The notes beneath the pieces are model-generated. The model ran no database searches, was not told where the DNA came from, and saw only the letters and a list, made by a program, of their open reading frames with translations. Below, piece after piece: positions 1 to 64,000 of a stretch of 64,000 nt of DNA. Both the position numbers and the translations under genes were made by a program. Location: contig JAUQQO010000018.1 of assembly GCA_030549795.1 (NCBI GenBank), forward strand, positions 88,277-152,276, read 5' to 3'. Numbering within the stretch: position 1 is the first letter of the stretch; each line of letters opens with the position of its first letter. This stretch comes from Pseudomonadota bacterium (GTDB taxonomy: Bacteria > Pseudomonadota > Alphaproteobacteria > Geminicoccales > Geminicoccaceae).

Positions 1-1
1 C

Positions 2-274
2 GCGGCGGTCGCGCGCGAGGGGGCCGAGCTCGCCTGCGCCGCCTCGGGGGGCCGGACGCACCCGGTCTTCGGTCTGTGGCCGGTTCGTCTCGCGAGCGCT
101 CTCAAACACGCTCTTTTGGAAGAGGGCCTGCGCAAAATCGACCTCTGGACGGCGCGCTACCGCCTTGCGGTGGTGGATTGGCCGAGCGAGCCCTTCGATC
201 CCTTCTTCAACGTCAACACGCCCGCCGAGCTCGCCGAAGCCGAACGGCTCGCGGCTCTCTACCCACGCAGCTGA
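2..274 (+). CDS. mobA: Molybdenum cofactor guanylyltransferase MobA, C-terminal part
   Basis: The reading frame is open from the window edge and stops at 272-274, so only the last 90 residues are present. They contain the typical MobA ending: a PVFGLWPV segment, a DLWTARY-like stretch and a [14 protein letters not shown] motif before the stop. MobA transfers GMP from GTP to molybdopterin in the cytosol to make the guanine dinucleotide form used by many molybdoenzymes. The frame is codon-biased like its neighbours. It converges on the minus-strand operon that ends at 345. The N-terminal nucleotide-binding half lies outside the window. Confidence 0.85.
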
Positions 275-344
275 ACGGCGCAGAACGTTACCTTCTGTTC
301 CACAGCGACGCGAACCGGCATCCCGCCGAGCGCGGCGCCGGTTG

Positions 345-1364
345 TTAGGGCGTGACCTCGCGCATCAGTGCGCGCACCGCCGCGACGATCCCATCGGCGG
401 TGAGGCCGTAGCGCGCCTGCAGCGTCGGCACCGTTCCGCATTCGATAAAGCGCATGGGAATGCCGACCCGCCGCAACGGACGATGGATTCCGGCCGCGAA
501 GAGGGCCTCGACCACCTTGCTGCCGAGCCCACCCTCGATGAGGTGATTCTCGGCGGTGATCAGCACCTGAACGCGACGCGCGAAGTCCGTCACCGTTGCG
601 GCGTCGAATGGGACGAGACAGGGGACGTGCAGCACGCCCACAGAAAGCCCCTGACGCGCGAGCTCTTCGGCGGCATCGAGGGCGCGCTCGGTCATAAGGC
701 CGGTTGCGATGATGCCGATCTCGCCCGGCTCGCGCAGGATCTGGGCGCGGCCAAAAGCGAAGCGGTAACCGTACCGGTCCAGGACGATCGGCACCTTGCC
801 GCGCAGAATGCGCATGTACAGCGGCCGCGGCTCGGCTACGAAGGCCTCCACCACCTGTGCGATCTCGCAGGCATCGCAGGGATCGACGACGGTAAGACCG
901 GGGATGGCGCTCATAAGTGCCAGATCTTCGATGCCCTGATGGGTTGCGCCATAGCCCGTGGTGAGGCCCGGAAGCGCCGCGGCGATAGCAACGGGAAGCG
1001 CGCTCTTGGCGATCTGGATGGCGATGAAGTCGTAAGCGCGGCGGGTGGCGAAGACGGCATAAGTGGTCGCAAAGGGCAGAAAGCCGGTTTTGGCGAGCCC
1101 CGCCGCGGCGCCGATGAGCGCCTGTTCGGCCATGCCGACGTTGAAGAAGCGATCGGGAAAGGCTTCGGCGAACGGTAAAAGGTCGGTGTACTTGGCGAGA
1201 TCGGCTGTGAGCCCGACAAGCCGCGCCTCGCGCGCCGCTGCCGCGACCAGCGCCTTGCCGAAAGGCGCGCTCACGAACGGTCGGCCTTCGACCTCCTCGC
1301 TTTCGCCCATGCCCTTTGTGAAGGCCGGCTGTAGGTGTCCGGCGCGCGGTTGAACCTCGCTCAT
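345..1364 (-). CDS. Transketolase C-terminal subunit (pyrimidine-binding and C-terminal domains)
   Basis: This 339-residue protein matches the second half of transketolase: a pyrimidine-binding domain with the catalytic glutamate in FFNVGMAEQ (E80), then GATHQGIEDLALM and the transketolase C-terminal domain. Transketolase moves two-carbon ketol units between sugar phosphates using thiamine diphosphate. Here the enzyme is split; the TPP-binding half is at 4947-5831 on the same strand. A clear AGGAGG site lies just before the ATG. It is the last gene of the probable operon, 72 bases after the cytochrome c gene, with the amine dehydrogenase genes between the two halves. Split transketolases are known in archaea and many bacteria, but their substrates are often undefined, so the acceptor here is not known. 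Confidence 0.88.
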   Translation of the reverse strand: MSEVQPRAGHLQPAFTKGMGESEEVEGRPFVSAPFGKALVAAAAREARLVGLTADLAKYTDLLPFAEAFPDRFFNVGMAEQALIGAAAGLAKTGFLPFATTYAVFATRRAYDFIAIQIAKSALPVAIAAALPGLTTGYGATHQGIEDLALMSAIPGLTVVDPCDACEIAQVVEAFVAEPRPLYMRILRGKVPIVLDRYGYRFAFGRAQILREPGEIGIIATGLMTERALDAAEELARQGLSVGVLHVPCLVPFDAATVTDFARRVQVLITAENHLIEGGLGSKVVEALFAAGIHRPLRRVGIPMRFIECGTVPTLQARYGLTADGIVAAVRALMREVTP

Positions 1365-1436
1365 CGGCGCCTCCTGCGATCGGCTTCCCTTTTAGCAGGA
1401 TCCGGGCGTTCCACCCAGGCGCCGAGCCGGCGCGCT

Positions 1437-1943
1437 TTAGCTGCGCGGTTCGGGGCTCTTGCCGATGCCGTCGTCGTCAGGTGCGAGCAGCCCGCGCGCC
1501 CGCAGCTCGGCGAGCATGCGCTCGCGCAGGCCCTTGCGGTCCTCGAGCGGGCGGCGGCGCGCAGCCGCCACCTCCTCGACCGTGAAGGGGGCGAAGTCCG
1601 GTGCCCGCTGCTCGCGGCCGTAGGTCTCGAGCACCCAATTCAGAACCGCCGTCAGCCGCGCGTCGTCGAGCACGCTGCGCGCCACCCCCGGCACCCTCAT
1701 CAAGTAATCGCGTCCCTCCGGCAAATGGGTAAAGAGACCGACGAAGCCGTCGAGGCGGGGGACGTGCCCGGGAGTCCCTTCGCCGGCGAGCCCGTGGCAG
1801 CCCTTGCACTTCAAGGCGTAATCGAGCCTTGCCCCGGTGTGGACCTCGACCGGTCGTCCGGGCGCGTAGTCCACCGCCCGCGCCGGACCGAGGCTCACGA
1901 GGAACAGGGCCAGGGTCGCGACGAGCGCGCGCACCGCGATCAC
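1437..1943 (-). CDS. Periplasmic monohaem c-type cytochrome of the amine dehydrogenase cluster
   Basis: The chosen GTG start at 1943 overlaps the stop of the small-subunit gene (GTGA), giving 168 residues. A hydrophobic signal peptide (about residues 4-23) ends near ARA, followed by a single haem site CKGCH (46-50); a methionine in YLMRVPG is a possible axial ligand. In known TTQ amine dehydrogenases electrons leave to a blue copper protein (amicyanin or azurin) or to a cytochrome c. This gene sits where amicyanin (mauC) stands in methylamine clusters. The aromatic amine dehydrogenase cluster, as I recall it, carries a small monohaem cytochrome at the same place. The inferred role is electron acceptor of the dehydrogenase. 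The reading frame extends upstream to 2222, but that part is antisense-like and has no signal peptide. Confidence 0.8.
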   Translation of the reverse strand: MIAVRALVATLALFLVSLGPARAVDYAPGRPVEVHTGARLDYALKCKGCHGLAGEGTPGHVPRLDGFVGLFTHLPEGRDYLMRVPGVARSVLDDARLTAVLNWVLETYGREQRAPDFAPFTVEEVAAARRRPLEDRKGLRERMLAELRARGLLAPDDDGIGKSPEPRS

Positions 1944-2470
1944 GCCTTGCCGATCAGAACCTGGCTCGAGCAGTGGTAGACCATCGAGGGGGCGCCGAAG
2001 CACCACACGATGTCGTTGTTGAGCTCGGGCCGATAAGAAGGCATCTCGCCCTCGGTTCCGAGGCAGAAGCACATGCCGCAGCTGTCCTTGCCGCAGCAGT
2101 CCTGATAGGCGATGAGATACGCCTGCCCGTCGTCGGGATTGATACAGGTGCCGATCCAGCTCGTCGGCGAAGCGTAGGTGCCGGGTGGGCAGACGTTGAC
2201 GGTACCGCCGCAGCAGGAGCACAAGTAACCATCAGAGGCGCAGTGGCGCCAATAGTTGCACTTCGTGGGATCGGTAGTCTGAGCGGTCTTGGCGAATTCG
2301 CTCGCGTGCGCGAGTTTGGCACGCGTCTTGTCGACGGGGAGAAGCGGCAGGACCGCGCCACCCACGAGCGCGGTCCCCAAGCGCGCCAGGATCCCGCGCC
2401 GCGAACTGCGCTGCGCGATGCGGCGGGCGGTGTGTTCCATCATGCGGTCGAAAGCGTCGAGGATGGTCAC
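1940..2470 (-). CDS. mauA: TTQ (quinohaemoprotein-type) amine dehydrogenase, small catalytic subunit
   Basis: This 176-residue protein is the catalytic beta subunit that carries tryptophan tryptophylquinone. The two tryptophans expected to be cross-linked are W105 (in SPTSWIGTC) and W156 (in NDIVWCFGA); acidic residues sit at D80 (ASDG) and D124 (YQDCCG). Fourteen cysteines fit the heavily disulfide-bonded periplasmic fold. The N-terminus has a twin-arginine-like stretch, SSRRGILARLG. The middle resembles aromatic amine dehydrogenase (LCSCCGGT, CCGKDSCG), the end resembles methylamine dehydrogenase (TEGEMPSYRPE), so the substrate class is unresolved and the symbol names the family only. The GTG start overlaps the mauD stop. 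The subunit acts in the periplasm with the large subunit. Confidence 0.92.
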   Translation of the reverse strand: MTILDAFDRMMEHTARRIAQRSSRRGILARLGTALVGGAVLPLLPVDKTRAKLAHASEFAKTAQTTDPTKCNYWRHCASDGYLCSCCGGTVNVCPPGTYASPTSWIGTCINPDDGQAYLIAYQDCCGKDSCGMCFCLGTEGEMPSYRPELNNDIVWCFGAPSMVYHCSSQVLIGKA

Positions 2471-3120
2471 GGGTTCGTTCCTCCTTGAGCGGCAGGGGAA
2501 GTCGCAGCACCGTTGGGTCGCACGGCGCGTCGGGTCCCCGCGAGATAGTCCTGAATGGAGCTGAAGCCGGTCTCCTGCGCGACGAGCAGGCTCTCGAGAT
2601 GCTCGCGCGAGTTCACGATCCCCTTCGCGCGCACCACACCCTCTGCATCGATCAGCACTGCGTAGGGCAATTTGCCGATCCCAAAGCGCATGCCGACGAT
2701 GGGGGAAATAGCGAAGGGAAGATCTTCAACGCCATGTTCGCGCGCCATGGCACGATGCGCTTCGCGCTCGCCGTCACCCATGAGCACGAGCTCGACCGAT
2801 TTGCGCTCGCTTCTCGCGAACGACCGTACCGCACCCATGAGCTTTTTGCACATTGGGCAAATCGGCGAGACGAAGAGCAACAGCTGGCTTTTGCCATCCG
2901 CGCGCACGCCGCCCACGTGTAGCTTGCGCCCCTCGAGGTCGAGCAGGTCGAACTCGGGCGCCTTCTCGCCGATTTCCACGGCTGTGGGGGTGGCCATTGC
3001 GCCGAGCGGTGCTACCCGTTCGTGCAGCACCCCGACTTGTCGGGCGAGGGCGAGCACCGTCAGGCTCAAGACCGCAACCACGATCCACAAGAGAATATCG
3101 GAGACGACGAGCGGGTCCAA
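2467..3120 (-). CDS. mauD: MauD-like thioredoxin-fold protein for amine dehydrogenase maturation
   Basis: This 217-residue protein has one N-terminal membrane segment (about 8-27) followed by a thioredoxin-like domain with the redox motif CPMC (88-91) and a cis-proline segment (KLPYAVLID). MauD family proteins are required for folding and disulfide formation of the cysteine-rich small subunit in the periplasm. The TTG start at 3120 is supported by a GGGAGGT site just upstream. Its stop overlaps the start of the small-subunit gene by four bases, which suggests translational coupling of the helper with its client. Confidence 0.9.
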   Translation of the reverse strand: MDPLVVSDILLWIVVAVLSLTVLALARQVGVLHERVAPLGAMATPTAVEIGEKAPEFDLLDLEGRKLHVGGVRADGKSQLLLFVSPICPMCKKLMGAVRSFARSERKSVELVLMGDGEREAHRAMAREHGVEDLPFAISPIVGMRFGIGKLPYAVLIDAEGVVRAKGIVNSREHLESLLVAQETGFSSIQDYLAGTRRAVRPNGAATSPAAQGGTNP

Positions 3121-3125
3121 AGTCC

Positions 3126-3683
3126 CTACCTCCCGGACTTGAGGCGCCCGAGCGGAGCCAAGCCGGCAAGCCGGCTGAACGCCGCATAGAGTGCGAGAAG
3201 GGCTAATGAGCCGAAGACGATCGGAACGAGCTCCAAAAGGTGCGGAACATCGCTGGCCGGGCGCGTAACGAGAAGGGCCGCCAGAGCGGCGAGCAAAAGG
3301 TTACGGACCACGAGCGACCAGCTGATCCGCTCCTTCTGTCGACCGATAAAACAACCGCAGTCGATTTCGGTGCGGCCGCGCAGGATGTTGATCGTCATGG
3401 CGAGCGCGAAGAGGAGGAGAAGGGCGAGCGCGAGCACCGCACCATAAGGGCGGGAGGGTGGGAGGAGCACCGCCACTCCGGCTGCGATCTCCCCCCAGGG
3501 AAGAGTGCGCGCAAAGGGCTCCGTCCAGCGCTCGGGCAGGATCCGATAGTCCGCAACGATGCCGATGACTTCGTCCATCGCGCGCAGTTTGCTCACCGCG
3601 CTCGGCAGGAAGATCCCTGCGAGGACGAGCGCTCCCACCCAATGGAAAGCAGGTGCTTGCAGCGCGTCCACGCGTCCCCTCAC
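3126..3683 (-). CDS. mauE: MauE-like membrane protein for amine dehydrogenase maturation
   Basis: This 185-residue protein has about four to five membrane segments in the DoxX-like MauE pattern: a first helix with FLPSAVSKL, then two long leucine-rich segments, and the conserved cysteine pair in EIDCGCFIG. MauE is thought to work with MauD in transport or disulfide processing of the small subunit. The GTG start overlaps the stop of the large-subunit gene (GTGA), and mauD begins five bases after its stop. The B-E-D-A order of the cluster matches both mau and aau operons. Confidence 0.88.
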   Translation of the reverse strand: MRGRVDALQAPAFHWVGALVLAGIFLPSAVSKLRAMDEVIGIVADYRILPERWTEPFARTLPWGEIAAGVAVLLPPSRPYGAVLALALLLLFALAMTINILRGRTEIDCGCFIGRQKERISWSLVVRNLLLAALAALLVTRPASDVPHLLELVPIVFGSLALLALYAAFSRLAGLAPLGRLKSGR

Positions 3684-4873
3684 TCACCGAAGGTGTAAAG
3701 GAGCCAGGGCGAGATGCCGAGAGCGCTGCGCTCGGCCTTCTTCTGCCAGGTGGTGGTATCGTACGACATCAAGATCGCGGTCTCGGTGAGCGCGAACAGC
3801 AACGGTTTCTCGTCCTGGCTTACGGCGATGGTCGGGCTGTGATGGTCGAGCGGCAGACGATGGACGCGTTTTTTCGCGGCGACATCGAACACCCAAACCT
3901 CATCGCCAGCTTGCTTATGAGTCCACTTGCCGCCCTTGTGCATGGTCACGAACAGGCGGTTGGAGGCGGCATGGAACGCGGCGAGCTGCCAGCCGCCGGG
4001 CCGCCATTCTTCATCCCCGGGGCCCTGCAGTTTCCAGCGCTCGCCCACTTTCGGCATGCCGTCGAGCGTTACCGGATAGACCCAGCCATCATAAGAGATG
4101 AAGAACGCCCGCTTGGACGGCCGGTGCACAGCGGCATGCTCGAAGACCGGATCGTTCTGCGAATCGAACCAGGGCTCGGAGAGCTCGGTCTTGGTGAGTT
4201 TGCCGGAAGCGTCGAAGGTCAGATGCACGAAGCGTCCGTCGGGGCAGATCGACGCGACGCTGTTGGTGCCGGTTGCAAAGGCGAGCGAACAACCCTGCGT
4301 ATCGAGCTCGCCCAGATATTTCATCTCGTTCACATCGACCACGCTCAAGGAGAAGGCGGGGTCCATGTTGAACGAGAACAGATAGCGACCATCGTGGGAG
4401 AGCGTAGCATTGTGTTTTTTCGGCACGACCAAGAAGCGGCCGTTGGGCAGGATCACCTCGCCTAACGGATCAAGGGTCTTGGTGTCCCATGCGGTGACGA
4501 CGTCGGTGCGCGTGCCGCGCGAGCCCCGTGACCAATAAGTCTCGGCGATCCAAAACCGGCTCTTGTCGTGGCTGAGTACCGCATTGGGCAGATAGCCACC
4601 ATTGACCATGCCCTTGATCGAGAGATCGTCGCCGTCGAGGATCCACATTTTGGAGGCGACGAGGTAGGGGAACACGGGTTCGAGGACGTAGATCCAGCGC
4701 GGGCTGGGTTCGGGCAACACGGCAGTCGGATGGTCTTCTTGGGTCGGCAGCGCCGCCTGCGGCGGCATCTGAGCCGGGATCGGAGTCGCCGGTTGTGCCC
4801 ACGCCTCAACGAGAGCCCCGCTCAACCAAGCCCCGATCGACAACAGGGCGAAACGCATCGCGTACACTCGCAT
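3680..4873 (-). CDS. mauB: TTQ amine dehydrogenase, large subunit (seven-bladed propeller)
   Basis: The protein is 397 residues from the ATG at 4873, which has a strong GAGGGGGG site; an in-frame ATG at 4888 is possible but lacks one. A signal peptide (about 1-26, ending VEAWA) is followed by a beta-propeller with repeated blades. Family signatures include HDGRYLFSFNMDP, WRPGGWQLAAFH, THKQAGDEVWVFD and AVSQDEKPLLFAL. This subunit pairs with the TTQ small subunit in the periplasm to oxidise primary amines to aldehyde and ammonia. It lies 73 bases after the transketolase N-half gene and heads the B-E-D-A block. Confidence 0.92.
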   Translation of the reverse strand: MRVYAMRFALLSIGAWLSGALVEAWAQPATPIPAQMPPQAALPTQEDHPTAVLPEPSPRWIYVLEPVFPYLVASKMWILDGDDLSIKGMVNGGYLPNAVLSHDKSRFWIAETYWSRGSRGTRTDVVTAWDTKTLDPLGEVILPNGRFLVVPKKHNATLSHDGRYLFSFNMDPAFSLSVVDVNEMKYLGELDTQGCSLAFATGTNSVASICPDGRFVHLTFDASGKLTKTELSEPWFDSQNDPVFEHAAVHRPSKRAFFISYDGWVYPVTLDGMPKVGERWKLQGPGDEEWRPGGWQLAAFHAASNRLFVTMHKGGKWTHKQAGDEVWVFDVAAKKRVHRLPLDHHSPTIAVSQDEKPLLFALTETAILMSYDTTTWQKKAERSALGISPWLLYTFGE

Positions 4874-4946
4874 AGGCCCCCCTCGCATTGTCGGCCCGCG
4901 CCCTCACTATTAAGCATGACGCGTGCCAGTTGGTATTATCCGGCTG

Positions 4947-5831
4947 CTACGACCCGTCGAACGCCTCCGGATAGCTTGTTCCGCGCACGGACTGAGCGTA
5001 AGTTGCCTCGAGTTCGTCCAAAATGACCGCCCACTCGTCCGGCTCGACGCGGATGAAATGCGCCTTCTCCCGGCGCTCGAGGCGCGGCACGCCCTTGCCC
5101 GGCAGAGTTCGACAGATGATCGCCTTGGGGCGGCCGTCGCGGGCGCGGGCGCGCGTAAGCGCCGAAACGATCGCCGCCATGTCGTTGCCGTCGATCTCTT
5201 GCGTGTCGAAGCCGAAGGCGCGCCACTTCTCGGCCAAGGGTTCGAGGGTGACGACGATCGTCCCGTCCGCTTGGATCCCGTTAGCATCGACGATCGCCAC
5301 CAGCTGATCGAGGCCGAAGGTGACGGCGGCGAGTGCCGCCTCCCAGGTCGAGCCCTCCTGGCACTCGCCATCGGAGAGCTCGCAAAAGACGCGCGCCTCC
5401 GATCCGGCAAGGCGCAGACCCAAGGCCATGCCGATGGCAACCGGCAGGCCGTGGCCCAACGAGCCACCCGTCACTTCCACCCCGGGCGAGCTGTCGAGCG
5501 CGCTCATATCGAGCCGGCTGTCATCGGTCGCAAAGGTCGACAGCTCCTCGCGCGCGAGCGCCCCCGCTTCGGCGAGCGTCGCCCACAAGAGCATCGCGTA
5601 ATGGCCGGTGGAAAGGACGAAACGGTCGCGCTCCGGCCAATTGAGATCGCGCGGATCCCAGCGCAGCTCGTGGAAAAAGAGCGCCGCCATGACATCGGCG
5701 AAGCCGAGGGCTTGCCCGAGATAGCCCTGGCCCTTGCCGGTGGCGAGGAGGATGCAGCTGCGTCGGATCGCATGCGCAGACGCGCGCAACCGCTCGAGAT
5801 CAGCGGATGGCGGCGGATGGTTGCGCAGCAT
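4947..5831 (-). CDS. Transketolase N-terminal subunit (TPP-binding half)
   Basis: The ATG at 5831 is preceded by GGGAGGTGG, giving 294 residues; the open frame upstream of it has no such site. Features are STGHYAMLLWA (histidine 77), GSLGHGLP (124-130) and the TPP/magnesium motif beginning near residue 153 and ending at N184 (VDANG); the usual GDG is SDG here. It forms the first half of transketolase and must pair with the C-half encoded at 345-1364. In most bacteria with split transketolase the two genes are adjacent; here five amine dehydrogenase genes separate them on the same strand. The inferred role is to process the aldehyde product or another sugar acceptor in the cytosol. Confidence 0.88.
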   Translation of the reverse strand: MLRNHPPPSADLERLRASAHAIRRSCILLATGKGQGYLGQALGFADVMAALFFHELRWDPRDLNWPERDRFVLSTGHYAMLLWATLAEAGALAREELSTFATDDSRLDMSALDSSPGVEVTGGSLGHGLPVAIGMALGLRLAGSEARVFCELSDGECQEGSTWEAALAAVTFGLDQLVAIVDANGIQADGTIVVTLEPLAEKWRAFGFDTQEIDGNDMAAIVSALTRARARDGRPKAIICRTLPGKGVPRLERREKAHFIRVEPDEWAVILDELEATYAQSVRGTSYPEAFDGS

Positions 5832-5975
5832 CGCTCGACCACCTCCCAAGCACCGAGGCTGCGCCAGCGCGCGCGAGCGGTCAACGGCTCTTGGCGGATG
5901 GCTGCGCAACCCAACGCGAACCGGCTGCTTTTTGAGCCACCTGCTCGCATCCGCGCATCGACCGCGCTTCACGCG

Positions 5976-6779
5976 TCAGCGGTCCAGCCATTGCATGCGG
6001 ATCTTCTCGCCAATCAGACAATCGATCCGCTTTTCCGGCGCACGGGCTGCCGCCGGGATCACCTCCGCGGTGCGGCCTGCCACTTCGAGCCACAGCTTCT
6101 GGCGGATGGCGGGGACGAACTGTTCTTTCTCCCGCACTGGAATGACGAAAGAACCGGGCCCGCCCGTCACGCAGTCTTCGTAGTAGATGTCGAGATCGGG
6201 GATGCTGCCGAAGCCGGGATGGGGGTCTTTGAGCATGATCGGCAGGCCGTTGATCACGATGCCGCGCGCGAGCACGGCATCGCGCACCGGCTCGATCATC
6301 GGCCCGGCGTTGTTGGGTCCATCGCCGGAGACGTCGATCACCCGCCGAAGGCCTTGGTAGGGACTCTTATCGAAGAGGTCCGCTGCGAACAAAAGCGCCG
6401 CTGAGATCGACGTCCAGCGTTCGCGGCTGAGCGGAGCTTCGGCGAGTTCGGCTGCGAAGGCCTGCGCGCTTTGCGGCCCATCGATGAGCCGCCAGGGCAC
6501 CACCACCTGCTGCCAGGAGGGTCCCGACCATTCGACGTAGGTGACCGCGATGCGCCCAAAACCACCGGCGCGGATCGCGTGGATCACTTCCGGTGCGGTG
6601 ATCGCTTCGAGATAGCCCCGGCGCTGCAGTTCCTGCTCGTCGAGATCCATCGAGCGCGACACATCGACGGCGAGCACGAGCTCGAGGTCGACCGGTATGG
6701 CCTGCGCCCGAGCCGTCCCGCAGCCGCCTATGAGGACCGCGATCGCGACCAACCACCCGACTACCGCCGCGCTCGGCAT
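5976..6779 (-). CDS. Secreted VWA-domain protein (DUF1194)
   Basis: The chosen ATG at 6779 gives 267 residues with a signal peptide (VVGWLVAIAVLIGGCG, ending near ARAQA); the site before it is weak, and in-frame starts upstream would bury the signal. The domain is a von Willebrand factor A fold with the metal motif DVSRSMD and, later, DVSGDGPNNAG. DUF1194 proteins are common in alphaproteobacteria and have no firm function. It is the first gene of the minus-strand run that includes the split transketolase and the TTQ dehydrogenase, 144 bases before the next gene. VWA proteins assist maturation of periplasmic quinoprotein dehydrogenases in other operons, so a similar role is possible but unproven. 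Confidence 0.8.
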   Translation of the reverse strand: MPSAAVVGWLVAIAVLIGGCGTARAQAIPVDLELVLAVDVSRSMDLDEQELQRRGYLEAITAPEVIHAIRAGGFGRIAVTYVEWSGPSWQQVVVPWRLIDGPQSAQAFAAELAEAPLSRERWTSISAALLFAADLFDKSPYQGLRRVIDVSGDGPNNAGPMIEPVRDAVLARGIVINGLPIMLKDPHPGFGSIPDLDIYYEDCVTGGPGSFVIPVREKEQFVPAIRQKLWLEVAGRTAEVIPAAARAPEKRIDCLIGEKIRMQWLDR

Positions 6780-6970
6780 GGCGCGTCGTTCCAAAAAGAC
6801 CTTCTTGCCCACACTGCGATGGCGCGCTCGTGCCGTCAACGGCGGCGGCATCGGCCCGGCCCGATCTTGAGGCGCAACGCGCTCGCGCTGCCCACACATG
6901 ACACCACCGCGCGACGTCCTTAGCCTGCAGCAGGCGTGCACGGCTGCCCGTCGCTTCGGAGATCGCGCTT
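6780..6970. promoter_or_regulatory. Divergent intergenic region between the amine operon and formate-THF ligase
   Basis: These 191 bases separate the minus-strand operon (first gene starting at 6779) from fhs (starting at 6971) and must hold the promoters in both directions. I see no clear sigma-70 boxes. A CTGCAGCAGG segment near 6925 is partly palindromic. Shared control of both units is an inference from the divergent layout. Confidence 0.35.
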
Positions 6971-8692
6971 ATGGCGCTCGGCTTTTCGTTCGAGGGGCCC
7001 ATCCCCCAGGCATCGCCGCGGCCGATCGCGGAGGTCGCTGAGGAGCTCGGCGTTCCCGCTTCTGCGCTCCTTCCTTACGGTCGCGATGTCGCCAAGGTCG
7101 ACCTCGCGTGGTTGCGCGAACAGGGAGCACAGCTGCGCGGGCGACTCGTGCTCGTGACCGCGATCACGCCCACGCCCGCTGGCGAGGGCAAGACGACGAC
7201 CGCGATCGGGCTCACGGATGCGCTGCGCCGGCTCGGTCGGCGCGCTGTGGTCTGTTTGCGCGAGCCTTCCTTGGGTCCCACGCTCGGCGCCAAGGGGGGT
7301 GCCACCGGTGCCGGGCGGGCGCGCCTGGTGCCGAGCGCGCGCATCGATCTGCACTTCACCGGCGACTTCAACGCCATCGCGAGCGCTCACAACCTGCTCG
7401 CAGCGTTGATCGACAACCATCTGCACTGGGGCAACGAGCTCGCCCTCGATCCCCGCCAGGTGAGCTGGCGGCGGGTGATCGACCTCGATGATCGCGCCTT
7501 GCGGTCGATCATCGTCGGTCTCGGCGGGACGGCGAACGGCGTGCCGCGCGAAACCGGCTTCGACATCACCGCCGCTTCCGAGGTCATGGCGATCTTTTGC
7601 CTGGCGCGAGATCTCGCCGATCTCGAAGCCCGGCTCGAGCGGATCGTGATCGGCGCGGATCGCCACGGCAGGCCCGTACGCGCTGCGGCGCTCGGCGCAC
7701 CGGCGCCTATGACCGCGCTTTTAGCGGAGGCCTTCGCCCCCAACCTCGTCCAGACGCTCGAGGGTTCGCCGGCGTTCGTCCACGGCGGGCCGTTCGCCAA
7801 CATCGCCCACGGCTGCAACAGCGCGATCGCCACCCGCAGCGCGCTCGCGCTCGCCGAGATCGTGGTCACCGAGGCTGGTTTTGGGGCCGATCTTGGAGCC
7901 GAGAAATTCGTGAACATCAAGGCGCGGGAAAGCGGCCTCTTTCCCGATCTCGCGGTGCTCGTGGTGAGCGTGCGGGCTTTACGCTACCACGGCGGCGCGA
8001 CGCGCGACGCTCTCGAGCGGCCAGATCCCGAGGCGGTGGCGCGCGGGCTCGCCAATCTCGAACGCCACCTCGCCATCCTTTCCCGCTTGCGCGTGCCGAC
8101 GGTGGTGGCGATCAACCGATTCCCCCATGACAGCGACGCCGAACATGCGCTCGTGCGGGAACGCTGCGCGCGCCTGAGCGTGCCGAGCGCCCTTTGTACG
8201 CACCATGACGAGGGCGGAGCTGGGGCGCTCGAGCTCGCTGAACGAGTGCTCGCCGCGCTGTTCGGCGATCGTGCCGATGCGGCCGGCGGGGCGGATGGGT
8301 CGTCCGCGTGCGAGGACCGAACGCGTCTTCTCTATCCCGACGACATGCCCTTGCGCGAGAAGATCGCCTTGGTCGCCCGTGAGATCTACGGAGCCGCCGA
8401 TGTCTTGTTCGAGAAAGCCGCTGCGCAGTCCTTGGATCGCTTCGAAGCCTGGGGTTTCGGTCGGCTTTCGGTGTGTATGGCCAAAACCCCTTTGAGCCTT
8501 TCGGCTGATGCGAGCCTGCGCGGAGCGCCACGGGATTTCACCTTTCCCGTCCGCGCGGTTCGTCTTGCCGCCGGGGCGGGCTTCGTCGTGGTCCTCGCGG
8601 GCGAAGTGACCACCATGCCGGGTCTGCCGCGGCGACCGGCGGCACTCGATCTGCGCCTCGATGCGCGCGGGCAAATCCAGGGATTGCGCTGA
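6971..8692 (+). CDS. fhs: Formate-tetrahydrofolate ligase
   Basis: This 573-residue protein is close to the usual length of about 560. It shows the P-loop TPAGEGKTT (68-76), followed by EPSLGPTLGAKGGATGAGRA-like family sequence, the GDFNAIASAHNLL segment and GFGADLGAEKF. The enzyme joins formate to tetrahydrofolate with ATP, giving 10-formyl-THF in the cytosol. It is divergent from the amine dehydrogenase/transketolase operon, and folE, needed to make folate, lies next to it on the opposite strand. That context fits assimilation of C1 units, for example formate from oxidised methylamine carbon. A GGAG site precedes the ATG. Confidence 0.95.
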   Translation: MALGFSFEGPIPQASPRPIAEVAEELGVPASALLPYGRDVAKVDLAWLREQGAQLRGRLVLVTAITPTPAGEGKTTTAIGLTDALRRLGRRAVVCLREPSLGPTLGAKGGATGAGRARLVPSARIDLHFTGDFNAIASAHNLLAALIDNHLHWGNELALDPRQVSWRRVIDLDDRALRSIIVGLGGTANGVPRETGFDITAASEVMAIFCLARDLADLEARLERIVIGADRHGRPVRAAALGAPAPMTALLAEAFAPNLVQTLEGSPAFVHGGPFANIAHGCNSAIATRSALALAEIVVTEAGFGADLGAEKFVNIKARESGLFPDLAVLVVSVRALRYHGGATRDALERPDPEAVARGLANLERHLAILSRLRVPTVVAINRFPHDSDAEHALVRERCARLSVPSALCTHHDEGGAGALELAERVLAALFGDRADAAGGADGSSACEDRTRLLYPDDMPLREKIALVAREIYGAADVLFEKAAAQSLDRFEAWGFGRLSVCMAKTPLSLSADASLRGAPRDFTFPVRAVRLAAGAGFVVVLAGEVTTMPGLPRRPAALDLRLDARGQIQGLR

Positions 8693-8804
8693 AGATTGCG
8701 CGATCCGAGCCGCACCTGCGCACGGCCGAGCGGGGTCGAAGTCGACCAACGCCCGGCTCATCTCCGCGCTCCTCGGGTTCGGCCTTAGGGGTCGCAAATC
8801 CGCA

Positions 8805-8899
8805 TAACCGATGGCCTACGCGCCGCGCGGCGCGCGGCCGGGCTCGATTGGTGTCGGATTCGGGTCCTCTGATCTGAGGGTGCCCTGCGCCATCGGTTA
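8805..8899. repeat. Perfect 11-base inverted repeat with a 73-base centre
   Basis: TAACCGATGGC at 8805-8815 is exactly complementary to GCCATCGGTTA at 8889-8899, whose last bases include the folE stop codon. The centre contains GC-rich self-complementary sequence (around 8820-8840) and a small hairpin, CCTC/GAGG, at 8867-8880. It lies between the convergent fhs and folE genes and may act as a two-way transcription stop or RNA structure. There is no T-tract. Confidence 0.4.
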
Positions 8900-9550
8900 G
8901 CGCTGCAACTCCAAAGGCGTCTTGCCGATGATCGCGAGGAACTCGCGGCGGGTTTCCGGATTGGTGCGGAATTCGCCCAACAGTCGGCTCGTGACCATGA
9001 CCGAGCCCGGCTTGTAGACACCCCGGGTCGTCATGCAGTGATGGGTGGCTTCGATCACCACCCCGACTCCGCGTGGCTGTAAGATTTCTTGGATGGTGTC
9101 GGCGATCTGTGCCGTCATCCGCTCTTGGATCTGCAGGCGCTTGGCGAAGGCATCGACGAGGCGGGCGAGTTTGGAGATCCCCACCACCCGGCGTACCGGC
9201 AGATAGGCCACATGCGCACGGCCGATGATGGGCGCCATGTGGTGTTCGCAGTGGCTCTCAAAGGCAATGTCTTTGAGAACCACCATCTCATCGTAACCCT
9301 CGACCTCTTCGAAGGTCTTTCGCAAGATTTCAGCGGGATCGACGAAGTAGCCTCTAAAGTGTTCGCGGAAGGCTTCGACCACGCGATGCGGGGTGTCCTT
9401 AAGCCCTTCGCGCTCGGGATCTTCTCCAATCCAACGCAGGAGTGTGCGGACCGCTTCTTCCGCCTCTGCGCGCGAAGGTCGATGAGCTGCAACAGAGCGC
9501 TCGGCGAGTGAGCCACGAGCGCGGTCGCGCACTGCAGGGGCCACGGTCAC
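8897..9550 (-). CDS. folE: GTP cyclohydrolase I
   Basis: The GTG at 9550 is preceded by ACGGAGGGACAAC and gives 217 residues, the normal size; a GTG at 9586 is possible but has no good site. Key features are the zinc site ([20 protein letters not shown] and THHCM), GLKDTPHRV, and the substrate segments [15 protein letters not shown] and QERMTAQI. The enzyme converts GTP to dihydroneopterin triphosphate, the first step of tetrahydrofolate synthesis, in the cytosol. It converges on fhs, whose product consumes tetrahydrofolate. Confidence 0.95.
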
Positions 9551-9998
9551 GTTGTCCCTCCGTTGGTCCGGGTTCTGAGCTCCCACTGCCCCTTATACTC
9601 CCTCTTCGAGCCGCTGGTTCAGCGATCTCGCGAATCTTTTGTACTCGGTAGGCTGCCGCCGCCGCGAGGAGGCAATCGCCCCAGGCGATCGCAGGGCTTT
9701 AAGCTCAGGCTTCGCGCGCATGCCCTTTGCACCACGAGTGCCCGTGCACCCACCGAGCCACAGCAAGACGGTGTGAGCAGCTGCACCGGCATTGGTGGTT
9801 TGTTAACTGAAACGCGCATAGCTTGGCGCCGTGTTGTGCGTCACGGGGCTTCCCTTTCGCGGCCGATGGTGGCCAGCGGTTGTCGGGCGCTTGCGGGTGC
9901 CGACCGCCCGCCGGCTATGCCAGAGCATCGATCGCCCCAAAAGGGCCGGGCGCGAGGAGGGGTATGTCGGCGCTGGCTGTGGAGCGGTGGAGGAGGTC
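9551..9998. other. Gap between folE and the TPR-SPOR gene
   Basis: No convincing gene is seen in these 448 bases. The region should hold promoters for the divergent folE and TPR-SPOR genes. The reading frame of the latter stays open through much of the gap but its codons before 9999 look random. There is no T-tract hairpin. Confidence 0.4.
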
Positions 9999-11033
9999 AT
10001 GCCGGGCTCTCGCTGGATCGCAGCACTGATCCTGAGCCTCTCGATCCTCTGCGGTGCGCGCGCCCAAGAGGCGGACGAGCTCTACCGCCGCGGTCAGGCT
10101 CTGCTCGACGCGGGCAAGCTCGCCGAGGCGGCGCGCGCCTTCGAGCGGGTGCTCGCGCTCGCCGAGCGCGCGCTCGGACCCGATGACCCGCGCCTTGCCG
10201 TCGATCTCAACAACTTAGGCGAGGTGTACCGTCGGCTCGGCCGGCTGGAGGAAGCGGCGCATTTGCTCGAGCGCGCGATCCGGCTCGACGAGGCAGCGGG
10301 CGGAAACGGTGCCGCGCTTGCGATCAGCCTCAACAATTTGGGCCTCGTGCGCCGCGCTCAGGGCCGCTTGGCTGAGAGCGAAGCCTTGTTCCAACGGGCG
10401 ATCGGGCTGCTCGAGCCTAGGGTTGGCCCCGATCACCCCGATCTTGCCCGGGTGCTCGTCAATCTCGCCCAGCTCGAGCTCGAGCGGGGGGACAGCGAAC
10501 GCGCGCGCGAGCGGCTCGAGCGCGCGGTGCGGATCGCCCGTGCCCGCCTCGGCACCGAGCACAGCTTCACCCGCGGCATCGAGACCGTGCTCGCGCGCCT
10601 TGAGGGTGGCACGAGCCCGACGCGCGCCCGAGCTGCCGCTCTCGCCCCAGCAGCGGCACCGGCGGCACGTGCGCCAACCCCACCGGAGCGCCCGGCTGCG
10701 GTCACGACCAGCGGTGTGAACGACTCCGGCATGGCAACGCCCGTGGCAGCGCCGACCATGGAGCCCGCCGCGGTGGCCGCCGGCGGGCCGTTTCGCCTCC
10801 ATCTCGGCTCGATCCGCGACGCCGGGCGCCTTGAGGAGGAGTGGCAACGGCTCAAGTCGCGCCATCCGCGTCTCGCGCAACTCGCCCTCCAGCCGCCCCA
10901 ACGCGTCGAGATTCCGGGCAAGGGGAGCTTCTGGCGCGTGATCGCTGGGCCTTTGCCCACGCGCGCGGAAGCTGCCGCCCTTTGCGGTGCGATCACAGCC
11001 GCGGGCGATCCGTGTACGGTCTTGGGCCCTTAA
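9999..11033 (+). CDS. Secreted tetratricopeptide-repeat protein with C-terminal SPOR domain
   Basis: The ATG at 9999 follows GGAGGAGGTC and gives 344 residues with a signal peptide (IAALILSLSILCGARAQ). Residues about 25-190 hold four tetratricopeptide repeats with the kinesin-light-chain pattern (LNNLGEVYRRLGRLEEA, LNNLGLVRRAQGRLAES, LVNLAQLELERGDSERA). A proline/alanine-rich linker follows, then a SPOR domain in the last 80 residues (FRLHLGSIRDAGRLEEEW, FWRVIAGPLPTRAEAAALC). SPOR domains bind denuded peptidoglycan, so a periplasmic role at the wall or septum is likely. The TPR part would bind partner proteins. The exact function is unknown. Confidence 0.8.
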   Translation: MPGSRWIAALILSLSILCGARAQEADELYRRGQALLDAGKLAEAARAFERVLALAERALGPDDPRLAVDLNNLGEVYRRLGRLEEAAHLLERAIRLDEAAGGNGAALAISLNNLGLVRRAQGRLAESEALFQRAIGLLEPRVGPDHPDLARVLVNLAQLELERGDSERARERLERAVRIARARLGTEHSFTRGIETVLARLEGGTSPTRARAAALAPAAAPAARAPTPPERPAAVTTSGVNDSGMATPVAAPTMEPAAVAAGGPFRLHLGSIRDAGRLEEEWQRLKSRHPRLAQLALQPPQRVEIPGKGSFWRVIAGPLPTRAEAAALCGAITAAGDPCTVLGP

Positions 11034-11658
11034 CGGCGCAAACCCGAGAGCCTTTCGCCGCGGGCAGCCTTGCTCGCGCTCCACCTATGGGCGTCGCCCT
11101 TCGGGTGCGGCCCCTCGTTGGCTGCACTTGCGGCAGAGAACACTTCTGCCGGCACTCGGCTTTCGCTGTTGCCGCAGCAAGGTTCGGCCGGCCTACTGCG
11201 GCCGGCCGTCGACCTCGTCCTTAAAGCGTTTCCACCTTTGCGCGAAAAAGAGGCAAGAAGGTAAACAAAAGAGCGTTGATCGCGCGCAGGATCGATCGTG
11301 GCCACGGGCGGCTTTGGCCGAGCGCCCCCGTTTCAAGCACCGCTTCGAAAGGTTCAATATTGGCGCCGCGCGCCTTTAACGCCACCGGCTAAGGCGCGAG
11401 CCCAGCGCCCCGAACGCAACGAGCCACACCGAGGCGCCGATGCCGAACACAGCGCGCATCCAGCCACAACCGGGCGCGGCGCACAGTGCTTGGGCGATCG
11501 CTGCGTTCGTGTTGCGGCGTCGGATCCTCGACCGCTGAAAGCGCGCGCACCGCTGAACGGCTCTAGCTTGCCGCGAGCAGGTGTGAACGCGCAGGCCGAG
11601 CGAAGGCCGATCCGCGACCGCCGGCGACGGCGGAGCCGATAAAAGGCGTGGGCTCCGC
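11034..11658. other. Gap of 625 bases with a perfect GC hairpin
   Basis: No full gene is supported. A perfect 9-base stem (CGGCCGGCC at 11185-11193 and GGCCGGCCG at 11200-11208, six-base loop) lies about 150 bases after the TPR-SPOR stop; it has no T-tract. On the minus strand, 11376-11459 could encode a 27-residue membrane-type peptide (MRAVFGIGASVWLVAFGALG), but no ribosome site supports it. Confidence 0.4.
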
Positions 11659-12225
11659 TCAGGCCTCGGCTTCGCTCTTGCGTCCGCGCCGCGGGCGCGT
11701 TGCGGCGGGCGTTTCGCTCTTATCCGCCGCCTCCTCGACCACCGTCACTTCCTCGACCCGAGCGGGCGCAGGCTCGGTGGTCGTCGCCTCAAGCGCGGCT
11801 GCCTGCGGCTTCGATGTCGGAACCGCCGCCATCGTTTCGGGTGCGGAAGGGACGCCGGGCTGGCCCGCGGCGCCGTTCGGCCGCAGCCAGGCGCGGCGCG
11901 TTTCGTCGAGCAGCGCGAGCAGGCTCTCGCTCATGATGCGCTGCAACGCCGCGGTTTCGCGACCGGCCCGCTCGAGGAAGGCGCCGAGCCCGGCAGTGCG
12001 CTCGCGCAGCGAAGCGGGAGCGAGTGCCGCGCCAGCGGGCAGCATGCAGCTCGTCAACTCGTTGAGGGCGAGCCGGGCGAGGGCGGCTTGGTGCTCGGAA
12101 CAACCGCGCGCCGCGTCGGCAACGATCCGCGTGCTGCGGGCGAGCGATTCCAAAAGCCGTCGCTGGGTTTCGAGCAGAGCGGCGAAGTCGGGAATTCGGG
12201 TGAAGGCGAGGCGGTCGGCGAACAT
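11659..12225 (-). CDS. Phasin-family protein
   Basis: This 188-residue protein has the phasin outline: a helical, hydroxyl- and leucine-rich core (about 10-118, with ALLETQRRLLESLARS and ESLLALLDETRRAWL) followed by an alanine/proline/threonine tail ending in a basic RPRRGRK segment. Phasins coat polyhydroxyalkanoate granules and influence their size and number. A CTGC-N3-GCAG box sits 20 bases before the ATG, the type of site bound by the PHA regulator PhaR, which supports the assignment. A GAGGAG site precedes the ATG. The basic tail could bind DNA, as in some alphaproteobacterial phasins. No PHA synthase gene is in the window. Confidence 0.75.
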   Translation of the reverse strand: MFADRLAFTRIPDFAALLETQRRLLESLARSTRIVADAARGCSEHQAALARLALNELTSCMLPAGAALAPASLRERTAGLGAFLERAGRETAALQRIMSESLLALLDETRRAWLRPNGAAGQPGVPSAPETMAAVPTSKPQAAALEATTTEPAPARVEEVTVVEEAADKSETPAATRPRRGRKSEAEA

Positions 12226-12244
12226 GAGCGCTCCTCAGTCCATG

Positions 12245-12255
12245 CTGCAGTGCAG
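12245..12255. promoter_or_regulatory. PhaR-type operator (CTGC-N3-GCAG) upstream of the phasin gene
   Basis: The sequence CTGCAGTGCAG matches the CTGC-N3-GCAG form reported for PhaR in Paracoccus and related alphaproteobacteria. It lies 20 bases upstream of the phasin start, where a bound repressor would block transcription until it is titrated by polyhydroxyalkanoate. The downstream gene being a phasin makes a chance match less likely. Confidence 0.6.
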
Positions 12256-12417
12256 CAAAACTAGCCGAGGGAGCGGCGCTCGACAATGCTTGCGTTATCG
12301 GCGAGCTATCGATTTGCTGATCTCCTTTTGGTAGAAGACCGCCCACGGTACCCCGGCACCGCGCAGCGACGGCGCGCGTCATGTGCGACGGTGCCGGGAT
12401 CGCAGACGGCACCGTCG

Positions 12418-13893
12418 ATGAGGGGGCCTGAGGATCACAGTCCAGCAGCGGGGATCGCTGAAGCGTTCGACCAGCCGGTCCAAGGAAAAGGCGGCGATTG
12501 GCTCGCACCGGAACTGATCGCCGGGGTGATGCGCGCCATCGACGCGCTGGTGGTCCTGGGAAGCGGTATGGTGGTAAGTCTCTTCGCTTCTTTTGTGCCC
12601 CTTGCGCGCTCCTTGATGGCCTGGGCGCTGCTTTTGGGGCTTTTGCTCGCGCTCGCCTTCTCGCAGCTCTTCGGTGCGTACAGCGACCGTGTGCGCCTTA
12701 AGATGGCGGCGCAGGGCTCGCGCGTGCTCGCCGCCTGGGGCACGACCATCGCACTTTTACTCCTTCTCGTGCAGCTGACCGACACCCGAGCCGTGGTCCC
12801 CGAACGCTGGCTCATCGCCTGGGGAGTGGCGGGGGCGGTGGGGATCGTGGTGGCGCGGCTCGGTGCTGCGCGCGTCGTGCGGAACCTTCGGCGACAGGGG
12901 CGGCTTGCGCGCAACCTCGTGGTGGTCGGGGCGGGCGAGCTCGGCCAACGTTTCGTACGGGAAGTCCACGGGCGCGATCCGAGCGTGCGGCTGATCGGTC
13001 TTTTCGACGACCGCCGCGAGCGCGTACCGCAGTTCGTGGGCGGCTTTCCGGTTCTGGGCACGCTCGATGACCTGCTCGTCTTCGCGCGCCGCCACCGGGT
13101 GGATGAAGTGGTGATCGCCCTTCCCTGGAGTGCCGAGGGGCGGATTCTCGAATGTCTTAAAAAACTGCGGGGTTTGCCCTGCGATGTTCGGCTCGCGAGC
13201 GATCTCATCGGCTTCCATCTGCCCGCGCACGGGATGGTGGCGGTGGCGGGTGTCCCGACCTTTACCCTCCTCGAGCGGCCGCTCGGGCCCGGCGCGCGCC
13301 TTATCAAGGCGCTCGAAGATCGCCTTTTGGCCGCGCTCGCGCTGCTTCTCTTCGCTCCGCTGCTTTTCGCGATCGCCATTGCGATCAAAGTGAGCTCGCC
13401 GGGTCCCGTGCTCTACCGACAAAAGCGCAGCGGCTTCAATGGCGAGGTCTTCGAGCTCTTGAAGTTCCGCACCATGCGGGCGGATGCCTGTGATATCGGC
13501 ACCGAGCCCACACTTGGACATACGCGCAAAGACGATCCGCGCATCACCCCGCTTGGGCGCTTTTTGCGGCGCACGAGCTTGGATGAGCTGCCGCAGCTCT
13601 TCAACGTGCTCAAAGGCGACATGTCGCTCGTGGGGCCGCGGCCGCACGCGGTCGCCCATGATGCGCGCTATGCCGCCCTCATCGACGGGTATCTCGCGCG
13701 CCACCGCGTCAAGCCGGGGATCACCGGGCTCGCCCAGATTAACGGCTGCCGCGGCGAGATCCGCTCGCTCGCCGATATGGAGCGGCGGCTTAAGCTCGAT
13801 CTCGAGTACATCCAACACTGGTCGCTGTGGCTCGACCTCGAGATCCTGCTGCGCACCCTCGTACACGGGTTCCGCGATCCGCGTGCCTATTGA
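12418..13893 (+). CDS. Undecaprenyl-phosphate sugar-1-phosphate transferase (WcaJ/CpsE type)
   Basis: From the ATG at 12418 the protein has 491 residues; starts at 12286 or further in are possible because no start has a strong site. It has four N-terminal membrane helices (about 35-135), a Rossmann-like CoA-binding-type middle domain (NLVVVGAGELGQRFVREV) and a C-terminal bacterial sugar transferase domain with LYRQKRSGFNG, ELLKFRTM, RTSLDELPQLFNVLKGDMSLVGPRP and the RVKPGITGLAQI segment. Such enzymes load glucose- or galactose-1-phosphate onto undecaprenyl phosphate to begin exopolysaccharide synthesis at the inner membrane. No other exopolysaccharide genes flank it. Confidence 0.9.
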   Translation: MRGPEDHSPAAGIAEAFDQPVQGKGGDWLAPELIAGVMRAIDALVVLGSGMVVSLFASFVPLARSLMAWALLLGLLLALAFSQLFGAYSDRVRLKMAAQGSRVLAAWGTTIALLLLLVQLTDTRAVVPERWLIAWGVAGAVGIVVARLGAARVVRNLRRQGRLARNLVVVGAGELGQRFVREVHGRDPSVRLIGLFDDRRERVPQFVGGFPVLGTLDDLLVFARRHRVDEVVIALPWSAEGRILECLKKLRGLPCDVRLASDLIGFHLPAHGMVAVAGVPTFTLLERPLGPGARLIKALEDRLLAALALLLFAPLLFAIAIAIKVSSPGPVLYRQKRSGFNGEVFELLKFRTMRADACDIGTEPTLGHTRKDDPRITPLGRFLRRTSLDELPQLFNVLKGDMSLVGPRPHAVAHDARYAALIDGYLARHRVKPGITGLAQINGCRGEIRSLADMERRLKLDLEYIQHWSLWLDLEILLRTLVHGFRDPRAY

Positions 13894-13958
13894 CCGCACC
13901 CCAGCGCGCGCCACTTCATCTTCGCGAGCGAGTACGCAGCCCGATCGAGCCGCCTTCC

Positions 13959-14456
13959 ATGCCCGTTTCGCGCGAGCGCTTTATTGCCGCTATGCGCCTG
14001 CACGCCGCGGCTGTGACCCTCGTCGCATCCTCCTTTAAAGGGCACAAGGCCGGGCTTACGGCCACCGCCGTCTGTTCGGTTTCGGCCGACCCGCCCCAGC
14101 TGCTCGTCTGCGTCCATCGCTCTGCCGAGGCCAATGCGGTGATCCGCGCGAGCCGCTGCTTCAGCGTCAACGTCCTCGCCGCCCATCAGCGTCGCCTCGC
14201 TGATCGCTTCGCCGGCCGGCTCGGGCACACGGGGGCGGCGCGCTTCGCTGAAGGCCGCTGGGGGAGCCTCGTCACCGGTGCGCCGGTGCTCGAAGAGGCG
14301 CGCGCGGTCTTCGATTGCCTTTTGAGCACCAGTCTCGAAGCCGGCACCCACACCATCTTCATCGGCTCGGTCGAAGCGGTTCGCGTCAATCCCGCCCTCG
14401 AGCCGCTCGTCTACCACGAGGGCGCCTACGGCCTGGTTGCCGAGCTGCCGGTTTGA
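13959..14456 (+). CDS. Flavin reductase family protein
   Basis: The ATG at 13959 gives 165 residues, typical of short-chain flavin reductases such as HpaC and RutF. Motifs include AAVTLVASSFKGHKAGLTATAVCSVS, LLVCVHRSAEANAVI and CFSVNVLAAHQRRLADRFAG. These enzymes reduce FMN or FAD with NAD(P)H to supply a partner monooxygenase. No two-component monooxygenase is adjacent, so the partner is unknown. The gene starts 66 bases after the sugar transferase and may be cotranscribed with it. The ribosome site is weak. Confidence 0.85.
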   Translation: MPVSRERFIAAMRLHAAAVTLVASSFKGHKAGLTATAVCSVSADPPQLLVCVHRSAEANAVIRASRCFSVNVLAAHQRRLADRFAGRLGHTGAARFAEGRWGSLVTGAPVLEEARAVFDCLLSTSLEAGTHTIFIGSVEAVRVNPALEPLVYHEGAYGLVAELPV

Positions 14457-14483
14457 TCGGCTTAAAGCGCAGCCCTCTGTTCC

Positions 14484-15524
14484 TCACTGCTGCGCGAGCA
14501 CCCGGCGCACCGCATCAACAGCCCTTTCGATCTGCGGTGCGGTGATGTCGAGATGGGTGACGGCGCGCACCCGCTGGCGCCCCATCGCCCCCATGCGCAC
14601 GCCCGCGCGAGCGAGCTCGGCCACCAGACGCTGCGCGTCCCAGCCCGGTTTTTCGACGGTGAAGAAGACCATGTTCGTCTCCACCTCGGGCGGGTCGAGC
14701 CGGATGCCCGGGATCTCGGCGAGCCCGCGCGCGAGGCGCTGGGCGTTCTCGTGGTCCTCGGCCAGCCGCTCGATGTGGTGGCGCAAGGCATAGCGGCAGG
14801 CCGCTGCGAGGATGCCCGCTTGGCGCATGGCGCCGCCGAGCATTTGCTTGTATCGCCAGGCTTCCTCGATGAAGGCGCGGGAGCCGGCGAGCACCGCGCC
14901 AACCGGAGCTCCAAGACCCTTGGAGAAATCGATCCAGCAAGAATCGAAGGGCGCGCAAAAGCGCGCTGCGGGAACCCCGGTCGCCACGACCGCGTTCAAA
15001 AGCCGCGCCCCGTCCAAGTGCAGAGCAAGGCCGTGGCTTCGCGCCGTGGTAGCGACCTCCTCGATCCGGGCGAGCGGCCAGATGGTGCCGCCGGCCAAAT
15101 TGGCAGTCTGCTCGATCGACACCAGCCGCGTGCGCGGAGCGTGGCGATTGGTGCGCACCCGCTCGGCCACTTGCGCGGCTGTGAAAATCCCGCGTTCTCC
15201 GTCGAGAGGGGTGAGGACCACCCCGGCCCAGGCCGCGGGCCCGCCCGCCTCGGCGTGGATCGGGTGCGCAGTACGGTCAAGGAGCACCTCTTCGCCGCGC
15301 GCACAGTGCACGCAAAAGGCGATCTGGTTGCACATCGTGCCCGAGGGCAGGAACACGGCCGCTTCCTTGCCCAGAAGTTCCGCCACCTCGGCGCACAGCG
15401 CGTTGACCTCGGGATCTAAGAACGCCTGCTCGTCGTCGACCTCGGCCTCCGCCATCGCGCGCCGCATACCCGCCGTCGGCTTGGTGCGGGTGTCGCTGTA
15501 AAGATCGATGGTGAGCGCCGTCAC
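14484..15524 (-). CDS. ltaE: Low-specificity L-threonine aldolase
   Basis: This 346-residue PLP enzyme has the normal length and motifs of the family: DLYSDTRTKPT at the start, FLPSGTMCNQIA, HIHAEAG-like HPIHAEAGG, LALHLDGARLLNA and the PLP lysine in DFSKGLGAPVGAVLAG. It cleaves L-threonine and allo-threonine to glycine and acetaldehyde in the cytosol, which also feeds glycine and C1 metabolism. It stands alone, converging on the flavin reductase gene. The start is a GTG or ATG at 15524, fitting the family N-terminus. Confidence 0.92.
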   Translation of the reverse strand: MTALTIDLYSDTRTKPTAGMRRAMAEAEVDDEQAFLDPEVNALCAEVAELLGKEAAVFLPSGTMCNQIAFCVHCARGEEVLLDRTAHPIHAEAGGPAAWAGVVLTPLDGERGIFTAAQVAERVRTNRHAPRTRLVSIEQTANLAGGTIWPLARIEEVATTARSHGLALHLDGARLLNAVVATGVPAARFCAPFDSCWIDFSKGLGAPVGAVLAGSRAFIEEAWRYKQMLGGAMRQAGILAAACRYALRHHIERLAEDHENAQRLARGLAEIPGIRLDPPEVETNMVFFTVEKPGWDAQRLVAELARAGVRMGAMGRQRVRAVTHLDITAPQIERAVDAVRRVLAQQ

Positions 15525-15950
15525 CGTCGCGGTCTCCTCAATCCTTCGAAGCGCGTTGAGCGTGCCCGCTGCAACCGCCGATGGCCGTTGAGCCCCGGCG
15601 CATCATGCCGCAGCTCCGATCGCTGCGGGAGAACACCGATCAAAGGACCGATCGTGATCCTTTTTTGACCGGCCCGCACGCCAGAACCAACTGGCTGTGC
15701 TCGAACACAACGCTCACAGCCTTGTGATACCCGCATTAGCTGTGGTCAGCTGGAAGCCGATCCCCCATGACTGCGCACCGGTTTTCGAGAAGAGAACAAA
15801 TGGCTGGTGCGCTGGCTCGAAAGTGCCACCCATTGAGCCTGCTCTTTCATCTGCGGCACGCGATCTTCGCAGAAAAGCGTGAACATCCGGTTGGGCGCTG
15901 CGGTGGGCTTAGCCGTGCGAGCACGAGCGTGGCTGCGTCTTGAGCCGGGT
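15525..15950. other. Gap of 426 bases between ltaE and the sugar ABC operon
   Basis: No gene is supported on either strand. A short stem AAAGGA/TCCTTT (15642-15647 and 15658-15663) runs into six Ts (15661-15666) on the plus strand, but no plus-strand gene precedes it, so it is not called a terminator. The ltaE promoter must lie here. Confidence 0.4.
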
Positions 15951-16745
15951 TCACGCCGCTTGCGCGGTCATCACGAGATGGGCGAGGCGGTCGGCGTCGA
16001 GGCCGGCCAAAGCGCATTGCGCGGCAAGGCGGCCCTTTTTGAGCACGAGGGCGCGGTCGGCCACCGCCACCACGTCCTGCATGTCGTGGCTCACGAGAAT
16101 GACCGCGACGCCCTCGGCCTTGAGCCCTCGGATGAGCGCCCGCACCTCTTCTGTCTCGCGCACTCCAAGCGCCGCGGTGGGTTCGTCCATGATCACGAGC
16201 CGAGCGTTCCACAAAAGCGCGCGGGCGATCGCCACCGCCTGACGCTGACCGCCCGAGAGTTCCCCGACCGGTCGATCGACATCCGGCACCGTGATCGCGA
16301 GCCGTGCGAGCGCGGCCTTCGCCTCTTGGCGCATGCGCGCCACGTCCAACACCGGCAAGCCGAACAGCCAGCTGCGACGCACCCGCTCGGCGCCGAGAAA
16401 GAGATTGTGCCAGACCGGTAGCCGCGGGGCGAGGGCGAGATGCTGGTGGATCGTGGCGATCCCGGCTGCGAGCGCATCGCGCGGACCGCGCGGCGCATAG
16501 AGGTGTCCGCGCCAGTACATCCTGCCCGCGCTCGGGCGGTGGACGCCGGCGATGAGCTTAACGAGGCTGGACTTGCCGGCGCCGTTGTCGCCCACGAGCC
16601 CCACCACCTCGCCCGCGCGCAACGCGAAGGACACATCGCGCACCGCCTGCACGGGACCATAGGCGAGTGAGACCCGGTCCAGTTCGAGAAGCGGTGCGGT
16701 GTGCGCGGCTTCAGCCTGCCGAGGGGCGAAATTTACCAGGGCCAT
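15951..16745 (-). CDS. Sugar ABC transporter ATP-binding protein (FrcA-like, single domain)
   Basis: This 264-residue ATPase has one nucleotide-binding domain: Walker A GDNGAGKSS, signature LSGGQRQAVAIARALL, Walker B LVIMDEPTAALG and the switch histidine in LVSHDM. It resembles FrcA/XylG ATPases of the carbohydrate uptake transporter-2 class, which may have one domain rather than the double domain of RbsA. With the binding protein and permease encoded next to it, it drives sugar uptake. It overlaps the binding-protein gene by 13 bases and is the last gene of the operon. Confidence 0.9.
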   Translation of the reverse strand: MALVNFAPRQAEAAHTAPLLELDRVSLAYGPVQAVRDVSFALRAGEVVGLVGDNGAGKSSLVKLIAGVHRPSAGRMYWRGHLYAPRGPRDALAAGIATIHQHLALAPRLPVWHNLFLGAERVRRSWLFGLPVLDVARMRQEAKAALARLAITVPDVDRPVGELSGGQRQAVAIARALLWNARLVIMDEPTAALGVRETEEVRALIRGLKAEGVAVILVSHDMQDVVAVADRALVLKKGRLAAQCALAGLDADRLAHLVMTAQAA

Positions 16746-17677
16746 TCGCCTTCTGGTGGGACGTTGTTGGCATCCACGAGCACCGCGTCCATGAACAGAT
16801 AGGGGCCGGGTGTGATGTCGTTCTTGGGCGTTCCGGCCAGGATGTCGTCCAGCGCATCCACCGCCGCTTCGCCCATGAGTTCGAAGGGAATGGCGACGGT
16901 AGCGGTAAAAAGACTGTTGGGATCGCGGATGCGCCGGAAGGCTTCCTGGCCGCCGTCGACCCCGGTCAAGAACACTTGCCCCTTTTTATAGCCCTGCGCT
17001 TGCAAGATGTCGTCGATGACGAACGCCTGGCCGTCGAAACTCGTCCAGATCGCCTTGAAATTGCCGGCATGGCGCAGGATCAGAGCTTCCATTCCGGCTT
17101 TGACGTCCTCGCGCCAGCTCTGGGTGCGCGCCATGGCATGGGTGCCGAGGACTTTGACCCCGGTGTTCTCCTCGAGGATGATGTCCATCACGCGGCCGCG
17201 CACCTTGGTGCCGCTGTGGCCTTCGTAGCGGCACATCAGAATATTGCCCTGATAGTTGAGCAACCCCAAGAGGTAGACGCCGATTTTAGCGCCCACTTCA
17301 TATTCGTTGACGGTTATGTCGAAGAGCGTGTGCGGGCTCGTCCCCGACATCACGGTCACGACCGGGATCTTCTTGGCAGCTGCGGCTTCGAGCTGAGCGG
17401 CGACCTGTTGCGGCTTGCCCATCGCGAGCACGATGGCATCGACGCCCTTTTGCACGAGATTTTCGATCTGCGCTGCGTGATCGGGCAACGAACCGGCCGA
17501 GTTCAACAGCGTCACTTCCCAGCCGCGGTCCTCTGCCGCCGCTTTGGCGGCGTTTGCGACCCGCGCGTGGGTCTCAGCCGACATCTGAAACGCGACGATC
17601 CCGAGCTTGACCGCATGGGCGGGCACAGAGCCGATGAGGCAGGACGCGAGGGCGGCAACGACAACCAGCGCACGCAA
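16733..17677 (-). CDS. Sugar ABC transporter periplasmic binding protein
   Basis: The TTG at 17677 follows GGGAGG and begins a signal peptide (LRALVVVAALASCLIGSVPAHA), giving 314 residues. The mature part is a periplasmic binding protein of the ribose/fructose class: KLGIVAFQMSAETHARVANAAKAAAE, the LVQKGVDAIVLA segment, and VFLTGVDGGQEAFRRI near the hinge. It would capture a sugar and deliver it to the permease encoded 84 bases upstream. The sugar cannot be told from sequence; the kinase in the same operon suggests a pentose, hexose or polyol. The frame is open further upstream, but that part overlaps the permease gene. Confidence 0.9.
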   Translation of the reverse strand: MRALVVVAALASCLIGSVPAHAVKLGIVAFQMSAETHARVANAAKAAAEDRGWEVTLLNSAGSLPDHAAQIENLVQKGVDAIVLAMGKPQQVAAQLEAAAAKKIPVVTVMSGTSPHTLFDITVNEYEVGAKIGVYLLGLLNYQGNILMCRYEGHSGTKVRGRVMDIILEENTGVKVLGTHAMARTQSWREDVKAGMEALILRHAGNFKAIWTSFDGQAFVIDDILQAQGYKKGQVFLTGVDGGQEAFRRIRDPNSLFTATVAIPFELMGEAAVDALDDILAGTPKNDITPGPYLFMDAVLVDANNVPPEGEWPW

Positions 17678-17760
17678 GGGGAAGCCTCCCGAAGATGAAC
17701 GGCCGGTAAGATGATGGGCGCGCGGGCAACAATCAACGCGAAGCGCAGCCTCTTCAGGCC

Positions 17761-18711
17761 TTAAGCGCGCGCGCCACCGAACGCCGCGTCTTCGAGAAAG
17801 CGCGCCGCGAAGCCGACGGAAGCGAGCATGATGAGCCCGAGCGCGATGTCCTGCACGTAATAGGGAAAGCCCAACAACGTCAGGCCGTTGGCAAGACCGA
17901 CGATGACAAGGGTGCCAAGGAGCGTGCCGAAGAGGTTGGGACGTCCGGGTTCGATCGTCGTCATGCCCAAGAGCACCGCCGCGATCGCCCGCATCAAGAA
18001 CTCGCTTGCGATCGTAGGCGAGGATGAGGCGAGCGCGGCGGTCAAAACGAGCCCGCACAGGCCGGCACAGGCCGATGAGAGGATCAGACCCAAGGCTTTC
18101 ATGCGCGAAACCGCGATGCCGGCAAGACGCGCCGCCTCGGGGGCTTCACCGCTTGCGGTGAGCGCCGAGCCGGTGCGGGTGCGCTTGATGAGGAACCAAG
18201 AGGCGGCGAAGAGGAGCAAAAGCCAGAGGACGGGTAGGGGAAGCGGACCCAGGCTGGCGCGTCCGAGAGCAACGAAGGCCTGCGGAAAGCGCCCGACATA
18301 AGCCACCCCGCCGGTGATCAAGAAGGCAAAGCCGGTGGCGATGGCACCGGTAGCGAGCGTGGCGACGAGCGAGGGGATCTTGAAGAGGGTGACAGCCGAG
18401 GCGTTCAGCGCCCCGCAGGCGAGCGCTGCTAAGAGTCCGCAGAGAGCCGCAAGCGGCCAGGGTTGCTCGGCGAAGATCAGAGCCGCGCAAATGACCGAAG
18501 CGAGGGTTGCGGTCTGACCCACGGAAAGATCCAGTTCCCCCGCAATGAGCGCTAGGGTGAAGCCTATCGCCACGATCGCGAGATAGCTCGCTTGCTTGGC
18601 GATATTGAGAAGGTTCATGGCTGCTGTGAAATTGGGCGCGGTCACCGCCAGTGCGAGGAAGAGGACGACCGCGGCGATCACCGTCGCGAAGCGAGAGAGC
18701 CAGGCGCGCAT
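17761..18711 (-). CDS. Sugar ABC transporter permease
   Basis: From the ATG at 18711 the protein has 316 residues and about eight to ten membrane segments, the pattern of RbsC/FrcB permeases. Family motifs are AIGFTLALIAGELDLSVGQ, ALNASAVTLFKIPSLVATLATG and, near the end, GRPNLFGTLLGTLVIVGLANGL. It forms the inner-membrane channel of the sugar importer. The ATG overlaps the kinase stop by one base (TGATG). The open frame continues upstream across the kinase gene, but that part is antisense-like. Confidence 0.9.
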   Translation of the reverse strand: MRAWLSRFATVIAAVVLFLALAVTAPNFTAAMNLLNIAKQASYLAIVAIGFTLALIAGELDLSVGQTATLASVICAALIFAEQPWPLAALCGLLAALACGALNASAVTLFKIPSLVATLATGAIATGFAFLITGGVAYVGRFPQAFVALGRASLGPLPLPVLWLLLLFAASWFLIKRTRTGSALTASGEAPEAARLAGIAVSRMKALGLILSSACAGLCGLVLTAALASSSPTIASEFLMRAIAAVLLGMTTIEPGRPNLFGTLLGTLVIVGLANGLTLLGFPYYVQDIALGLIMLASVGFAARFLEDAAFGGARA

Positions 18712-20183
18712 CAGAGTTGAGCTTCCGCAAGGGTTCGCGCCAATTCGGCGCGAAAGCGTGCAAAACGCTCGGCCCGAAGCGCTACCGCCGTCGCATCGGG
18801 CTCGATGCGCCGCGGTGCTTGCGCCGCTTCGAGCGCTGCCTGCGCCGCGTCCAGATCGGGAACGAGGCCGAGCGCGCGCAGCGCGAGGCCGGCGGCACCG
18901 AGAAGCGCCCCCTCGCGCCCGGGAAAGCACAAGACCGGGCGCGCGAGCGCTTCGGCGAGGAGGCGCGGAAAGCAGGGGATGAGGGCGAGGCCACCGGTAA
19001 GCCGCAGCATCGGCGCGCGCACAAGCGTCGCGGTTTCGGCCTGCTCGATCACCATGCGCACCCAAAAGGCGAGACCTTCGAGGAGCGCAAACGCGAGGCT
19101 CGCCGGGCTCACATCCGCCCCGAGGTCGCAAAAGCGAGCCCGCAACGCCGGAGCATGCACCGGAAGCCGCTCCCCTTCCGGCCAGGGCAGGCACAAGGGG
19201 GCCGCTTGGGCCACCTCCTCGCGCGCGAGCATGGCGATGAGCTCGGCAACCGACCGTCCAAGGAGGCGGGCGAGCCAAAAAAGCGCCGTCCCGCCGGTGC
19301 GGCTGGGGCCGCCCAGATGCCACAGCCCCGCGCCCCAGGGCGGGCATAAAAGACCGGGTGCGGTGTGCGGGCGATCGAGGATCAGGCCTGCCACGAGCGT
19401 GCTGCCGGCGCTCGCGTACGCGCGGCCCGGCTGCAGCGCATGGGTGGCGAGCGTCGCGCACCAGGCATCCATGGGAGCCACCACGACCGGCACGCCTTCG
19501 CGCAGCCCGAGCACACGGGCGCCTCGTCGCCCGAGCCCGCCCAGGACGGAAGCGAGCGGACGCGAAGGCGGCACGAGCTCGAGCGGCAGGCCAAAGCGCG
19601 CCGCGAGCGCGTGCACTGCCGGATGGGCGAAGCGCGCAGCGCGCACAGGATCCAAGCCCACCGTGCCCGTAAGCCGCAAGGCGAGGAAATCGGCCGGCTC
19701 GAGAAGCCAGCGGGCGCGCGCGAGCAGCTCCGGGGCGCACTGCGCGAACCAAAGAAGACGCGCGATGGGATGCGAGGCGTCGATCGGCCCGAGCGCAGCA
19801 GCCTCGGCATGGCTTGTAAGCTCGCGCGCTTGCGGTTCGGCGCGCCGGTCGCGCAGCATGAGCGCCGGGCCGAGCGGAGCATCGTCGGCATCGACGAGCA
19901 CCGAGCAGCGCGTGGCCCCGGTAAGCGCGATCGCGACCACCTGTTCTTCCCGATGGCGCACAAGCGCGCGCGCTTGTGTGCAGAATGCGCGCCACCAGGT
20001 TTCGGGGTCCTGCTCGGCCCGTCCCGGGGCGGCTTCCCGATCGGCAAGCGGATGGGCGCTTGCCGCCAAAAGGCCCCCCTGTGCGTTCACAAGGCCGAGC
20101 TTCAAGGCGCTGCCGCCGAGATCGGCGGCAAGCACGAGCACGTCCTGCGGCACGATTGCTTCCGTCGATCGGACGGCGCCCAC
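18711..20183 (-). CDS. FGGY-family carbohydrate kinase (xylulokinase-like)
   Basis: This 490-residue kinase has the actin-like fold of the FGGY family: phosphate-binding DLGGSALKLGLV near residue 22, DAWCATLATHALQPGRAYASAGST in the middle, and LRLTGGLALIPCFPRLLAEAL with GREGALLGAAGLAL near the end. It would phosphorylate the imported sugar in the cytosol. Xylulokinase is the closest pattern, but the family also covers ribulose, fuculose, erythritol and other kinases. The GTG start shares one base with the stop of the glycosyltransferase gene, and the permease gene follows with a one-base overlap, so all are translated together. Confidence 0.85.
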   Translation of the reverse strand: MGAVRSTEAIVPQDVLVLAADLGGSALKLGLVNAQGGLLAASAHPLADREAAPGRAEQDPETWWRAFCTQARALVRHREEQVVAIALTGATRCSVLVDADDAPLGPALMLRDRRAEPQARELTSHAEAAALGPIDASHPIARLLWFAQCAPELLARARWLLEPADFLALRLTGTVGLDPVRAARFAHPAVHALAARFGLPLELVPPSRPLASVLGGLGRRGARVLGLREGVPVVVAPMDAWCATLATHALQPGRAYASAGSTLVAGLILDRPHTAPGLLCPPWGAGLWHLGGPSRTGGTALFWLARLLGRSVAELIAMLAREEVAQAAPLCLPWPEGERLPVHAPALRARFCDLGADVSPASLAFALLEGLAFWVRMVIEQAETATLVRAPMLRLTGGLALIPCFPRLLAEALARPVLCFPGREGALLGAAGLALRALGLVPDLDAAQAALEAAQAPRRIEPDATAVALRAERFARFRAELARTLAEAQL

Positions 20184-21652
20184 TAGCCGTTCGGGCGAAG
20201 ATCCGACAAGTGCAAGCGGCGCACCTCGAGCCGCCCGAAGCGCTCGAGCAGTTCGCCCACGCTTGCCCCCGCCGCTTGGATCCGGGCAAGGAAGGCCTCA
20301 TCGCCTGCGCGCGTGATCAACAGCTGCGGTTTGCGGCGCAGGAGAAAAGCGCGCAGGGCACCCTCGGGCAGATACCAGGAGACGATGCGGTAATCCTCGC
20401 GCCTTAGGGGATGGAAGAGCGGCACGTAGGTCGGCAGCCAGCCGGCGCGGGTGAACACGAGTGCCGCCTCAGGCGCGCGAACGCGATCGAGCCAGCCCGC
20501 GAGCGCGATCACATCACTCGGATAGCTGCGGGCGAGGTAGAGCTCGGGACGCGTGAGCCAAGTGACGAGCGCGGTGGTGCTCACGAGCACGAGAACCGCA
20601 AGCGCCCGCAGCCAAACCAGGGACACAAGGCGCGCAAGCGCCTGCGCCGCGAAGGGAAGGGCGAGGACGACCGCGCTCAAGCCGTAGCGATCGACAAGGC
20701 TCGGCCCGCGTTCGCGCGCGAGCAAAAAGAGCACCAAAAGATCGAGGGCGAGCAGCGCGAGCCAAAGCCCGAGGTCGCGGTCGATGCGCCTGTTCTCGGC
20801 GCCGGTTAGGACGCGGATAAGACCCATGGCGGCGAGCGCCAGCGTAACTGGCCCCAAAAGCACGCTCAGCGTAGATCCGACCAGCGCGAGCGCGCGCGCT
20901 GAGCTGACCGAATAGCCGCCCACACTTTCCCCGCTCGCTACTACTTTGGCGAAGGCAGCGAGAAGCCCCGCTGGACTACCGAGGGCAGCGAAGAGCCAGA
21001 AGGCCGCAACGACCGAGAGCGAAAGGAACAACGATGCGGCTTGGATGACGCTGCGCGTCGCAAGCCAGCGGTGCAGGGTTAAAAGGGGCACGAGCGCCCA
21101 GGCCTCGTAGCGAAGGCCGCAAGCGATATTGCCGGAAAGCGCGATCGCGCAAAGCCGCATGCTGTGAGCGTCGCGCTCCGGTGCCGCAAGCGCAAACCGC
21201 AGCGCAAAGAGCGTAAAGAAGAGTGCCGGCGCGTCGATCAGCGAGCTCGCCGAAAGCGCGATGTGAATCGGCAACAAGGCGAGAAGGGCCGCCGCCACAA
21301 GTCCCGCCTGCGGCGTGAAAAGATGCGCGGTCAGATTGCCAATGAGCGGCACGGTGGCTGTGCCGGTAAGCAACGAGAGTACGCGCGCCGCCCATTTCGG
21401 GTCGGGTATAAGAAAGCTCGTAAGACCCACCAGCACCTCGCCCAATGGCAACCAGCTGCCGTCGCGCACGAGCCGCGGCTCGAGCCGCCATTGCCAGCCG
21501 AGGGCGGCGCGCGTCGGCCCATCACCGGGGATGTCCACCGTGGCGAGTGCGATTGCGAGTCTGAGCGCTCCGGCCAGAAGCGTAAGGGCAGCGAGGAGCC
21601 ACGCTGCGGGCGCGTGCGGCAATGCGGCGCGGATCAGCGCTGCGGTGCGCAC
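20183..21652 (-). CDS. GT-C fold membrane glycosyltransferase (ArnT/PMT-like)
   Basis: This 489-residue protein has about ten to twelve membrane helices and a final soluble part of about 100 residues. The first periplasmic loop holds the acidic pair expected in GT-C enzymes (TVDIPGDGPTRAA), and GLRYEAWALVPLL is typical of the ArnT/dolichyl-mannosyltransferase class. These enzymes move a sugar from a polyprenyl phosphate to a periplasmic acceptor. It overlaps the Ogt gene by 19 bases and the kinase gene by one base, so it lies in the same transcript as a sugar importer. The DprE-type trio downstream at 22.9-26.5 kb could make its donor. This link is an inference. Confidence 0.75.
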   Translation of the reverse strand: MRTAALIRAALPHAPAAWLLAALTLLAGALRLAIALATVDIPGDGPTRAALGWQWRLEPRLVRDGSWLPLGEVLVGLTSFLIPDPKWAARVLSLLTGTATVPLIGNLTAHLFTPQAGLVAAALLALLPIHIALSASSLIDAPALFFTLFALRFALAAPERDAHSMRLCAIALSGNIACGLRYEAWALVPLLTLHRWLATRSVIQAASLFLSLSVVAAFWLFAALGSPAGLLAAFAKVVASGESVGGYSVSSARALALVGSTLSVLLGPVTLALAAMGLIRVLTGAENRRIDRDLGLWLALLALDLLVLFLLARERGPSLVDRYGLSAVVLALPFAAQALARLVSLVWLRALAVLVLVSTTALVTWLTRPELYLARSYPSDVIALAGWLDRVRAPEAALVFTRAGWLPTYVPLFHPLRREDYRIVSWYLPEGALRAFLLRRKPQLLITRAGDEAFLARIQAAGASVGELLERFGRLEVRRLHLSDLRPNG

Positions 21653-22260
21653 CCGGCAACGCCCTCGAACGCGAGCATCGCGCGCTTGCGCTCAAGACCC
21701 CAGCCGAAGCCGCCCAGTGAGCCATCGGCGCAGATGACGCGATGGCAGGGAACGAGCCAGCCTACGGGGTTGCGCGCGCAGGCGCGGCCGACGGCACGCT
21801 GGGCGCCGGGTGCGCCGATGGCAACCGCGATGTCCCCATAGCTGCGCACCTCACCGTCAGGGATCGCGAGCAGGGCTTGCCAGACCCGAAGCTCGAAGGG
21901 CGAACCTTTAAGCAAAAGCGGCACGCTCCGCCGCGCGCGCACATCGGCGAAGGCCATCTCGGCAAGGGCGGCGGTGGCTGTCTGGTTCTCGACCAATGCC
22001 GCACCGGGCCAATCGGCACGCGCTTGCTCAAGCGCCTGCTCGATTCCTCCCACCTCCACGAAACTGAGCCGGCAGAGGCCAAAAGGGCTCGAAAGGAACA
22101 GCGCCTCGCCAAAGGGCGTGGGGTGGATGCCGAAAACGAGATCAAACTTTTCCTTTCGCTCGAGGTAGCGGGCATGGGTGAGGGTCGTGATCCGCCGCGT
22201 TCGGGCGCCTGCGCCCTCATGCGCGCAGGCGGTGCTTGTGGAAGCAGCGAAAAGGCTCAT
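21634..22260 (-). CDS. Methylated-DNA-protein cysteine methyltransferase (Ogt/Ada C-terminal type)
   Basis: This 208-residue protein has the alkyl-transfer motif PCHRVI with the acceptor cysteine (near residue 169), preceded by GSPFELRVWQALLAIPDGEVRSYGDIA and followed by LGGFGWGLERKRAML. The N-terminal 80 residues (DLVFGIHPTPFGEALFLSS) resemble the linker part of Ada; the AraC and metal-binding parts of Ada are absent. It repairs O6-methylguanine by irreversible transfer of the alkyl group to the cysteine. It heads the minus-strand run that continues with the glycosyltransferase, kinase and sugar importer. Confidence 0.9.
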   Translation of the reverse strand: MSLFAASTSTACAHEGAGARTRRITTLTHARYLERKEKFDLVFGIHPTPFGEALFLSSPFGLCRLSFVEVGGIEQALEQARADWPGAALVENQTATAALAEMAFADVRARRSVPLLLKGSPFELRVWQALLAIPDGEVRSYGDIAVAIGAPGAQRAVGRACARNPVGWLVPCHRVICADGSLGGFGWGLERKRAMLAFEGVAGCAPQR

Positions 22261-22424
22261 TTGCGACCTCGCTCGCGTTTAAAGCGCGCGCATCCAAGCT
22301 GCCGCTTTGCGCCTTTCTCGGCTAGCCCTTGCGGAGCTGCTGTGCCGCCACACGCGAGGGTCTCTTGTGCGGCTGTCCACGTTCGCTCAGCCTCAAGGCC
22401 ATCGAGAAGCGGGGCGAACGAGCG

Positions 22425-22886
22425 ATGCGCGATCTGTGGTTTGAAGACTTCGCGGTGGGTCAGGTGTTCACGACCCGCGGCTGCACGCTTTCCGAGGCCC
22501 AGATCCTCGACTTCGCATGGCAATACGACCCCCAGCCGTTCCACATCGACCTGCGCGCGGCGGCGCAAAGCCCTTATGGGGGTCTGATCGCTTCCGGTTT
22601 TCAGACTCTGCTCGTGGCCTTTCGGCTCTTCTACCAAGAAAAGGTGATCAACGCCGCCTCGCTCGGCTCGCCGGGTATGGACGAGATCCGCTGGCTCGCT
22701 CCTGTGCGTCCCGGCGATACCATCACGGTGCGGGCGGAAGTGCTGGAGGTACGGCCGTCGCGCTCGAAGCCCGACCGCGGTACGGCGGTCATCGCCTATA
22801 CGGTCACAAATCAGCACAACGAGCCGGTGATGACCTTCCGCTGTACGCACATCCTGCGGCGGCGGCCGGAGCCGATCGCGGTCTAA
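22425..22886 (+). CDS. MaoC-family hot-dog dehydratase
   Basis: The ATG at 22425 gives 153 residues (MRDLWFEDFAVGQVFTTRG start, normal for the family). The hot-dog core carries the hydratase-2 motif with catalytic aspartate and histidine (YDPQPFHID), then SPYGGLIASGFQT and the DEIRWLAPVRPGDTI segment. Such proteins act as (R)-specific enoyl-CoA hydratases or related acyl dehydratases in the cytosol. A link to polyhydroxyalkanoate precursor supply is possible but not shown by the neighbours. It stands alone, convergent with the DprE2-like gene. Confidence 0.88.
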   Translation: MRDLWFEDFAVGQVFTTRGCTLSEAQILDFAWQYDPQPFHIDLRAAAQSPYGGLIASGFQTLLVAFRLFYQEKVINAASLGSPGMDEIRWLAPVRPGDTITVRAEVLEVRPSRSKPDRGTAVIAYTVTNQHNEPVMTFRCTHILRRRPEPIAV

Positions 22887-22904
22887 GCGGGCGGAGCGAG
22901 GCGC

Positions 22905-23663
22905 TTAGATGTTCAAGCGGTGGAAGAGCGGCTGCGGCAGGTGGCGGATGACGAGCATGATCCAGCGCCAAAACCAGGGCGTGTAGAGCACCGTGCGGCG
23001 TCGGCCCACCGCGCGTAGGATATCGGCGGCAACGCGCTCGGGTGTTGCCCACAAGAAGCCTTCCTTGCTCATGTGCGCCGTCATGGGCGTGTCCACGGGG
23101 CCGGGGCGGATGTCGAGCACCTGCACCTGGCTCTTGGCCAAGCGGTGGCGCAGGCCCTCGAGGAAGGTCTGAAGCCCGCCTTTGGCGGCACCGTACACGT
23201 AATTACTGGCGCGGCCACGATCGCCCGCAACCGAGGTAATGACGGCAAGACATCCCCGGCCCGCTTGCTCGAAGCGTTCGGCGAGCGCGGTTAAGAGGAC
23301 AGCCGGGCTGACAATGTTGGTGAGGAGAGTTCGCCGCACCGCTTCGGGATCGCGCGCGATCGCTTTTTGATCGCCGAGCGTGCCGAAGGCGACGAGCGCG
23401 ACCTCGGGCACCCCGAGCGCTGCTTCCATGGCCGCGAGCATAGGCGCCAGGATCGACGGATCGTCGAAATCGGCAACGAAGCTCTTGACCCCGCGGGCCC
23501 CGCGCAGGGTGAGATCGGCGGCGATGCGCTCGAGCCGTTCACGGTCGCGGGCGACCAAGAACAGCTGTGCGTTCTGTGCCGCCCAAAGGCGAAGCGTCGC
23601 TTCGGCGATGGCCGAGGTGGCACCGAAGACGGCGATCTTGAGCGCGCGCGATGGCGTGGTCAT
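22905..23663 (-). CDS. DprE2-like short-chain dehydrogenase (decaprenylphosphoryl-2-keto-ribose reductase type)
   Basis: The ATG at 23663 overlaps the stop of the DprE1-like gene (ATGA) and gives 252 residues. It has the Rossmann motif FGATSAIAEA, an NAG-like segment replaced by VAFGTLGD, the catalytic serine in ITSVAGDRGR, and YVYGAAKGG with the YxxxK pair. The sequence IRPGPVDTPMTAHM is typical of DprE2. In mycobacteria DprE2 reduces the 2-keto intermediate made by DprE1 to give decaprenylphosphoryl-arabinose. The adjacent DprE1-like and UbiA-like genes make the same role likely here. Confidence 0.82.
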   Translation of the reverse strand: MTTPSRALKIAVFGATSAIAEATLRLWAAQNAQLFLVARDRERLERIAADLTLRGARGVKSFVADFDDPSILAPMLAAMEAALGVPEVALVAFGTLGDQKAIARDPEAVRRTLLTNIVSPAVLLTALAERFEQAGRGCLAVITSVAGDRGRASNYVYGAAKGGLQTFLEGLRHRLAKSQVQVLDIRPGPVDTPMTAHMSKEGFLWATPERVAADILRAVGRRRTVLYTPWFWRWIMLVIRHLPQPLFHRLNI

Positions 23664-25045
23664 GCCGGGCGTTCCGTTGCCGGTGCCGTTTCTTCCTCGC
23701 CCACCCGCCGCCAGAAAGCAGACGAAAAGGCGGGATCTTTGAGTTCGGCGAACCGCTTCCACAACGGATAGCCGGCGCGGAAGACCTGCGCCGGCACGCG
23801 CCCGTCTTTGGCCGGATAGAGCCGTCCGCCGGCAGCGAGGACGATGTCGTCGAGAGCGTCCATAAGCGCGAGCGTTGGTTGGCCGCGGTTGGGAAAATCG
23901 AGCGCGAGCGTCACCCCGTGCATGGGAAAAGAAAGGAGCCCGGGCGCCGGGCGGTCGCCCAAGGTCTTGAGTACAGCGAGAAAGGAACCCTGCTTGGTGC
24001 GCGCGATCGTCTCGAGGAGCCGAGCGATGGTGGAAAAGGCCCCATCAGGCGGCACGACGCACTGGTATTGGAAGAACCCGCGAGGCCCATAGAGGCGGTT
24101 CCACTCTGCCAGCCCATCTAAGGGATAAAGCACCCGATCGAAGGGCATCACGCCCACTCTTCGCCCACGCCGCCCGAGCCTGTGGTAAAAGAGCGTGTTG
24201 AACAGGCGCAGGGTGAGCGGATTTAAGGGCGAAATCGGCGGGTCGAAAGGAACGGTGACGCGCGGCGGGCGCGGGGCGGGCGGAGGCGGCCGGCGGTCGT
24301 TGAGGTGGCGGGCGCGGCTGAAAATGCCGCGCCCCAAGCTGCGGCCGCGGGCAAGACAGTCGATCCAGGCAACCGTGTAGGTCCAACCCCGCGAGTCCTC
24401 CGCGAGCCGAAAAAAGCCCTCGAGGTCCTCAAAGCGCAGGTCTTCGTTCTCGAGCCAAAGAGACGGCACCGAGACGAGCTGCAGGCGCGCTTCGAGGATG
24501 AGACCGGTAAGCCCGAGACCGCCAATTGTGGCGCGGAAGAGATCGGCGTTCTCATCATGCGCGCAGCGCACAATCGTGCCGTCGGAACGTAAAAGCAGAA
24601 GATCGATGAGGTGATGGCCGAAGCTGCCTGCCGTTTCGTGGTTCTTACCGTGGACATCGTTGGCGATCGCCCCGCCGACGGTCACAAAGCGCGTACCGGG
24701 GGTGACGGGCAAGAACCACACGCCGCCGTCGGGTGCCGGGCGGCCGACCACGGTAACCAACAGATCGGCGAGACTTACGCCTGCCTCGCAGTGCACGATC
24801 CCCCGCTCGGCATCGAAGCTCAACAACCGATCGAGTCCCCGCGTTTCGAGGAGGAGGCCGTCGGGGTTGAGGCAGCAATCGCCATAGGAGCGGCCGAGCC
24901 CATAGGGCAGAAGCGAGCGATGGCCGCGCGCGGCGAGCGCGGCGCGGGCTTCTGCGACGCCGCGCGGCCGGCTGACCGAATGGGTGCAACGGTGCACGCG
25001 TCCCCAAGCGAGGTGTCGCGTGCTGGGTGCGAAGGGGCTCACCAT
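23660..25045 (-). CDS. DprE1-like FAD-binding oxidase (polyprenylphosphoryl-ribose 2-oxidase type)
   Basis: From the ATG at 25045, which overlaps the UbiA-like stop by seven bases, the protein has 461 residues, the length of DprE1. The N-terminal FAD_binding_4 domain shows RSYGDCCLNPDG, FVTVGGAIANDVHGKNHETAGSFGHH and LGLTGLILEARL; the C-terminal part has GFFQYQCVVPPD and TLALDFPNRG. DprE1 oxidises the 2-OH of polyprenylphosphoryl-ribose. A cysteine at the position bound by benzothiazinones in mycobacteria cannot be assigned without an alignment. Homologues occur in some Gram-negatives for D-arabinose transfer to surface polymers. Confidence 0.85.
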   Translation of the reverse strand: MVSPFAPSTRHLAWGRVHRCTHSVSRPRGVAEARAALAARGHRSLLPYGLGRSYGDCCLNPDGLLLETRGLDRLLSFDAERGIVHCEAGVSLADLLVTVVGRPAPDGGVWFLPVTPGTRFVTVGGAIANDVHGKNHETAGSFGHHLIDLLLLRSDGTIVRCAHDENADLFRATIGGLGLTGLILEARLQLVSVPSLWLENEDLRFEDLEGFFRLAEDSRGWTYTVAWIDCLARGRSLGRGIFSRARHLNDRRPPPPAPRPPRVTVPFDPPISPLNPLTLRLFNTLFYHRLGRRGRRVGVMPFDRVLYPLDGLAEWNRLYGPRGFFQYQCVVPPDGAFSTIARLLETIARTKQGSFLAVLKTLGDRPAPGLLSFPMHGVTLALDFPNRGQPTLALMDALDDIVLAAGGRLYPAKDGRVPAQVFRAGYPLWKRFAELKDPAFSSAFWRRVGEEETAPATERPA

Positions 25046-26457
25046 GCCAGGATCAGCGTGCCTAAGACCATGACCGCCATGGCGTGCGAGAGGGGATCGC
25101 GGAGCGCAAACAGCACCGGATCTTCGTCCATTTTGCCGTGCACGGCGAGCCGCCAGGCGCGCAACAGCCAAGTGAGCAGGATGGGAAAGGCGAGCCACAG
25201 CCAACCCGGTTGGGTGTAGAGCGCGCGGGGGAACTGCTCATTGACGAGATAGACAACGAAAATGACGGTGGACGCGATGCCCGAAGCCACCCCGAGGCTC
25301 ACCAACAGCGGGAGATCTAAAGTGCTGTAGCCGCGATCGACAAGGATCGTACCGCCGCTTTTGGCGAGGCGGTCGAGTTCGGCGTAACGCTTGAGCGCCG
25401 CCAAGCTCAAGAACAAGAACATCGAAAAGGTGAGAAGCCAATAGGAAAGCGGGGCGGTGATGGCAAAAGCACCCGCGATGACGCGCAGCGTAAAGAGACC
25501 ACCCAAACCGACCACATCGACGATCGCCACGCGTTTGAGCCAGAACGAATAGGAAAGTGTTAAGCCGAGATAGGCGCCGAGCGCGAGCGCAAAGCGCGTG
25601 GGCAACAGCGCAGCCAAGGCCAAAGCGCCCAAAAGCAGGATCGGCACTGCCGCGATCCCGGCCATGAGCGGCAAGGCACCCGAAGCGAAGGGGCGGTTGC
25701 GCTTGATCGGATGGCGACGATCGGCCTCGAGATCCAAAAGATCGTTGACGAAATAGCCAGCGGAGGCAGTAAGACCCATGGCAAGAAAGGCAACAAGTGC
25801 TCGGATCCAATCAAAAGCGGAGGCAAGCGGCCCGGCGAGCACGACGGGCAGCAACAGGAGCAGGTTCTTGGCCCATTGGTGCAACCGTAGCGCCTGAAGC
25901 CAGCAGCCGATGCCAGCGCTCGCGAGCGATGGGAGGGCTTCGATCGGCAGTGCACCAACCCAAGCTGGCGATTTCTTTCCCGAAACGACGAGCTCTTGCG
26001 GAGGCGGCTCCTCAGGCACGCGCGTGCCTGCGCGCGTCACGAGTGCGAAGTGCGCCGCTGCGCGTTCGCTGCGCTCGTGCTCAACGTTCGGCTGGTCGCA
26101 CACGCTCTCGAAGATCTTGAGCCGATCAGCGATGGCAAGGCCCAAGTCACGATCGCGCGCGTACAAGATCAACCGTCGTCCCTGACGATGCTGCGCGCAC
26201 AAATAATCAACGAGCTGCGGTTCGAGCGGCAAGAGATCGGGATCGAGATCGACACCACTAGAGCGCGCATGAGCCACGATTGGCGCGCGCTTGGGAAAAA
26301 CGAGCCAGCGTAGCAGTGCAAGTGGCGCCCGGCGCAAAAGGGCGAGCGCTGCTTCGAGGCGCACATCCGTGCGCAGCAAGCCCTCTTCGAGGGAGACGAC
26401 GAGCGGCGCTTGCGCCCTAGCCGCGGTCCCGTGTGCCATCGGCGTTGTTGCACTCAT
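25039..26457 (-). CDS. UbiA-family polyprenyl-phosphate phosphoribosyltransferase-like protein with degenerate HAD domain
   Basis: This 472-residue protein has two parts. Residues about 15-150 resemble the HAD phosphatase domain found fused to UbiA enzymes, but the expected DLDGTL nucleophile motif is SLEEGLL, so it is probably inactive. Residues about 185-472 are a UbiA membrane domain with about nine helices, the aspartate motif NDLLDLEADRRHPIKRNRP and a second, less clear site around DRGYSTLDLP. In the DprE pathway the UbiA enzyme moves phosphoribose to decaprenyl phosphate. Being the first gene of the co-translated trio with DprE1 and DprE2 homologues supports that role. Confidence 0.82.
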   Translation of the reverse strand: MSATTPMAHGTAARAQAPLVVSLEEGLLRTDVRLEAALALLRRAPLALLRWLVFPKRAPIVAHARSSGVDLDPDLLPLEPQLVDYLCAQHRQGRRLILYARDRDLGLAIADRLKIFESVCDQPNVEHERSERAAAHFALVTRAGTRVPEEPPPQELVVSGKKSPAWVGALPIEALPSLASAGIGCWLQALRLHQWAKNLLLLLPVVLAGPLASAFDWIRALVAFLAMGLTASAGYFVNDLLDLEADRRHPIKRNRPFASGALPLMAGIAAVPILLLGALALAALLPTRFALALGAYLGLTLSYSFWLKRVAIVDVVGLGGLFTLRVIAGAFAITAPLSYWLLTFSMFLFLSLAALKRYAELDRLAKSGGTILVDRGYSTLDLPLLVSLGVASGIASTVIFVVYLVNEQFPRALYTQPGWLWLAFPILLTWLLRAWRLAVHGKMDEDPVLFALRDPLSHAMAVMVLGTLILAW

Positions 26458-26570
26458 CCCGGGGGCCTATGCCACGCCGTCGCATGCGCGCGGAGGCTTT
26501 TGTTGACCCCCAGTGATGCGCAGCTCGTGTGAGCGAGGCAAGCGCGAGGACGGATCGCGGTCTTCAGGCT

Positions 26571-27734
26571 CTAAGAAAGCGCGCGCACGGCCTGAGCGAG
26601 GGGATCGCGCGGGCGAACCATGCGGCGATGGGGAATCCCCGCCTCCAGGAAAGTATCGCCTTCCACTTCGAAGCCATGGCTTCGATAAAGGGCGAGCGCA
26701 TGGGCCTGAGCGTGAAGGATGACGGGGCCGAGGCCGCAGCCGTCGATGCGCGCGAGCGCGAAGCGCAGCAGAGCCCGGGCGATGCCTTGCCCGCGCCGAT
26801 CGGCGCGCACGGCCAAGCGCTCGAGTTTTACCGTGCCGAGAGGGTCGAGGCGGCGCCAGCGCAGAGTGCCCACGACCTCTCCATCGAGCCGCGCGAGAAG
26901 GTGCTCGGCTTCTGCGTCACGGCCATCCAGCTCCTCTTCGTGCGGCACGCCTTGCTCTTCGACGAAGACGGCGCGTCTTAGCGCCAGCACCGCATCGCGA
27001 TCGGCCAGCGCGCGCACCACCGCGATCTGCGGACCTTCGCGTGGGCGCGCGAAGGCGCAGGCGCGCATCGGTTGGCGAAAGGCGCGCCCCTCGGCGCTCG
27101 CCGTGCCCAAGCGCGCGAAGGCCTGGGCGATTTCGTCCTCAACGCGCGCAAGCCGCGCCGCACGGCTGGGATCGGCGGCCAAAAGCGCGGCTAAAAGCTC
27201 CTCGAGCGAGCGGCGCAGCACGAGCTGCACATAGGTGGTGCAGGACAGCGGTGCGAAGCCGAGATCGCTTGCCCGCGCAAGGACTTGTTGCGCGAGCGCG
27301 CGAATCGCGGTTTCGTCCTCGAGTGGACGGACGAGCGCGAAATATTCATCTTCGGCTAAGGGCTCGAGCACCAGCAAGCGGCCGTCCGGCCGCAAGCACC
27401 GTTGCGCTTCCGCGAGGGCCTCGACCATCGCATCGGCTGGCAGGTGGTGGAAGGCATTGTGCCAGAGGATCCCATCGAGGCAGCTGTCGGCGAAGGGCAG
27501 GGCTTCACCCCGCCCGGCGACGAGGTCCGCAGCGCCCAGCCGCGTGCGCGCGCGGGCGAGCGCCGAAAGCGCGCTCTCGAGCCCGATCGCGCAAGCGCCT
27601 TGGCGCCGCATCCAGCCCACAAGGATCCCTTCCCCGCAGCCGGCTTCGAGCACGCGCCGACCGGAAAGGGGCAGGAGTTCCGCGATCACCTCCGTGGTGC
27701 GCCGCACCGGGTAGGACAAGGGGCGATCCCACAT
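26571..27734 (-). CDS. SAM methyltransferase - GNAT acetyltransferase fusion
   Basis: From the ATG at 27734 (MWDRPLSYPVRRTTE) the protein has 387 residues. Residues about 10-180 form a class I methyltransferase with the SAM motif VLEAGCGEGIL and HNAFHHLPADAM as in UbiE-like enzymes. After a helical linker, residues about 240-387 form a GNAT acetyltransferase with VKLERLAVRADRRGQGIARALL, the acetyl-CoA loop, and HAQAHALALYRSHGFE. The two domains are in one uninterrupted frame, so the protein probably performs or couples two modifications. I do not know the substrate. The start almost abuts the divergent small membrane protein region. Confidence 0.8.
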   Translation of the reverse strand: MWDRPLSYPVRRTTEVIAELLPLSGRRVLEAGCGEGILVGWMRRQGACAIGLESALSALARARTRLGAADLVAGRGEALPFADSCLDGILWHNAFHHLPADAMVEALAEAQRCLRPDGRLLVLEPLAEDEYFALVRPLEDETAIRALAQQVLARASDLGFAPLSCTTYVQLVLRRSLEELLAALLAADPSRAARLARVEDEIAQAFARLGTASAEGRAFRQPMRACAFARPREGPQIAVVRALADRDAVLALRRAVFVEEQGVPHEEELDGRDAEAEHLLARLDGEVVGTLRWRRLDPLGTVKLERLAVRADRRGQGIARALLRFALARIDGCGLGPVILHAQAHALALYRSHGFEVEGDTFLEAGIPHRRMVRPRDPLAQAVRALS

Positions 27735-27807
27735 GGACAAGGACGCGCGAGCAGCTAGCCTTTCTGTTTCGATGCCGGCAAGTGGCAGCGGCGCCGAGAG
27801 GGCTCTT

Positions 27808-28041
27808 ATGCGCGCGGATCGGTTGGTGGTCGCGGTTTGGCTGGGATTGCTCCTGGCAAGCCTCGGGGTGGCGGTGTGGTTGTGGCGCGAACTCGAGGGG
27901 GTGGCGATTGCGCCCGAGGGCTGGCTCGCGCTCGCGGCCGGAGCGCTTTTAACCCTTGCGGTGGGCGTGGGCCTCGTGCGGCTTATGTTCATAAGCCACA
28001 AGCGCGGTTTCGACGCGCGCGCCCATCACGAGGGCGAATAG
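27808..28041 (+). CDS. Small membrane protein with two transmembrane segments
   Basis: The ATG at 27808 follows GAGAGGG and gives 77 residues (an in-frame ATG at 27733 would overlap the divergent methyltransferase gene). Two hydrophobic segments (about 6-23 and 34-56) are followed by a basic tail (FISHKRGFDARAHHEGE). I do not recognise a family. It lies ten bases before the FG-GAP/UnbV gene on the same strand and is probably cotranscribed with it. Confidence 0.6.
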   Translation: MRADRLVVAVWLGLLLASLGVAVWLWRELEGVAIAPEGWLALAAGALLTLAVGVGLVRLMFISHKRGFDARAHHEGE

Positions 28042-28051
28042 GCAAGCGGGC

Positions 28052-29419
28052 GTGCTCGAGCGTCTCCGTGACCTCTTCGAGGAAGCCCAGATCCCGCAGG
28101 CGAGTGCGCTTGCGGTCGCCGATCTCGGCCCCGAGCGTGGATCCGCCTTGATCGTGGGTGTGCGCGCCGGGCCCAACCGCCTGCTGGTTGCGCGCCAAGG
28201 CAAGCTCCTCGCCGAGCCCTTAACCGAGCTCGCCGATCCCTTCGGCTCGGCGCGGGCGATCGCAGCGGGCGATCTCGACGGAGACGGAATCGAAGAGATC
28301 TGGATCGCCAACGGCGATCCCGATCGCCCCAAAGCACCCCACGCAGATCGTTTGTTCGACGCTTATCCAGGCGGATTTCGCGATCTTTTGGCCGAACATC
28401 CCACGCTCTGCGGCCCGCTTGCGCCTTCGAGCTTGGCCGCCTTGGCATTCGACCGCACAGGCGAGGGGCGGTTCGGTTTTCTCGTAGCCGGTGCAAAGCA
28501 GCCGATCCGGCTCATCGAGCAGGGCGAAGACGGGTTCTTAAGCGACTGTGCAGCGTATTTAGGACTGGATGAGATCCTCGATGCACGGATCGTCGCTCAG
28601 GGGCCGGGAAGCGGGCGCGGCCTCGAGTTCTTCATAGGCGCCGGCTGCGGGCCGAGCGCCTGGTTCGTTCCCGACGGAGCGGGCCGCTTTGTGGAATGCA
28701 GCGAGGCCCTCGATTTGCGCGCGGTGGATCTCGATCTCGTCGACGCCGCGTTTTTGGATGCCGACGGCACCGGCACGGTGGCTCTGTTTTGTGTGCGTCG
28801 GCGGGGAGCACAGCTTCTTTGGCTGCGCGATACGACCGGCGCGCTGCGCAACGTCGCTCCGGCGTGTCTTGCTCGCGTCTCGGCAGCGCGCGCGCTCGTG
28901 ATCGCCGATCTCGACAACGACGGCTTTGAAGAGATCTTCATCGCCAACGCGGGCGAACCCAACCGGCTGTTGGGCTTTCGCGAGCGCGGCTGGCGGCCGC
29001 TCGATCCGGGCGAGGCTCTCGAGCCCACCACTGTGCCCACCGCTGCGCTCGCCGCCGATCTCGACGAGGACGGGCGGCTCGAGCTCGTGATCGCGCGCGC
29101 GGCTGGAGCGGGCGGCGGGCTCGCCTGCTACCGCGTCGCGGATAGCGACAACAACTGGATCCGCATCGCCCCGCGCACGCGCAACGGGGCGCCCGCGCGC
29201 GGCGCGCTCGTGCGGCTTGCCGCACAGGGGCGCATCCAGTGGCGGATCGTGGGCGGCAGCCGCGGCAACGGCGAGCCGGTGGCCCACTTCGGGCTGGGCG
29301 AGTGTACCCGCATCGAATGGGTGGATGTGCGCTGGCCGGACGGTGCGGTGAAGCGCTTGCGCGCGCCCGAGCCCCGGCGCACGCTCGTGGTCGACCATCC
29401 GCGCGCCCGTGTGGGCTGA
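28052..29419 (+). CDS. FG-GAP/VCBS repeat protein with C-terminal ASPIC/UnbV domain
   Basis: This 455-residue protein, starting with GTG, holds several FG-GAP/VCBS blades with calcium-type loops (AAGDLDGDGIEEIWIAN, IADLDNDGFEEIFIANAG, AADLDEDGRLELVIARA), enough for a beta-propeller. The last 90 residues match the ASPIC/UnbV domain (NWIRIAPRTRNGAPARGALVRL, HFGLGECTRIEWVDVRWPDG). Relatives of the CRTAC1 class are usually secreted, but no signal peptide is visible here. Function is unknown; a binding or scaffold role is likely. The preceding membrane protein gene ends ten bases before it. Its stop nearly meets the htpG stop on the other strand. Confidence 0.78.
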   Translation: MLERLRDLFEEAQIPQASALAVADLGPERGSALIVGVRAGPNRLLVARQGKLLAEPLTELADPFGSARAIAAGDLDGDGIEEIWIANGDPDRPKAPHADRLFDAYPGGFRDLLAEHPTLCGPLAPSSLAALAFDRTGEGRFGFLVAGAKQPIRLIEQGEDGFLSDCAAYLGLDEILDARIVAQGPGSGRGLEFFIGAGCGPSAWFVPDGAGRFVECSEALDLRAVDLDLVDAAFLDADGTGTVALFCVRRRGAQLLWLRDTTGALRNVAPACLARVSAARALVIADLDNDGFEEIFIANAGEPNRLLGFRERGWRPLDPGEALEPTTVPTAALAADLDEDGRLELVIARAAGAGGGLACYRVADSDNNWIRIAPRTRNGAPARGALVRLAAQGRIQWRIVGGSRGNGEPVAHFGLGECTRIEWVDVRWPDGAVKRLRAPEPRRTLVVDHPRARVG

Positions 29420-29435
29420 GCCGAAGCCGCACCGC

Positions 29436-31379
29436 TTAGGCGGCGGCGGGAAGCCCGCGCGCCAAGAAGGTGCTCATCCGCCGCGAGAAGGCGCCGGGAT
29501 CGGGAATGGGCTCGCCCTGTACGATGCGCGCTTGGTCCAACAAGAGCCGGGCGAGTTCGGCCAAGTCCTGCTCTTGACCGGGGTCTTTGGCCATCGCCGC
29601 CATACGGCGGATGAGTTCGTGGCGGCCGTTGATCTCCAAGATCGGCCGCGCCAGGCGCTCGAGCTGATGGTGCTGGCGCAAGATGCGCTCGAGCCGGAAA
29701 TCGAGCCCGTGCTCGTCGGCCACGAGACAGACTGCGCTCTCCCGCAGCCGGCGCGACAGCCGCACCTCCTTGACCTCGTCTTTAAGAAGCGCGCCGAGCT
29801 TGGCCAACAGCCGCTTGAGGTCCTCGTCGTAGAGCTCGTCGGGCGTTTCGATCTTGCCCTCCTCGGCGATGCGCGAGAGATCGACCTCGCCTTTGGTGAG
29901 CGAGACGAACTTCTTGCCCTGATAGTCCTTGACTTCGTTGAGCCAGAATTCGTCGACCGGATCGTCCAACAGCAGCACTTCGCAGCCCTTGGCGAGCGCC
30001 GCTTCGAGCTGCGGGCTCGTGCGCAGCGCATCCGCGTTTTCGCCCGTGATGTAGAAGATCTGGTCCTGGCCCGGGCGCATGCGTGCGACGTATTCGGCGA
30101 GGCTCACCCAGCCCGGACCGCGCGTGCTCTTAAAGCGCGCGAGCTCCAAAAGACGCTCGCGATTGTCGGGATCCTCGAACAGTCCCTCCTTGAGTACGGC
30201 GCCGAACTCGGCCCACCAGTCGAGATAGCTCTGATTTTTCTTGGCTGCGCCGTTGGGCGTGCCGGCTTCGGGTGTGCTTTCCTCGCTTGCCTTGCGCGCG
30301 AGCTCGTCCAGGATGCGCTTGGTGAGCTGCCGGCGCATCTTTTGCACCACCACACCGTGCTGGAGGGTCTCGCGGCTGACGTTGAGTTGCAGGTCTTCGC
30401 TGTCCACCACACCGGAAACGAAGCGCAGATAGCGCGGCAGCAGTTCCTCGAGCTGGTCGGTGATGAACACCCGTCGCACGTACAGGCGCACGCCGTGCCG
30501 GCGTCGCGGATCGTAGAGATCGAAGGGCCGGTGCGCCGGAAGGAAGAGAAGAGCCGTATAAGAGAGCGCCCCTTCGGCGGTGAAGTGAATGCGGGCGAAG
30601 GGATCGTCGAAGGTATGGGCGACGTGATGGTAGAACTCGCGATATTGATCTTCCGTGATCTCGGAGCGGGGCCGCGCCCAGAGTGCGCTTGCCGTGTTGA
30701 TCTGATGCGGCTCGTGCGCCTTGGTGCGGGTTTCACCCGGCTTGGGCTTGGCCTCGAGGATGATCGGGAAGGCAATGTGGTCGCTGTAGGTACGGACGAT
30801 CTCTTCGATCCGCGCCGCGTCCAAGAACTCCTTGGCGTCGTCTTTGAGGTGCAGGATGACGGCGGTGCCGCGCGGCAAGGGTTCCTCATCCTCGCGGATG
30901 GTATAGCCAGTGCGACCATCCGAAGCCCAGATCCAGCCCTTGTCCTGACCGGCACGCGTTGAGCGCACGATCACTTTGTCGGCGACCATGAAAACCGAAT
31001 AAAAGCCGACGCCGAACTGGCCGATGAGCTTGAGGTCCTTGGCCTGATCGCCTGTGAGTTGCTCTAAAAAGCGCGCCGTGCCCGAGCGCGCGATGGTGCC
31101 GAGGTTGCTCGCGAGCTCATCGCGGTCCATCCCGATCCCGTTGTCCTTCACCGTCAAGATGTTGGTGTTGGGATCGGCGAGGATGCGGATCTCGAGCTTG
31201 GGGTCCGAGCCCAACAGTTCCGGCTTGCTCAGCGATTCGTAGCGTAGCTTGTCGCAGGCGTCAGAGGCGTTGGAGATCAATTCACGCAAGAAGATGGCGC
31301 GCTCCTTGTAGAGCGCGTTGACGACGATATCGAGGACCCTGCCGACTTCGGCCTCGAACGGCTGTACGACTCCGTCCAT
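29436..31379 (-). CDS. htpG: Chaperone HtpG (Hsp90)
   Basis: The ATG at 31379 gives 647 residues, normal for HtpG; a TTG six codons upstream is less likely. The N-terminal ATPase domain shows ELISNASDACDKLRYES, KDNGIGMDRDEL, GQFGVGFYSVFMVADKV and the lid; the middle domain has RRVFITD, LRFVSGVVDSEDLQLNVSRETLQ. The protein is a cytosolic ATP-dependent chaperone that helps mature client proteins, commonly heat induced. No heat-shock sigma box was obvious upstream. It is transcribed alone, divergent from the helicase gene. Confidence 0.97.
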   Translation of the reverse strand: MDGVVQPFEAEVGRVLDIVVNALYKERAIFLRELISNASDACDKLRYESLSKPELLGSDPKLEIRILADPNTNILTVKDNGIGMDRDELASNLGTIARSGTARFLEQLTGDQAKDLKLIGQFGVGFYSVFMVADKVIVRSTRAGQDKGWIWASDGRTGYTIREDEEPLPRGTAVILHLKDDAKEFLDAARIEEIVRTYSDHIAFPIILEAKPKPGETRTKAHEPHQINTASALWARPRSEITEDQYREFYHHVAHTFDDPFARIHFTAEGALSYTALLFLPAHRPFDLYDPRRRHGVRLYVRRVFITDQLEELLPRYLRFVSGVVDSEDLQLNVSRETLQHGVVVQKMRRQLTKRILDELARKASEESTPEAGTPNGAAKKNQSYLDWWAEFGAVLKEGLFEDPDNRERLLELARFKSTRGPGWVSLAEYVARMRPGQDQIFYITGENADALRTSPQLEAALAKGCEVLLLDDPVDEFWLNEVKDYQGKKFVSLTKGEVDLSRIAEEGKIETPDELYDEDLKRLLAKLGALLKDEVKEVRLSRRLRESAVCLVADEHGLDFRLERILRQHHQLERLARPILEINGRHELIRRMAAMAKDPGQEQDLAELARLLLDQARIVQGEPIPDPGAFSRRMSTFLARGLPAAA

Positions 31380-31668
31380 GGCGCTCGGGCTCCGCAACGG
31401 CTGGCTGATCCGGTTGACTGGCCCGCCATTTGGGCGTGCTCAAGGCGGGCTTCAAGCGCCGCCCCGGCTTCTCGGCACAAAGGCGCGAAACCGGCCCGAA
31501 GGATCGCGCGCGGGCGGACAAGGAGGTGGGCGCAGCGGTGCTTTTGGCTTTGATCGCGCGCAATTGCTTCGTTGGGGCGCGTGCTCGGTCTGCGTAGAGC
31601 CCGCTTAGCGGCCTTGCTGCGCGCAGCTGACGCTTGCCAAGCCCGTTCGGCTTAGCGATGTAAAGGCC

Positions 31669-34182
31669 ATGGCAGTGGGTCGGCCCTCCCCTGGTCGGGT
31701 GGTGGCGGTCTTGGGACCGACCAACACCGGCAAGACTCACTTCGCTGTCGAGCGGATGCTCGCCCACCGCTCGGGCATGATCGGCTTTCCGCTGCGCCTG
31801 CTCGCGCGCGAGATCTACGATCGCATCAAGGCCCTGCGCGGATCGGCGGCGGTGGCGCTCGTCACCGGCGAGGAGCGGATCGGCAGCCCGACCGCGCCCT
31901 ATATCGTCGCCACGGTCGAGGCGATGCCGATCGAGCGCGCGGTGGAGTTTTTGGCCGTCGACGAGATCCAACTGTGCGCCGACCTCGAGCGCGGCCATGT
32001 GTTCACCGACCGCCTTTTGCACGCCCGCGGTCTTTACGAGACCATGTTCTTGGGGGCGGAGACCATCCGTCCGATCCTCAAGCGGCTGGTCCCGGAAGCC
32101 GAGATCGTCACCCGCCCGCGCTTCTCGCTCCTCGTCCACGACGGGCATCGAAAACTCAACCGGCTGCCGCGGCGCAGCGCCATCGTCGCCTTCAGCGCCG
32201 CCGAGGTCTACGCCATCGCCGAGCTCGTGCGGCGCCAAAAGGGCGGGGCGGCGGTGGTCATGGGGGCGCTCTCCCCGCGCACGCGCAACGCCCAAGTCGC
32301 CCTCTACCAATCGGGCGAGGTCGATCATCTCGTGGCCACCGATGCCATCGGCATGGGCCTCAACATGGACCTCGCCCATGTCGCCTTCGCGCGGCTCAGC
32401 AAGTTCGACGGGCGGCAGGTGCGGCGCCTTGAAGTGCAGGAGATCGCCCAGATCGCCGGCCGCGCCGGAAGGCACATGGCCAATGGCACCTTTGGTACCA
32501 CCGACGGTGCCGAACCTTTCGATGAGCGCACGGTCGAAGCGATCGAGAGTCACAGTTTCCCGCCCTTGAAGGCCATCCGCTGGCGCTCTTCCGATCTCGA
32601 CTTCTCGAGCTTGGATGCACTGCTTGCGAGCCTCGATGCGCCGCCTCCCGCTGAGTGTCTTGTTCCGGTTAAGGACGCCTTGGACCATCGCTCGCTCGCG
32701 CTGCTCGCCCGCCGACCCGAGATCCGCGCCCGCGCCGATCGACCCGAGCGGGTGCGCCTTCTCTGGCAGGTCTGTCAGATCCCCGACTTCCGCAAGACCT
32801 TGAACGAGGCGCATCTGCACCTCTTGGCCACGGTGTTCGAGCATCTCTCGGGGCCGCGCGGCCGGCTGCCCGCGGATTGGTTCGCCGCCATGGTGAGCCG
32901 TCTTGAGCGCACCGATGGCGACATCGACACCCTCATCCAGCGCCTCGCGCATGTGCGCACCCTCACCTATTTGAGCTTCCGTGCCGATTGGCTGGACGAG
33001 GCGGCGCATTTCCAAGAGCGCACGCGCGCGCTTGAGGACCGGCTCTCGGATGCGCTGCATGAGCGCTTGACGCAGCGCTTTATCGACCGCCGCACCACGC
33101 AGATTTTGCGCTCGATGCGCGAGCGCGGCGAGCTCGTCGCTTCGGTCGACGAGGACGGTGCGGTTCTTGTGGACGGGGAGCCGATCGGGCGCATCGAGGG
33201 GCTGCGCTTTGCGCCTGAGCGGGGCGGTGACGAGCCGGCCCGCCGCTTGCTCGTTGCCGCCGCGCGACGGGCGGCCGGGGTGGAGCTCGGCCGTCGGGTG
33301 AGCGCGCTCGAGCGCGCGAGCGACAGCGAGTTCGACTTCGATGCCGAGGACCGCATTTGTTGGCGCGGCGCTGCGGTTGCGCGGCTCGAGCCCGGTCCCG
33401 ATCCCTTGCGACCCAAGATCACCCCGCTCGTCGGAGAGGAGGCGGGCGCGCTCGCGGCGCGAGCGGCGCGTCGGCTCACCGGCTGGTTCGAGAGCTGGCG
33501 CGGGCGTCGCCTGGGTGCGCTGTTGGCACTGCGCTCGGCGGCCGAGAGCGCCGCGCTCGGTGGTGCGGCGCGCGCCATCCTCTGGCGGCTGCTCGAAGGG
33601 TTCGGCAGTGCGCCGCGCGGCGAGGTCGAGGAGCTCATTGCCGCACTCGCTTGTGAGGATCGCGCGGCGCTCGCGCGCTTGGGCGTACGCTTCGGCTGCT
33701 TCTGGCTCTATCTGCCGCAGCTGTTGCGGGCCGGAGCGATCGAAGCGCGCAGCCGTCTCCTCCGCCTCAGCCGCGCACCCGGACTTTTGACGCCGCCGCC
33801 CGGTGCTACGGTTTTGCGCGGCAAACATCGCCCCACCCGACCCGACATCGCCGCCGCGCTCGGTTTCGCCCCGCTGCCCGGCGTCGCCTTGCGCCAAGAT
33901 TTGCTCGAGCGGCTGGCCGCCGCCCTGCGCGCCCGGGCACGCACGAGCAAGGCGTTCGCCTTGCCGGTCGAGCTCGCGGCGAGCGCCGGGTTGACACGCG
34001 CGGAGCTCGAGGCCTGCTTGCCTGCCCTCGGCTTCGTCCCGGCCCCGCGCGCGGGAGAGGAATCCTTGTGGATGCGTGCCCGCACCAAGCGCCGCGCGGG
34101 CAAGGACCCGGCGCCGCGGACGACCCGGCCGCCCGCCGATTCCCCCTTCGCCGCGCTTGCGGGGCTCGAGGTGCGCTGGTGA
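31669..34182 (+). CDS. SUV3-like ATP-dependent RNA helicase
   Basis: This 837-residue protein has a DEAD/DExH helicase core: Walker A GPTNTGKT (16-23), the box DEIQ (98-101), GATHTRPRN-type segments and motif VI QIAGRAGR (261-268). The order and the GPTNTGKT/DEIQ spelling are those of the mitochondrial SUPV3L1/SUV3 class, which has many alphaproteobacterial members. The C-terminal 450 residues are arginine-rich and cover the SUV3-type accessory region. The likely role is RNA unwinding in RNA decay. Its stop overlaps the start of the S4 protein gene (GTGA). Confidence 0.88.
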   Translation: MAVGRPSPGRVVAVLGPTNTGKTHFAVERMLAHRSGMIGFPLRLLAREIYDRIKALRGSAAVALVTGEERIGSPTAPYIVATVEAMPIERAVEFLAVDEIQLCADLERGHVFTDRLLHARGLYETMFLGAETIRPILKRLVPEAEIVTRPRFSLLVHDGHRKLNRLPRRSAIVAFSAAEVYAIAELVRRQKGGAAVVMGALSPRTRNAQVALYQSGEVDHLVATDAIGMGLNMDLAHVAFARLSKFDGRQVRRLEVQEIAQIAGRAGRHMANGTFGTTDGAEPFDERTVEAIESHSFPPLKAIRWRSSDLDFSSLDALLASLDAPPPAECLVPVKDALDHRSLALLARRPEIRARADRPERVRLLWQVCQIPDFRKTLNEAHLHLLATVFEHLSGPRGRLPADWFAAMVSRLERTDGDIDTLIQRLAHVRTLTYLSFRADWLDEAAHFQERTRALEDRLSDALHERLTQRFIDRRTTQILRSMRERGELVASVDEDGAVLVDGEPIGRIEGLRFAPERGGDEPARRLLVAAARRAAGVELGRRVSALERASDSEFDFDAEDRICWRGAAVARLEPGPDPLRPKITPLVGEEAGALAARAARRLTGWFESWRGRRLGALLALRSAAESAALGGAARAILWRLLEGFGSAPRGEVEELIAALACEDRAALARLGVRFGCFWLYLPQLLRAGAIEARSRLLRLSRAPGLLTPPPGATVLRGKHRPTRPDIAAALGFAPLPGVALRQDLLERLAAALRARARTSKAFALPVELAASAGLTRAELEACLPALGFVPAPRAGEESLWMRARTKRRAGKDPAPRTTRPPADSPFAALAGLEVRW

Positions 34183-34463
34183 GCGAAAAGCGCGAACGAC
34201 CCGGGCTGCGCCTCGACAAGTGGCTCTGGCACGCGCGCTTTGTACGCAAACGCGAGCTCGTAGCGGCGCTGGTGGCGGAACGGCGCATCCGCCTCAACGG
34301 CCAGCCGGTGAGCAAGACCCACCAGCTCGTGCGCCCGGGCGATGTGCTCGTCGTCACCGAGCGCGCGCGGATCCGCATCATTCGGGTCAAAGAGCTGGGC
34401 GAGCGCCGAGAGGGAGCAAAAGAGGCGTCGGCACTCTACGAAGTGGTGGCGAGCGAACCCTAA
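34179..34463 (+). CDS. S4-domain RNA-binding protein (HslR-like)
   Basis: The GTG at 34179 overlaps the helicase stop and gives 94 residues. It is an S4 RNA-binding domain with the signature LRLDKWLWHARFVRKRELVAALVAERRIRLNGQPV. HslR-type proteins in Escherichia coli bind stalled 50S subunits carrying peptidyl-tRNA. Being co-translated with an RNA helicase suggests a shared RNA task. It meets the YggS gene tail to tail with a four-base overlap. Confidence 0.88.
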   Translation: MSEKRERPGLRLDKWLWHARFVRKRELVAALVAERRIRLNGQPVSKTHQLVRPGDVLVVTERARIRIIRVKELGERREGAKEASALYEVVASEP

Positions 34464-35161
34464 GGTGGGGCGGCGCGCGGCGGCCGCTCGCCGAAGATGG
34501 CGGTGCCGACCCGCACGATGGTGGCGCCAAAGGCAATCGCGGTCTCGAAATCGGCGCTCATGCCGATGCTCACCTCCTTGAGCCCGAAGCGGGCGGCGAG
34601 CTTGGCCAAAAGCGCCGCATAGGGCGCCACGTCTTCCTCAGCCGGCGGGATGGCCATGAGCCCCACCACCGGCAACCGCAGCTCCTCGCGGCAGAAGGTC
34701 AAGAACGCTGCGAGCTCGCCCGGGGGCAGACCAGCCTTTTGCGGTTCTTCGGCGAGGTTGACCTCGACGAGCAGGCGGCGGGTGCGCGCCTGCGGCCGGC
34801 TCAGCTCCTTAGCGAGCAGCTGGGCGAGCTTGGGGCGATCGAGGGTTTGGATGACATCGAACAGTTCGACTGCGGCGCGCGCCTTGTTGCTCTGGAGAGC
34901 TCCGACGAGGTGCAGCTCGACATCGGGATAGCGCGCCCGAAGCGCCGGCCAGCGGGATTGCGCCTCCTGCACATAGTTCTCCCCGAAGATCCGCTGGCCG
35001 GCGGCGAGCGCCGCCTCGATGCGCTCGAGCGGCTGCGCCTTGCTCACCGCCACCAAGGTGACGCTGTTCGGGTCGCGGCCGGCTGCCTCGGCTGCCGCTT
35101 TTACCCGACGCCGCACGTCCAAAAGGCGCGCTTGAACCTCTTGATCCTCGCCTTGTTCCAC
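34460..35161 (-). CDS. YggS/PLPBP-family pyridoxal phosphate-binding protein
   Basis: This 233-residue protein has the PLP lysine in LVAVSKAQP (K41), [25 protein letters not shown] [11 protein letters not shown] and the GLMAIPP and [17 protein letters not shown] ([14 protein letters not shown]) segments of the YggS family. These cytosolic proteins bind PLP and keep vitamin B6 and amino-acid pools in balance; no enzymatic reaction is known. The GTG start at 35161 is typical for the length. It is divergent from the JmjC-type hydroxylase gene. Confidence 0.93.
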
Positions 35162-35222
35162 GCTCGTCCCCGGCTATGCTGGGCCCGGCCGATGAGCCTG
35201 CGTGCGCGCTGGGAGGTGTCAA

Positions 35223-36404
35223 GTGACGTTCGACGAGATCATGGCGCCCTTGGGGGCCCAGCGTTTCATCGACGAGTATCTCGGCAAGGCGCCGTTGCAC
35301 CTCGAGGGGCCGCCCGAGAAGTGGGCGGCGATCATGAACTGGGACGTGCTCAATCGCTTGTTGGGCGCCTCCACCATTTGGGCGCACGCTTCGCTGCCGC
35401 TCGTGCTCGACAAAGAGCCGATCCCGGCTTCCGCCTACTGCAGCCCCGCCCCGGGTCGCGACGGGGGCACGGTGCTGCGGCCCGATCCCGCGAAGGTCAA
35501 AGAATTCTTGCGCCGCGGGGCGACGCTCGTGGCCAACGACATCGACCAGCTGACCCCGGAACTCCGCGCCTTTTGTCGGGCGATGGAAGAGGCGCTGGGC
35601 GGCAAGGTGCAGGCCAATCTCTATCTCTCGAGCAAGCGCCGGCAGGGCTTTGCGGTGCACTTCGACACGCACGACGTGTTCGCCGTTCACTGCATGGGCG
35701 AAAAGACCTGGATGGTGTTCGAGGGGAGGGCAGAAGATCCGATCGCACATCCGATGTTCAAGAACCTTCCTCCTCAACACCATGAGCGTGCAAAGGGCAA
35801 GCTGTGGAAAGAGGTGCGGCTGAAGCCTGGCGACTTGCTCTATCTCCCTCGGGGGCAATACCACTATGCGCTGGCTGAGGATGGTGCCTGCTGCCACATT
35901 GCCTTCGGGGTGACCTATCCGATTGGCCTCGATGTCGTGAGCTATCTCTTCGAACGCATGGTGGCCGAACCCTTGGGGCGGGCCAATCTGCCGCGCGAGC
36001 CGGGGGCGCTCGCGCGCCGCTTGGCGGCGCTCGGCGACCGTCTGGCGGCGATCTGTTCGGATGCCCGCACGCTTGCCGACATCCAGAACTTCATCGCGGG
36101 CTATCGTTATCCGCGCGAAGATTACGATCTTCCCGCTCTCATCGAGCAGGCACCCGATCGCTTCGCCCGCTGCTTCGATGACTTCAAACTCCTCGAGCGC
36201 GACGGCAAGGTGTTGCTTGTGCGCACCTCGACCCGCGAAGGCGTTGAGGTCCCGCAGCCGATCAAGGACGTTGTGGCCTGGGTGGTCGGCCGTGCGAGCT
36301 TCGATCGGGGTGAGCTCGCGCGCGCCTTTCCCGATCGCGCCCCGGCACAATTGGATACGGTGTTGGCGCAGCTCGAGAAAATGCGCGTGATCGCTGCGGC
36401 ATGA
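35223..36404 (+). CDS. JmjC/cupin-type 2-oxoglutarate oxygenase (ribosomal oxygenase YcfD/ROXA-like)
   Basis: The GTG at 35223 follows GGGAGGTG and gives 393 residues. The cupin core has the iron motif HxD in VHFDTHDVF (H146, D148) and the second histidine in LPRGQYHYAL (H214). The order and the winged-helix-like C-terminal part fit bacterial YcfD/ROXA, which hydroxylates an arginine of ribosomal protein L16 using 2-oxoglutarate and oxygen. The target here is not proven. It lies near ribosome- and RNA-related genes. Confidence 0.82.
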   Translation: MTFDEIMAPLGAQRFIDEYLGKAPLHLEGPPEKWAAIMNWDVLNRLLGASTIWAHASLPLVLDKEPIPASAYCSPAPGRDGGTVLRPDPAKVKEFLRRGATLVANDIDQLTPELRAFCRAMEEALGGKVQANLYLSSKRRQGFAVHFDTHDVFAVHCMGEKTWMVFEGRAEDPIAHPMFKNLPPQHHERAKGKLWKEVRLKPGDLLYLPRGQYHYALAEDGACCHIAFGVTYPIGLDVVSYLFERMVAEPLGRANLPREPGALARRLAALGDRLAAICSDARTLADIQNFIAGYRYPREDYDLPALIEQAPDRFARCFDDFKLLERDGKVLLVRTSTREGVEVPQPIKDVVAWVVGRASFDRGELARAFPDRAPAQLDTVLAQLEKMRVIAAA

Positions 36405-36412
36405 ACGAAAAA

Positions 36413-36447
36413 CGGGCGTGATCTGCCTTATTTTTCGGCAGTCACCC
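36413..36447 (+). terminator. Imperfect hairpin after the oxygenase gene
   Basis: CTGCC and GGCAG enclose a TTATTTTTC loop (36423-36441), and flanking CGGG/CCCG and TGA/TCA pairs extend the stem with small bulges. It begins eight bases after the stop codon. There is no T-tract, so it is a possible terminator only. Confidence 0.4.
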
Positions 36448-36575
36448 GATTAGTGCGTTGCGTTGAAGTAACAGTTTCGCCGCGGTTTTGTCGCGCGCGT
36501 TGTTACTGGGCTTGTCTGCGCGCGCGTGCGGCGCATCCCTCGCTGCGTGGCAAAGCAAGCGCGGAGATCGGCTTG

Positions 36576-37643
36576 ATGTCCCCAACGACCCATCGTCCAG
36601 CTCGCCAGGCTCGCTTGTTCATGCCCGGCGCGCTCGTGGTAGTTTCCGCGTTCGGTCTGGGCGGTCCGGCTCTGGCCCAGCAGGCGCCCAAAGTCACGCC
36701 AGCTGGCAAGCTCGAACTGAGCGTCGGCGGCTTTTCGCGCTTCCTTTGGGCGCTGGGCGATATCAAGAACAAGACCGGCGCTCAAAATGCGAGTTCGGAC
36801 TTTCGCAACGATACGGAAGTGCACATCATCGCGCGCGGCAAAGACGAGAGCACCGGCATCGAATATGGTGCGACGATCGAGTTCGAGGCGGATACGAGCC
36901 GCAACGAGAATACAGACGAGACATGGATCTTTATCAAAGGTGTCTTCGGTGAGCTGCGCTTCGGGGACGATGACGGAGCTGCCGACAACATGAAGGTTGG
37001 CGGCTTTTCGGTTGCCGTGGGAACCGGTGGCATCGACGGTACGGTGATCGACACGCCGGCCGTCGTGGGGCCGAGCAACAGCGACGATGCCACCAAGATC
37101 GTCTACTACACGCCGCAGCTCGGCGGTTTGCAGTTGGGCGTGAGTTACACGCCGAGCTCGGAGAGCGTCGGTGACACGCTTGCCGGCACCAAAACCGGAG
37201 GCTTCAAGGACTGGGTGGAAGCCGGGGTCACCTGGGCGGGGGAGTTCGGCGGTGTGGGTATCACGGCCGCCGTTGTGGGCGGGCTCGCCGAAGCCGATTT
37301 CTCGGGTCGCAACAACGACCTCAAGACGCTCTTCGCAGGGGTGCAGATCGACGCCTTCGGTGTTTCCGTGGCGGGTGGTCTGGGCAGCGAGGAAGTACTC
37401 GGGGTTGATCGCGATTGGTTCAACCTAGGGGCGAAGACGGAAGTGGGCCCGGTGGCGCTCTCCGTGACGTACGGCCGGGCCAAGCTCAAACCCGGGCCCG
37501 ATCCCGAGAATCTCGTACTGGGTGCCGAGCTCGGCATCGCGCCGGGTCTTTCGCTCTCGGGCGAAGTGTCCTTCTTCGATGAAGACCGCGGTGGCAAAGA
37601 CGACGGTGTGCTGGGCCTTGTGCGCCTTGGCATCGACTTCTAG
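36576..37643 (+). CDS. Porin-family outer-membrane protein, copy 1
   Basis: The ATG at 36576 follows GGAGAT and gives 355 residues with a signal sequence ending PALAQQ. The mature part is rich in alternating beta strands and ends in a C-terminal phenylalanine (LVRLGIDF), the outer-membrane insertion signal. Acidic loop segments such as DFRNDTEVH, EADTSRNENTDET and FGDDDGAADNM are typical of alphaproteobacterial general porins, which form channels for small solutes. It is the first of three related genes, and 59 bases (36813-36871) are identical to copy 2. Confidence 0.88.
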   Translation: MSPTTHRPARQARLFMPGALVVVSAFGLGGPALAQQAPKVTPAGKLELSVGGFSRFLWALGDIKNKTGAQNASSDFRNDTEVHIIARGKDESTGIEYGATIEFEADTSRNENTDETWIFIKGVFGELRFGDDDGAADNMKVGGFSVAVGTGGIDGTVIDTPAVVGPSNSDDATKIVYYTPQLGGLQLGVSYTPSSESVGDTLAGTKTGGFKDWVEAGVTWAGEFGGVGITAAVVGGLAEADFSGRNNDLKTLFAGVQIDAFGVSVAGGLGSEEVLGVDRDWFNLGAKTEVGPVALSVTYGRAKLKPGPDPENLVLGAELGIAPGLSLSGEVSFFDEDRGGKDDGVLGLVRLGIDF

Positions 37644-37660
37644 CGCGCCGCGGGTGAGCT

Positions 37661-37692
37661 GCGGCCTTGTTGCACGGTCGACACAAGGCCGC
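37661..37692 (+). terminator. Hairpin after porin copy 1
   Basis: A perfect ten-base stem (GCGGCCTTGT at 37661-37670 and ACAAGGCCGC at 37683-37692) with a 12-base loop lies 18 bases after the stop. It has no T-tract. It would separate or reduce transcription between the two porin genes. Confidence 0.55.
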
Positions 37693-37873
37693 GGCTGCGG
37701 TCACCGTGCACGGGCGCTGCGGCTTGCCGCGTGACCGGTCCGTCTGAATAAACAGTCAGGCGAGGCCGACGGGCGCAACGCGCGTCCACGGCACGGGGGT
37801 GGCCGTGGCCGGTCGCCCCACAAGACGGTCCTTGCAAATGCACCTGAACCGAGGTGCGGAGGAGAGACCAACG

Positions 37874-38935
37874 ATGACCTTTAAGAAAATGCTTTTGGGA
37901 ACGTCCGCACTGCTCGGTGCGGGCATGCTTGCCGCCGCCTCTCCGGCCCTGGCGCAGCAGGGGCCTCAGGTCACACCGGGCGGTAAGCTCAACGTTGCGG
38001 TGAGCGGCTTCGCGCGCTTCCTTTGGGTCGCGGGCGACCTCAAAGAGCGGTTCAATGTGCAGTACAGCTCCAGCGACTTCCGCAACGACACGGAAGTGCA
38101 CATCATCGCGCGCGGCAAAGACGAGAGCACCGGCATCGAATATGGTGCCACGGTCGAGTTCGAGGCGGATACGAGCCGCAACGACAACACCGACGAGACC
38201 TGGATCTTCCTGCGCGGGGCGTTCGGTGAGCTGCGCTTCGGCGATGAGGACGGCGCCTCCGACCTCATGAAGATTGGTGCCTTCACCCTCGCTGCGGGTA
38301 CCGGTGGTCTCGACGGCACGATCGACTATCCGCGCTTGGTGGCGGGCATCAACACGAGCGACGCCACCAAGATCATCTACTTCACTCCGCGCGTCGCTGG
38401 CTTCCAGGCTGGTATCAGCTATACGCCGCACCAGGACTCAGTCGCTAACGGTGGTCGCGGCGACACGCTCGCCTTCACCAACGTCGACGGCATCAAGGAT
38501 GCCATCGAGGGCGGTGTGAGCTACGTCGGTAGCTTCGGCGACGTGGGCATCCGCGCGTCGATTATCGGTCATACCGCCGACAGCACCGATGGCGACAACA
38601 ACGAGGACTTCTGGAAGCTCTACGGCGGTGCCGTGGTGAGCTTCGCCGGCTTCTCCGTCGGTGGCGGCTACGGCAAGCAGGACGTGTTCGGCCGCCAGAA
38701 CAAGTGGTTCAACCTGGGTGCCGGCGCCGAGCTGGGTCCGGCCAAGCTGTCGGTCAACTACGGCAAGGTGCTCGACGACGATCTCAATCAAGAGGAGCGG
38801 GCGCTCATCTTCAGCGCCACGGTGGGTATCCTGCCGGGTGTGACCTTGGACGGCGACCTCCACTTCTTCGACATGGATCGCGGCGGCAAGGACGACGGCA
38901 CGCTGGGCTTGGTGCGGCTCAACGTCGCGTTCTGA
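37874..38935 (+). CDS. Porin-family outer-membrane protein, copy 2
   Basis: The ATG at 37874 follows GGAGGAGA and gives 353 residues with a classic signal peptide (MTFKKMLLGTSALLGAGML, cleavage after ALA). The rest is a beta-barrel pattern ending in LVRLNVAF. It aligns with copy 1 over its full length, including DFRNDTEVHIIARGKDEST and FNLGAGAELGP against FNLGAKTEVGP. General diffusion through the outer membrane is the likely role. A 230-base spacer with a hairpin separates it from copy 1, so it probably has its own promoter. The near-identical segments suggest recent duplication or gene conversion. Confidence 0.9.
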   Translation: MTFKKMLLGTSALLGAGMLAAASPALAQQGPQVTPGGKLNVAVSGFARFLWVAGDLKERFNVQYSSSDFRNDTEVHIIARGKDESTGIEYGATVEFEADTSRNDNTDETWIFLRGAFGELRFGDEDGASDLMKIGAFTLAAGTGGLDGTIDYPRLVAGINTSDATKIIYFTPRVAGFQAGISYTPHQDSVANGGRGDTLAFTNVDGIKDAIEGGVSYVGSFGDVGIRASIIGHTADSTDGDNNEDFWKLYGGAVVSFAGFSVGGGYGKQDVFGRQNKWFNLGAGAELGPAKLSVNYGKVLDDDLNQEERALIFSATVGILPGVTLDGDLHFFDMDRGGKDDGTLGLVRLNVAF

Positions 38936-38959
38936 TCGTCGCGCAAACGCAGCCAGGTG

Positions 38960-38987
38960 GGGGCGGCGAGGCATGGCCCGCCGCCCC
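38960..38987 (+). terminator. Hairpin after porin copy 2
   Basis: A nine-base GC stem (GGGGCGGCG at 38960-38968 and CGCCGCCCC at 38979-38987) with a ten-base loop lies 24 bases after the stop, followed by TTCGCTTTGTG. It looks like an intrinsic terminator with a weak T-rich tail. Confidence 0.6.
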
Positions 38988-39051
38988 TTCGCTTTGTGTG
39001 CAGCTGAGGCGGCGGCGCCACTCCCCGAGTGCTGAGGCCGACGCTATGTTT

Positions 39052-39063
39052 CGTTTCGAAACG
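39052..39063. promoter_or_regulatory. Perfect palindrome CGTTTCGAAACG upstream of the short porin
   Basis: The 12-base palindrome CGTTTCGAAACG lies 18 bases before the TTG start and seven bases after a GCTATGTT segment (39043-39050). GCTATGTT also occurs upstream of the next gene (39768-39775). The palindrome could be an operator or a transcript leader structure; this is a guess from its position. Confidence 0.3.
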
Positions 39064-39081
39064 TGAAGAGGAGGTGCGGGT

Positions 39082-39732
39082 TTGATCCGCCTGGTGGCGC
39101 GCACGATTGCCGTCGTGGGCATGGTTGCTGCGGTTGCCGAGCCTGGGAGCGCTGCCGAACTGCGGGTCGGTGGCGCTTGGGAGGTCGCAAGAACGGCTGG
39201 GCTCACGGCTGGTGCGCTGGGTAAAGCCGAGGACAAGGCGGCTGGGCGTGACTTGCGCCTCGGATTTACCCCGCGTGCGGGCACAGGATTCGGCTTCGGT
39301 ACCGAAACGGCGCCGATCGAATTTGACCTCGAAGTGGCGCCAGCGGGCGCCGGTCTCGCGCGCCTCGAAGCGCTGGCCTTGGTTCCGGGAGAGATGGCGA
39401 GCGGGCGCCTTGAGGCATCGCCGCGCGGATTGGCGGTGGGCGGGGTGCTCGCGTGGTCGGGCTGGACGGTGGGCGGCAGCTTCGTCTCGGGGGCGGTCGG
39501 GACGGGCGGTATCGATCTGTGGAGTGGCTCGATTGGGTACGGGCCGGTCGTGGCGCGGCTCGGCTACGGGCAGACCACCACCGTCGGCGGCCAGGAGCGG
39601 GAGCTCTGGCTGTTCGGAACCGAACTCACCACCCGCCCCTGGCTGACGCTTGAAGGCGATCTCGCGATTACGAGCGGGGCGGAGCGCGAGCCGGCGGCAG
39701 CCGGGCGGCTGGGCCTGCGGCTTAACTTCTAA
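39082..39732 (+). CDS. Short porin-like outer-membrane protein
   Basis: The TTG at 39082 follows AGGAGGTG and gives 216 residues with a signal peptide ending GSAAEL. The mature part resembles a shortened porin: it starts with strands such as LRVGGAWEV and DLRLGFTPRAGTGFGFGTE, and ends with a TLEGDLAITSG segment and a final LRLNF, the same pattern as the endings of porin copies 1 and 2. It is about 140 residues shorter and lacks their acidic loop segments. It may be a smaller barrel or a decaying third copy. Confidence 0.7.
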   Translation: MIRLVARTIAVVGMVAAVAEPGSAAELRVGGAWEVARTAGLTAGALGKAEDKAAGRDLRLGFTPRAGTGFGFGTETAPIEFDLEVAPAGAGLARLEALALVPGEMASGRLEASPRGLAVGGVLAWSGWTVGGSFVSGAVGTGGIDLWSGSIGYGPVVARLGYGQTTTVGGQERELWLFGTELTTRPWLTLEGDLAITSGAEREPAAAGRLGLRLNF

Positions 39733-39774
39733 GGCGCGCGCGGCATCTTTCGCGCGAAGCTGCCCGTGCTATGT

Positions 39775-39800
39775 TCGCCGCGCCGCGGACGGCGCGGCGA
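39775..39800. terminator. Perfect 11-base hairpin with tetraloop between short porin and DUF3576 gene
   Basis: TCGCCGCGCCG (39775-39785) pairs exactly with CGGCGCGGCGA (39790-39800) across a CGGA loop. It lies about 40 bases after the short porin stop and 18 bases before the DUF3576 start. It may end the upstream transcript or form a leader structure; there is no T-tract. Confidence 0.5.
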
Positions 39801-39818
39801 GCCGAGTGACCCTAACCG

Positions 39819-40367
39819 ATGAGCCGTTTTGTCATCGCTGTTTGCGCGCTGCTTGTTGGCGGAGGCTTGCTCGTTGGCTGTTCCGGGGTACCGATCGAGC
39901 AGCCCGAGTGGTCGCCTTACGATCCCAAGGATCAGGCACGGCGCCAGCGCTACGGGACGATCACCGGGACAGACGGGATCACGCTGTTCGGCATGGGCCG
40001 ACGCGGAACCGAGCAGGCCGCATCCAACGGCGGCGGTGGGGGCGGGATCGGGGTCAACGCCTATCTCTGGCGGGCGAGCCTCGAGACGCTCGACTTCATT
40101 CCCCTGGCCTCGGCCGATCCCTTCGGTGGGCTGATCGTCACCGACTGGTACCAGCCAGCAGAAGCGCCTGATGAGCGCTTCAAAATCCAGGTTCTCATCC
40201 GTGACGTCGCGCTGCGCGCCGATGCGGTGCGCGTCTCTGTCCTGCGGCAGCGTCGCGATCCCAAGGGCGGCTGGCTCGATGTGCCGGCTGATCCGCGCGT
40301 TGCAACCGAACTCGAGGACAAGATCCTCACGCGTGCGCGCCAAATCCGTATCGCCGCCGGGAATTGA
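39819..40367 (+). CDS. DUF3576 lipoprotein
   Basis: This 182-residue protein starts with a lipoprotein signal ([11 protein letters not shown], lipidated cysteine at residue 21). The rest is DUF3576, an alphaproteobacterial family: [12 protein letters not shown], a glycine-rich stretch, [34 protein letters not shown] and a C-terminal ARQIRIA segment. Its function is unknown; members are commonly next to leuS and lptE, as here, which hints at outer-membrane biogenesis. The leuS ATG lies 50 bases after its stop. Confidence 0.88.
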
Positions 40368-40417
40368 AGGCGCGCACACGGCGGCTCGGGTCCAGCGAGA
40401 GGACGGACGGGAAGGGA

Positions 40418-42976
40418 ATGTCTCGCTACAATTTTCGCGTTTGTGAAGCCAAGTGGCAGCGCATCTGGGAAGAGCGGCGGATCTTCGAAGTCCGCATCGA
40501 TCCCTCCAAGCCCAAATACTACGTTTTGGAGATGTTCCCCTATCCGTCTGGCCGCATCCACATGGGGCATGTGCGCAACTACACGCTGGGCGATGTGGTT
40601 GCGCGTCTAAAGCGCGCCCAAGGCTACAATGTGTTGCATCCCATGGGCTGGGACGCCTTCGGCCTGCCGGCAGAAGGGGCGGCGATCAAGCGTGGTGTCC
40701 ACCCCAAGACCTGGACCTACGCCAACATCGCCGAGATGCGGCAGCAAATCAAATCGATGGGTTTGTCGATCGATTGGACGCGCGAGATCGCAACGTGCGA
40801 TCCCGAATATTTCAAGCACGAACAGGCGATGTTCCTCGACATGTACGAGCGGGGGCTCGTCTATCGCAAAGAAAGTTGGGTCAATTGGGACCCGGTCGAC
40901 CAGACCGTTCTCGCCAACGAGCAGGTGATCGACGGCAAGGGCTGGCGTTCGGGGGCCCCGGTCGAGCGCCGCAAGCTGGCCCAGTGGTTTTTCCGGATCA
41001 CCGCCTATGCTGAAGACCTGTTGGCCGCCCTCGACCGGCTCGAGCGCTGGCCCGAGAAAGTGCGCACCATGCAGCGCAACTGGATCGGGCGGTCGGAAGG
41101 GGCGCGCATCGCCTTTCCCGTGGAGGGCCGCGCGGAGCCGATCGAGGTCTTCTCGACCCGGCCCGACACCCTCTTCGGTGCCTCCTTCATCGCGCTCGCT
41201 CCCGACCATCCGCTCGCGAGCGAACTCGCCGCGCGCGATCCGGGGCTCGCTGCGTTCATCGCCGAGTGTTTGAAGGGCACGACCGCCGAGGCGGCGCTCG
41301 AGACGATGGAAAAGCGCGGCTATGATACGGGGCTGCGCTGCCGCAACCCGGTCCGTCCCGAGCAGCTTTTGCCGGTGTTCGTCGCCAATTTCGTGCTCTC
41401 CGAATATGGTACGGGGGCGATCTTCGGCTGCCCGGCGCACGATCAACGCGACCTCGAATTCGCCCGTGCCTATGGATTGCCGGTGATCCCCGTGGTGGTG
41501 CCGGAAGGGGCGGATCCTGCGACCTTCACGATCGGCGAAGAGGCGTACACAGGCGACGGCCGCCTGTTCAACTCCGACTTCCTCAACGGCCTCGATGTCG
41601 CCACCGCCAAGAAACGGATCGTGGAGGAACTGAAGCGACGCGGTGCGGGCGAGGCAGAGGTGCGCTGGCGATTGCGTGACTGGGGCGTGTCGCGCCAGCG
41701 CTACTGGGGCTGTCCGATCCCGATGGTGCACTGCCCGCGTTGTGGCATCGTTCCGGTGCCCAAAGACCAGTTGCCGGTTTTGCTGCCGGACGACGTCGAC
41801 ATCACCGGCGTCGGCAACCCCCTCGATCGCCATCCGACTTGGAAGTACACCGATTGCCCGCGCTGTGGGGGGCCGGCGCAGCGCGAGACCGACACCTTCG
41901 ATACTTTCGTCGAGAGCTCCTGGTATTTCGCGCGTTTCTGCGATCCCAAGAACCCAGAACGCCCATTCGATAAAGAAGCTGCGGCTTATTGGTTGCCGGT
42001 TGATCAGTATATCGGTGGCATCGAACACGCCGTCTTACATCTTCTTTATTCTCGCTTTTTCACGCGTGCGATGCGTGATTGTGGCTATCTTGATATCGAC
42101 GAGCCGTTTGCTGGCCTGTTCACACAGGGCATGATCACGCATCAGACCTATCGCGACGAACAAGGGAATTGGCTCGAGCCCAAAGAGGTGATTCGCGACG
42201 AGAGCGGTGCGCTGCGCACCCGCGACGGGCGCCGCGTGATCCCCGGCCGGGTCGAGAAGATGAGCAAATCCAAGCTGAATACCGTTGATCCGAGCGAGAT
42301 CATCGAGACCTATGGAGCGGATACGGCACGCCTGTTCATGCTCTCGGACAGTCCGCCCGAGCGCGACCTCGAGTGGACCGATGCCGGCATTGACGGTGCC
42401 TGGCGCTATCTCAATCGGCTGTGGCGGATCGTTGAGGAGCGCCTCGAGCGGCTGCCGCCGCCGGGTACCCCGGTTCCGCGCGAGGGGCTCGAAGGCGCGG
42501 ACCTCGCACTCGCGCGGCAGGTCCACCGCGCGATCGCCGCGGTCACCGACGCGCTCGAGCGCTTCCACTTCAACAAAGCGGTGGCGCTTATCCGCGAGTT
42601 CACCAACGCCATCGAGGACTATCGAGGCGACAATGGAGCACTGTTGCGCCAAGCGCTCGAGACCTTCGTGCGCCTGATCGAGCCCATGACGCCCCATCTC
42701 GCCGAGGAGCTCTGGCAACGGCTCGGGCACGAGCGTCTGCTCGCCGAGACTCCGTGGCTCGTCCCCGATCCCGCTTTTCTCGTCGAGGAGGAGGTGGTGT
42801 TGCCGGTCCAGGTCAACGGCCGGCGCCGGGCCGAGATCCGCGTTCCCAAAGGCGCCGATCAGGCGACGATCGAGGCGGCGGCGCTCGCCGATCCGGCCGT
42901 GCAAAGGGCGCTCGACGGGCGCACGCCGCGCCGGGTCGTGGTCGTCCCCGACCGCATCGTCAACCTCGTCGTATGA
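40418..42976 (+). CDS. leuS: Leucyl-tRNA synthetase
   Basis: The ATG at 40418 follows GAAGGGA and gives 852 residues. Class I motifs are clear: HMGH (48-51) in the start of the catalytic domain and KMSKS (614-618), with the editing insertion between ([20 protein letters not shown]) and a zinc-type CPRCG segment. The C-terminal anticodon-binding domain is complete. The enzyme charges tRNA-Leu with leucine and edits mischarged products. Around 41980-42110 the DNA is noticeably poorer in GC than the flanks while the protein stays conserved. It is followed by lptE and holA. Confidence 0.97.
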
Positions 42977-43176
42977 GCTTCCTGCGCCGCCTCTTCGAAG
43001 ACAAGTTATCCATCGAATGCGGCCGCGGCGACCGGCCAGCGGTCGCGTGAACCCGCGGCTGTGCCGGAATGACATGGAACGAGCGGTCAGCCGCTTGGCG
43101 CTCATCCCGAGCGCGCCCCCCTGTCCCCTTCGCACCGAAGGTTGCGGCCGCACGGGCCGAGCTGCGGGTCGCGCGG

Positions 43177-43680
43177 GTGGTCGCAACGCGCGCTTTACTC
43201 TTGGTGCTCCTCGCGAGCCTCCTTTGCGGCTGTGCGCTGCGTCCTCTCCACGGCGGACATGCCGGCGAGGAGGTCAATGCGGCGCTCGCGGCGATCGCGA
43301 TCGATGCGCCGCGCAATCGGCTCGGCCAGCTCCTCGAGCGCGCCCTTGCCGAACAGCTGGCACCCCTGGGTCCACCGCGCGCGCCACGCTACCGTTTGAT
43401 CTTGAGGCTGGAGCGCGAAAAAACACCCCTTGCGGTGCAACTCGACGATGTCACCACCCGCTTTGACCTCGTGATCGCCGCCCGTTTCGATCTCGTGCGC
43501 GCAGCCGATGGAGCAGTGCTCATGCGCGGTGCGGCCCGCCGGGTGGCGAGCTTCAACGTGGTGCGCGCGCCCTTCGCCACCCTGGTCGCCGAGCAGGATG
43601 CCGAGCGGCGCGCGGCTGAAGAACTCGCGCGCGAGATCCGCACCCGTCTTGCCGCCCAACTCATAGGGGGTGAGGGTTGA
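43177..43680 (+). CDS. lptE: LPS assembly lipoprotein LptE
   Basis: The GTG at 43177 gives 167 residues with a lipoprotein signal (VVATRALLLVLLASLLCGC, lipidated cysteine 19). An ATG at 43069 is in frame but would leave a 43-residue arginine-rich head before the signal. The mature part (CALRPLHGG, YRLILRLEREKTPLAVQ, ATRFDLVIAARF-type strands) fits the LptE fold. LptE plugs LptD and helps place lipopolysaccharide in the outer membrane. Its position between leuS and holA is the standard one for this gene. Its stop overlaps the holA start. Confidence 0.85.
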   Translation: MVATRALLLVLLASLLCGCALRPLHGGHAGEEVNAALAAIAIDAPRNRLGQLLERALAEQLAPLGPPRAPRYRLILRLEREKTPLAVQLDDVTTRFDLVIAARFDLVRAADGAVLMRGAARRVASFNVVRAPFATLVAEQDAERRAAEELAREIRTRLAAQLIGGEG

Positions 43681-44711
43681 AGCTCGCGAGCACGCAGATC
43701 GAACGCTTTCTTAACGCACCGGATCCTTCGATCCGGCTCGCACTCCTCTTCGGACCCGACAGCGGTGCGGTCGGTGAGCGCGCCATGCGCCTTGCGCGTG
43801 CGGTCGCCGAAGACCCCAACGATCCGTTCCGGGTAAGCGAACTCGATCCACAGCGCCTTGCGAGCCAGCCCGAACGCCTGGTGCTCGAGGCTCAAGCGCT
43901 GTGCTTCGGCGGGGGACGGAGGCTGGTGCGCATCCGCGATGCCGACGACGCGCTCGCACCCGCCGTGGCCGCGCTCCTCGCGCTCGAGCAATGCGCGGGC
44001 TTCGTCCTCGTGCAAGCAGGCGAATTGCCAGCCTCTTCCAAGCTGCGGCAGCTCGTCGAGCGGGCGGATCGCGCCGTCGCCATCGGCTGTTGGCCGGAGA
44101 GCGAGCGCGAATGCGCGGCGAGCGTGCGCGCGGTGCTCGCCGAGCACGGTCTGCGCCCCGAGCCAGAGGCCCTCGAGCTCTTGGTGGAACGGCTGGCTGG
44201 CGACTTGGGTCTCTTGCGCGCCGAACTCGCCAAGCTCGCCCTCTATCTCGGGCCCGAGGCCCGTTGGGTGCGCGAGGCCGACGTGTGCGCCGTGGTCGAG
44301 GATGTCGGCGGCGCAGCGGTCGAGGACCTCGTGCTGGCGGCTCTTCTGGGTGAGCGCGAGCGGGTGGAACGGGAACTGCAGCGGCTCACAGACGCGGCGG
44401 AAAACGCCGCCCGCATCCTGCGCGTCGCTGCAACCACGCTCGTGCGCCTTCTGCACTTGCGTGCTCCGATCGAGCGCGGGGCGCGCCTTGAGACTGTACT
44501 CGAGCAGGCGCGTCCTCCCGTTCACTTCCGCATCCGTGCCAAGGTGGCGCGCGTTCTCCGCGCGTGGCCGGCGACCGCTCTCGAGCAGGAACTCGCGGCG
44601 CTGGTCGAGGCCGAAATCGCCGCCAAGAGCGGAAGTCTGCCCGATCGGCTCCTTTGCCGGCGAGCCTTTTCCGACCTCGCCGACCGCGCCGCGCAGATGC
44701 CCGTGGGCTGA
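43677..44711 (+). CDS. holA: DNA polymerase III delta subunit
   Basis: The TTG start overlaps the lptE stop (TTGA) and gives 344 residues. Family features are FLNAPDPSIRLALLFGPDSGAVGERA near the start, FVLVQAGELPASSKLRQLVE in the middle and a helical C-terminus (ARILRVAATTLVRLLHLRA). The delta subunit opens the beta clamp as part of the clamp loader in DNA replication. The lptE-holA arrangement is widely conserved in proteobacteria. Confidence 0.92.
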   Translation: MKLASTQIERFLNAPDPSIRLALLFGPDSGAVGERAMRLARAVAEDPNDPFRVSELDPQRLASQPERLVLEAQALCFGGGRRLVRIRDADDALAPAVAALLALEQCAGFVLVQAGELPASSKLRQLVERADRAVAIGCWPESERECAASVRAVLAEHGLRPEPEALELLVERLAGDLGLLRAELAKLALYLGPEARWVREADVCAVVEDVGGAAVEDLVLAALLGERERVERELQRLTDAAENAARILRVAATTLVRLLHLRAPIERGARLETVLEQARPPVHFRIRAKVARVLRAWPATALEQELAALVEAEIAAKSGSLPDRLLCRRAFSDLADRAAQMPVG

Positions 44712-45110
44712 ACGGAACAGGTATGGGATGCCCATGGTCAGAGCTGGCCGTTCGCAGGTGCGCTCGACGATCTTTGCCGCACCGCTCTCGCCGAACGCCG
44801 GACGCGCGCGGGAACCGCGCGACGGCCGAACAGCCGAGCGCGTCGCCGAAGGGGCGGCGGACCAAAGGAGGGCCGCAGGCTCGCGCGCGCTGCCAGCTGA
44901 CGACCAGGCAAATGTTTGCCTTCTTCGCCCATCGCAGCGCAGGCGGGTTCCTATCCCCGCAACTTCCGCGCGCGTTCGCGGAGCGCAGTGCAAAGCGGTC
45001 CATCGCGCCTCGCCCGTTCCGCGACAGCGAAATCGGCGGTTCGCGTTCACGCGCAGCGTAGCCGGGAAACCGCGCCGCGGCGCGAGAGTCCGCTGTCGAA
45101 CGGATAGGCT
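44712..45110. other. Gap of 399 bases between holA and the UbiH-type gene
   Basis: No gene is supported. A short stem ATGGG/CCCAT lies 13-26 bases after the holA stop and could weakly end transcription. The end of the gap must hold the promoter and ribosome site of the next gene; a GGATAGGCT segment directly precedes its ATG. Confidence 0.4.
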
Positions 45111-46331
45111 ATGATGGTCGGATCCGATTTTACCCCTTTTTTCGATGTTGCGATCGCCGGAGGTGGCCTCACCGGGCTTGCCCTCGCCGCGGCACTCGTG
45201 CCTTCTGGGTGCCGCGTTGCGGTGATCGAGCACGCTCCGCTTGCGAACCTGGTCGAGCCGGCGCACGACGGTCGCGTGACAGCGGTGGCGCGCGGCAGCC
45301 AGCGCTTGCTCGCGCGGCTGGGCTTGTGGCCAAAAATCGCGCCCGATGCCGAGCCCATCCTCGAGATCTTGGTCGGTGAGGCGTCGAGCCCGATTGAGGT
45401 CCACTACGATCACCGCGAGGTGGGCGGCGAGCCCTTGGGCTGGATCGTTCCCAACCGCAGCTTGCGCCTCGCTTTGCAGGCGGCGGTGCGCGACCGGCCG
45501 GAGGTCGCAGTTTTCGCTCCGGCCCGCATCCTCCATGCGGCAGGAGAAGCGGGCACGCTCCGCCTCGTACTCGAAGACGGTCGAACGCTGCGCTGTGCGC
45601 TGCTCGCTGTGTGCGAGGGACGCTTGTCGCCGACGCGCAGGCTGCTCGGGATCGGGGCGCGGCGCTACGTCTACCCGCAGCTTGCGATCGTGGCCACGCT
45701 CGAACACGAGCGGCCCCATCGCGGCCGCGCGGTCGAACGCTTCTTTCCCGATGGTCCTTTCGCCATTCTGCCCATGCGCGGTCGGCGCTCCTCGATCGTG
45801 TGGGCGCTCGAGACCGCGAAAGCGAAAGCCATCCGCGAGCTCGACGGTGATGAGTTCGCCGCCGAGGTCGAAGAGCGCTTCGGTGACCTTTTGGGTGGCG
45901 TGAGCCTCCTCGGCGAGCGTTGGTACTATCCCCTTGTGCTCGTCGAGGCCGAGCGGATCGTGGCACCGCGCGCAGCGCTCGTCGGCGATGCGGCGCGCGG
46001 CATCCATCCGATCGCGGGCCAGGGGTGGAACCTCGCCCTGCGCGATGTCGCCGCTCTCGCGCAAGTGGTGGCCGAGCAGATCGCGGTCGGCCTCGATCCG
46101 GGCGATCCCTTGGCGCTCGAGCGCTATGCCAGCTGGCGGCGTTTCGACGGCCTTGCGCTCGTCGCCGTCACCCACGGCATCGATCGGTTGTTCGCCAACG
46201 ATCTCGAACCGCTCAAAATCTTGCGCAACCTCGGCCTCGCTCTGGTCGAACGGCTGCCGCCGCTCAAGCGGTTCTTCATGCGGCACGCCATGGGCGTCTT
46301 GGGCGAGTTGCCGCAGGCGATGCGCAGCTGA
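45111..46331 (+). CDS. UbiH/UbiF/VisC-type FAD monooxygenase (ubiquinone hydroxylase family)
   Basis: This 406-residue flavoprotein has the FAD motif VAIAGGGLTGLALAAAL near residue 13, the DGRVTAVARGSQRLL segment characteristic of the UbiH/COQ6 family, and the second FAD site GDAARGIHPIAGQGWNLALRD. Family members hydroxylate the ubiquinone precursor ring at the inner membrane. Which ring position is used cannot be told from the sequence alone. The gene is not next to other ubi genes. Confidence 0.9.
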   Translation: MMVGSDFTPFFDVAIAGGGLTGLALAAALVPSGCRVAVIEHAPLANLVEPAHDGRVTAVARGSQRLLARLGLWPKIAPDAEPILEILVGEASSPIEVHYDHREVGGEPLGWIVPNRSLRLALQAAVRDRPEVAVFAPARILHAAGEAGTLRLVLEDGRTLRCALLAVCEGRLSPTRRLLGIGARRYVYPQLAIVATLEHERPHRGRAVERFFPDGPFAILPMRGRRSSIVWALETAKAKAIRELDGDEFAAEVEERFGDLLGGVSLLGERWYYPLVLVEAERIVAPRAALVGDAARGIHPIAGQGWNLALRDVAALAQVVAEQIAVGLDPGDPLALERYASWRRFDGLALVAVTHGIDRLFANDLEPLKILRNLGLALVERLPPLKRFFMRHAMGVLGELPQAMRS

Positions 46332-46472
46332 ACGAGCAAAGCGCTTTTCCCCGCCCAGTAAGTGCCGTGCGGCCTCCATGAGCCGCAGCAACGCAATCGC
46401 GAGCAACGTGAAGAGGATGCCGCGCATCGCGCAGCCGCCGTGTTCGCTTCCGCTGCTCCTTTGCTAGCGAGC

Positions 46473-46488
46473 CGCGGTTAATACCGCG
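46473..46488. promoter_or_regulatory. Dyad CGCGGT-TAAT-ACCGCG upstream of the dehydratase gene
   Basis: Six-base arms (46473-46478 and 46483-46488) flank TAAT, about 112 bases before the ATG. The same DNA reads TTAA-N7-TTAC, one base from the CtrA box TTAA-N7-TTAA. It could be an operator for the dehydratase gene; no regulator gene is adjacent. Confidence 0.3.
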
Positions 46489-46599
46489 TTACCGGCGAGC
46501 GGAAAGCGAGCTCGGTGCAACGGGCGAAGCCGAGGCGAGTGCTTGACGCGTCGCGCGCGCGGGCGTTGAAGCTCGCCCGGCAGTGGTGGAGGAGAGGCG

Positions 46600-48396
46600 A
46601 TGGCGCGCGAAAGCGGACGGCGGTTGCGCTCGCAGGCCTGGTGGGACGACCGCAGCGAGCCCGACATGACCGCACTCTATCTCGAAAAGTACGTCAACTT
46701 CGGGCTCACCCGCGAGGAACTGCAGTCGGGCCGACCGATCATCGGCATCGCTCAGACCGGCTCCGACCTGGTCCCGTGCAACCGTCATCACCGCGAGCTC
46801 GCCAAACGGGTAGCGGACGGCATCCGCGACGCTGGAGGCATCCCGCTCGAGTTCCCGGTGCACCCCATTCAGGAGACCGGCAAACGCCCCACCGCCATGC
46901 TCGATCGCAACTTACAATATCTCTCGCTCGTCGAGGTGCTTTGGGGCTATCCGATCGATGGAGTGGTCCTTACCACCGGTTGTGACAAGACAACGCCCGC
47001 GCTTTTGATGGGAGCCGCTACCGTCGACATTCCAGCCATCGTGCTCTCGGGCGGGCCGATGCTCAACGGATACTATAAAGGCTCGCTCGCCGGATCGGGA
47101 ACGATCATTTGGGAAGCGCGGCGCCTGTATGCCAAGGGCGAGATCGGCTACGATGAGTTCATGGAGATGGCGCTCGCCTCCGCGCCCTCGATCGGCCATT
47201 GCAACACCATGGGTACCGCTTCCTCGATGAACGCCATGGCCGAGGCGCTGGGCATGAGCCTGCCCGGTTGTGCCGCCATCCCGGCGCCTTATCGTGAGAG
47301 GGCGCAAATGGCCTACGCAACCGGCAAACGTATCGTAGAAATGGTGTGGGAGGACTTGCGCCCCTCCAAGATCATGACTCGCAAGGCCTTTGAAAATGCG
47401 ATCATCTGTGCAGCAGCGATCGGTGCGTCCACCAATTGCCCTCCGCACGTGATCGCTATCGCCCGTCATATGGGTGTGCCGCTGACAATCGAGGATTGGG
47501 AACTCGGCCGCGACGTGCCGCTCTTGGTCAACGTCCAGCCAGCGGGCGAATATCTCTGCGAGGAATATTATCGCGCAGGTGGTTTGCCGGCGGTGATGAA
47601 GGAACTCTTAGCTGCCGGCCGGCTGCATGGCGACGTGCTCACCTGCACGGGTAAGACGGTGGCGGAAAATCTCGAAAACGTACCCTTTGCGAGCGATCGC
47701 CGGGTCATTCGCCCCTATTCCGATCCGCTCAAGCCCGAAGCCGGCTTCCTCATCATCTCGGGCAATCTGTTCGACGCCGCGGTGATGAAGACCTCGGTGG
47801 TGAGCGAGGAGTTCCGCAAAAAATATCTCGAGCATCCCGAACATCCCGGCGTTTTCGAGGGCAAGGCTGTCGTGTTCGATGGGCCTGAAGACTATCATGC
47901 GCGCATCGATGACCCTGACCTCGACATCGATGAAAACAGTTTTCTTTTCATAAGATATTGCGGTCCGGTCGGGTATCCCGGTGCTCCCGAAGTGGTTAAC
48001 ATGCGGCCGCCCAAAAAGCTCATGGAAAAGGGCATTCGCGCTCTTCCCACGATCGGCGACGGCCGCCAGTCGGGCACTTCTGAGAGCCCCTCGATCTTGA
48101 ACGCCAGTCCGGAGGCGGCGGTCGGCGGCAATCTCGCCATTCTCAGAACCGGTGATCGGGTGCGGCTCGACCTGCACGCCCGTCGGCTCGATGTGCTCTT
48201 GAGCGAAGAGGAAATCGCCCGCCGGCGCGAAGAGCTCAATAAGAGCAAACCGCCGATTCCGCCCGCGCAGACGCCTTGGCAGGAAATCTACCGCGCGCTC
48301 GTGGGCCAACTCTCAACGGGGGCTTGTCTGGAGCCTGCAGTGTTGCATCTGCGGGTGGTCGAGACCCACGGCCCCGCCCCGCGGCGCAATCACTGA
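46600..48396 (+). CDS. IlvD/Edd-family sugar-acid dehydratase (L-arabonate/D-xylonate dehydratase-like)
   Basis: This 598-residue enzyme, preceded by GGAGGAGAGG, carries the three cysteines expected for a [2Fe-2S] cluster: C60 (DLVPCN), C128 ([10 protein letters not shown]) and C200 (GHCNTMGTA). The segments [18 protein letters not shown] and [25 protein letters not shown] point to the pentonate dehydratase branch rather than dihydroxy-acid dehydratase of isoleucine synthesis. It would convert an aldonic acid to a 2-keto-3-deoxy acid. No aldolase or dehydrogenase of such a pathway is next to it, so the substrate is open. The stretch 47480-48000 is less GC-rich than the surroundings. Confidence 0.88.
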
Positions 48397-48676
48397 AAGA
48401 GCCGCGAGCCACGAGAACGAAACCGCTTTGCGTGATGTGGGCACGCCAGCCGCCTTGAGCGCCGGGCGTAGGTCGCGCCCTCGCTGCAGCCTGCGCGCTC
48501 AGGCAATCGCGCGAGTCCGCCCTACGATCGCCGCGGCCTCGTCTGCGGGTGCTCGGGATGCGTTCGAAGAGCTCTTGCGCACTGCACTTCTGCACGTGCG
48601 TCGAGAAAACGGTGCGCGGCGCGTCGCGGCGGGGTGCGTTGAGGAGACGGTGCGCGGGCGCGCGAGGGCACGAGGG

Positions 48677-50317
48677 TCAAATGGCCGTTCCCTCCACCGC
48701 TTCCATGCGCAGCGCCGCGGCCAGAAGGGCGCGCGTATAGGGATGGCGGGGGTCCTCGAAGATCCGCTCGACCGGGCCCTCTTCCACCACGATGCCGTCC
48801 TTCATCACCATCACTCGATGGCTCATCGCGCGGATCACCCGTAGATCGTGGCTGATGAAGAGATAAGCAAGCCCGCGTTTTTCTTGCAGCGAACGGAGAA
48901 GATCGAGCACTTGTGCCTGTACCGACATATCGAGCGCGCTCGTCGGCTCGTCGAGGACGAGGAGCTTGGGCTCGAGCACGAGCGCGCGGGCAATCGCAAT
49001 GCGCTGGCGCTGGCCGCCGCTGAACTCGTGCGGGTAGCGGTGCATGCACTCGGGGTCGAGGCCGACTTCGGCGAGCGCCGCCGCCACCCGCCGCACCCGC
49101 TCCTCGGCGGTGCCGATGCCGTGGATGGCCAGTCCTTCGGCGACGATCTGACCGACCGACATCCGTGGTGAAAGTGACCCGAAGGGATCTTGGAAGACGA
49201 TCTGCATGATTCGTCGCAGCGGCCGCAACTGCCGCCACGACCAACCCTGAACGTCGATGCCGTTGATCCGAATCGCGCCTCGAGAAGGGAGCAGGCGCAA
49301 CAGGGCAAGTCCGAGCGTCGTCTTGCCGGAGCCGGATTCGCCAACGATACCCAGTGTTTCGCCGGCGCGCACGGTGAGATCGACGCCGTCGACCGCCTTC
49401 ACCCATCCCACCGTACGGCGCAACAGCCCGCGCTGAATGGGAAAATGGACCTTAAGATCGCGCACTTCGGCCACCACCGGGGCGTCGTGGGGAACGGGCG
49501 GCGGCCGTCCCGTCGGTTCGGCTGCGAGCAGCCGACGGGTGTAGGGATGACGGGGAGCGGTGAACAGGCGCGTGGTGGGCCCGCTCTCCACCAGCTCGCC
49601 CTCGGTCATGACCAGCACGCGCTGGGCGAGATGGCGGACGATGGTCAGATCATGGGTGATGAGGAGGATCGCCATCCCCATCTTCCGCTGCAAATCCTGC
49701 AACAGGCGCAGGATCTGCGCTTGGATGGTGACGTCGACCGCGGTCGTGGGCTCATCGGCGATCAGAAGATCCGGCTGGTTGGCGAGCGCCATGGCGATCA
49801 TCACCCGCTGGCGCTGCCCGCCGGAGAGCTGGTGGGGATAGGCGCGCCGGCGCTGCTCCGGGTCGGGGATACCGACGAGCCGCAAGAGCTCGAGCACGCG
49901 GGCGCGGACTTCCTCTCGGCTCAACCGTCGATGCAAGAGCAGAGCCTCGCCGATCTGCCGCTCGACCGTGTGCAGCGGGTTCAAGGCGGTCATCGGCTCC
50001 TGGAAGATCATCGCGATGCGGTCACCGCGGATCTGCCGCATGAAGCCTTCCGGGCGGCCCATTAGCTCCTCGCCCTTAAAGCGTATCGAGCCCTTGGGAT
50101 GCTCGGCCCGGGGATAGGGCAAGAGCTGCAGAATCGAGAGCGCGGTCACCGACTTGCCCGAGCCCGATTCGCCGACGAGCGCCACGGTTTCCCCACGCTC
50201 GATGGTAAAAGAAACGCCGCGCACCGCATCAACCGTGCGCCCCTCGAGGTGAAAGCGCACCCACAAGTCTTCGACCTCGAGAAGAGGGGGTGAAGCGGGG
50301 CGCGGATCCGGGCTCAC
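48677..50317 (-). CDS. yejF: Peptide ABC transporter, fused dual ATPase YejF
   Basis: The GTG at 50317 overlaps the yejE stop (GTGA) and gives 546 residues. There are two ATPase domains in one chain: Walker A GESGSGKS (49-56) with [15 protein letters not shown] and Walker [13 protein letters not shown], then a second GESGSGKTT with [15 protein letters not shown] and [12 protein letters not shown]. Each half has the oligopeptide-transporter C-terminal segment ([28 protein letters not shown]). It powers the Yej importer, known for peptides and microcin C. The frame is open upstream, but the GTG fits the operon spacing. Confidence 0.92.
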
Positions 50318-51390
50318 CGGAAGGTCTTCCTGGGATCGAAGGCGTCGCGCACGGCTTCGCCCACGAAGACGAGCAAGGAGAGCATGGTGGCGACGACGAC
50401 GAAGCCGGTAAGGCCGAGCCAGGGGGCCTGCAGATTGTTCTTTCCCTGGGCGAGCAGTTCGCCCAGCGAGGGCGAGCCGGGTGGCAGGCCGAAGCCGAGA
50501 AAGTCGAGCGAGGTCAAGGTGGTGATCGAGCCGTTCAAGACGAAGGGAAGGAACGTCAGCGCCGAGACCATGGCATTCGGCAAGACGTGGCGGAACATGA
50601 GCGCCACATCGGAAGCACCCAAGGCGCGCGCCGCGCGCACGAAGTCGAAGTTGCGCGCGCGCAAGAACTCGGCTCGCACGACATCGACCAGACTCATCCA
50701 CGAAAACAGGAGCATGATGCCGAGTAGCGTCCAAAAACCCGGCGTCAAGAAGGAAGCGACGATGATCAACAGATAGAGAACCGGCAGCCCGCCCCAGATC
50801 TCGATAAAGCGCTGCAAGCCGAGATCGACCCAGCCGCCGAACCAGCCCTGGATCGCGCCGAGCACGATCCCAATGAGCGAGCTCGCGAGCGTCAAGATCA
50901 GCCCGAAGAGTACCGAGATGCGAAAGCCGTAGATCACCCGTGCGAGCACGTCGCGTGCCTGATCGTCGGTGCCGAGCCAATGGTTGCGATCGGGAGGCGA
51001 GGGCGCCGGGCCGGGGATGTCCTTGACGACCGTGTCCCAGCGGTAGCGCACGGGCGGCCAGATCATCCAACCCTTTTCTTCAATCAGAGCGCGCACTTCC
51101 GGATCGTGATAGTCGGCTTCGGTCGGAAAGATGCCGCCGAACGTCGTCTCCGGATAGGCGACGAGGAAGGGAACGTAAAAGCCGCCGTCGTAGCGGACGA
51201 GAAGCGGGCGATCGTTGGCGATGACTTCCGCGAACAGGCTCAGGACGAACAGAGCGAGAAAGATGCGCAGGCTGATCGCGCCGCGACGGTTGCGTTCGAA
51301 ATTAGCGAGCCGGCGCGCGCCGATCGGCGTCAAGGAGAAGGAGAAGCCCAAAAAGCGCACCCGCTCGCGGCGGACGATCGCACGCGCCAT
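50314..51390 (-). CDS. yejE: Peptide ABC transporter permease YejE
   Basis: This 358-residue permease has six membrane segments: one near residue 45 and five in the second half, with the binding-protein-dependent transport signature ALGASDVALMFRHVLPN. The long loop HWLGTDDQARDVLARVIYGFR matches YejE and DppC-type permeases, and the insertion around residues 60-135 (YDGGFYVPFLVAYPETTFGG) is characteristic of YejE. Only three bases separate it from yejB. It forms the inner-membrane channel with YejB. Confidence 0.93.
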   Translation of the reverse strand: MARAIVRRERVRFLGFSFSLTPIGARRLANFERNRRGAISLRIFLALFVLSLFAEVIANDRPLLVRYDGGFYVPFLVAYPETTFGGIFPTEADYHDPEVRALIEEKGWMIWPPVRYRWDTVVKDIPGPAPSPPDRNHWLGTDDQARDVLARVIYGFRISVLFGLILTLASSLIGIVLGAIQGWFGGWVDLGLQRFIEIWGGLPVLYLLIIVASFLTPGFWTLLGIMLLFSWMSLVDVVRAEFLRARNFDFVRAARALGASDVALMFRHVLPNAMVSALTFLPFVLNGSITTLTSLDFLGFGLPPGSPSLGELLAQGKNNLQAPWLGLTGFVVVATMLSLLVFVGEAVRDAFDPRKTFR

Positions 51391-51393
51391 CGC

Positions 51394-52512
51394 TCAAACC
51401 GCCCGTGCCTCGAAGTCGATGCGCGGATCAACGACGACGTAGGTCAAATCCGACACGATCTTCATGATCAGGCCGAGGAGGGTGAAGATGTAGAGCGTGC
51501 CGAACATCAACGGATAATCGCGATTGAGTGCAGCTTCGTAGCCGAGCAGACCCAGCCCGTCGAGCGAGAAGATGATCTCGATGAGCAAAGCCCCGGTGAA
51601 CAGCATACCGACGAAGGCGGCCGGGAAGCCGGCGATGACGATCAGCATGGCGTTGCGAAAGACGTGGCCGTAGAGCACGCGCCGCGGCGAAAGGCCCTTG
51701 GCGCGGGCGGTGATCACGTATTGTTTGTTGATCTCCTCGAGAAAACTGTTCTTGGTGAGCATGGTGAGGGTGGCAAAAGAGCCGACGAGCATCGCCGAGA
51801 TCGGCAGCACCATGTGCCAGAGGTAATCGAGGATCCGCTCCGGCCAGGAAAGCTCCCAGAAATTGTCGGAAACCAAGCCGCGCAGCGGAAAGATCTGCCA
51901 GTAGCTGCCGCCGGCGAAGAGAACGATCAAAAGAAGCGCGAAGAGGAAGGAGGGGATGGCATAACCGACGACGATCACCGCGCTCGTCCACACATCGAAG
52001 CGCGAGCCATCGCGCACCGCCTTGGCGATGCCGAGCGGGATCGAAACGAGATAGGTCAGAAGCGTCGTCCACACGCCGAGCGAGATCGAAACCGGCATCT
52101 TCTCGAGGATCAGTTCGATCACCGTGCGGTCGCGGAAATAACTCGTGCCGAAATCGAAGCGCAGATAGTCCCACAACATCTTCAAAAAGCGCTCGTGCGC
52201 CGGACGGTCGAAGCCGAACTGACGCTCGAGTTGCGCGATCAGCTCGGGCGGCAGACCCTGCGCGCCTCGGTAGATTCCCTGCGGCCCGCCACCACTCTGC
52301 CCCTGCAATGGCGCGAGCGCGGGCCCGGTCTCGCTTCCCGCGCCGCCGCCGGTGAGCCGGGCGGTGGCGCCGGCGCCGGTGGCGGTGAGCTCGGAGATGA
52401 TCTTCTCGATGGGGCCGCCCGGGGCCGCCTGCACGACGATGAAGTTGATGAAAAGGATGCCCAAGAGGGTGGGAACGACGAGCAGAAGACGCCGGGCGAT
52501 GTAGCTCAGCAT
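51394..52512 (-). CDS. yejB: Peptide ABC transporter permease YejB
   Basis: This 372-residue protein begins with the DppB-type start ([28 protein letters not shown]) and carries about six membrane segments with the transport signature [21 protein letters not shown] glycine/alanine-rich insertion at about 45-85 ([19 protein letters not shown]) is a common YejB feature. With YejE it forms the pore of the importer. It starts six bases after the yejA stop. Confidence 0.93.
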
Positions 52513-52518
52513 GGCCGT

Positions 52519-54378
52519 TTAGCGCACCACCAGCCCAACCGCGCGGCGCGCTTCAGTGAGCGCGCGTTCCTTCGCGGGATCGATCCACCAGGTGAAGATG
52601 TCGAGCCCGTAGCGCGGCGGTCTTTCGGGGAGGCCGAACTTGTCCCACATCGCGATCCAGGTCTCGCGGTTGTGCCAGTGTGGGATGACGTAGTGGCCCC
52701 AGATCAAGACGCGGTCGAGCGCGCGGCAGGCGGCGATCAAGGCTTCGCGGTCGGGCGCTTGGATGATCTTGTCGATGAGATAGTCGACGATGGGGTCCTC
52801 GATGCCGATCAGATTGCGCGAGCCGGGTTGCCGCGCCGCCGCCGAGCTCCAAAAGTTGCGCTGTTCGTTGCCGGGCGAGAGGCTCTGCGGAAACACCGCC
52901 ACCACCATGTCGTAGTCGAACTCCTCGAGGCGGCGTTGGTATTGGGCATCGTCGACGACCCGCACCTTGGCCTCGACACCGAGCCGCTCGAGGTTCTTTA
53001 CGAACGGACCCACGATACGCTCGAAAAGACCGCCCTGGTCCAAGAGAATCTCGAAGCTCACCGGGCGGCCGGTGGCCAGTTCGACGAGTTTGCCTTGGCG
53101 AACCTCGTAACCCCCCGCTTTCAAGATTTCGAAGGCTTTGCGCAAATTGTCGCGAATGTTGCCCGATCCGTCGGTCTTCGGCGCTTCGTAGACTTTCTCG
53201 AACACTTCCGGCGGCAAGCGGTCGCGAAACGGTGCGAGCAGCGCGCGTTCGGCTTCCGAGATCGGCTGGCGCGCGCCCAGCTCGCTGTTCGGAAAATAGC
53301 TCTCGGTGCGCACGTAGTTGCCGTAAAAGAGATTTTTTTGGGTCCACTCGAAGTCGAATGCATAGTTGAGCGCTTCGCGCAGGGCTCGGTTTTGAAAGAC
53401 CGGCCGGCGCAAATTGAAGACGAAGCCCTGCATGCCCGCACCCCCTTCGCGCGGGATGGCGAGCTTCTTGATCAATCCGTGTTCCACCGCCGGGCCGGTG
53501 TATCCCGTCGCCCAAAAGCGCGAGCTGTTCTCGATCCGCAAATCGAATTCGCCGGCTTTTAAAGCCTCAAGGGCGACGTTGGGGTCGCGAAAGTAGACGT
53601 AGCGGACCTCATCGAAATTGTAGCGGCCGCGCATCACCGGAACATCGGCCCCCCAATAATCGGTGACCCGCTCGTACGTGATCGACCGTCCGGGCTCCAC
53701 CGACTTGACGCGATAGGCGCCGGAGCCGAGCGGCGGCTCGAGGGTGGTCTTTTCGAAGTCGCGCCCTTCCCAATAGTGCTTGGGCAAAATCGGCATCTGG
53801 CCGACAATGAGAGGAAGCTCGCGGTTGGTGGTGCCGTCGAAGATGAACTTCACTCGCCGTTCGCCAGCGGCCTCTGCGCGCACCACGTTCGCGTAATAGG
53901 CGCGGTAGAAGGGCTCTCCTTTGCTTTTGAGGATGTCGAGCGAGAAGATCACGTCCTCGACCGTGACCGGGCGGCCGTCGTGCCAACGCGCCTGTGGGCG
54001 CAAGGTGAAGGCGACCCAGGAGCGATCGGCCGGCATCTCGATGGTTTCGGCCAAAAGCCCGTATTCGGAAAAGGCTTCATCGAGGTTCTGGACGGTGAGG
54101 CTCTCGAACGGCAGGCCCGAGCCGGCGGCATCGTTGCCCTTCAAGATGAAGGGGTTGAGATTGTCGAAGGTGCCGATCGCGGCGAGCGTGAGCCGTCCGC
54201 CTTTGGGCGCGTCGGGATTGGCATAGGGTAGATGGGTAAAGTCGGGCGGCAGGGCCGGCGCGCCGTGCATCGCCACACCATGCACCGGGCGCACCTCTTC
54301 TGCCCGTCCCACCCCATAAGCGGCGGCGAGGCAGAGCGCGAGCAGCACGCCGCCGAGCATCTCGTTGCGACCGTCCAT
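52519..54378 (-). CDS. yejA: Peptide ABC transporter substrate-binding protein YejA
   Basis: This 619-residue protein has a signal peptide (MLGGVLLALCLAAAYGVGRAE) and the oligopeptide-binding fold of family 5 (SBP_bac_5). Typical motifs are AMHGAPALPPDFTHLPYANPDAPKGG, LRPQARWHDGRPVTVEDVIFS and the FEWTQKNLFYGNYVRTESYFPNSE segment, which is typical of YejA. It captures peptides in the periplasm and passes them to YejBEF. A GGAGGA site precedes the ATG. It is the first gene of a complete yejABEF operon. Confidence 0.93.
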   Translation of the reverse strand: MDGRNEMLGGVLLALCLAAAYGVGRAEEVRPVHGVAMHGAPALPPDFTHLPYANPDAPKGGRLTLAAIGTFDNLNPFILKGNDAAGSGLPFESLTVQNLDEAFSEYGLLAETIEMPADRSWVAFTLRPQARWHDGRPVTVEDVIFSLDILKSKGEPFYRAYYANVVRAEAAGERRVKFIFDGTTNRELPLIVGQMPILPKHYWEGRDFEKTTLEPPLGSGAYRVKSVEPGRSITYERVTDYWGADVPVMRGRYNFDEVRYVYFRDPNVALEALKAGEFDLRIENSSRFWATGYTGPAVEHGLIKKLAIPREGGAGMQGFVFNLRRPVFQNRALREALNYAFDFEWTQKNLFYGNYVRTESYFPNSELGARQPISEAERALLAPFRDRLPPEVFEKVYEAPKTDGSGNIRDNLRKAFEILKAGGYEVRQGKLVELATGRPVSFEILLDQGGLFERIVGPFVKNLERLGVEAKVRVVDDAQYQRRLEEFDYDMVVAVFPQSLSPGNEQRNFWSSAAARQPGSRNLIGIEDPIVDYLIDKIIQAPDREALIAACRALDRVLIWGHYVIPHWHNRETWIAMWDKFGLPERPPRYGLDIFTWWIDPAKERALTEARRAVGLVVR

Positions 54379-54451
54379 CGCCGTTCCTCCGCGCCGAAGA
54401 GCGCGAGCGCGTCGAGGGAAACCTAAGAGGGATGGCGCTTTGGGGGAAGCC

Positions 54452-55234
54452 TCAGGCCTGCGCGAGCAGGGCGAGCGCTAAGCTGTGCAGGCGGGCATCG
54501 CCTGCCGCCACCATGCGCTGGTCGGAGGCGAGGTTCGGCGGGCGCCCCTGCCAGTCGGTCAGGCGCCCGCCGGCTCCTTCGATCACCGGAACCAGCGGGA
54601 GGACATCGTAGGGCTCGAGATCGGCTTCGACCACGAGGTCGAGAAAGCCGAGCGCGAGAAGCCCGCTGTTGTAGGCGTCGCCGCCGAAGATGGCGTGCCG
54701 CACGCGGCTGAGCACACGCTCAAACCCGGCGCGCTCGTTGCGGTGCGCGAACATCTGGGGGCTCGTGCAGGCGAGAAAGGCCTGGGCGAGCTCGGGGCAG
54801 GGGCGGGTGCGGCACGGGCGGCCGTTGAAAAGGGTGGGCCGTCCGGCCACGCCGAGCCAGCGCTCGCCCAAGATCGCCTGATCGATCACCCCGAGAACCG
54901 GGCGCCCTTCGTGCAAAAGGCCGATCAAGGTGACGAATAGCGGCCGGCCGGCGAGGAAGGACTTGGTGCCATCGATCGGGTCGAACACCCATACCCATTC
55001 GGCGTCCAGCCGCTCACGGCCGTGTTCTTCGCCGAGCACGCCGTCTTCGGGGCGGTGGCGCGTGACGAGCTCGCGCAGGAGCGCTTCCGCCTCGCGGTCG
55101 GCGGCCGTCACCGGGCTCGCATCGGCCTTGGTGTCCACCGCGAGCGGCGTGCGAAACCAGCGCCTTTGGATCTCGCCGGCGGCGTCCGCGAGCCGATGGG
55201 CGAAGGCGACCAGTTCGCTTGGGACCCGCTCCAC
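54452..55234 (-). CDS. hisN: Inositol monophosphatase family phosphatase (HisN-type histidinol-phosphatase)
   Basis: The GTG at 55234 gives 260 residues, the usual size. Metal and catalytic motifs are clear: GEEHG (in VLGEEHGRER), VFDPIDGTKSFLAGRPLF and the late YDVLPLVPVIEGAGGRLTDWQG. The wording of these motifs fits HisN, the IMPase-type histidinol-phosphate phosphatase of alphaproteobacteria, better than inositol phosphatase or CysQ. It removes phosphate from histidinol phosphate in histidine synthesis. It starts eight bases after the cytochrome c stop. Confidence 0.82.
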   Translation of the reverse strand: MERVPSELVAFAHRLADAAGEIQRRWFRTPLAVDTKADASPVTAADREAEALLRELVTRHRPEDGVLGEEHGRERLDAEWVWVFDPIDGTKSFLAGRPLFVTLIGLLHEGRPVLGVIDQAILGERWLGVAGRPTLFNGRPCRTRPCPELAQAFLACTSPQMFAHRNERAGFERVLSRVRHAIFGGDAYNSGLLALGFLDLVVEADLEPYDVLPLVPVIEGAGGRLTDWQGRPPNLASDQRMVAAGDARLHSLALALLAQA

Positions 55235-55242
55235 GGCGCCGC

Positions 55243-55788
55243 TCAGCCGCCGGGAAGCGCTACCGGCTCGTCCGCGAGCGAGCGCAAATAGGCGATGAGG
55301 TCGGCCCGCTCGTCCGGCTTTGCGATCCCCGCAAAGCTCATCTTGGTGCCCGGCGCGTAGGCCTTGGGATTGGCGATGAAGGCATCCAGCGCCTCGAAGT
55401 CCCACACCCCGCCCGTGCCGATGAGCGCTTGCGAGTAAGCGAAGCCGGCCACATGCCCCTTAGGCGCTCCCACGACGCCCCAGAGATTGGGGCCGACCCC
55501 GTTGCGGCCGCCCTTGTCGAAGGTGTGGCACGAGGCGCATTTTCGCGCCGCCGCCCTGCCGCGCTCGACGTCGGCGGCTGCGAGCCGCACCGCGATCGGC
55601 TCTACCGGCGCGGGTGCCGCCGCCTCTTGAGGCGCCGCTTGCTCGGCCTGAGCGACGAGGTAGGAGCGCTCCTTGGGAATGTGGGGCTTGTAGAGGAACT
55701 CGTGGGTGATCACCGAGGATCCCACGGCGATGATCCCGGCTGTGAGGATCGCACCCGCGATCTTGTTGCCTTCAAGAGAGGATGCCAT
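55243..55788 (-). CDS. Membrane-anchored cytochrome c (CycM/c552-like)
   Basis: The ATG at 55788 gives 181 residues. One N-terminal membrane helix (about 10-28) anchors the protein, an alanine/proline-rich linker follows, then a class I cytochrome c domain with haem motif CASCH (84-88), GPNLWGVVG and the axial methionine region TKMSFAGI. Such CycM-type proteins pass electrons from the bc1 complex to the terminal oxidase at the inner-membrane surface. The cytochrome - kdsB - pheA neighbourhood is standard in alphaproteobacteria. Confidence 0.93.
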
Positions 55789-55893
55789 AGCTGCCGTCGT
55801 TCCCGCTCCGCTGTTCGAAGGAACCGGCCCCGCGGGCACCCCCGGGCCTCGGACCGGTGCCACCATCCGGGCGGCGCGCGGTGAGTATGGAGG

Positions 55894-56688
55894 ATGACAG
55901 CGAAGCCCGCTAGCCGCGACACACAGTCGCGCACCATCGTCATGATCCCCGCGCGGCTCGCCGCCACCCGTTTGCCGGGCAAACCCCTGGCGCCGATCGC
56001 CGGTGAGCCGATGATCGTGCACGTATGGCGCCGCGCGGTCGAAGCCGGGCTCGGCCGGGTGGTGGTCGCTGCGGGCGATCCGCCGATCGCGGACGCGATC
56101 GCGCGGGCAGGAGGCGAGGCGGTGCTGGTACCCGACGAGGTCCCTTCCGGCACCGACCGCATCCATCGCGCCCTTCTTCGGCTCGATCCCGAGCGGCAGT
56201 TCGCGCGGATCGTCAATCTGCAAGGTGATCTGCCGACCATCGAGCCGGCCGATCTCGCCCGTGTGGTCGAGCCCTTGGAGCGGTTGGGCTGCGATCTCGC
56301 GACCCTTGCGGTTGCGAGCAGCGATCCCGAGGAGCGCGCGCGTCCGCAGGTGGTCAAAGTGGTGCCGAGCTTTGTTCCCGATGATCCCACCCTCGCCCGC
56401 GCGCTCTACTTCACCCGCGCACCCGCTCCCTGGGGCGAGGGGCCGATCTGGCACCATATCGGCATCTACGCGTTCACCCGCGACGCGCTCGAGCGCTTCT
56501 GTGCCCTGCCCGCGAGCCCACTCGAGCGGCGCGAGAAGCTCGAGCAGCTGCGCGCGCTTGAAGCCGGTATGACGATCGGGGTGAAACTCATCACGAGCGC
56601 TCCCTTTGGCGTCGACACGCCCGAAGACCTCGAGCGCGCGCGCCAGATCCTGCACGCGCGCTTGGCCACCCGTTTCGCCGATCCCTAA
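55894..56688 (+). CDS. kdsB: 3-deoxy-manno-octulosonate cytidylyltransferase
   Basis: This 264-residue enzyme has [26 protein letters not shown] at the nucleotide-binding start, a [17 protein letters not shown] segment, [15 protein letters not shown] (metal-binding aspartate) and [13 protein letters not shown]. It activates Kdo as CMP-Kdo for the inner core of lipopolysaccharide. The usual MTSxDHxSGTDR wording is modified to [12 protein letters not shown], as in many alphaproteobacteria. It starts divergently from the cytochrome c gene and is followed by pheA after 12 bases. Confidence 0.93.
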
Positions 56689-56700
56689 GGAGCCGTCGCC

Positions 56701-57588
56701 GTGAACCCGCTCGACGATTACGGCACCGCGCCTGCGCGCACGCTTTCTGCCGAGCACCGCATCGCCTTCCAAGGCCAGCTCGGTGCCTATTCGCATCTCG
56801 CCTGCCGCACCCACTATCCCGAACTGGAGCCCTTGCCCTGCCCCTCCTTCGAGGACGCCTTCGCCGCCGTGCGCGAGGGGGCCGCGCGCTATGCCATGAT
56901 CCCGGTCGACAATTCGGTGGCGGGCCGCGTCGCCGACGTCCACCACCTGCTGCCGAGGGGCGGGCTGCACATCGTGGCCGAACACTTCCAGCGCGTGAAT
57001 CACCACCTGTTGAGCGTTCCCGGTGCCACGCTCGAGACCATCAAGGTGGTGGAGAGCCATGTGCACGCGATCGGGCAATGCCGCGCCTTTTTGCGCCGGC
57101 ACGGGTTCCAGGCGAAGATCGTCGCCGACACCGCCGGGGCGGCGGCCGAGGTGGCCGCCGCCGGCGATCCCACGCGCGCTGCCATCGCCTCGCGCCTGGC
57201 AGCCGAGATCTATGGCCTGCAGGTGGTCGCTTCCGACATCGAAGACGCCGAGCACAACACCACCCGCTTTCTCGTCCTCGCCCGCGAGCCGCGCTGGCCG
57301 TCGTTGCGCGACGGGCCGGTGATCACCACCTTCATCTTCCGCGTGCGCAATCGGCCGGCGGCACTCTACAAAGCGCTCGGCGGCTTCGCGACCAACGGAG
57401 TCAATATGGTGAAGCTCGAGTCCTATCTCGACGGCGCCTTCGCCCAGGCTCAGTTCTACGCCGACATCATGGGGCACCCGGAAGAAGATCGCGTGCGCTA
57501 CGCCTTCGAGGAGCTCCGCTTCTTTTCCCACCACGTCGAGATCTTGGGGGTCTACCCCGCCGACCCGTTCCGCGAGCGCATGGGCTGA
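56701..57588 (+). CDS. pheA: Prephenate dehydratase
   Basis: The GTG at 56701 follows AAGGAG and gives 295 residues without a chorismate mutase domain, the stand-alone form. The catalytic domain has [40 protein letters not shown] and the key [11 protein letters not shown] (TRF) motif; the regulatory ACT domain follows, with [15 protein letters not shown] replacing the usual ESRP. The enzyme turns prephenate to phenylpyruvate in phenylalanine synthesis and is normally inhibited by phenylalanine through the ACT domain. Confidence 0.95.
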
Positions 57589-57996
57589 GGCCCACGCCGT
57601 CCGCGCAGCTGGACGCTCCCGCTGCGCCGCCCCGAGCCGAGCAGCCACATCCCATCCACACTGATCAAGGACGGCCGCAGTGGCACGCAGGCGGCCGAGC
57701 GGCTGGGCGCGCATCGCCAGCTCCAACGCGCAGGTCGGGTTCGAGGCGCTGGGCCCGCCCGGATGCGGGCCCAGGCTCGCGGCTAAGTCTTCGCTCGTAC
57801 AACCCGCGCATCCCGTACAGCCGGCCTGCCGTGCATCGTTCGAGGCAAAGGCGGCTGCGCGCGGTGGTGCGATCGGTGTCGCGATCCCCCGATCGGCCAC
57901 GGCTGGGGCCGCCGCACCCGCGCAAGCGGTGAGCACGCACACGAACAGGAGCACCACGCAACAGAAGCCGGCTGAGAGCAGGTTCGAGAGACGCAC
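57589..57996 (-). other. Possible lipoprotein reading frame without a stop, cysteine-rich
   Basis: From a GTG at 57996 the minus strand reads a textbook lipoprotein signal: [23 protein letters not shown], lipidated cysteine at residue 25. A cysteine-rich stretch ([12 protein letters not shown]) follows near residue 58. The frame stays open through the pheA gene on the opposite strand, so the true end is not visible; a frameshift or decay is possible. I see no ribosome site. It may be a real small lipoprotein with a frame error, a remnant, or chance. Confidence 0.3.
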
Positions 57997-58696
57997 GGCT
58001 CGGGCCTGGCGCGTGGTCGCGCGCGCGTGCGAAGTGCGGCAGGATCGCGTGCACGAGCGCGGACGTGTAACCAAGGGCAGGCTCGCGCGCGCGTGCGCAG
58101 GGCGGCGCGGCTTGTGACCACCCGCGCTTTGGGCGATCGCGGGGCTCGTCACGAGATCGGCCGCAGCGAGCGCTGCACCGCCGGGTAGGCCTCGCGCTTC
58201 GGCACTGGATGCAGGCGCCCGTCCGCGTTGCCCGAGCTCTGGGTGCCGAAGCGCAGACGGCGAAACCCGATCGTGGTGCGAGCACGCCTGCCCGAGTCTG
58301 CGCAGCATTTCTGTCGGGGGTATCAGCCGCGCGCGCTCTTGCGGGGGAGGCGCGCACGCTTCACGGGTCGCGGCCGTTCCCTCGTTCGGCGGATCTGGAG
58401 CGGCCGTCGCCGAACCTTTCACGCCCGCACGCGCTGTGCTTCGCGCGCCACCCTTCGCCGCCTGTTGCCTGCCTCTCGACGCTGCGATCCTGCCTTGCCA
58501 GCTTGAGCGCACGGCGACCGTCGACCTCCGCATGCCGAGCTTTCGCCTCGCCTGCGCTCGGTTGTGCGGCAAGGACGCTGCCCGCGCTGTGTTGTCTAGC
58601 GCGATGGGGTTAACGCGCCGTTAACGCCGCTCGCGGTCACAAGCGGGACGAGCTGAAGAGAAAAAGGCGCACCGGCGCCGCGCCGGCCGCCGGAAA
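57997..58696. other. Gap of 700 bases between the lipoprotein-like frame and the Nudix gene
   Basis: Together with 57589-57996 this makes 1.1 kb without a secure gene. Long open frames exist on both strands but carry arginine/alanine-rich composition expected from GC-rich noncoding DNA. A CtrA-type box is at 58610-58624 and a GC-rich palindromic tract (58668-58692) sits at the end. Confidence 0.4.
58610..58624. promoter_or_regulatory. CtrA-type box TTAA-N7-TTAA
   Basis: TTAA at 58610-58613 and 58621-58624 are separated by exactly seven bases, and the larger sequence repeats GTTAACGC twice with an 11-base period. This is the full-site consensus of the alphaproteobacterial cell-cycle regulator CtrA. 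No gene starts close by on either strand: the Nudix gene is transcribed toward it, and the lipoprotein-like frame begins about 610 bases away. Confidence 0.35.
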
Positions 58697-59131
58697 TCAA
58701 GGGCCCAAGAGCTCCTCGAGGAACGGGATCAACGGCAGATCCGCGGGCAACAGCGGCAGATCGCGCAGCGCGCGCGGACGCACCCAGCGCAACTCTTGGC
58801 CTTCGCGCGGCTCGGGCCGGCCCTGCCAGGTGCGGCACACCCAAAGCGGCATGAGGAGGTGGAAGTCGGGATAGGCGTGGCTCGCAAAGGCCAACGGCGC
58901 AAGACAGGCGGGATCGACCCGGATCGCGAGCTCCTCTTCGAGTTCGCGCACAAGACAGGCCTCGGGGCTCTCGCCGGCACCGAGCTTGCCCCCCGGGAAC
59001 TCCCATGAACCCGCCATCGGCCGCCCCGGCGGCCGGCGCTGGACGAGCACGCGGCCGTCACCGTCTACGAGCGCGCAAGCAACGACCAAGACGAGCGGCC
59101 GCGTCTTTTGCTGCTCCGCTTGAGCACTCAT
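58697..59131 (-). CDS. mutT: Nudix hydrolase, MutT-like (8-oxo-dGTP diphosphatase)
   Basis: The ATG at 59131 follows GGAAGGG and gives 144 residues. The Nudix box is at 48-70: GGKLGAGESPEACLVRELEEEL, with the glycine near its end replaced by alanine. The FPGGK start, LMPLWVC and WQG segments match the MutT group that removes 8-oxo-dGTP from the nucleotide pool. In proteobacteria mutT is often near argJ, as it is here. Confidence 0.88.
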   Translation of the reverse strand: MSAQAEQQKTRPLVLVVACALVDGDGRVLVQRRPPGRPMAGSWEFPGGKLGAGESPEACLVRELEEELAIRVDPACLAPLAFASHAYPDFHLLMPLWVCRTWQGRPEPREGQELRWVRPRALRDLPLLPADLPLIPFLEELLGP

Positions 59132-59334
59132 CGTCCCTTCCACCTTCGCGATTTAAAAAGCCGGCGAGGAGCTTCACCCGCCCCTAGCACGCCGCTTTGG
59201 GCCCGCGCACGAAGAGAGTTCGACGATTGGATTCGCGCTCGACCGCGCCCGCTTAAAGCGGATCGGCACAAGCGGCCGCGTTCGCGGCGATCCACGCCCT
59301 CGGTCGAGACGCGCGCGGAAGATCGGGATCGGGT

Positions 59335-60573
59335 TCACGAGCGGTAGGCGGCGTTGATGTCGATGTAGCCGCGTGTGAGATCACAGGTCCACACCCGTGC
59401 CTTGCCCGGCCCGCGCCCCACGACGATGCGGATGTCCACCGCGCGCCCGGCGAGGTGGGCAGCAATCGGCTTTTCGTCGAAGTCGGCAACCGCCGCGCCG
59501 TCGCGCGCCACCCAACAGCCGCCGAAAGCGACCGAGAGATGCGCGAGCTCGATCGGCTCTTGCGCGCGCCCGACCGCCGCTACCACCCGGCCCCAGTTGG
59601 CATCGCCGCCGGCGATCGCCGTCTTCACGAGCGGGCTGTTGGCGACCGTAAGGCCGATGCGGCGTGCCGAGGCGTCGTCGACCGCGCCCTCTATGGTGAT
59701 GGTGACGAGCTTTTGCGCACCTTCACCATCGCGCACGATCTGGACCGCGAGATCCTCGCACACCGCCCGAAGCGCGTCCGCAAAGTCGGCAAGGCGGCTG
59801 TCCTGCGGCTCGCGCACCGGATGGTGCGGCGCGCGGTTGGAAGCGAAGAGGAGCACGGTATCCGAAGTCGACGTATCACCGTCGACGGTAATCGCGTTGA
59901 AGCTCGTATCCATGGCGCTGCTCAAGAGCGCTTGCAGCACCGCATGCGGAAGCCGCGCGTCGGTGACGATGAAAGCGAGCATGGTAGCGAGGTTGGGGGC
60001 GATCATGCCCGAGCCCTTGGCGATACCGGCGATCGTCACCGGAACGCCGTCGATCCTGCAGGTGGCGAAACTGCCCTTGGGAAAGGTGTCGGTGGTCATG
60101 ATCGCGCGTGCTGCCTCCTCGATCGCATCCGGGCGCAGCTTGGCGACCAGTTCGGGAACGCGCGCCGTAATGCGCTCGACCGGCAGCCGCTCGCCGATCA
60201 CTCCGGTTGAGGCCACGAACACCTCATCGGGTCTGCAGTGCAAGGCCGCGGCGACGGCGCGCGCTTCCGCTTCCACCGCCCGATCGCCCTCTTCACCACG
60301 GAAGACGTTGGCGTTGCCGGCATTGGCGATGAGCGCGCGCACGCGGCCGCGGGCCAGCTGCTTGCGGCACCAAAGTACGGGATGGCCGGGGGTGGCGGAG
60401 CGGGTGAACACGCCCGCCACCGAAGATCCCTCCGGCACTTCGAGGAGCATAAGGTCGAGCCGGTCCCGATAGCGGATGCCGGCGGCGACAGCGGCGAAGC
60501 GCACCCCCGCCACCGGCGGGATGGCGGGAAACCGTTCGGGGGCGAGGGGAGAGCGCGCGGCGGGCGGCGCCAT
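59335..60573 (-). CDS. argJ: Bifunctional ornithine acetyltransferase/N-acetylglutamate synthase
   Basis: The ATG at 60573 gives 412 residues, normal for ArgJ. The self-cleavage site is AKGSGMIAPNLATML: cleavage before threonine 197 makes the two chains and exposes the nucleophile. Other signatures are LIANAGNANVFRG, ASTGVIGERLP, TDTFPKG and ITVDGDTSTSDT. The enzyme recycles the acetyl group from N-acetylornithine to glutamate in arginine synthesis. It follows the PpiC gene by 14 bases, with the Nudix gene downstream. Confidence 0.95.
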   Translation of the reverse strand: MAPPAARSPLAPERFPAIPPVAGVRFAAVAAGIRYRDRLDLMLLEVPEGSSVAGVFTRSATPGHPVLWCRKQLARGRVRALIANAGNANVFRGEEGDRAVEAEARAVAAALHCRPDEVFVASTGVIGERLPVERITARVPELVAKLRPDAIEEAARAIMTTDTFPKGSFATCRIDGVPVTIAGIAKGSGMIAPNLATMLAFIVTDARLPHAVLQALLSSAMDTSFNAITVDGDTSTSDTVLLFASNRAPHHPVREPQDSRLADFADALRAVCEDLAVQIVRDGEGAQKLVTITIEGAVDDASARRIGLTVANSPLVKTAIAGGDANWGRVVAAVGRAQEPIELAHLSVAFGGCWVARDGAAVADFDEKPIAAHLAGRAVDIRIVVGRGPGKARVWTCDLTRGYIDINAAYRS

Positions 60574-60587
60574 GGTGGTGGGCCCCG

Positions 60588-61400
60588 TCAGTTCTCGCGG
60601 CGCGCGCCGTCGGGCCCGAACCGTTCGACCTTGGCGCGGGCGCGCAGCTCCGCCACCAAGCCGTTGACCGCCTCGCGGGCGAGTTGTTGTTCGAGTTCGG
60701 CGCGTTTTTCCTCGAGGCTCGGCAGCACGGTGCGGCGCTCTTCCACGCGGATGACGTGCCAGCCGAAGCGGGTCTGGATCGGCTCGGAGAGCGTGGTGCC
60801 GGGGGCAGCGGCGAAGGCCGCTTCGGCAAACGGCTCGACCATGGTCTCGCGGCGGAAGAAGCCGAGATCGCCCTTGTTCTCTTTGGCCGAGGGGTCGCGC
60901 GAGCGGGCTTGGGCGAGGGCGGCGAAATCCGCACCCTTGGCCAGTTCGGCGAGCACCTGGCGGGCCTCGGCTTCGCTCGCGAGCAGGATGTGGCGGGCGC
61001 GCACCTCTTCGACCGCGAAGCCGGGCTCGGCCGCCGCCCGCCGATAGGCCTGCTCCAGCCGCTCGGGTGCGAGGCTGTCGCGGATCACCTGCTCGAGCAA
61101 AAGCTCGCCCAAGATCTCGCGGCGCGCGCGCTCGAAGGCGAGCTTGGCCTCGGGGCGGTCCTGCAGGCGCCGCCGCTCGGCTTCGCGGGCGAGCAGCCGG
61201 CGGTCGATCACGCGCGAAAGCAAGGGATCCCAGATCATCTCCAGCGGCAGCTCGCGGTACTGCTCGGGCAGGGCCATCTGCGCCGCTTCGAGCTCCGAGC
61301 GCAGCACCGTTTCGCCGTCGACCACCGCCACCACCGGATCCTCGGCGGCTGCCGCCCACCCGGCTGCGAGCAGGAACGGCACCACCCACGGCTTCCTCAT
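60588..61400 (-). CDS. Secreted peptidyl-prolyl isomerase (PpiC/parvulin type)
   Basis: The ATG at 61400 follows AAGGAGAAGG and gives 270 residues with a signal peptide (VVPFLLAAGWAAAAE). A SurA-like N-terminal helical part is followed by a PpiC parvulin domain (about 130-230: VRARHILLASEAEARQVL, GDLGFFRRETMVEPF, TRFGWHVIRVEERR). It helps fold periplasmic or outer-membrane proteins. PpiC genes next to argJ are common in alphaproteobacteria. Confidence 0.9.
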   Translation of the reverse strand: MRKPWVVPFLLAAGWAAAAEDPVVAVVDGETVLRSELEAAQMALPEQYRELPLEMIWDPLLSRVIDRRLLAREAERRRLQDRPEAKLAFERARREILGELLLEQVIRDSLAPERLEQAYRRAAAEPGFAVEEVRARHILLASEAEARQVLAELAKGADFAALAQARSRDPSAKENKGDLGFFRRETMVEPFAEAAFAAAPGTTLSEPIQTRFGWHVIRVEERRTVLPSLEEKRAELEQQLAREAVNGLVAELRARAKVERFGPDGARREN

Positions 61401-61579
61401 CGACCTTCTCCTTAGGGACCCCGCGTCCGCTACGCCCGATAGCCGGTTTCGCCGCCCGCGGTAAGCCCATCCGCGGCGGCGATCCTCTTCGAAGGGTAAG
61501 GCGAAGGCGCGCCCTTTTCGCGGCTGACGCGCGCGTTGCTTCACGGCATGGTGCAGGCGCATAGCATCTCGCCGAACCG

Positions 61580-62374
61580 ATGCCGAGCCCTTCAGCGCCC
61601 GACGCGAGCCGCGGAGCCGAGATCGCGCGCCGCTTCGCGCAGCTCGCACAAGATCCGAGCCGTGTGCGCCTCGACGGGCTGCATCCCTTAAAGCACGGCT
61701 TGCGCTTCGGTGCCGCCATCGAGCTCGCGGTGAGCCCCGACAAAGCGGCGCTCATGGCGCTCGCGCAGGTGCTTTGCCCCGATCTCGTCGCGCGCTTGCA
61801 GGCGCTCGTCGAGCCGGTGGCGCCTTCGCTCTTCGCCGCCCTCGGCCCGCCTCCTCCGAGCCCTGTCCTCGCGATCGCCCGCCGCCCGCCGGCGATCGAG
61901 CCCGAGCAGCTGTTCGCGAGCCCCGATCCGGCACCGATCGTGCTGCTCGAGCGCCCCGTCCATGCCGGCAATCTCGGGGCGGTGGTGCGGGTGGCAGCGG
62001 CGCTCGAGGCAGCGGCGGTGCTGACGGTGGGCGGAGTGGATCCATGGGCGCCGGCTGCGCTGCGCGGCTCCTCGGGCCTGCACTTTGCGGTTCCCGTCGT
62101 GCGCCTTGAGGAACTGCCCGAGCTCGCAACGCGGCCGCTCTTCGCTTTCCACGCCGAAGGCCGGCCGCTCGATGCGCAGCCGATCCCAAAAGGAGCGGTG
62201 CTCGCTTTCGGCAGCGAGCGACATGGGCTCTCGGATGCGCTGCGCCGGCGCGCGCAGGCCCTGTTGGCCATTCCCATGCGGCGGGGGGTGTCGAGTCTCA
62301 ACCTCGCCACCGCCGTGGCGATTGCGCTGTGGAGCGTTCGCCTCGGGCTTTGCGGATGCTCCCGCCCGCCTTAG
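61580..62374 (+). CDS. SpoU/TrmH-family RNA methyltransferase
   Basis: This 264-residue protein has the SPOUT knot motifs: HAGNLGAVVRVAAAL (motif 1), LAFGSERHGLS (motif 2) and IPMRRGVSSLNLATAVAIALW (motif 3). These bind SAM in the trefoil knot and 2'-O-methylate a ribose of tRNA or rRNA. The N-terminal 90 residues form a less conserved substrate-binding part. The specific RNA target is unknown. The next gene starts 34 bases after it. Confidence 0.88.
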   Translation: MPSPSAPDASRGAEIARRFAQLAQDPSRVRLDGLHPLKHGLRFGAAIELAVSPDKAALMALAQVLCPDLVARLQALVEPVAPSLFAALGPPPPSPVLAIARRPPAIEPEQLFASPDPAPIVLLERPVHAGNLGAVVRVAAALEAAAVLTVGGVDPWAPAALRGSSGLHFAVPVVRLEELPELATRPLFAFHAEGRPLDAQPIPKGAVLAFGSERHGLSDALRRRAQALLAIPMRRGVSSLNLATAVAIALWSVRLGLCGCSRPP

Positions 62375-62408
62375 AGGAGCGGCGGTGCTTGCCCCGTTGG
62401 AGCGCGCG

Positions 62409-63596
62409 ATGGCCGATCTTTCCGCTGTGGTCACGACTTGGAACTATCCGACCCGCATCCGCTTTGGCGTCGGTACGGTGCGCGAGCTCGCGCGCTTGTG
62501 TGCGGAGGCGGGCATCACGCGGCCGCTTGTGGTCACCGATGCCGGGCTCGCCCGGCTGCCGCTGATGCAGCAGGTGCTCGAGCCGCTGCGCGCCGCAGCG
62601 GTGCCCTTTGCCGTCTTCAGCGACGTTCGCCCCAACCCCACCGCGGCCAACGTCGATGCCGGGGTCGACGCGTTTCGCTCCGGTGGTCACGACGGGGTGG
62701 TGGCAGTCGGCGGCGGCAGCGCGTTGGATGTGGGCAAGCTGATCGCCTTCATGGTCGGGCAGCGCCGGCCGATCTGGGACTTCGAGGACATCGATGACTA
62801 TTGGACGCGGGCGGATGCCGCGGCCATTCGACCCGTGGTGGCAATACCCACCACCGCCGGCACGGGCTCGGAAGTGGGCCGCGCCGGGGTCGTCACCGAC
62901 GAAGCGAGCCGGACCAAAAAGGTCATCTTCCATCCCGGCATGATGCCGAAAGTGGCGATTCTCGATCCCGCGCTCACCCGTGATCTGCCGGCCAAGCTCA
63001 CCGCCGCCACGGGTATGGACGCGCTCGCCCATGCACTCGAAGCCTATTGCGCCCCGAGCTTCCATCCGATCGCCGAGGGCATCGCGGTGGAGGCGGTGCG
63101 GCTCGTCTTCTCGGCGCTGCCCAAGGCGGTGCGCGACGGCTCCGATCTCGCCGCGCGCGGTGCCATGCTCGCCGCTTCAGCGATGGGTGCCGCCGCTTTT
63201 CAGAAAGGGCTCGGGGCGGTGCACGCGCTCTCGCACCCCTTGGGTGCCGTCTACGACCTCCACCACGGGCTCTTAAACGGCATCTTGATGCCCTATGTGC
63301 TCGCCTTCAACCGACCGCTGATCGCCGACAAGATCACCCGCCTTGCCGCCTGGCTCGGCCTCGCGCGCGATTTCGATGCGTTCCTCAACGCTTTGCTCGA
63401 GCTGCGCGCCAGCATCGGCATCCCCCACACGCTCGCGCAAGCCGGCGTGCCCGATGCCCAGATCGAGGAGCTCGCTGCCAAAGCGGAACGCGACCCGACC
63501 GCAAGTGGCAACCCGCGGCCTGTGGACGCGCGCAGCCTCGCCGAACTCTACCGCTGCGCGTTCGCGGGTCGGCTGCCGGAGGGCCGAGCCCCCTAA
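62409..63596 (+). CDS. Iron-containing alcohol dehydrogenase
   Basis: The ATG at 62409 gives 395 residues. The NAD-binding motif is AVGGGSALDVGKLIAFM, followed by IPTTAGTGSEVGRAGVV; the metal ligands lie in GMDALAHALEAYCAPSFHP and KGLGAVHALSHPLGAVYDLHHG. Family members oxidise or reduce many alcohols, including methanol, butanol and 1,3-propanediol. It may be cotranscribed with the RNA methyltransferase gene. The substrate is unknown; a link to aldehyde from the amine module is possible but the two are 57 kb apart. Confidence 0.9.
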   Translation: MADLSAVVTTWNYPTRIRFGVGTVRELARLCAEAGITRPLVVTDAGLARLPLMQQVLEPLRAAAVPFAVFSDVRPNPTAANVDAGVDAFRSGGHDGVVAVGGGSALDVGKLIAFMVGQRRPIWDFEDIDDYWTRADAAAIRPVVAIPTTAGTGSEVGRAGVVTDEASRTKKVIFHPGMMPKVAILDPALTRDLPAKLTAATGMDALAHALEAYCAPSFHPIAEGIAVEAVRLVFSALPKAVRDGSDLAARGAMLAASAMGAAAFQKGLGAVHALSHPLGAVYDLHHGLLNGILMPYVLAFNRPLIADKITRLAAWLGLARDFDAFLNALLELRASIGIPHTLAQAGVPDAQIEELAAKAERDPTASGNPRPVDARSLAELYRCAFAGRLPEGRAP

Positions 63597-63628
63597 CCGT
63601 CGGTTAATCACCCTGCGCTAAAGAACCA

Positions 63629-63665
63629 GCGACCGGGCGCGGTTCCCCATCACGCGCCCGGTCGC
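63629..63665. terminator. Perfect 13-base hairpin between convergent genes
   Basis: GCGACCGGGCGCG (63629-63641) pairs exactly with CGCGCCCGGTCGC (63653-63665) across an 11-base loop. It lies between the stops of the alcohol dehydrogenase (63596) and the DUF2892 gene (63693), so it can end transcription from both sides. There is no T-tract. Confidence 0.65.
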
Positions 63666-63692
63666 CGCCACAATCCTGTTGCGCTTAAAGGC

Positions 63693-63950
63693 TCAGCTGA
63701 CGGCGCCGGCTGGACCCTTCTCGCGCAGCCCGCGGTTCCACGGCATATAGGAGAGCAGCGTCGCCATGCCGCAGCTGCCGGAAATTCCGGCCCAAATCAG
63801 GCCGAGCCCGACGAAGCCGCTCAGCGCATGCCACCAGGGTGAAACCAACACGCCCAATAGGAAACCCAAAAGGGCCATCGCGCCGGCTGCCAGCTGAGCC
63901 TGCCGCAGAAGCGACAGTCCGCCCGCCTCCTGCACCCGCACCTCGTCCAT
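63693..63950 (-). CDS. DUF2892-type small membrane protein
   Basis: The ATG at 63950 follows AAGGAGC and gives 85 residues. Two membrane segments (about 19-38 and 44-60) surround a short loop, and the GSCGMATLLSYMPWN segment matches the DUF2892 family, often found as the tail of membrane rhodaneses such as YgaP. The rhodanese domain is absent here. A link to sulfur or redox handling is only suggested by the family. Confidence 0.75.
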   Translation of the reverse strand: MDEVRVQEAGGLSLLRQAQLAAGAMALLGFLLGVLVSPWWHALSGFVGLGLIWAGISGSCGMATLLSYMPWNRGLREKGPAGAVS

Positions 63951-64000
63951 CGCTTGCTCCTTCGTTGCCGCGATCGCCGCGGCTCCCACGCCGCTGCTCT

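What the first reader, a model, noticed from the sequence alone, without database searches (positions are those of the whole stretch)
345..5831. TTQ amine dehydrogenase cluster nested inside a split transketolase
On one strand the order is transketolase N-half, amine dehydrogenase large subunit, MauE, MauD, small subunit, cytochrome c, transketolase C-half, with gaps of at most about 73 bases and several four-base overlaps. Seen directly: order, strand, motifs. Known: TTQ dehydrogenases oxidise primary amines to aldehyde and ammonia; transketolase can accept aldehydes, and a transketolase relative (dihydroxyacetone synthase) uses formaldehyde. Inference: the split enzyme may capture the aldehyde product, forming an unrecognised amine-to-sugar route.
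Basis: partly seen in the sequence, partly recalled or inferred. Interest (0 to 1): 0.75.

Follow-up and report, generated by a model that had tools for sequence, protein, structure and literature searches.

The report
Amine dehydrogenase inside split transketolase operon
In all six genomes examined from one genus of uncultured Geminicoccaceae bacteria, the five genes of an amine-oxidising enzyme module sit between the two genes of a two-part transketolase-like enzyme, so the second enzyme would likely use the aldehyde made by the first, a link that is predicted and untested.

Summary
On the minus strand of 345-5831 the order is TkN, mauB, mauE, mauD, mauA, cytochrome c, TkC, with gaps of at most 72 bases and three four-base overlaps. 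It is not peculiar to this genome: the same order is in 6 of 6 genomes of the genus. Outside the genus I saw no second case: TkN and TkC are adjacent in 35 of 35 loci read, and none of 34 other amine dehydrogenase loci has the pair. Related transketolases sit in SDR-TkN-TkC operons, so the mauBEDA-cytochrome module was most simply inserted between the subunit genes. Two of six genomes lack SDR and TRAP at the locus and a third carries broken copies, yet all seven nested genes are open in all six. The transketolase belongs to a subfamily lacking most phosphate-binding residues and two active-site histidines of ordinary transketolase; three of four positions whose mutation improves E. coli transketolase on aromatic aldehydes are changed. 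An aldehyde link is chemically plausible but unproven: the oxidase looks periplasmic, the transketolase cytoplasmic, and one genome has an opposite-strand gene before TkC. A formaldehyde-to-dihydroxyacetone route is unlikely.

The parts
4947..5831 (-). TkN: N-terminal (ThDP-diphosphate-binding) subunit of a two-subunit transketolase, GQGY type
   Evidence: Transketolase_N 2.1e-41; best solved relative is the N chain of the C. hydrogenoformans split transketolase 6yak, 1.3e-61; 82-86% identical in the five congeners
3680..4888 (-). mauB-like TTQ amine dehydrogenase large subunit
   Evidence: Me-amine-dh_H 7.9e-55, but below the NCBIfam methylamine dehydrogenase cut-off (195.9 against 454.45 bits); PDB best MADH 166 bits, AADH 139 bits
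3126..3683 (-). mauE, membrane accessory protein
   Evidence: MauE 4.6e-31
2467..3120 (-). mauD, thioredoxin-like accessory protein
   Evidence: TIGR02661 204 bits, above cut-off 188.6
1940..2470 (-). mauA-like TTQ small subunit with 14 Cys, twin-arginine leader, both TTQ tryptophans and the catalytic Asp
   Evidence: TIGR02659 219.6 bits, above cut-off 196.85; alignment with 3c75_L; Cys count. Which Trp and Asp are the TTQ/catalytic ones is recalled
1437..1943 (-). secreted one-haem cytochrome c, likely electron acceptor
   Evidence: Cytochrom_C 1.2e-4; one CxxCH and hydrophobic leader; GTG start overlapping the mauA stop
345..1364 (-). TkC: pyrimidine-binding plus C-terminal subunit of the split transketolase
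   Evidence: Transket_pyr 4.6e-32 and Transketolase_C 2.4e-25; best solved relative 6yaj, 4.4e-64
5976..6797 (-). DUF1194 gene upstream on the same strand, 144 bases before TkN (neighbour; in four congeners SDR and TRAP genes lie between)
   Evidence: DUF1194 4e-78

Best explanation
In this genus a five-gene TTQ amine dehydrogenase module (mauB, E, D, A and a cytochrome c) sits between the two subunit genes of a two-part transketolase, most likely because it was inserted into an older SDR-TkN-TkC operon, and the two enzymes likely act in sequence. Shown: gene content, order, conservation in 6 of 6 genomes, open reading frames of all seven genes, low dN/dS of TkN and TkC, and absence or decay of the SDR/TRAP genes in three of the six. 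Inferred: the dehydrogenase is exported, gets its tryptophan tryptophylquinone there, oxidises a primary amine to aldehyde plus ammonia and passes electrons to the cytochrome c. Inferred: the aldehyde crosses into the cytoplasm, where TkN and TkC together, with ThDP, transfer a two-carbon (ketol or acyl) unit onto it, giving an unphosphorylated ketone or ketose. Amine, donor and product are not identified; the residue pattern favours an unphosphorylated, possibly aromatic or bulky aldehyde and leaves pyruvate possible as donor.
For: Same seven-gene order in 6 of 6 genomes of the genus. Matched stretches of all seven genes hold no stop in 6 of 6, while SDR, TRAP-P and TRAP-M are absent from the locus in G000 and G022 and broken in G024; genome-wide, the best TRAP-M relative left is 40% identical in G000 and 54-55% in G022, against 89-100% in the other four. 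In the pair lacking SDR/TRAP, dN/dS is 0.10 (TkN), 0.12 (TkC), 0.10 (MauB), 0.01 (MauA), against 0.04 (FdhD), 0.17 (MobA), 0.22 (DUF1194), so the transketolase is still selected without its old neighbours. The genome has an ordinary full-length transketolase elsewhere (L080). The nested transketolase lacks the histidine of the GHPG motif, the His at E. coli position 100, Arg358, His461 and Asp469, and has Tyr for Ser385; mutations at R358, S385, D469 and R520 improve E. coli transketolase on aromatic aldehydes, and the closest solved split transketolase takes glycolaldehyde and phenylacetaldehyde (PMC7661550, abstract, passages, section 12). TkC Lys58 aligns with the lysine (K33 of ChTK-C) that those authors docked against phenylacetaldehyde (my mapping). 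The small subunit has the extra cysteine pair of aromatic amine dehydrogenase.
Against: The residue pattern is shared by the GQGY-type subfamily, also in operons without amine dehydrogenase, so it is not an adaptation to this partner. Leader sequences put the dehydrogenase and cytochrome outside and the transketolase inside (by eye and hydropathy). In G022 an opposite-strand AP_endonuc_2 gene separates cyt from TkC. The flanking fdhD and mobA genes also keep their place in 6 of 6, so order alone is weak evidence over this divergence. Both modules exist unlinked elsewhere in the family: 14 mau loci without transketolase, 16 TkN-TkC loci without mau (15, L120). By overall score both dehydrogenase subunits are nearer methylamine than aromatic amine dehydrogenase.
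Confidence: 0.4

Rival explanations
1. Passenger in a shared transcription unit: the mauBEDA-cytochrome module landed between TkN and TkC and uses that operon's promoter, while the two enzymes serve unrelated substrates; order persists because it does no harm and rearrangement is rare.
For: Compartments differ; each module exists alone in relatives; neighbouring fdhD and mobA are equally conserved in place; in G022 TkC is 1,081 bases from cyt across an opposite-strand gene; single-gene trees put G021 with G024 for TkN and TkC (99, 100) but not for mauB and mauE between them.
Against: SDR and TRAP, the old partners, are gone or broken in three of six genomes while TkN, TkC and all mau genes stayed open, which leaves the mau genes as the only directly adjacent genes kept in all six.
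Confidence: 0.38
2. The transketolase keeps its ancestral job, splitting or building an unphosphorylated ketose from a polyol or sugar acid taken up elsewhere, and the amine dehydrogenase feeds the same cell with nitrogen and electrons in parallel; co-regulation reflects a common food source.
For: Relatives sit with SDR, TRAP and a mandelate-racemase-type enolase-superfamily gene (L118, L119), plasmid relatives with SDR and TRAP or with SDR and glycerol dehydrogenase; G022 has a xylose-isomerase-like barrel gene beside TkC.
Against: The SDR is gone from this genome's locus, the close TRAP-M relative from the whole genome, and both are broken in G024.
Confidence: 0.15
3. Formaldehyde assimilation: methylamine to formaldehyde, then a dihydroxyacetone-synthase-like reaction of the split transketolase.
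For: A second, canonical-looking amine dehydrogenase cluster exists in the genome (L004); formate-tetrahydrofolate ligase is a close neighbour.
Against: No Dak1 dihydroxyacetone kinase in 6 of 6 genomes; phosphate-binding residues that a xylulose-5-phosphate donor would need are changed (roles recalled); Fae, a different formaldehyde route, is in 3 of 6 including this one; the nested large subunit is far below the methylamine dehydrogenase cut-off.
Confidence: 0.05

Closest known systems
Methylamine dehydrogenase (mau) clusters and MADH of Paracoccus
   Same: BEDA order (cluster order of Paracoccus recalled); small subunit passes TIGR02659 and keeps both TTQ tryptophans
   Different: Large subunit far below TIGR02658 cut-off; no mauG and no match to the mauF-like gene of L004 in the nested cluster; two extra cysteines in the small subunit; transketolase genes on both sides
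Aromatic (aralkyl-) amine dehydrogenase (aau) of Alcaligenes faecalis
   Same: Extra cysteine pair of the small subunit; BEDA followed by a cytochrome c without mauG (aau cluster layout recalled)
   Different: Both subunits score lower against AADH than against MADH; transketolase genes on both sides
Split-gene transketolase of Carboxydothermus hydrogenoformans (6YAK/6YAJ; PMC7661550)
   Same: Two chains with the same domain split; best solved relatives of both subunits; lysine at the docked aldehyde site
   Different: That enzyme keeps the H100 histidine (passage) and, by the printed alignment, the arginine, serine, histidine and aspartate that are changed here
Rif15a/Rif15b two-subunit transketolase of rifamycin biosynthesis (PMC6002545)
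   Same: Two overlapping genes whose product transfers a C2 unit to an unusual acceptor
   Different: Acceptor is rifamycin S; donors tried were four sugar phosphates and dihydroxyacetone, xylulose-5-phosphate best (passages read); sequence relation to the nested pair not tested
SDR-TkN-TkC operons (unnamed L118, L119, L189, L190) and TRAP-linked plasmid forms (Sulfitobacter NZ_CP045378, Aminobacter NZ_CP015008)
   Same: Same transketolase subfamily and residue pattern (L189 and L190 not scored for it); the four loci carry an SDR 56-69% identical to that of congener G023 upstream of TkN
   Different: TkN and TkC adjacent; no amine dehydrogenase

Membership tests
TTQ amine dehydrogenase (MADH/AADH superfamily) | Large and small subunit homologues plus MauD and MauE together | tested here: met
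TTQ amine dehydrogenase (MADH/AADH superfamily) | Two TTQ tryptophans and catalytic Asp in the small subunit | tested here: met
   Conserved in 6 of 6 by alignment with 3c75_L; residue roles recalled
TTQ amine dehydrogenase (MADH/AADH superfamily) | TTQ actually formed, amine oxidised | not testable with these tools
   Needs protein
Methylamine dehydrogenase proper | Large subunit passes TIGR02658 | tested here: not met
   195.9 bits against cut-off 454.45; the large subunit of the genome's second cluster was not scored against this model
Methylamine dehydrogenase proper | mauG (and mauF) in the cluster | tested here: not met
   No match to L004 mauG or to its mauF-like gene in the nested loci. 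MauG relatives of 68-77% lie in the separate clusters of G020, G021, G022 and G024; G023 has only a 34% homologue. The mauF-like gene is named from its place; Pfam gave it no family
Aromatic amine dehydrogenase | Better match to AADH than to MADH | tested here: not met
   139 against 166 bits (large), 144 against 151 bits for mature small chains
Aromatic amine dehydrogenase | Extra cysteine pair in the small subunit | tested here: met
Split transketolase | Two chains: ThDP-diphosphate domain, and pyrimidine plus C-terminal domains, with ThDP and catalytic Glu residues kept | tested here: met
   (SDGE...N and MAEQ kept; roles partly from PMC7661550 section 12, partly recalled)
Ordinary pentose-phosphate transketolase | GHPG histidine, His100, Arg358, Ser385, His461, Asp469 (E. 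coli numbering) | tested here: not met
   GHPG, H100, S385 and H461-D469 sites changed in 6 of 6; Arg358 is Ser in this genome against 6yaj
Dihydroxyacetone synthase | Formaldehyde acceptor with a dihydroxyacetone kinase downstream | tested here: inconclusive
   No Dak1 in 6 of 6; activity not testable

The most novel reading that the evidence does not exclude
An unrecognised amine-to-ketose route: an exported TTQ amine dehydrogenase and a phosphate-independent split transketolase, encoded as one nested unit, turn primary amines (possibly aromatic) into two-carbon-extended hydroxyketones that the cell uses as carbon.
Probability: 0.22. Interest if true: 0.75.

Novelty: new variant of a known kind. 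Interest (0 to 1): 0.5.

Why it matters
If the two enzymes are coupled, amine carbon would be captured by carbon-carbon bond formation rather than oxidised through an acid or through C1 carriers, and nature would have a ready pair for making hydroxyketones from amines. Even without coupling, the locus ties a widespread subfamily of two-subunit transketolases (GQGY/ADLxKY type), for which the papers I found assign no function, to a chemistry that can be assayed, and gives a clear case of a whole enzyme module placed between two subunit genes of another enzyme and kept there in six genomes.

Tried and rejected
Mechanical causes: an assembly artefact is rejected, since the order recurs in 6 genomes, one of them titled complete. 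The locus is not at a contig end: it is C6:88621-94107 of a 152,276-base contig (the window's other end is the contig end).

Searches that gave little: the genome-contig scan with the genus TkN alignment used two very specific peptides and returned 8 loci, 5 of the genus. The promoter scan found 0 promoter-like sites and 6 terminator-like sites against a mean of 4.9 in shuffles, so it says nothing about operon limits. Ten literature searches (two searches listed only 12 of 170 and 8 of 747 papers) showed no description of this arrangement in the titles and abstract openings listed. Three papers were opened: PMC6002545 (passages), PMC9594981 (passages), PMC7661550 (abstract, passages, section 12).

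Considered and dropped: a link to sulfoquinovose transketolase SqwGH (passages; no sequence compared). Co-occurrence as evidence for coupling: outside the genus the order sample has 25 genomes, 10 with the dehydrogenase; GQGY-type TkN is seen in G010, G014, G017, G018, G026, G030 and, by other sites only, G016; 4 of these 7 also have the dehydrogenase, at none of the read loci together; too weak to use. Structure prediction and fold search were not run, because sequence matches to solved split transketolase and MADH were already strong.

Limits of counts: protein clusters 63-76% identical to TkN, nearer than the 59-63% relatives whose surroundings I read, are listed (for example from Kaistia and Mesorhizobium); I could not see their neighbours, nor those of 27 clusters at 81% or more, so a nested order elsewhere is not excluded. 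Weak hits G187 and G649 were not fetched. Several family loci lie on short contigs (3-7 kb), so a transketolase further off could be missed. Three of the 35 adjacent loci (L097, L123, L127) hold a second, distant TkN/TkC pair (27-36% identical) with 330-420 bases between partial matches; only the best pair was counted. In one search a pattern gave no answer at some sites, mostly in the other, histidine-type split transketolases. dN/dS is pairwise Nei-Gojobori on tblastn-matched stretches, not a codon model. SDR loss was judged at the locus only; TRAP-M loss genome-wide.
Full report
What is there. The minus strand of window 345-5831 reads TkN (5831-4947), mauB (4888-3680), mauE (3683-3126), mauD (3120-2467), mauA (2470-1940), cytochrome c (1943-1437), TkC (1364-345). 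Pfam or NCBIfam supports each name. Upstream on the same strand is a DUF1194 gene; beyond TkC, on the other strand, lie MobA-like and FdhD genes; formate-tetrahydrofolate ligase and GTP cyclohydrolase I are neighbours on the other side.

Where it is. The window is C6:88277-152276 of a 3.16 Mb genome. That these come from hot springs is recalled or guessed from isolate names, not shown.

How widespread the order is. All six genomes of the genus have the seven genes in the same order and strand. Outside the genus I read 34 other amine dehydrogenase loci: 14 loci in 10 genomes of the same family; 8 loci in 8 genomes of the class sample (13 of 385 genomes matched; the other five are G000, G010, G022, G023 and the weak hit G187); and 12 loci in 10 genomes of the phylum sample (13 of 398 matched; the other three are G000 and the weak hits G187 and G649). 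None has TkN, and one (L179) has a TkC-like match, 33% identical and about 7.6 kb away. The five separate mau clusters of the genus itself have no transketolase match either. Conversely, TkN and TkC homologues were read at 35 loci outside the genus (L096-L098, L118-L132, L160-L174, L189, L190): the best TkN and TkC matches are at most 137 bases apart in 35 of 35, and none of these stretches has a MauA or MauB match. Protein clusters 63-76% identical to TkN exist whose neighbours I could not see, so a second nested case is not excluded.

Origin. The nearest transketolases outside the genus whose surroundings I read (59-63% identity: L096, L118, L119, L189, L190) have TkN next to TkC; in four of these five (not L096) an SDR gene, 56-69% identical to the SDR of congener G023, is directly upstream of TkN on the same strand. 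In L118 and L119 a mandelate-racemase-type gene follows TkC and a TRAP transporter is nearby. In four congeners (G020, G021, G023, G024) the same SDR, broken in G024, precedes TkN and a divergent TRAP transporter lies beyond it. So the simplest history is an SDR-TkN-TkC operon into which mauBEDA-cyt was inserted between TkN and TkC. The nearest relative of the inserted module seen here is an unlinked mauBEDA-cyt cluster of another genus of the family (G025, L061: MauB 57%, MauA 74%).

What selection kept. SDR and TRAP are absent from the locus in G000 and G022, and no TRAP-M above 40% (G000) or 55% (G022) remains in their genomes, against 89-100% in the other four. In G024 the SDR lacks about 57 residues and changes frame, TRAP-P changes frame and has a stop, TRAP-M has one stop and the neighbouring radical SAM gene two, TRAP-Q none; the matched stretches of the seven nested genes have no stop in any of the six genomes. 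G000 and G022 are split from the rest in 8 of 10 single-gene trees, not in those of MobA and TkC, so this is probably two separate losses. Between G000 and G022 dN/dS is 0.10 for TkN, 0.12 for TkC, 0.10 MauB, 0.20 MauE, 0.03 MauD, 0.01 MauA, 0.10 cyt; neighbours: FdhD 0.04, MobA 0.17, DUF1194 0.22, ligase 0.22. The transketolase is thus still under constraint without its old partners.

The amine dehydrogenase. The small subunit passes the methylamine dehydrogenase small-subunit model, the large subunit does not pass the large-subunit one. Both are nearer MADH than AADH in PDB scores, but the small subunit has the additional cysteine pair that AADH has and MADH lacks. The nested cluster has no match to the mauG or mauF-like gene of the genome's second cluster; G023 has no close MauG anywhere (best 34%), so maturation there must do without the canonical one, as recalled for aau clusters. 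I therefore call it a TTQ amine dehydrogenase of unassigned substrate. Leaders of MauB, MauA (twin arginine) and cytochrome c indicate export; TkN and TkC show none (by eye and hydropathy).

The transketolase. Aligned with the genome's own full-length transketolase (L080) and with the solved C. hydrogenoformans split enzyme, TkN and TkC keep the ThDP/metal Asp and Asn, the catalytic Glu (MAEQ), the GHY histidine (E. coli H66), the late TkN His (EKAH), H473 (GATHQ) and the arginine at R520; they replace or lose the GHPG histidine (Tyr), H100 (Ser/Met region), R358 (Ser in this genome), S385 (Tyr), H461 (Leu) and D469 (deleted). The numbers H66, H100, H473, R358, S385, D469 and R520 are E. coli numbers used in PMC7661550; which residue of L080 each one is, the other numbers, and the assignment to phosphate binding are recalled. 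The same pattern is in the three 59-63% relatives scored (L096, L118, L119) and in the other GQGY-type loci, whereas other split transketolases of the same family of bacteria (L169-L171, L173) keep GHIG or GHVG and NGHP. PMC7661550 reports that mutations at R358, S385, D469 and R520 improve E. coli transketolase on aromatic aldehydes and that replacing H100 by Phe or Leu in another transketolase raises use of pyruvate; its split enzyme accepts glycolaldehyde, phenylacetaldehyde and cyclohexanecarboxaldehyde with hydroxypyruvate and does not accept pyruvate as donor. Its docked lysine K33 of ChTK-C corresponds, by the offset given by its Leu31C and Glu55C, to Lys58 of the nested TkC (mapping mine). 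So an unphosphorylated acceptor is the better bet, and hydrophobic aldehydes are plausible.

Reading. An amine-derived aldehyde as acceptor fits the chemistry and the retention pattern, but nothing here shows it. Against it stand the two compartments, the fact that the residue pattern is older than the insertion, the conserved place of unrelated flanking genes, and G022's opposite-strand gene between cyt and TkC. I put sequential action at 0.4 and a passenger in a shared transcription unit at 0.38. The formaldehyde-to-dihydroxyacetone version is unlikely (no Dak1 in 6 of 6; Fae in 3 of 6).

Novelty. Each enzyme kind is known; the nesting and its retention were not found described in the searches listed under Tried and rejected. 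New variant of a known kind.

Noticed in passing
L004:6140-13676 (genome C46): A second, canonical-looking amine dehydrogenase cluster: a mauF-like gene (named from its place, no Pfam match), mauB, E, D, A, an unknown gene, mauG and a cytochrome b561/multihaem gene; present in 5 of 6 congeners (G000, G020, G021, G022, G024), while G023 has only the nested small subunit.
   Followed up: partly
L040, L042, L044, L045 (genomes G006, G010, G016, G009): mauB and mauA directly adjacent with no room for mauE and mauD between, in genomes that also hold another small-subunit locus (BEDA-type in three; a short contig with mauA and cytochrome only in G016); possibly paralogues matured by the other cluster's proteins.
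   Followed up: no
L059:10768-11625: Only in G022: a xylose-isomerase-like (AP_endonuc_2) gene on the opposite strand between cytochrome c and TkC.
   Followed up: partly
six nested loci (L003, L057-L060, L062): TkN and TkC trees group G021 with G024 (99, 100; fdhD 76), while mauB and mauE lying between them group G024 with G020 and G023 (100, 94): a mosaic history of outer and inner genes, unexplained.
   Followed up: partly
L058:1158-2258; L060:17642-19406: Beside the divergent TRAP genes: a radical SAM/SPASM protein (L057, L058, L062) or, in G020, an acetamidase/formamidase and another SDR.
   Followed up: no
window 6971-9586: Formate-tetrahydrofolate ligase (+) and GTP cyclohydrolase I (-) next to the locus; the ligase hints at C1 metabolism.
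   Followed up: no
L175-L186: mauB, D, A and a cytochrome c in the same order in 12 of 12 phylum-sample loci (MauE matched in 11), so the five inserted genes are a common ready-made module.
   Followed up: partly
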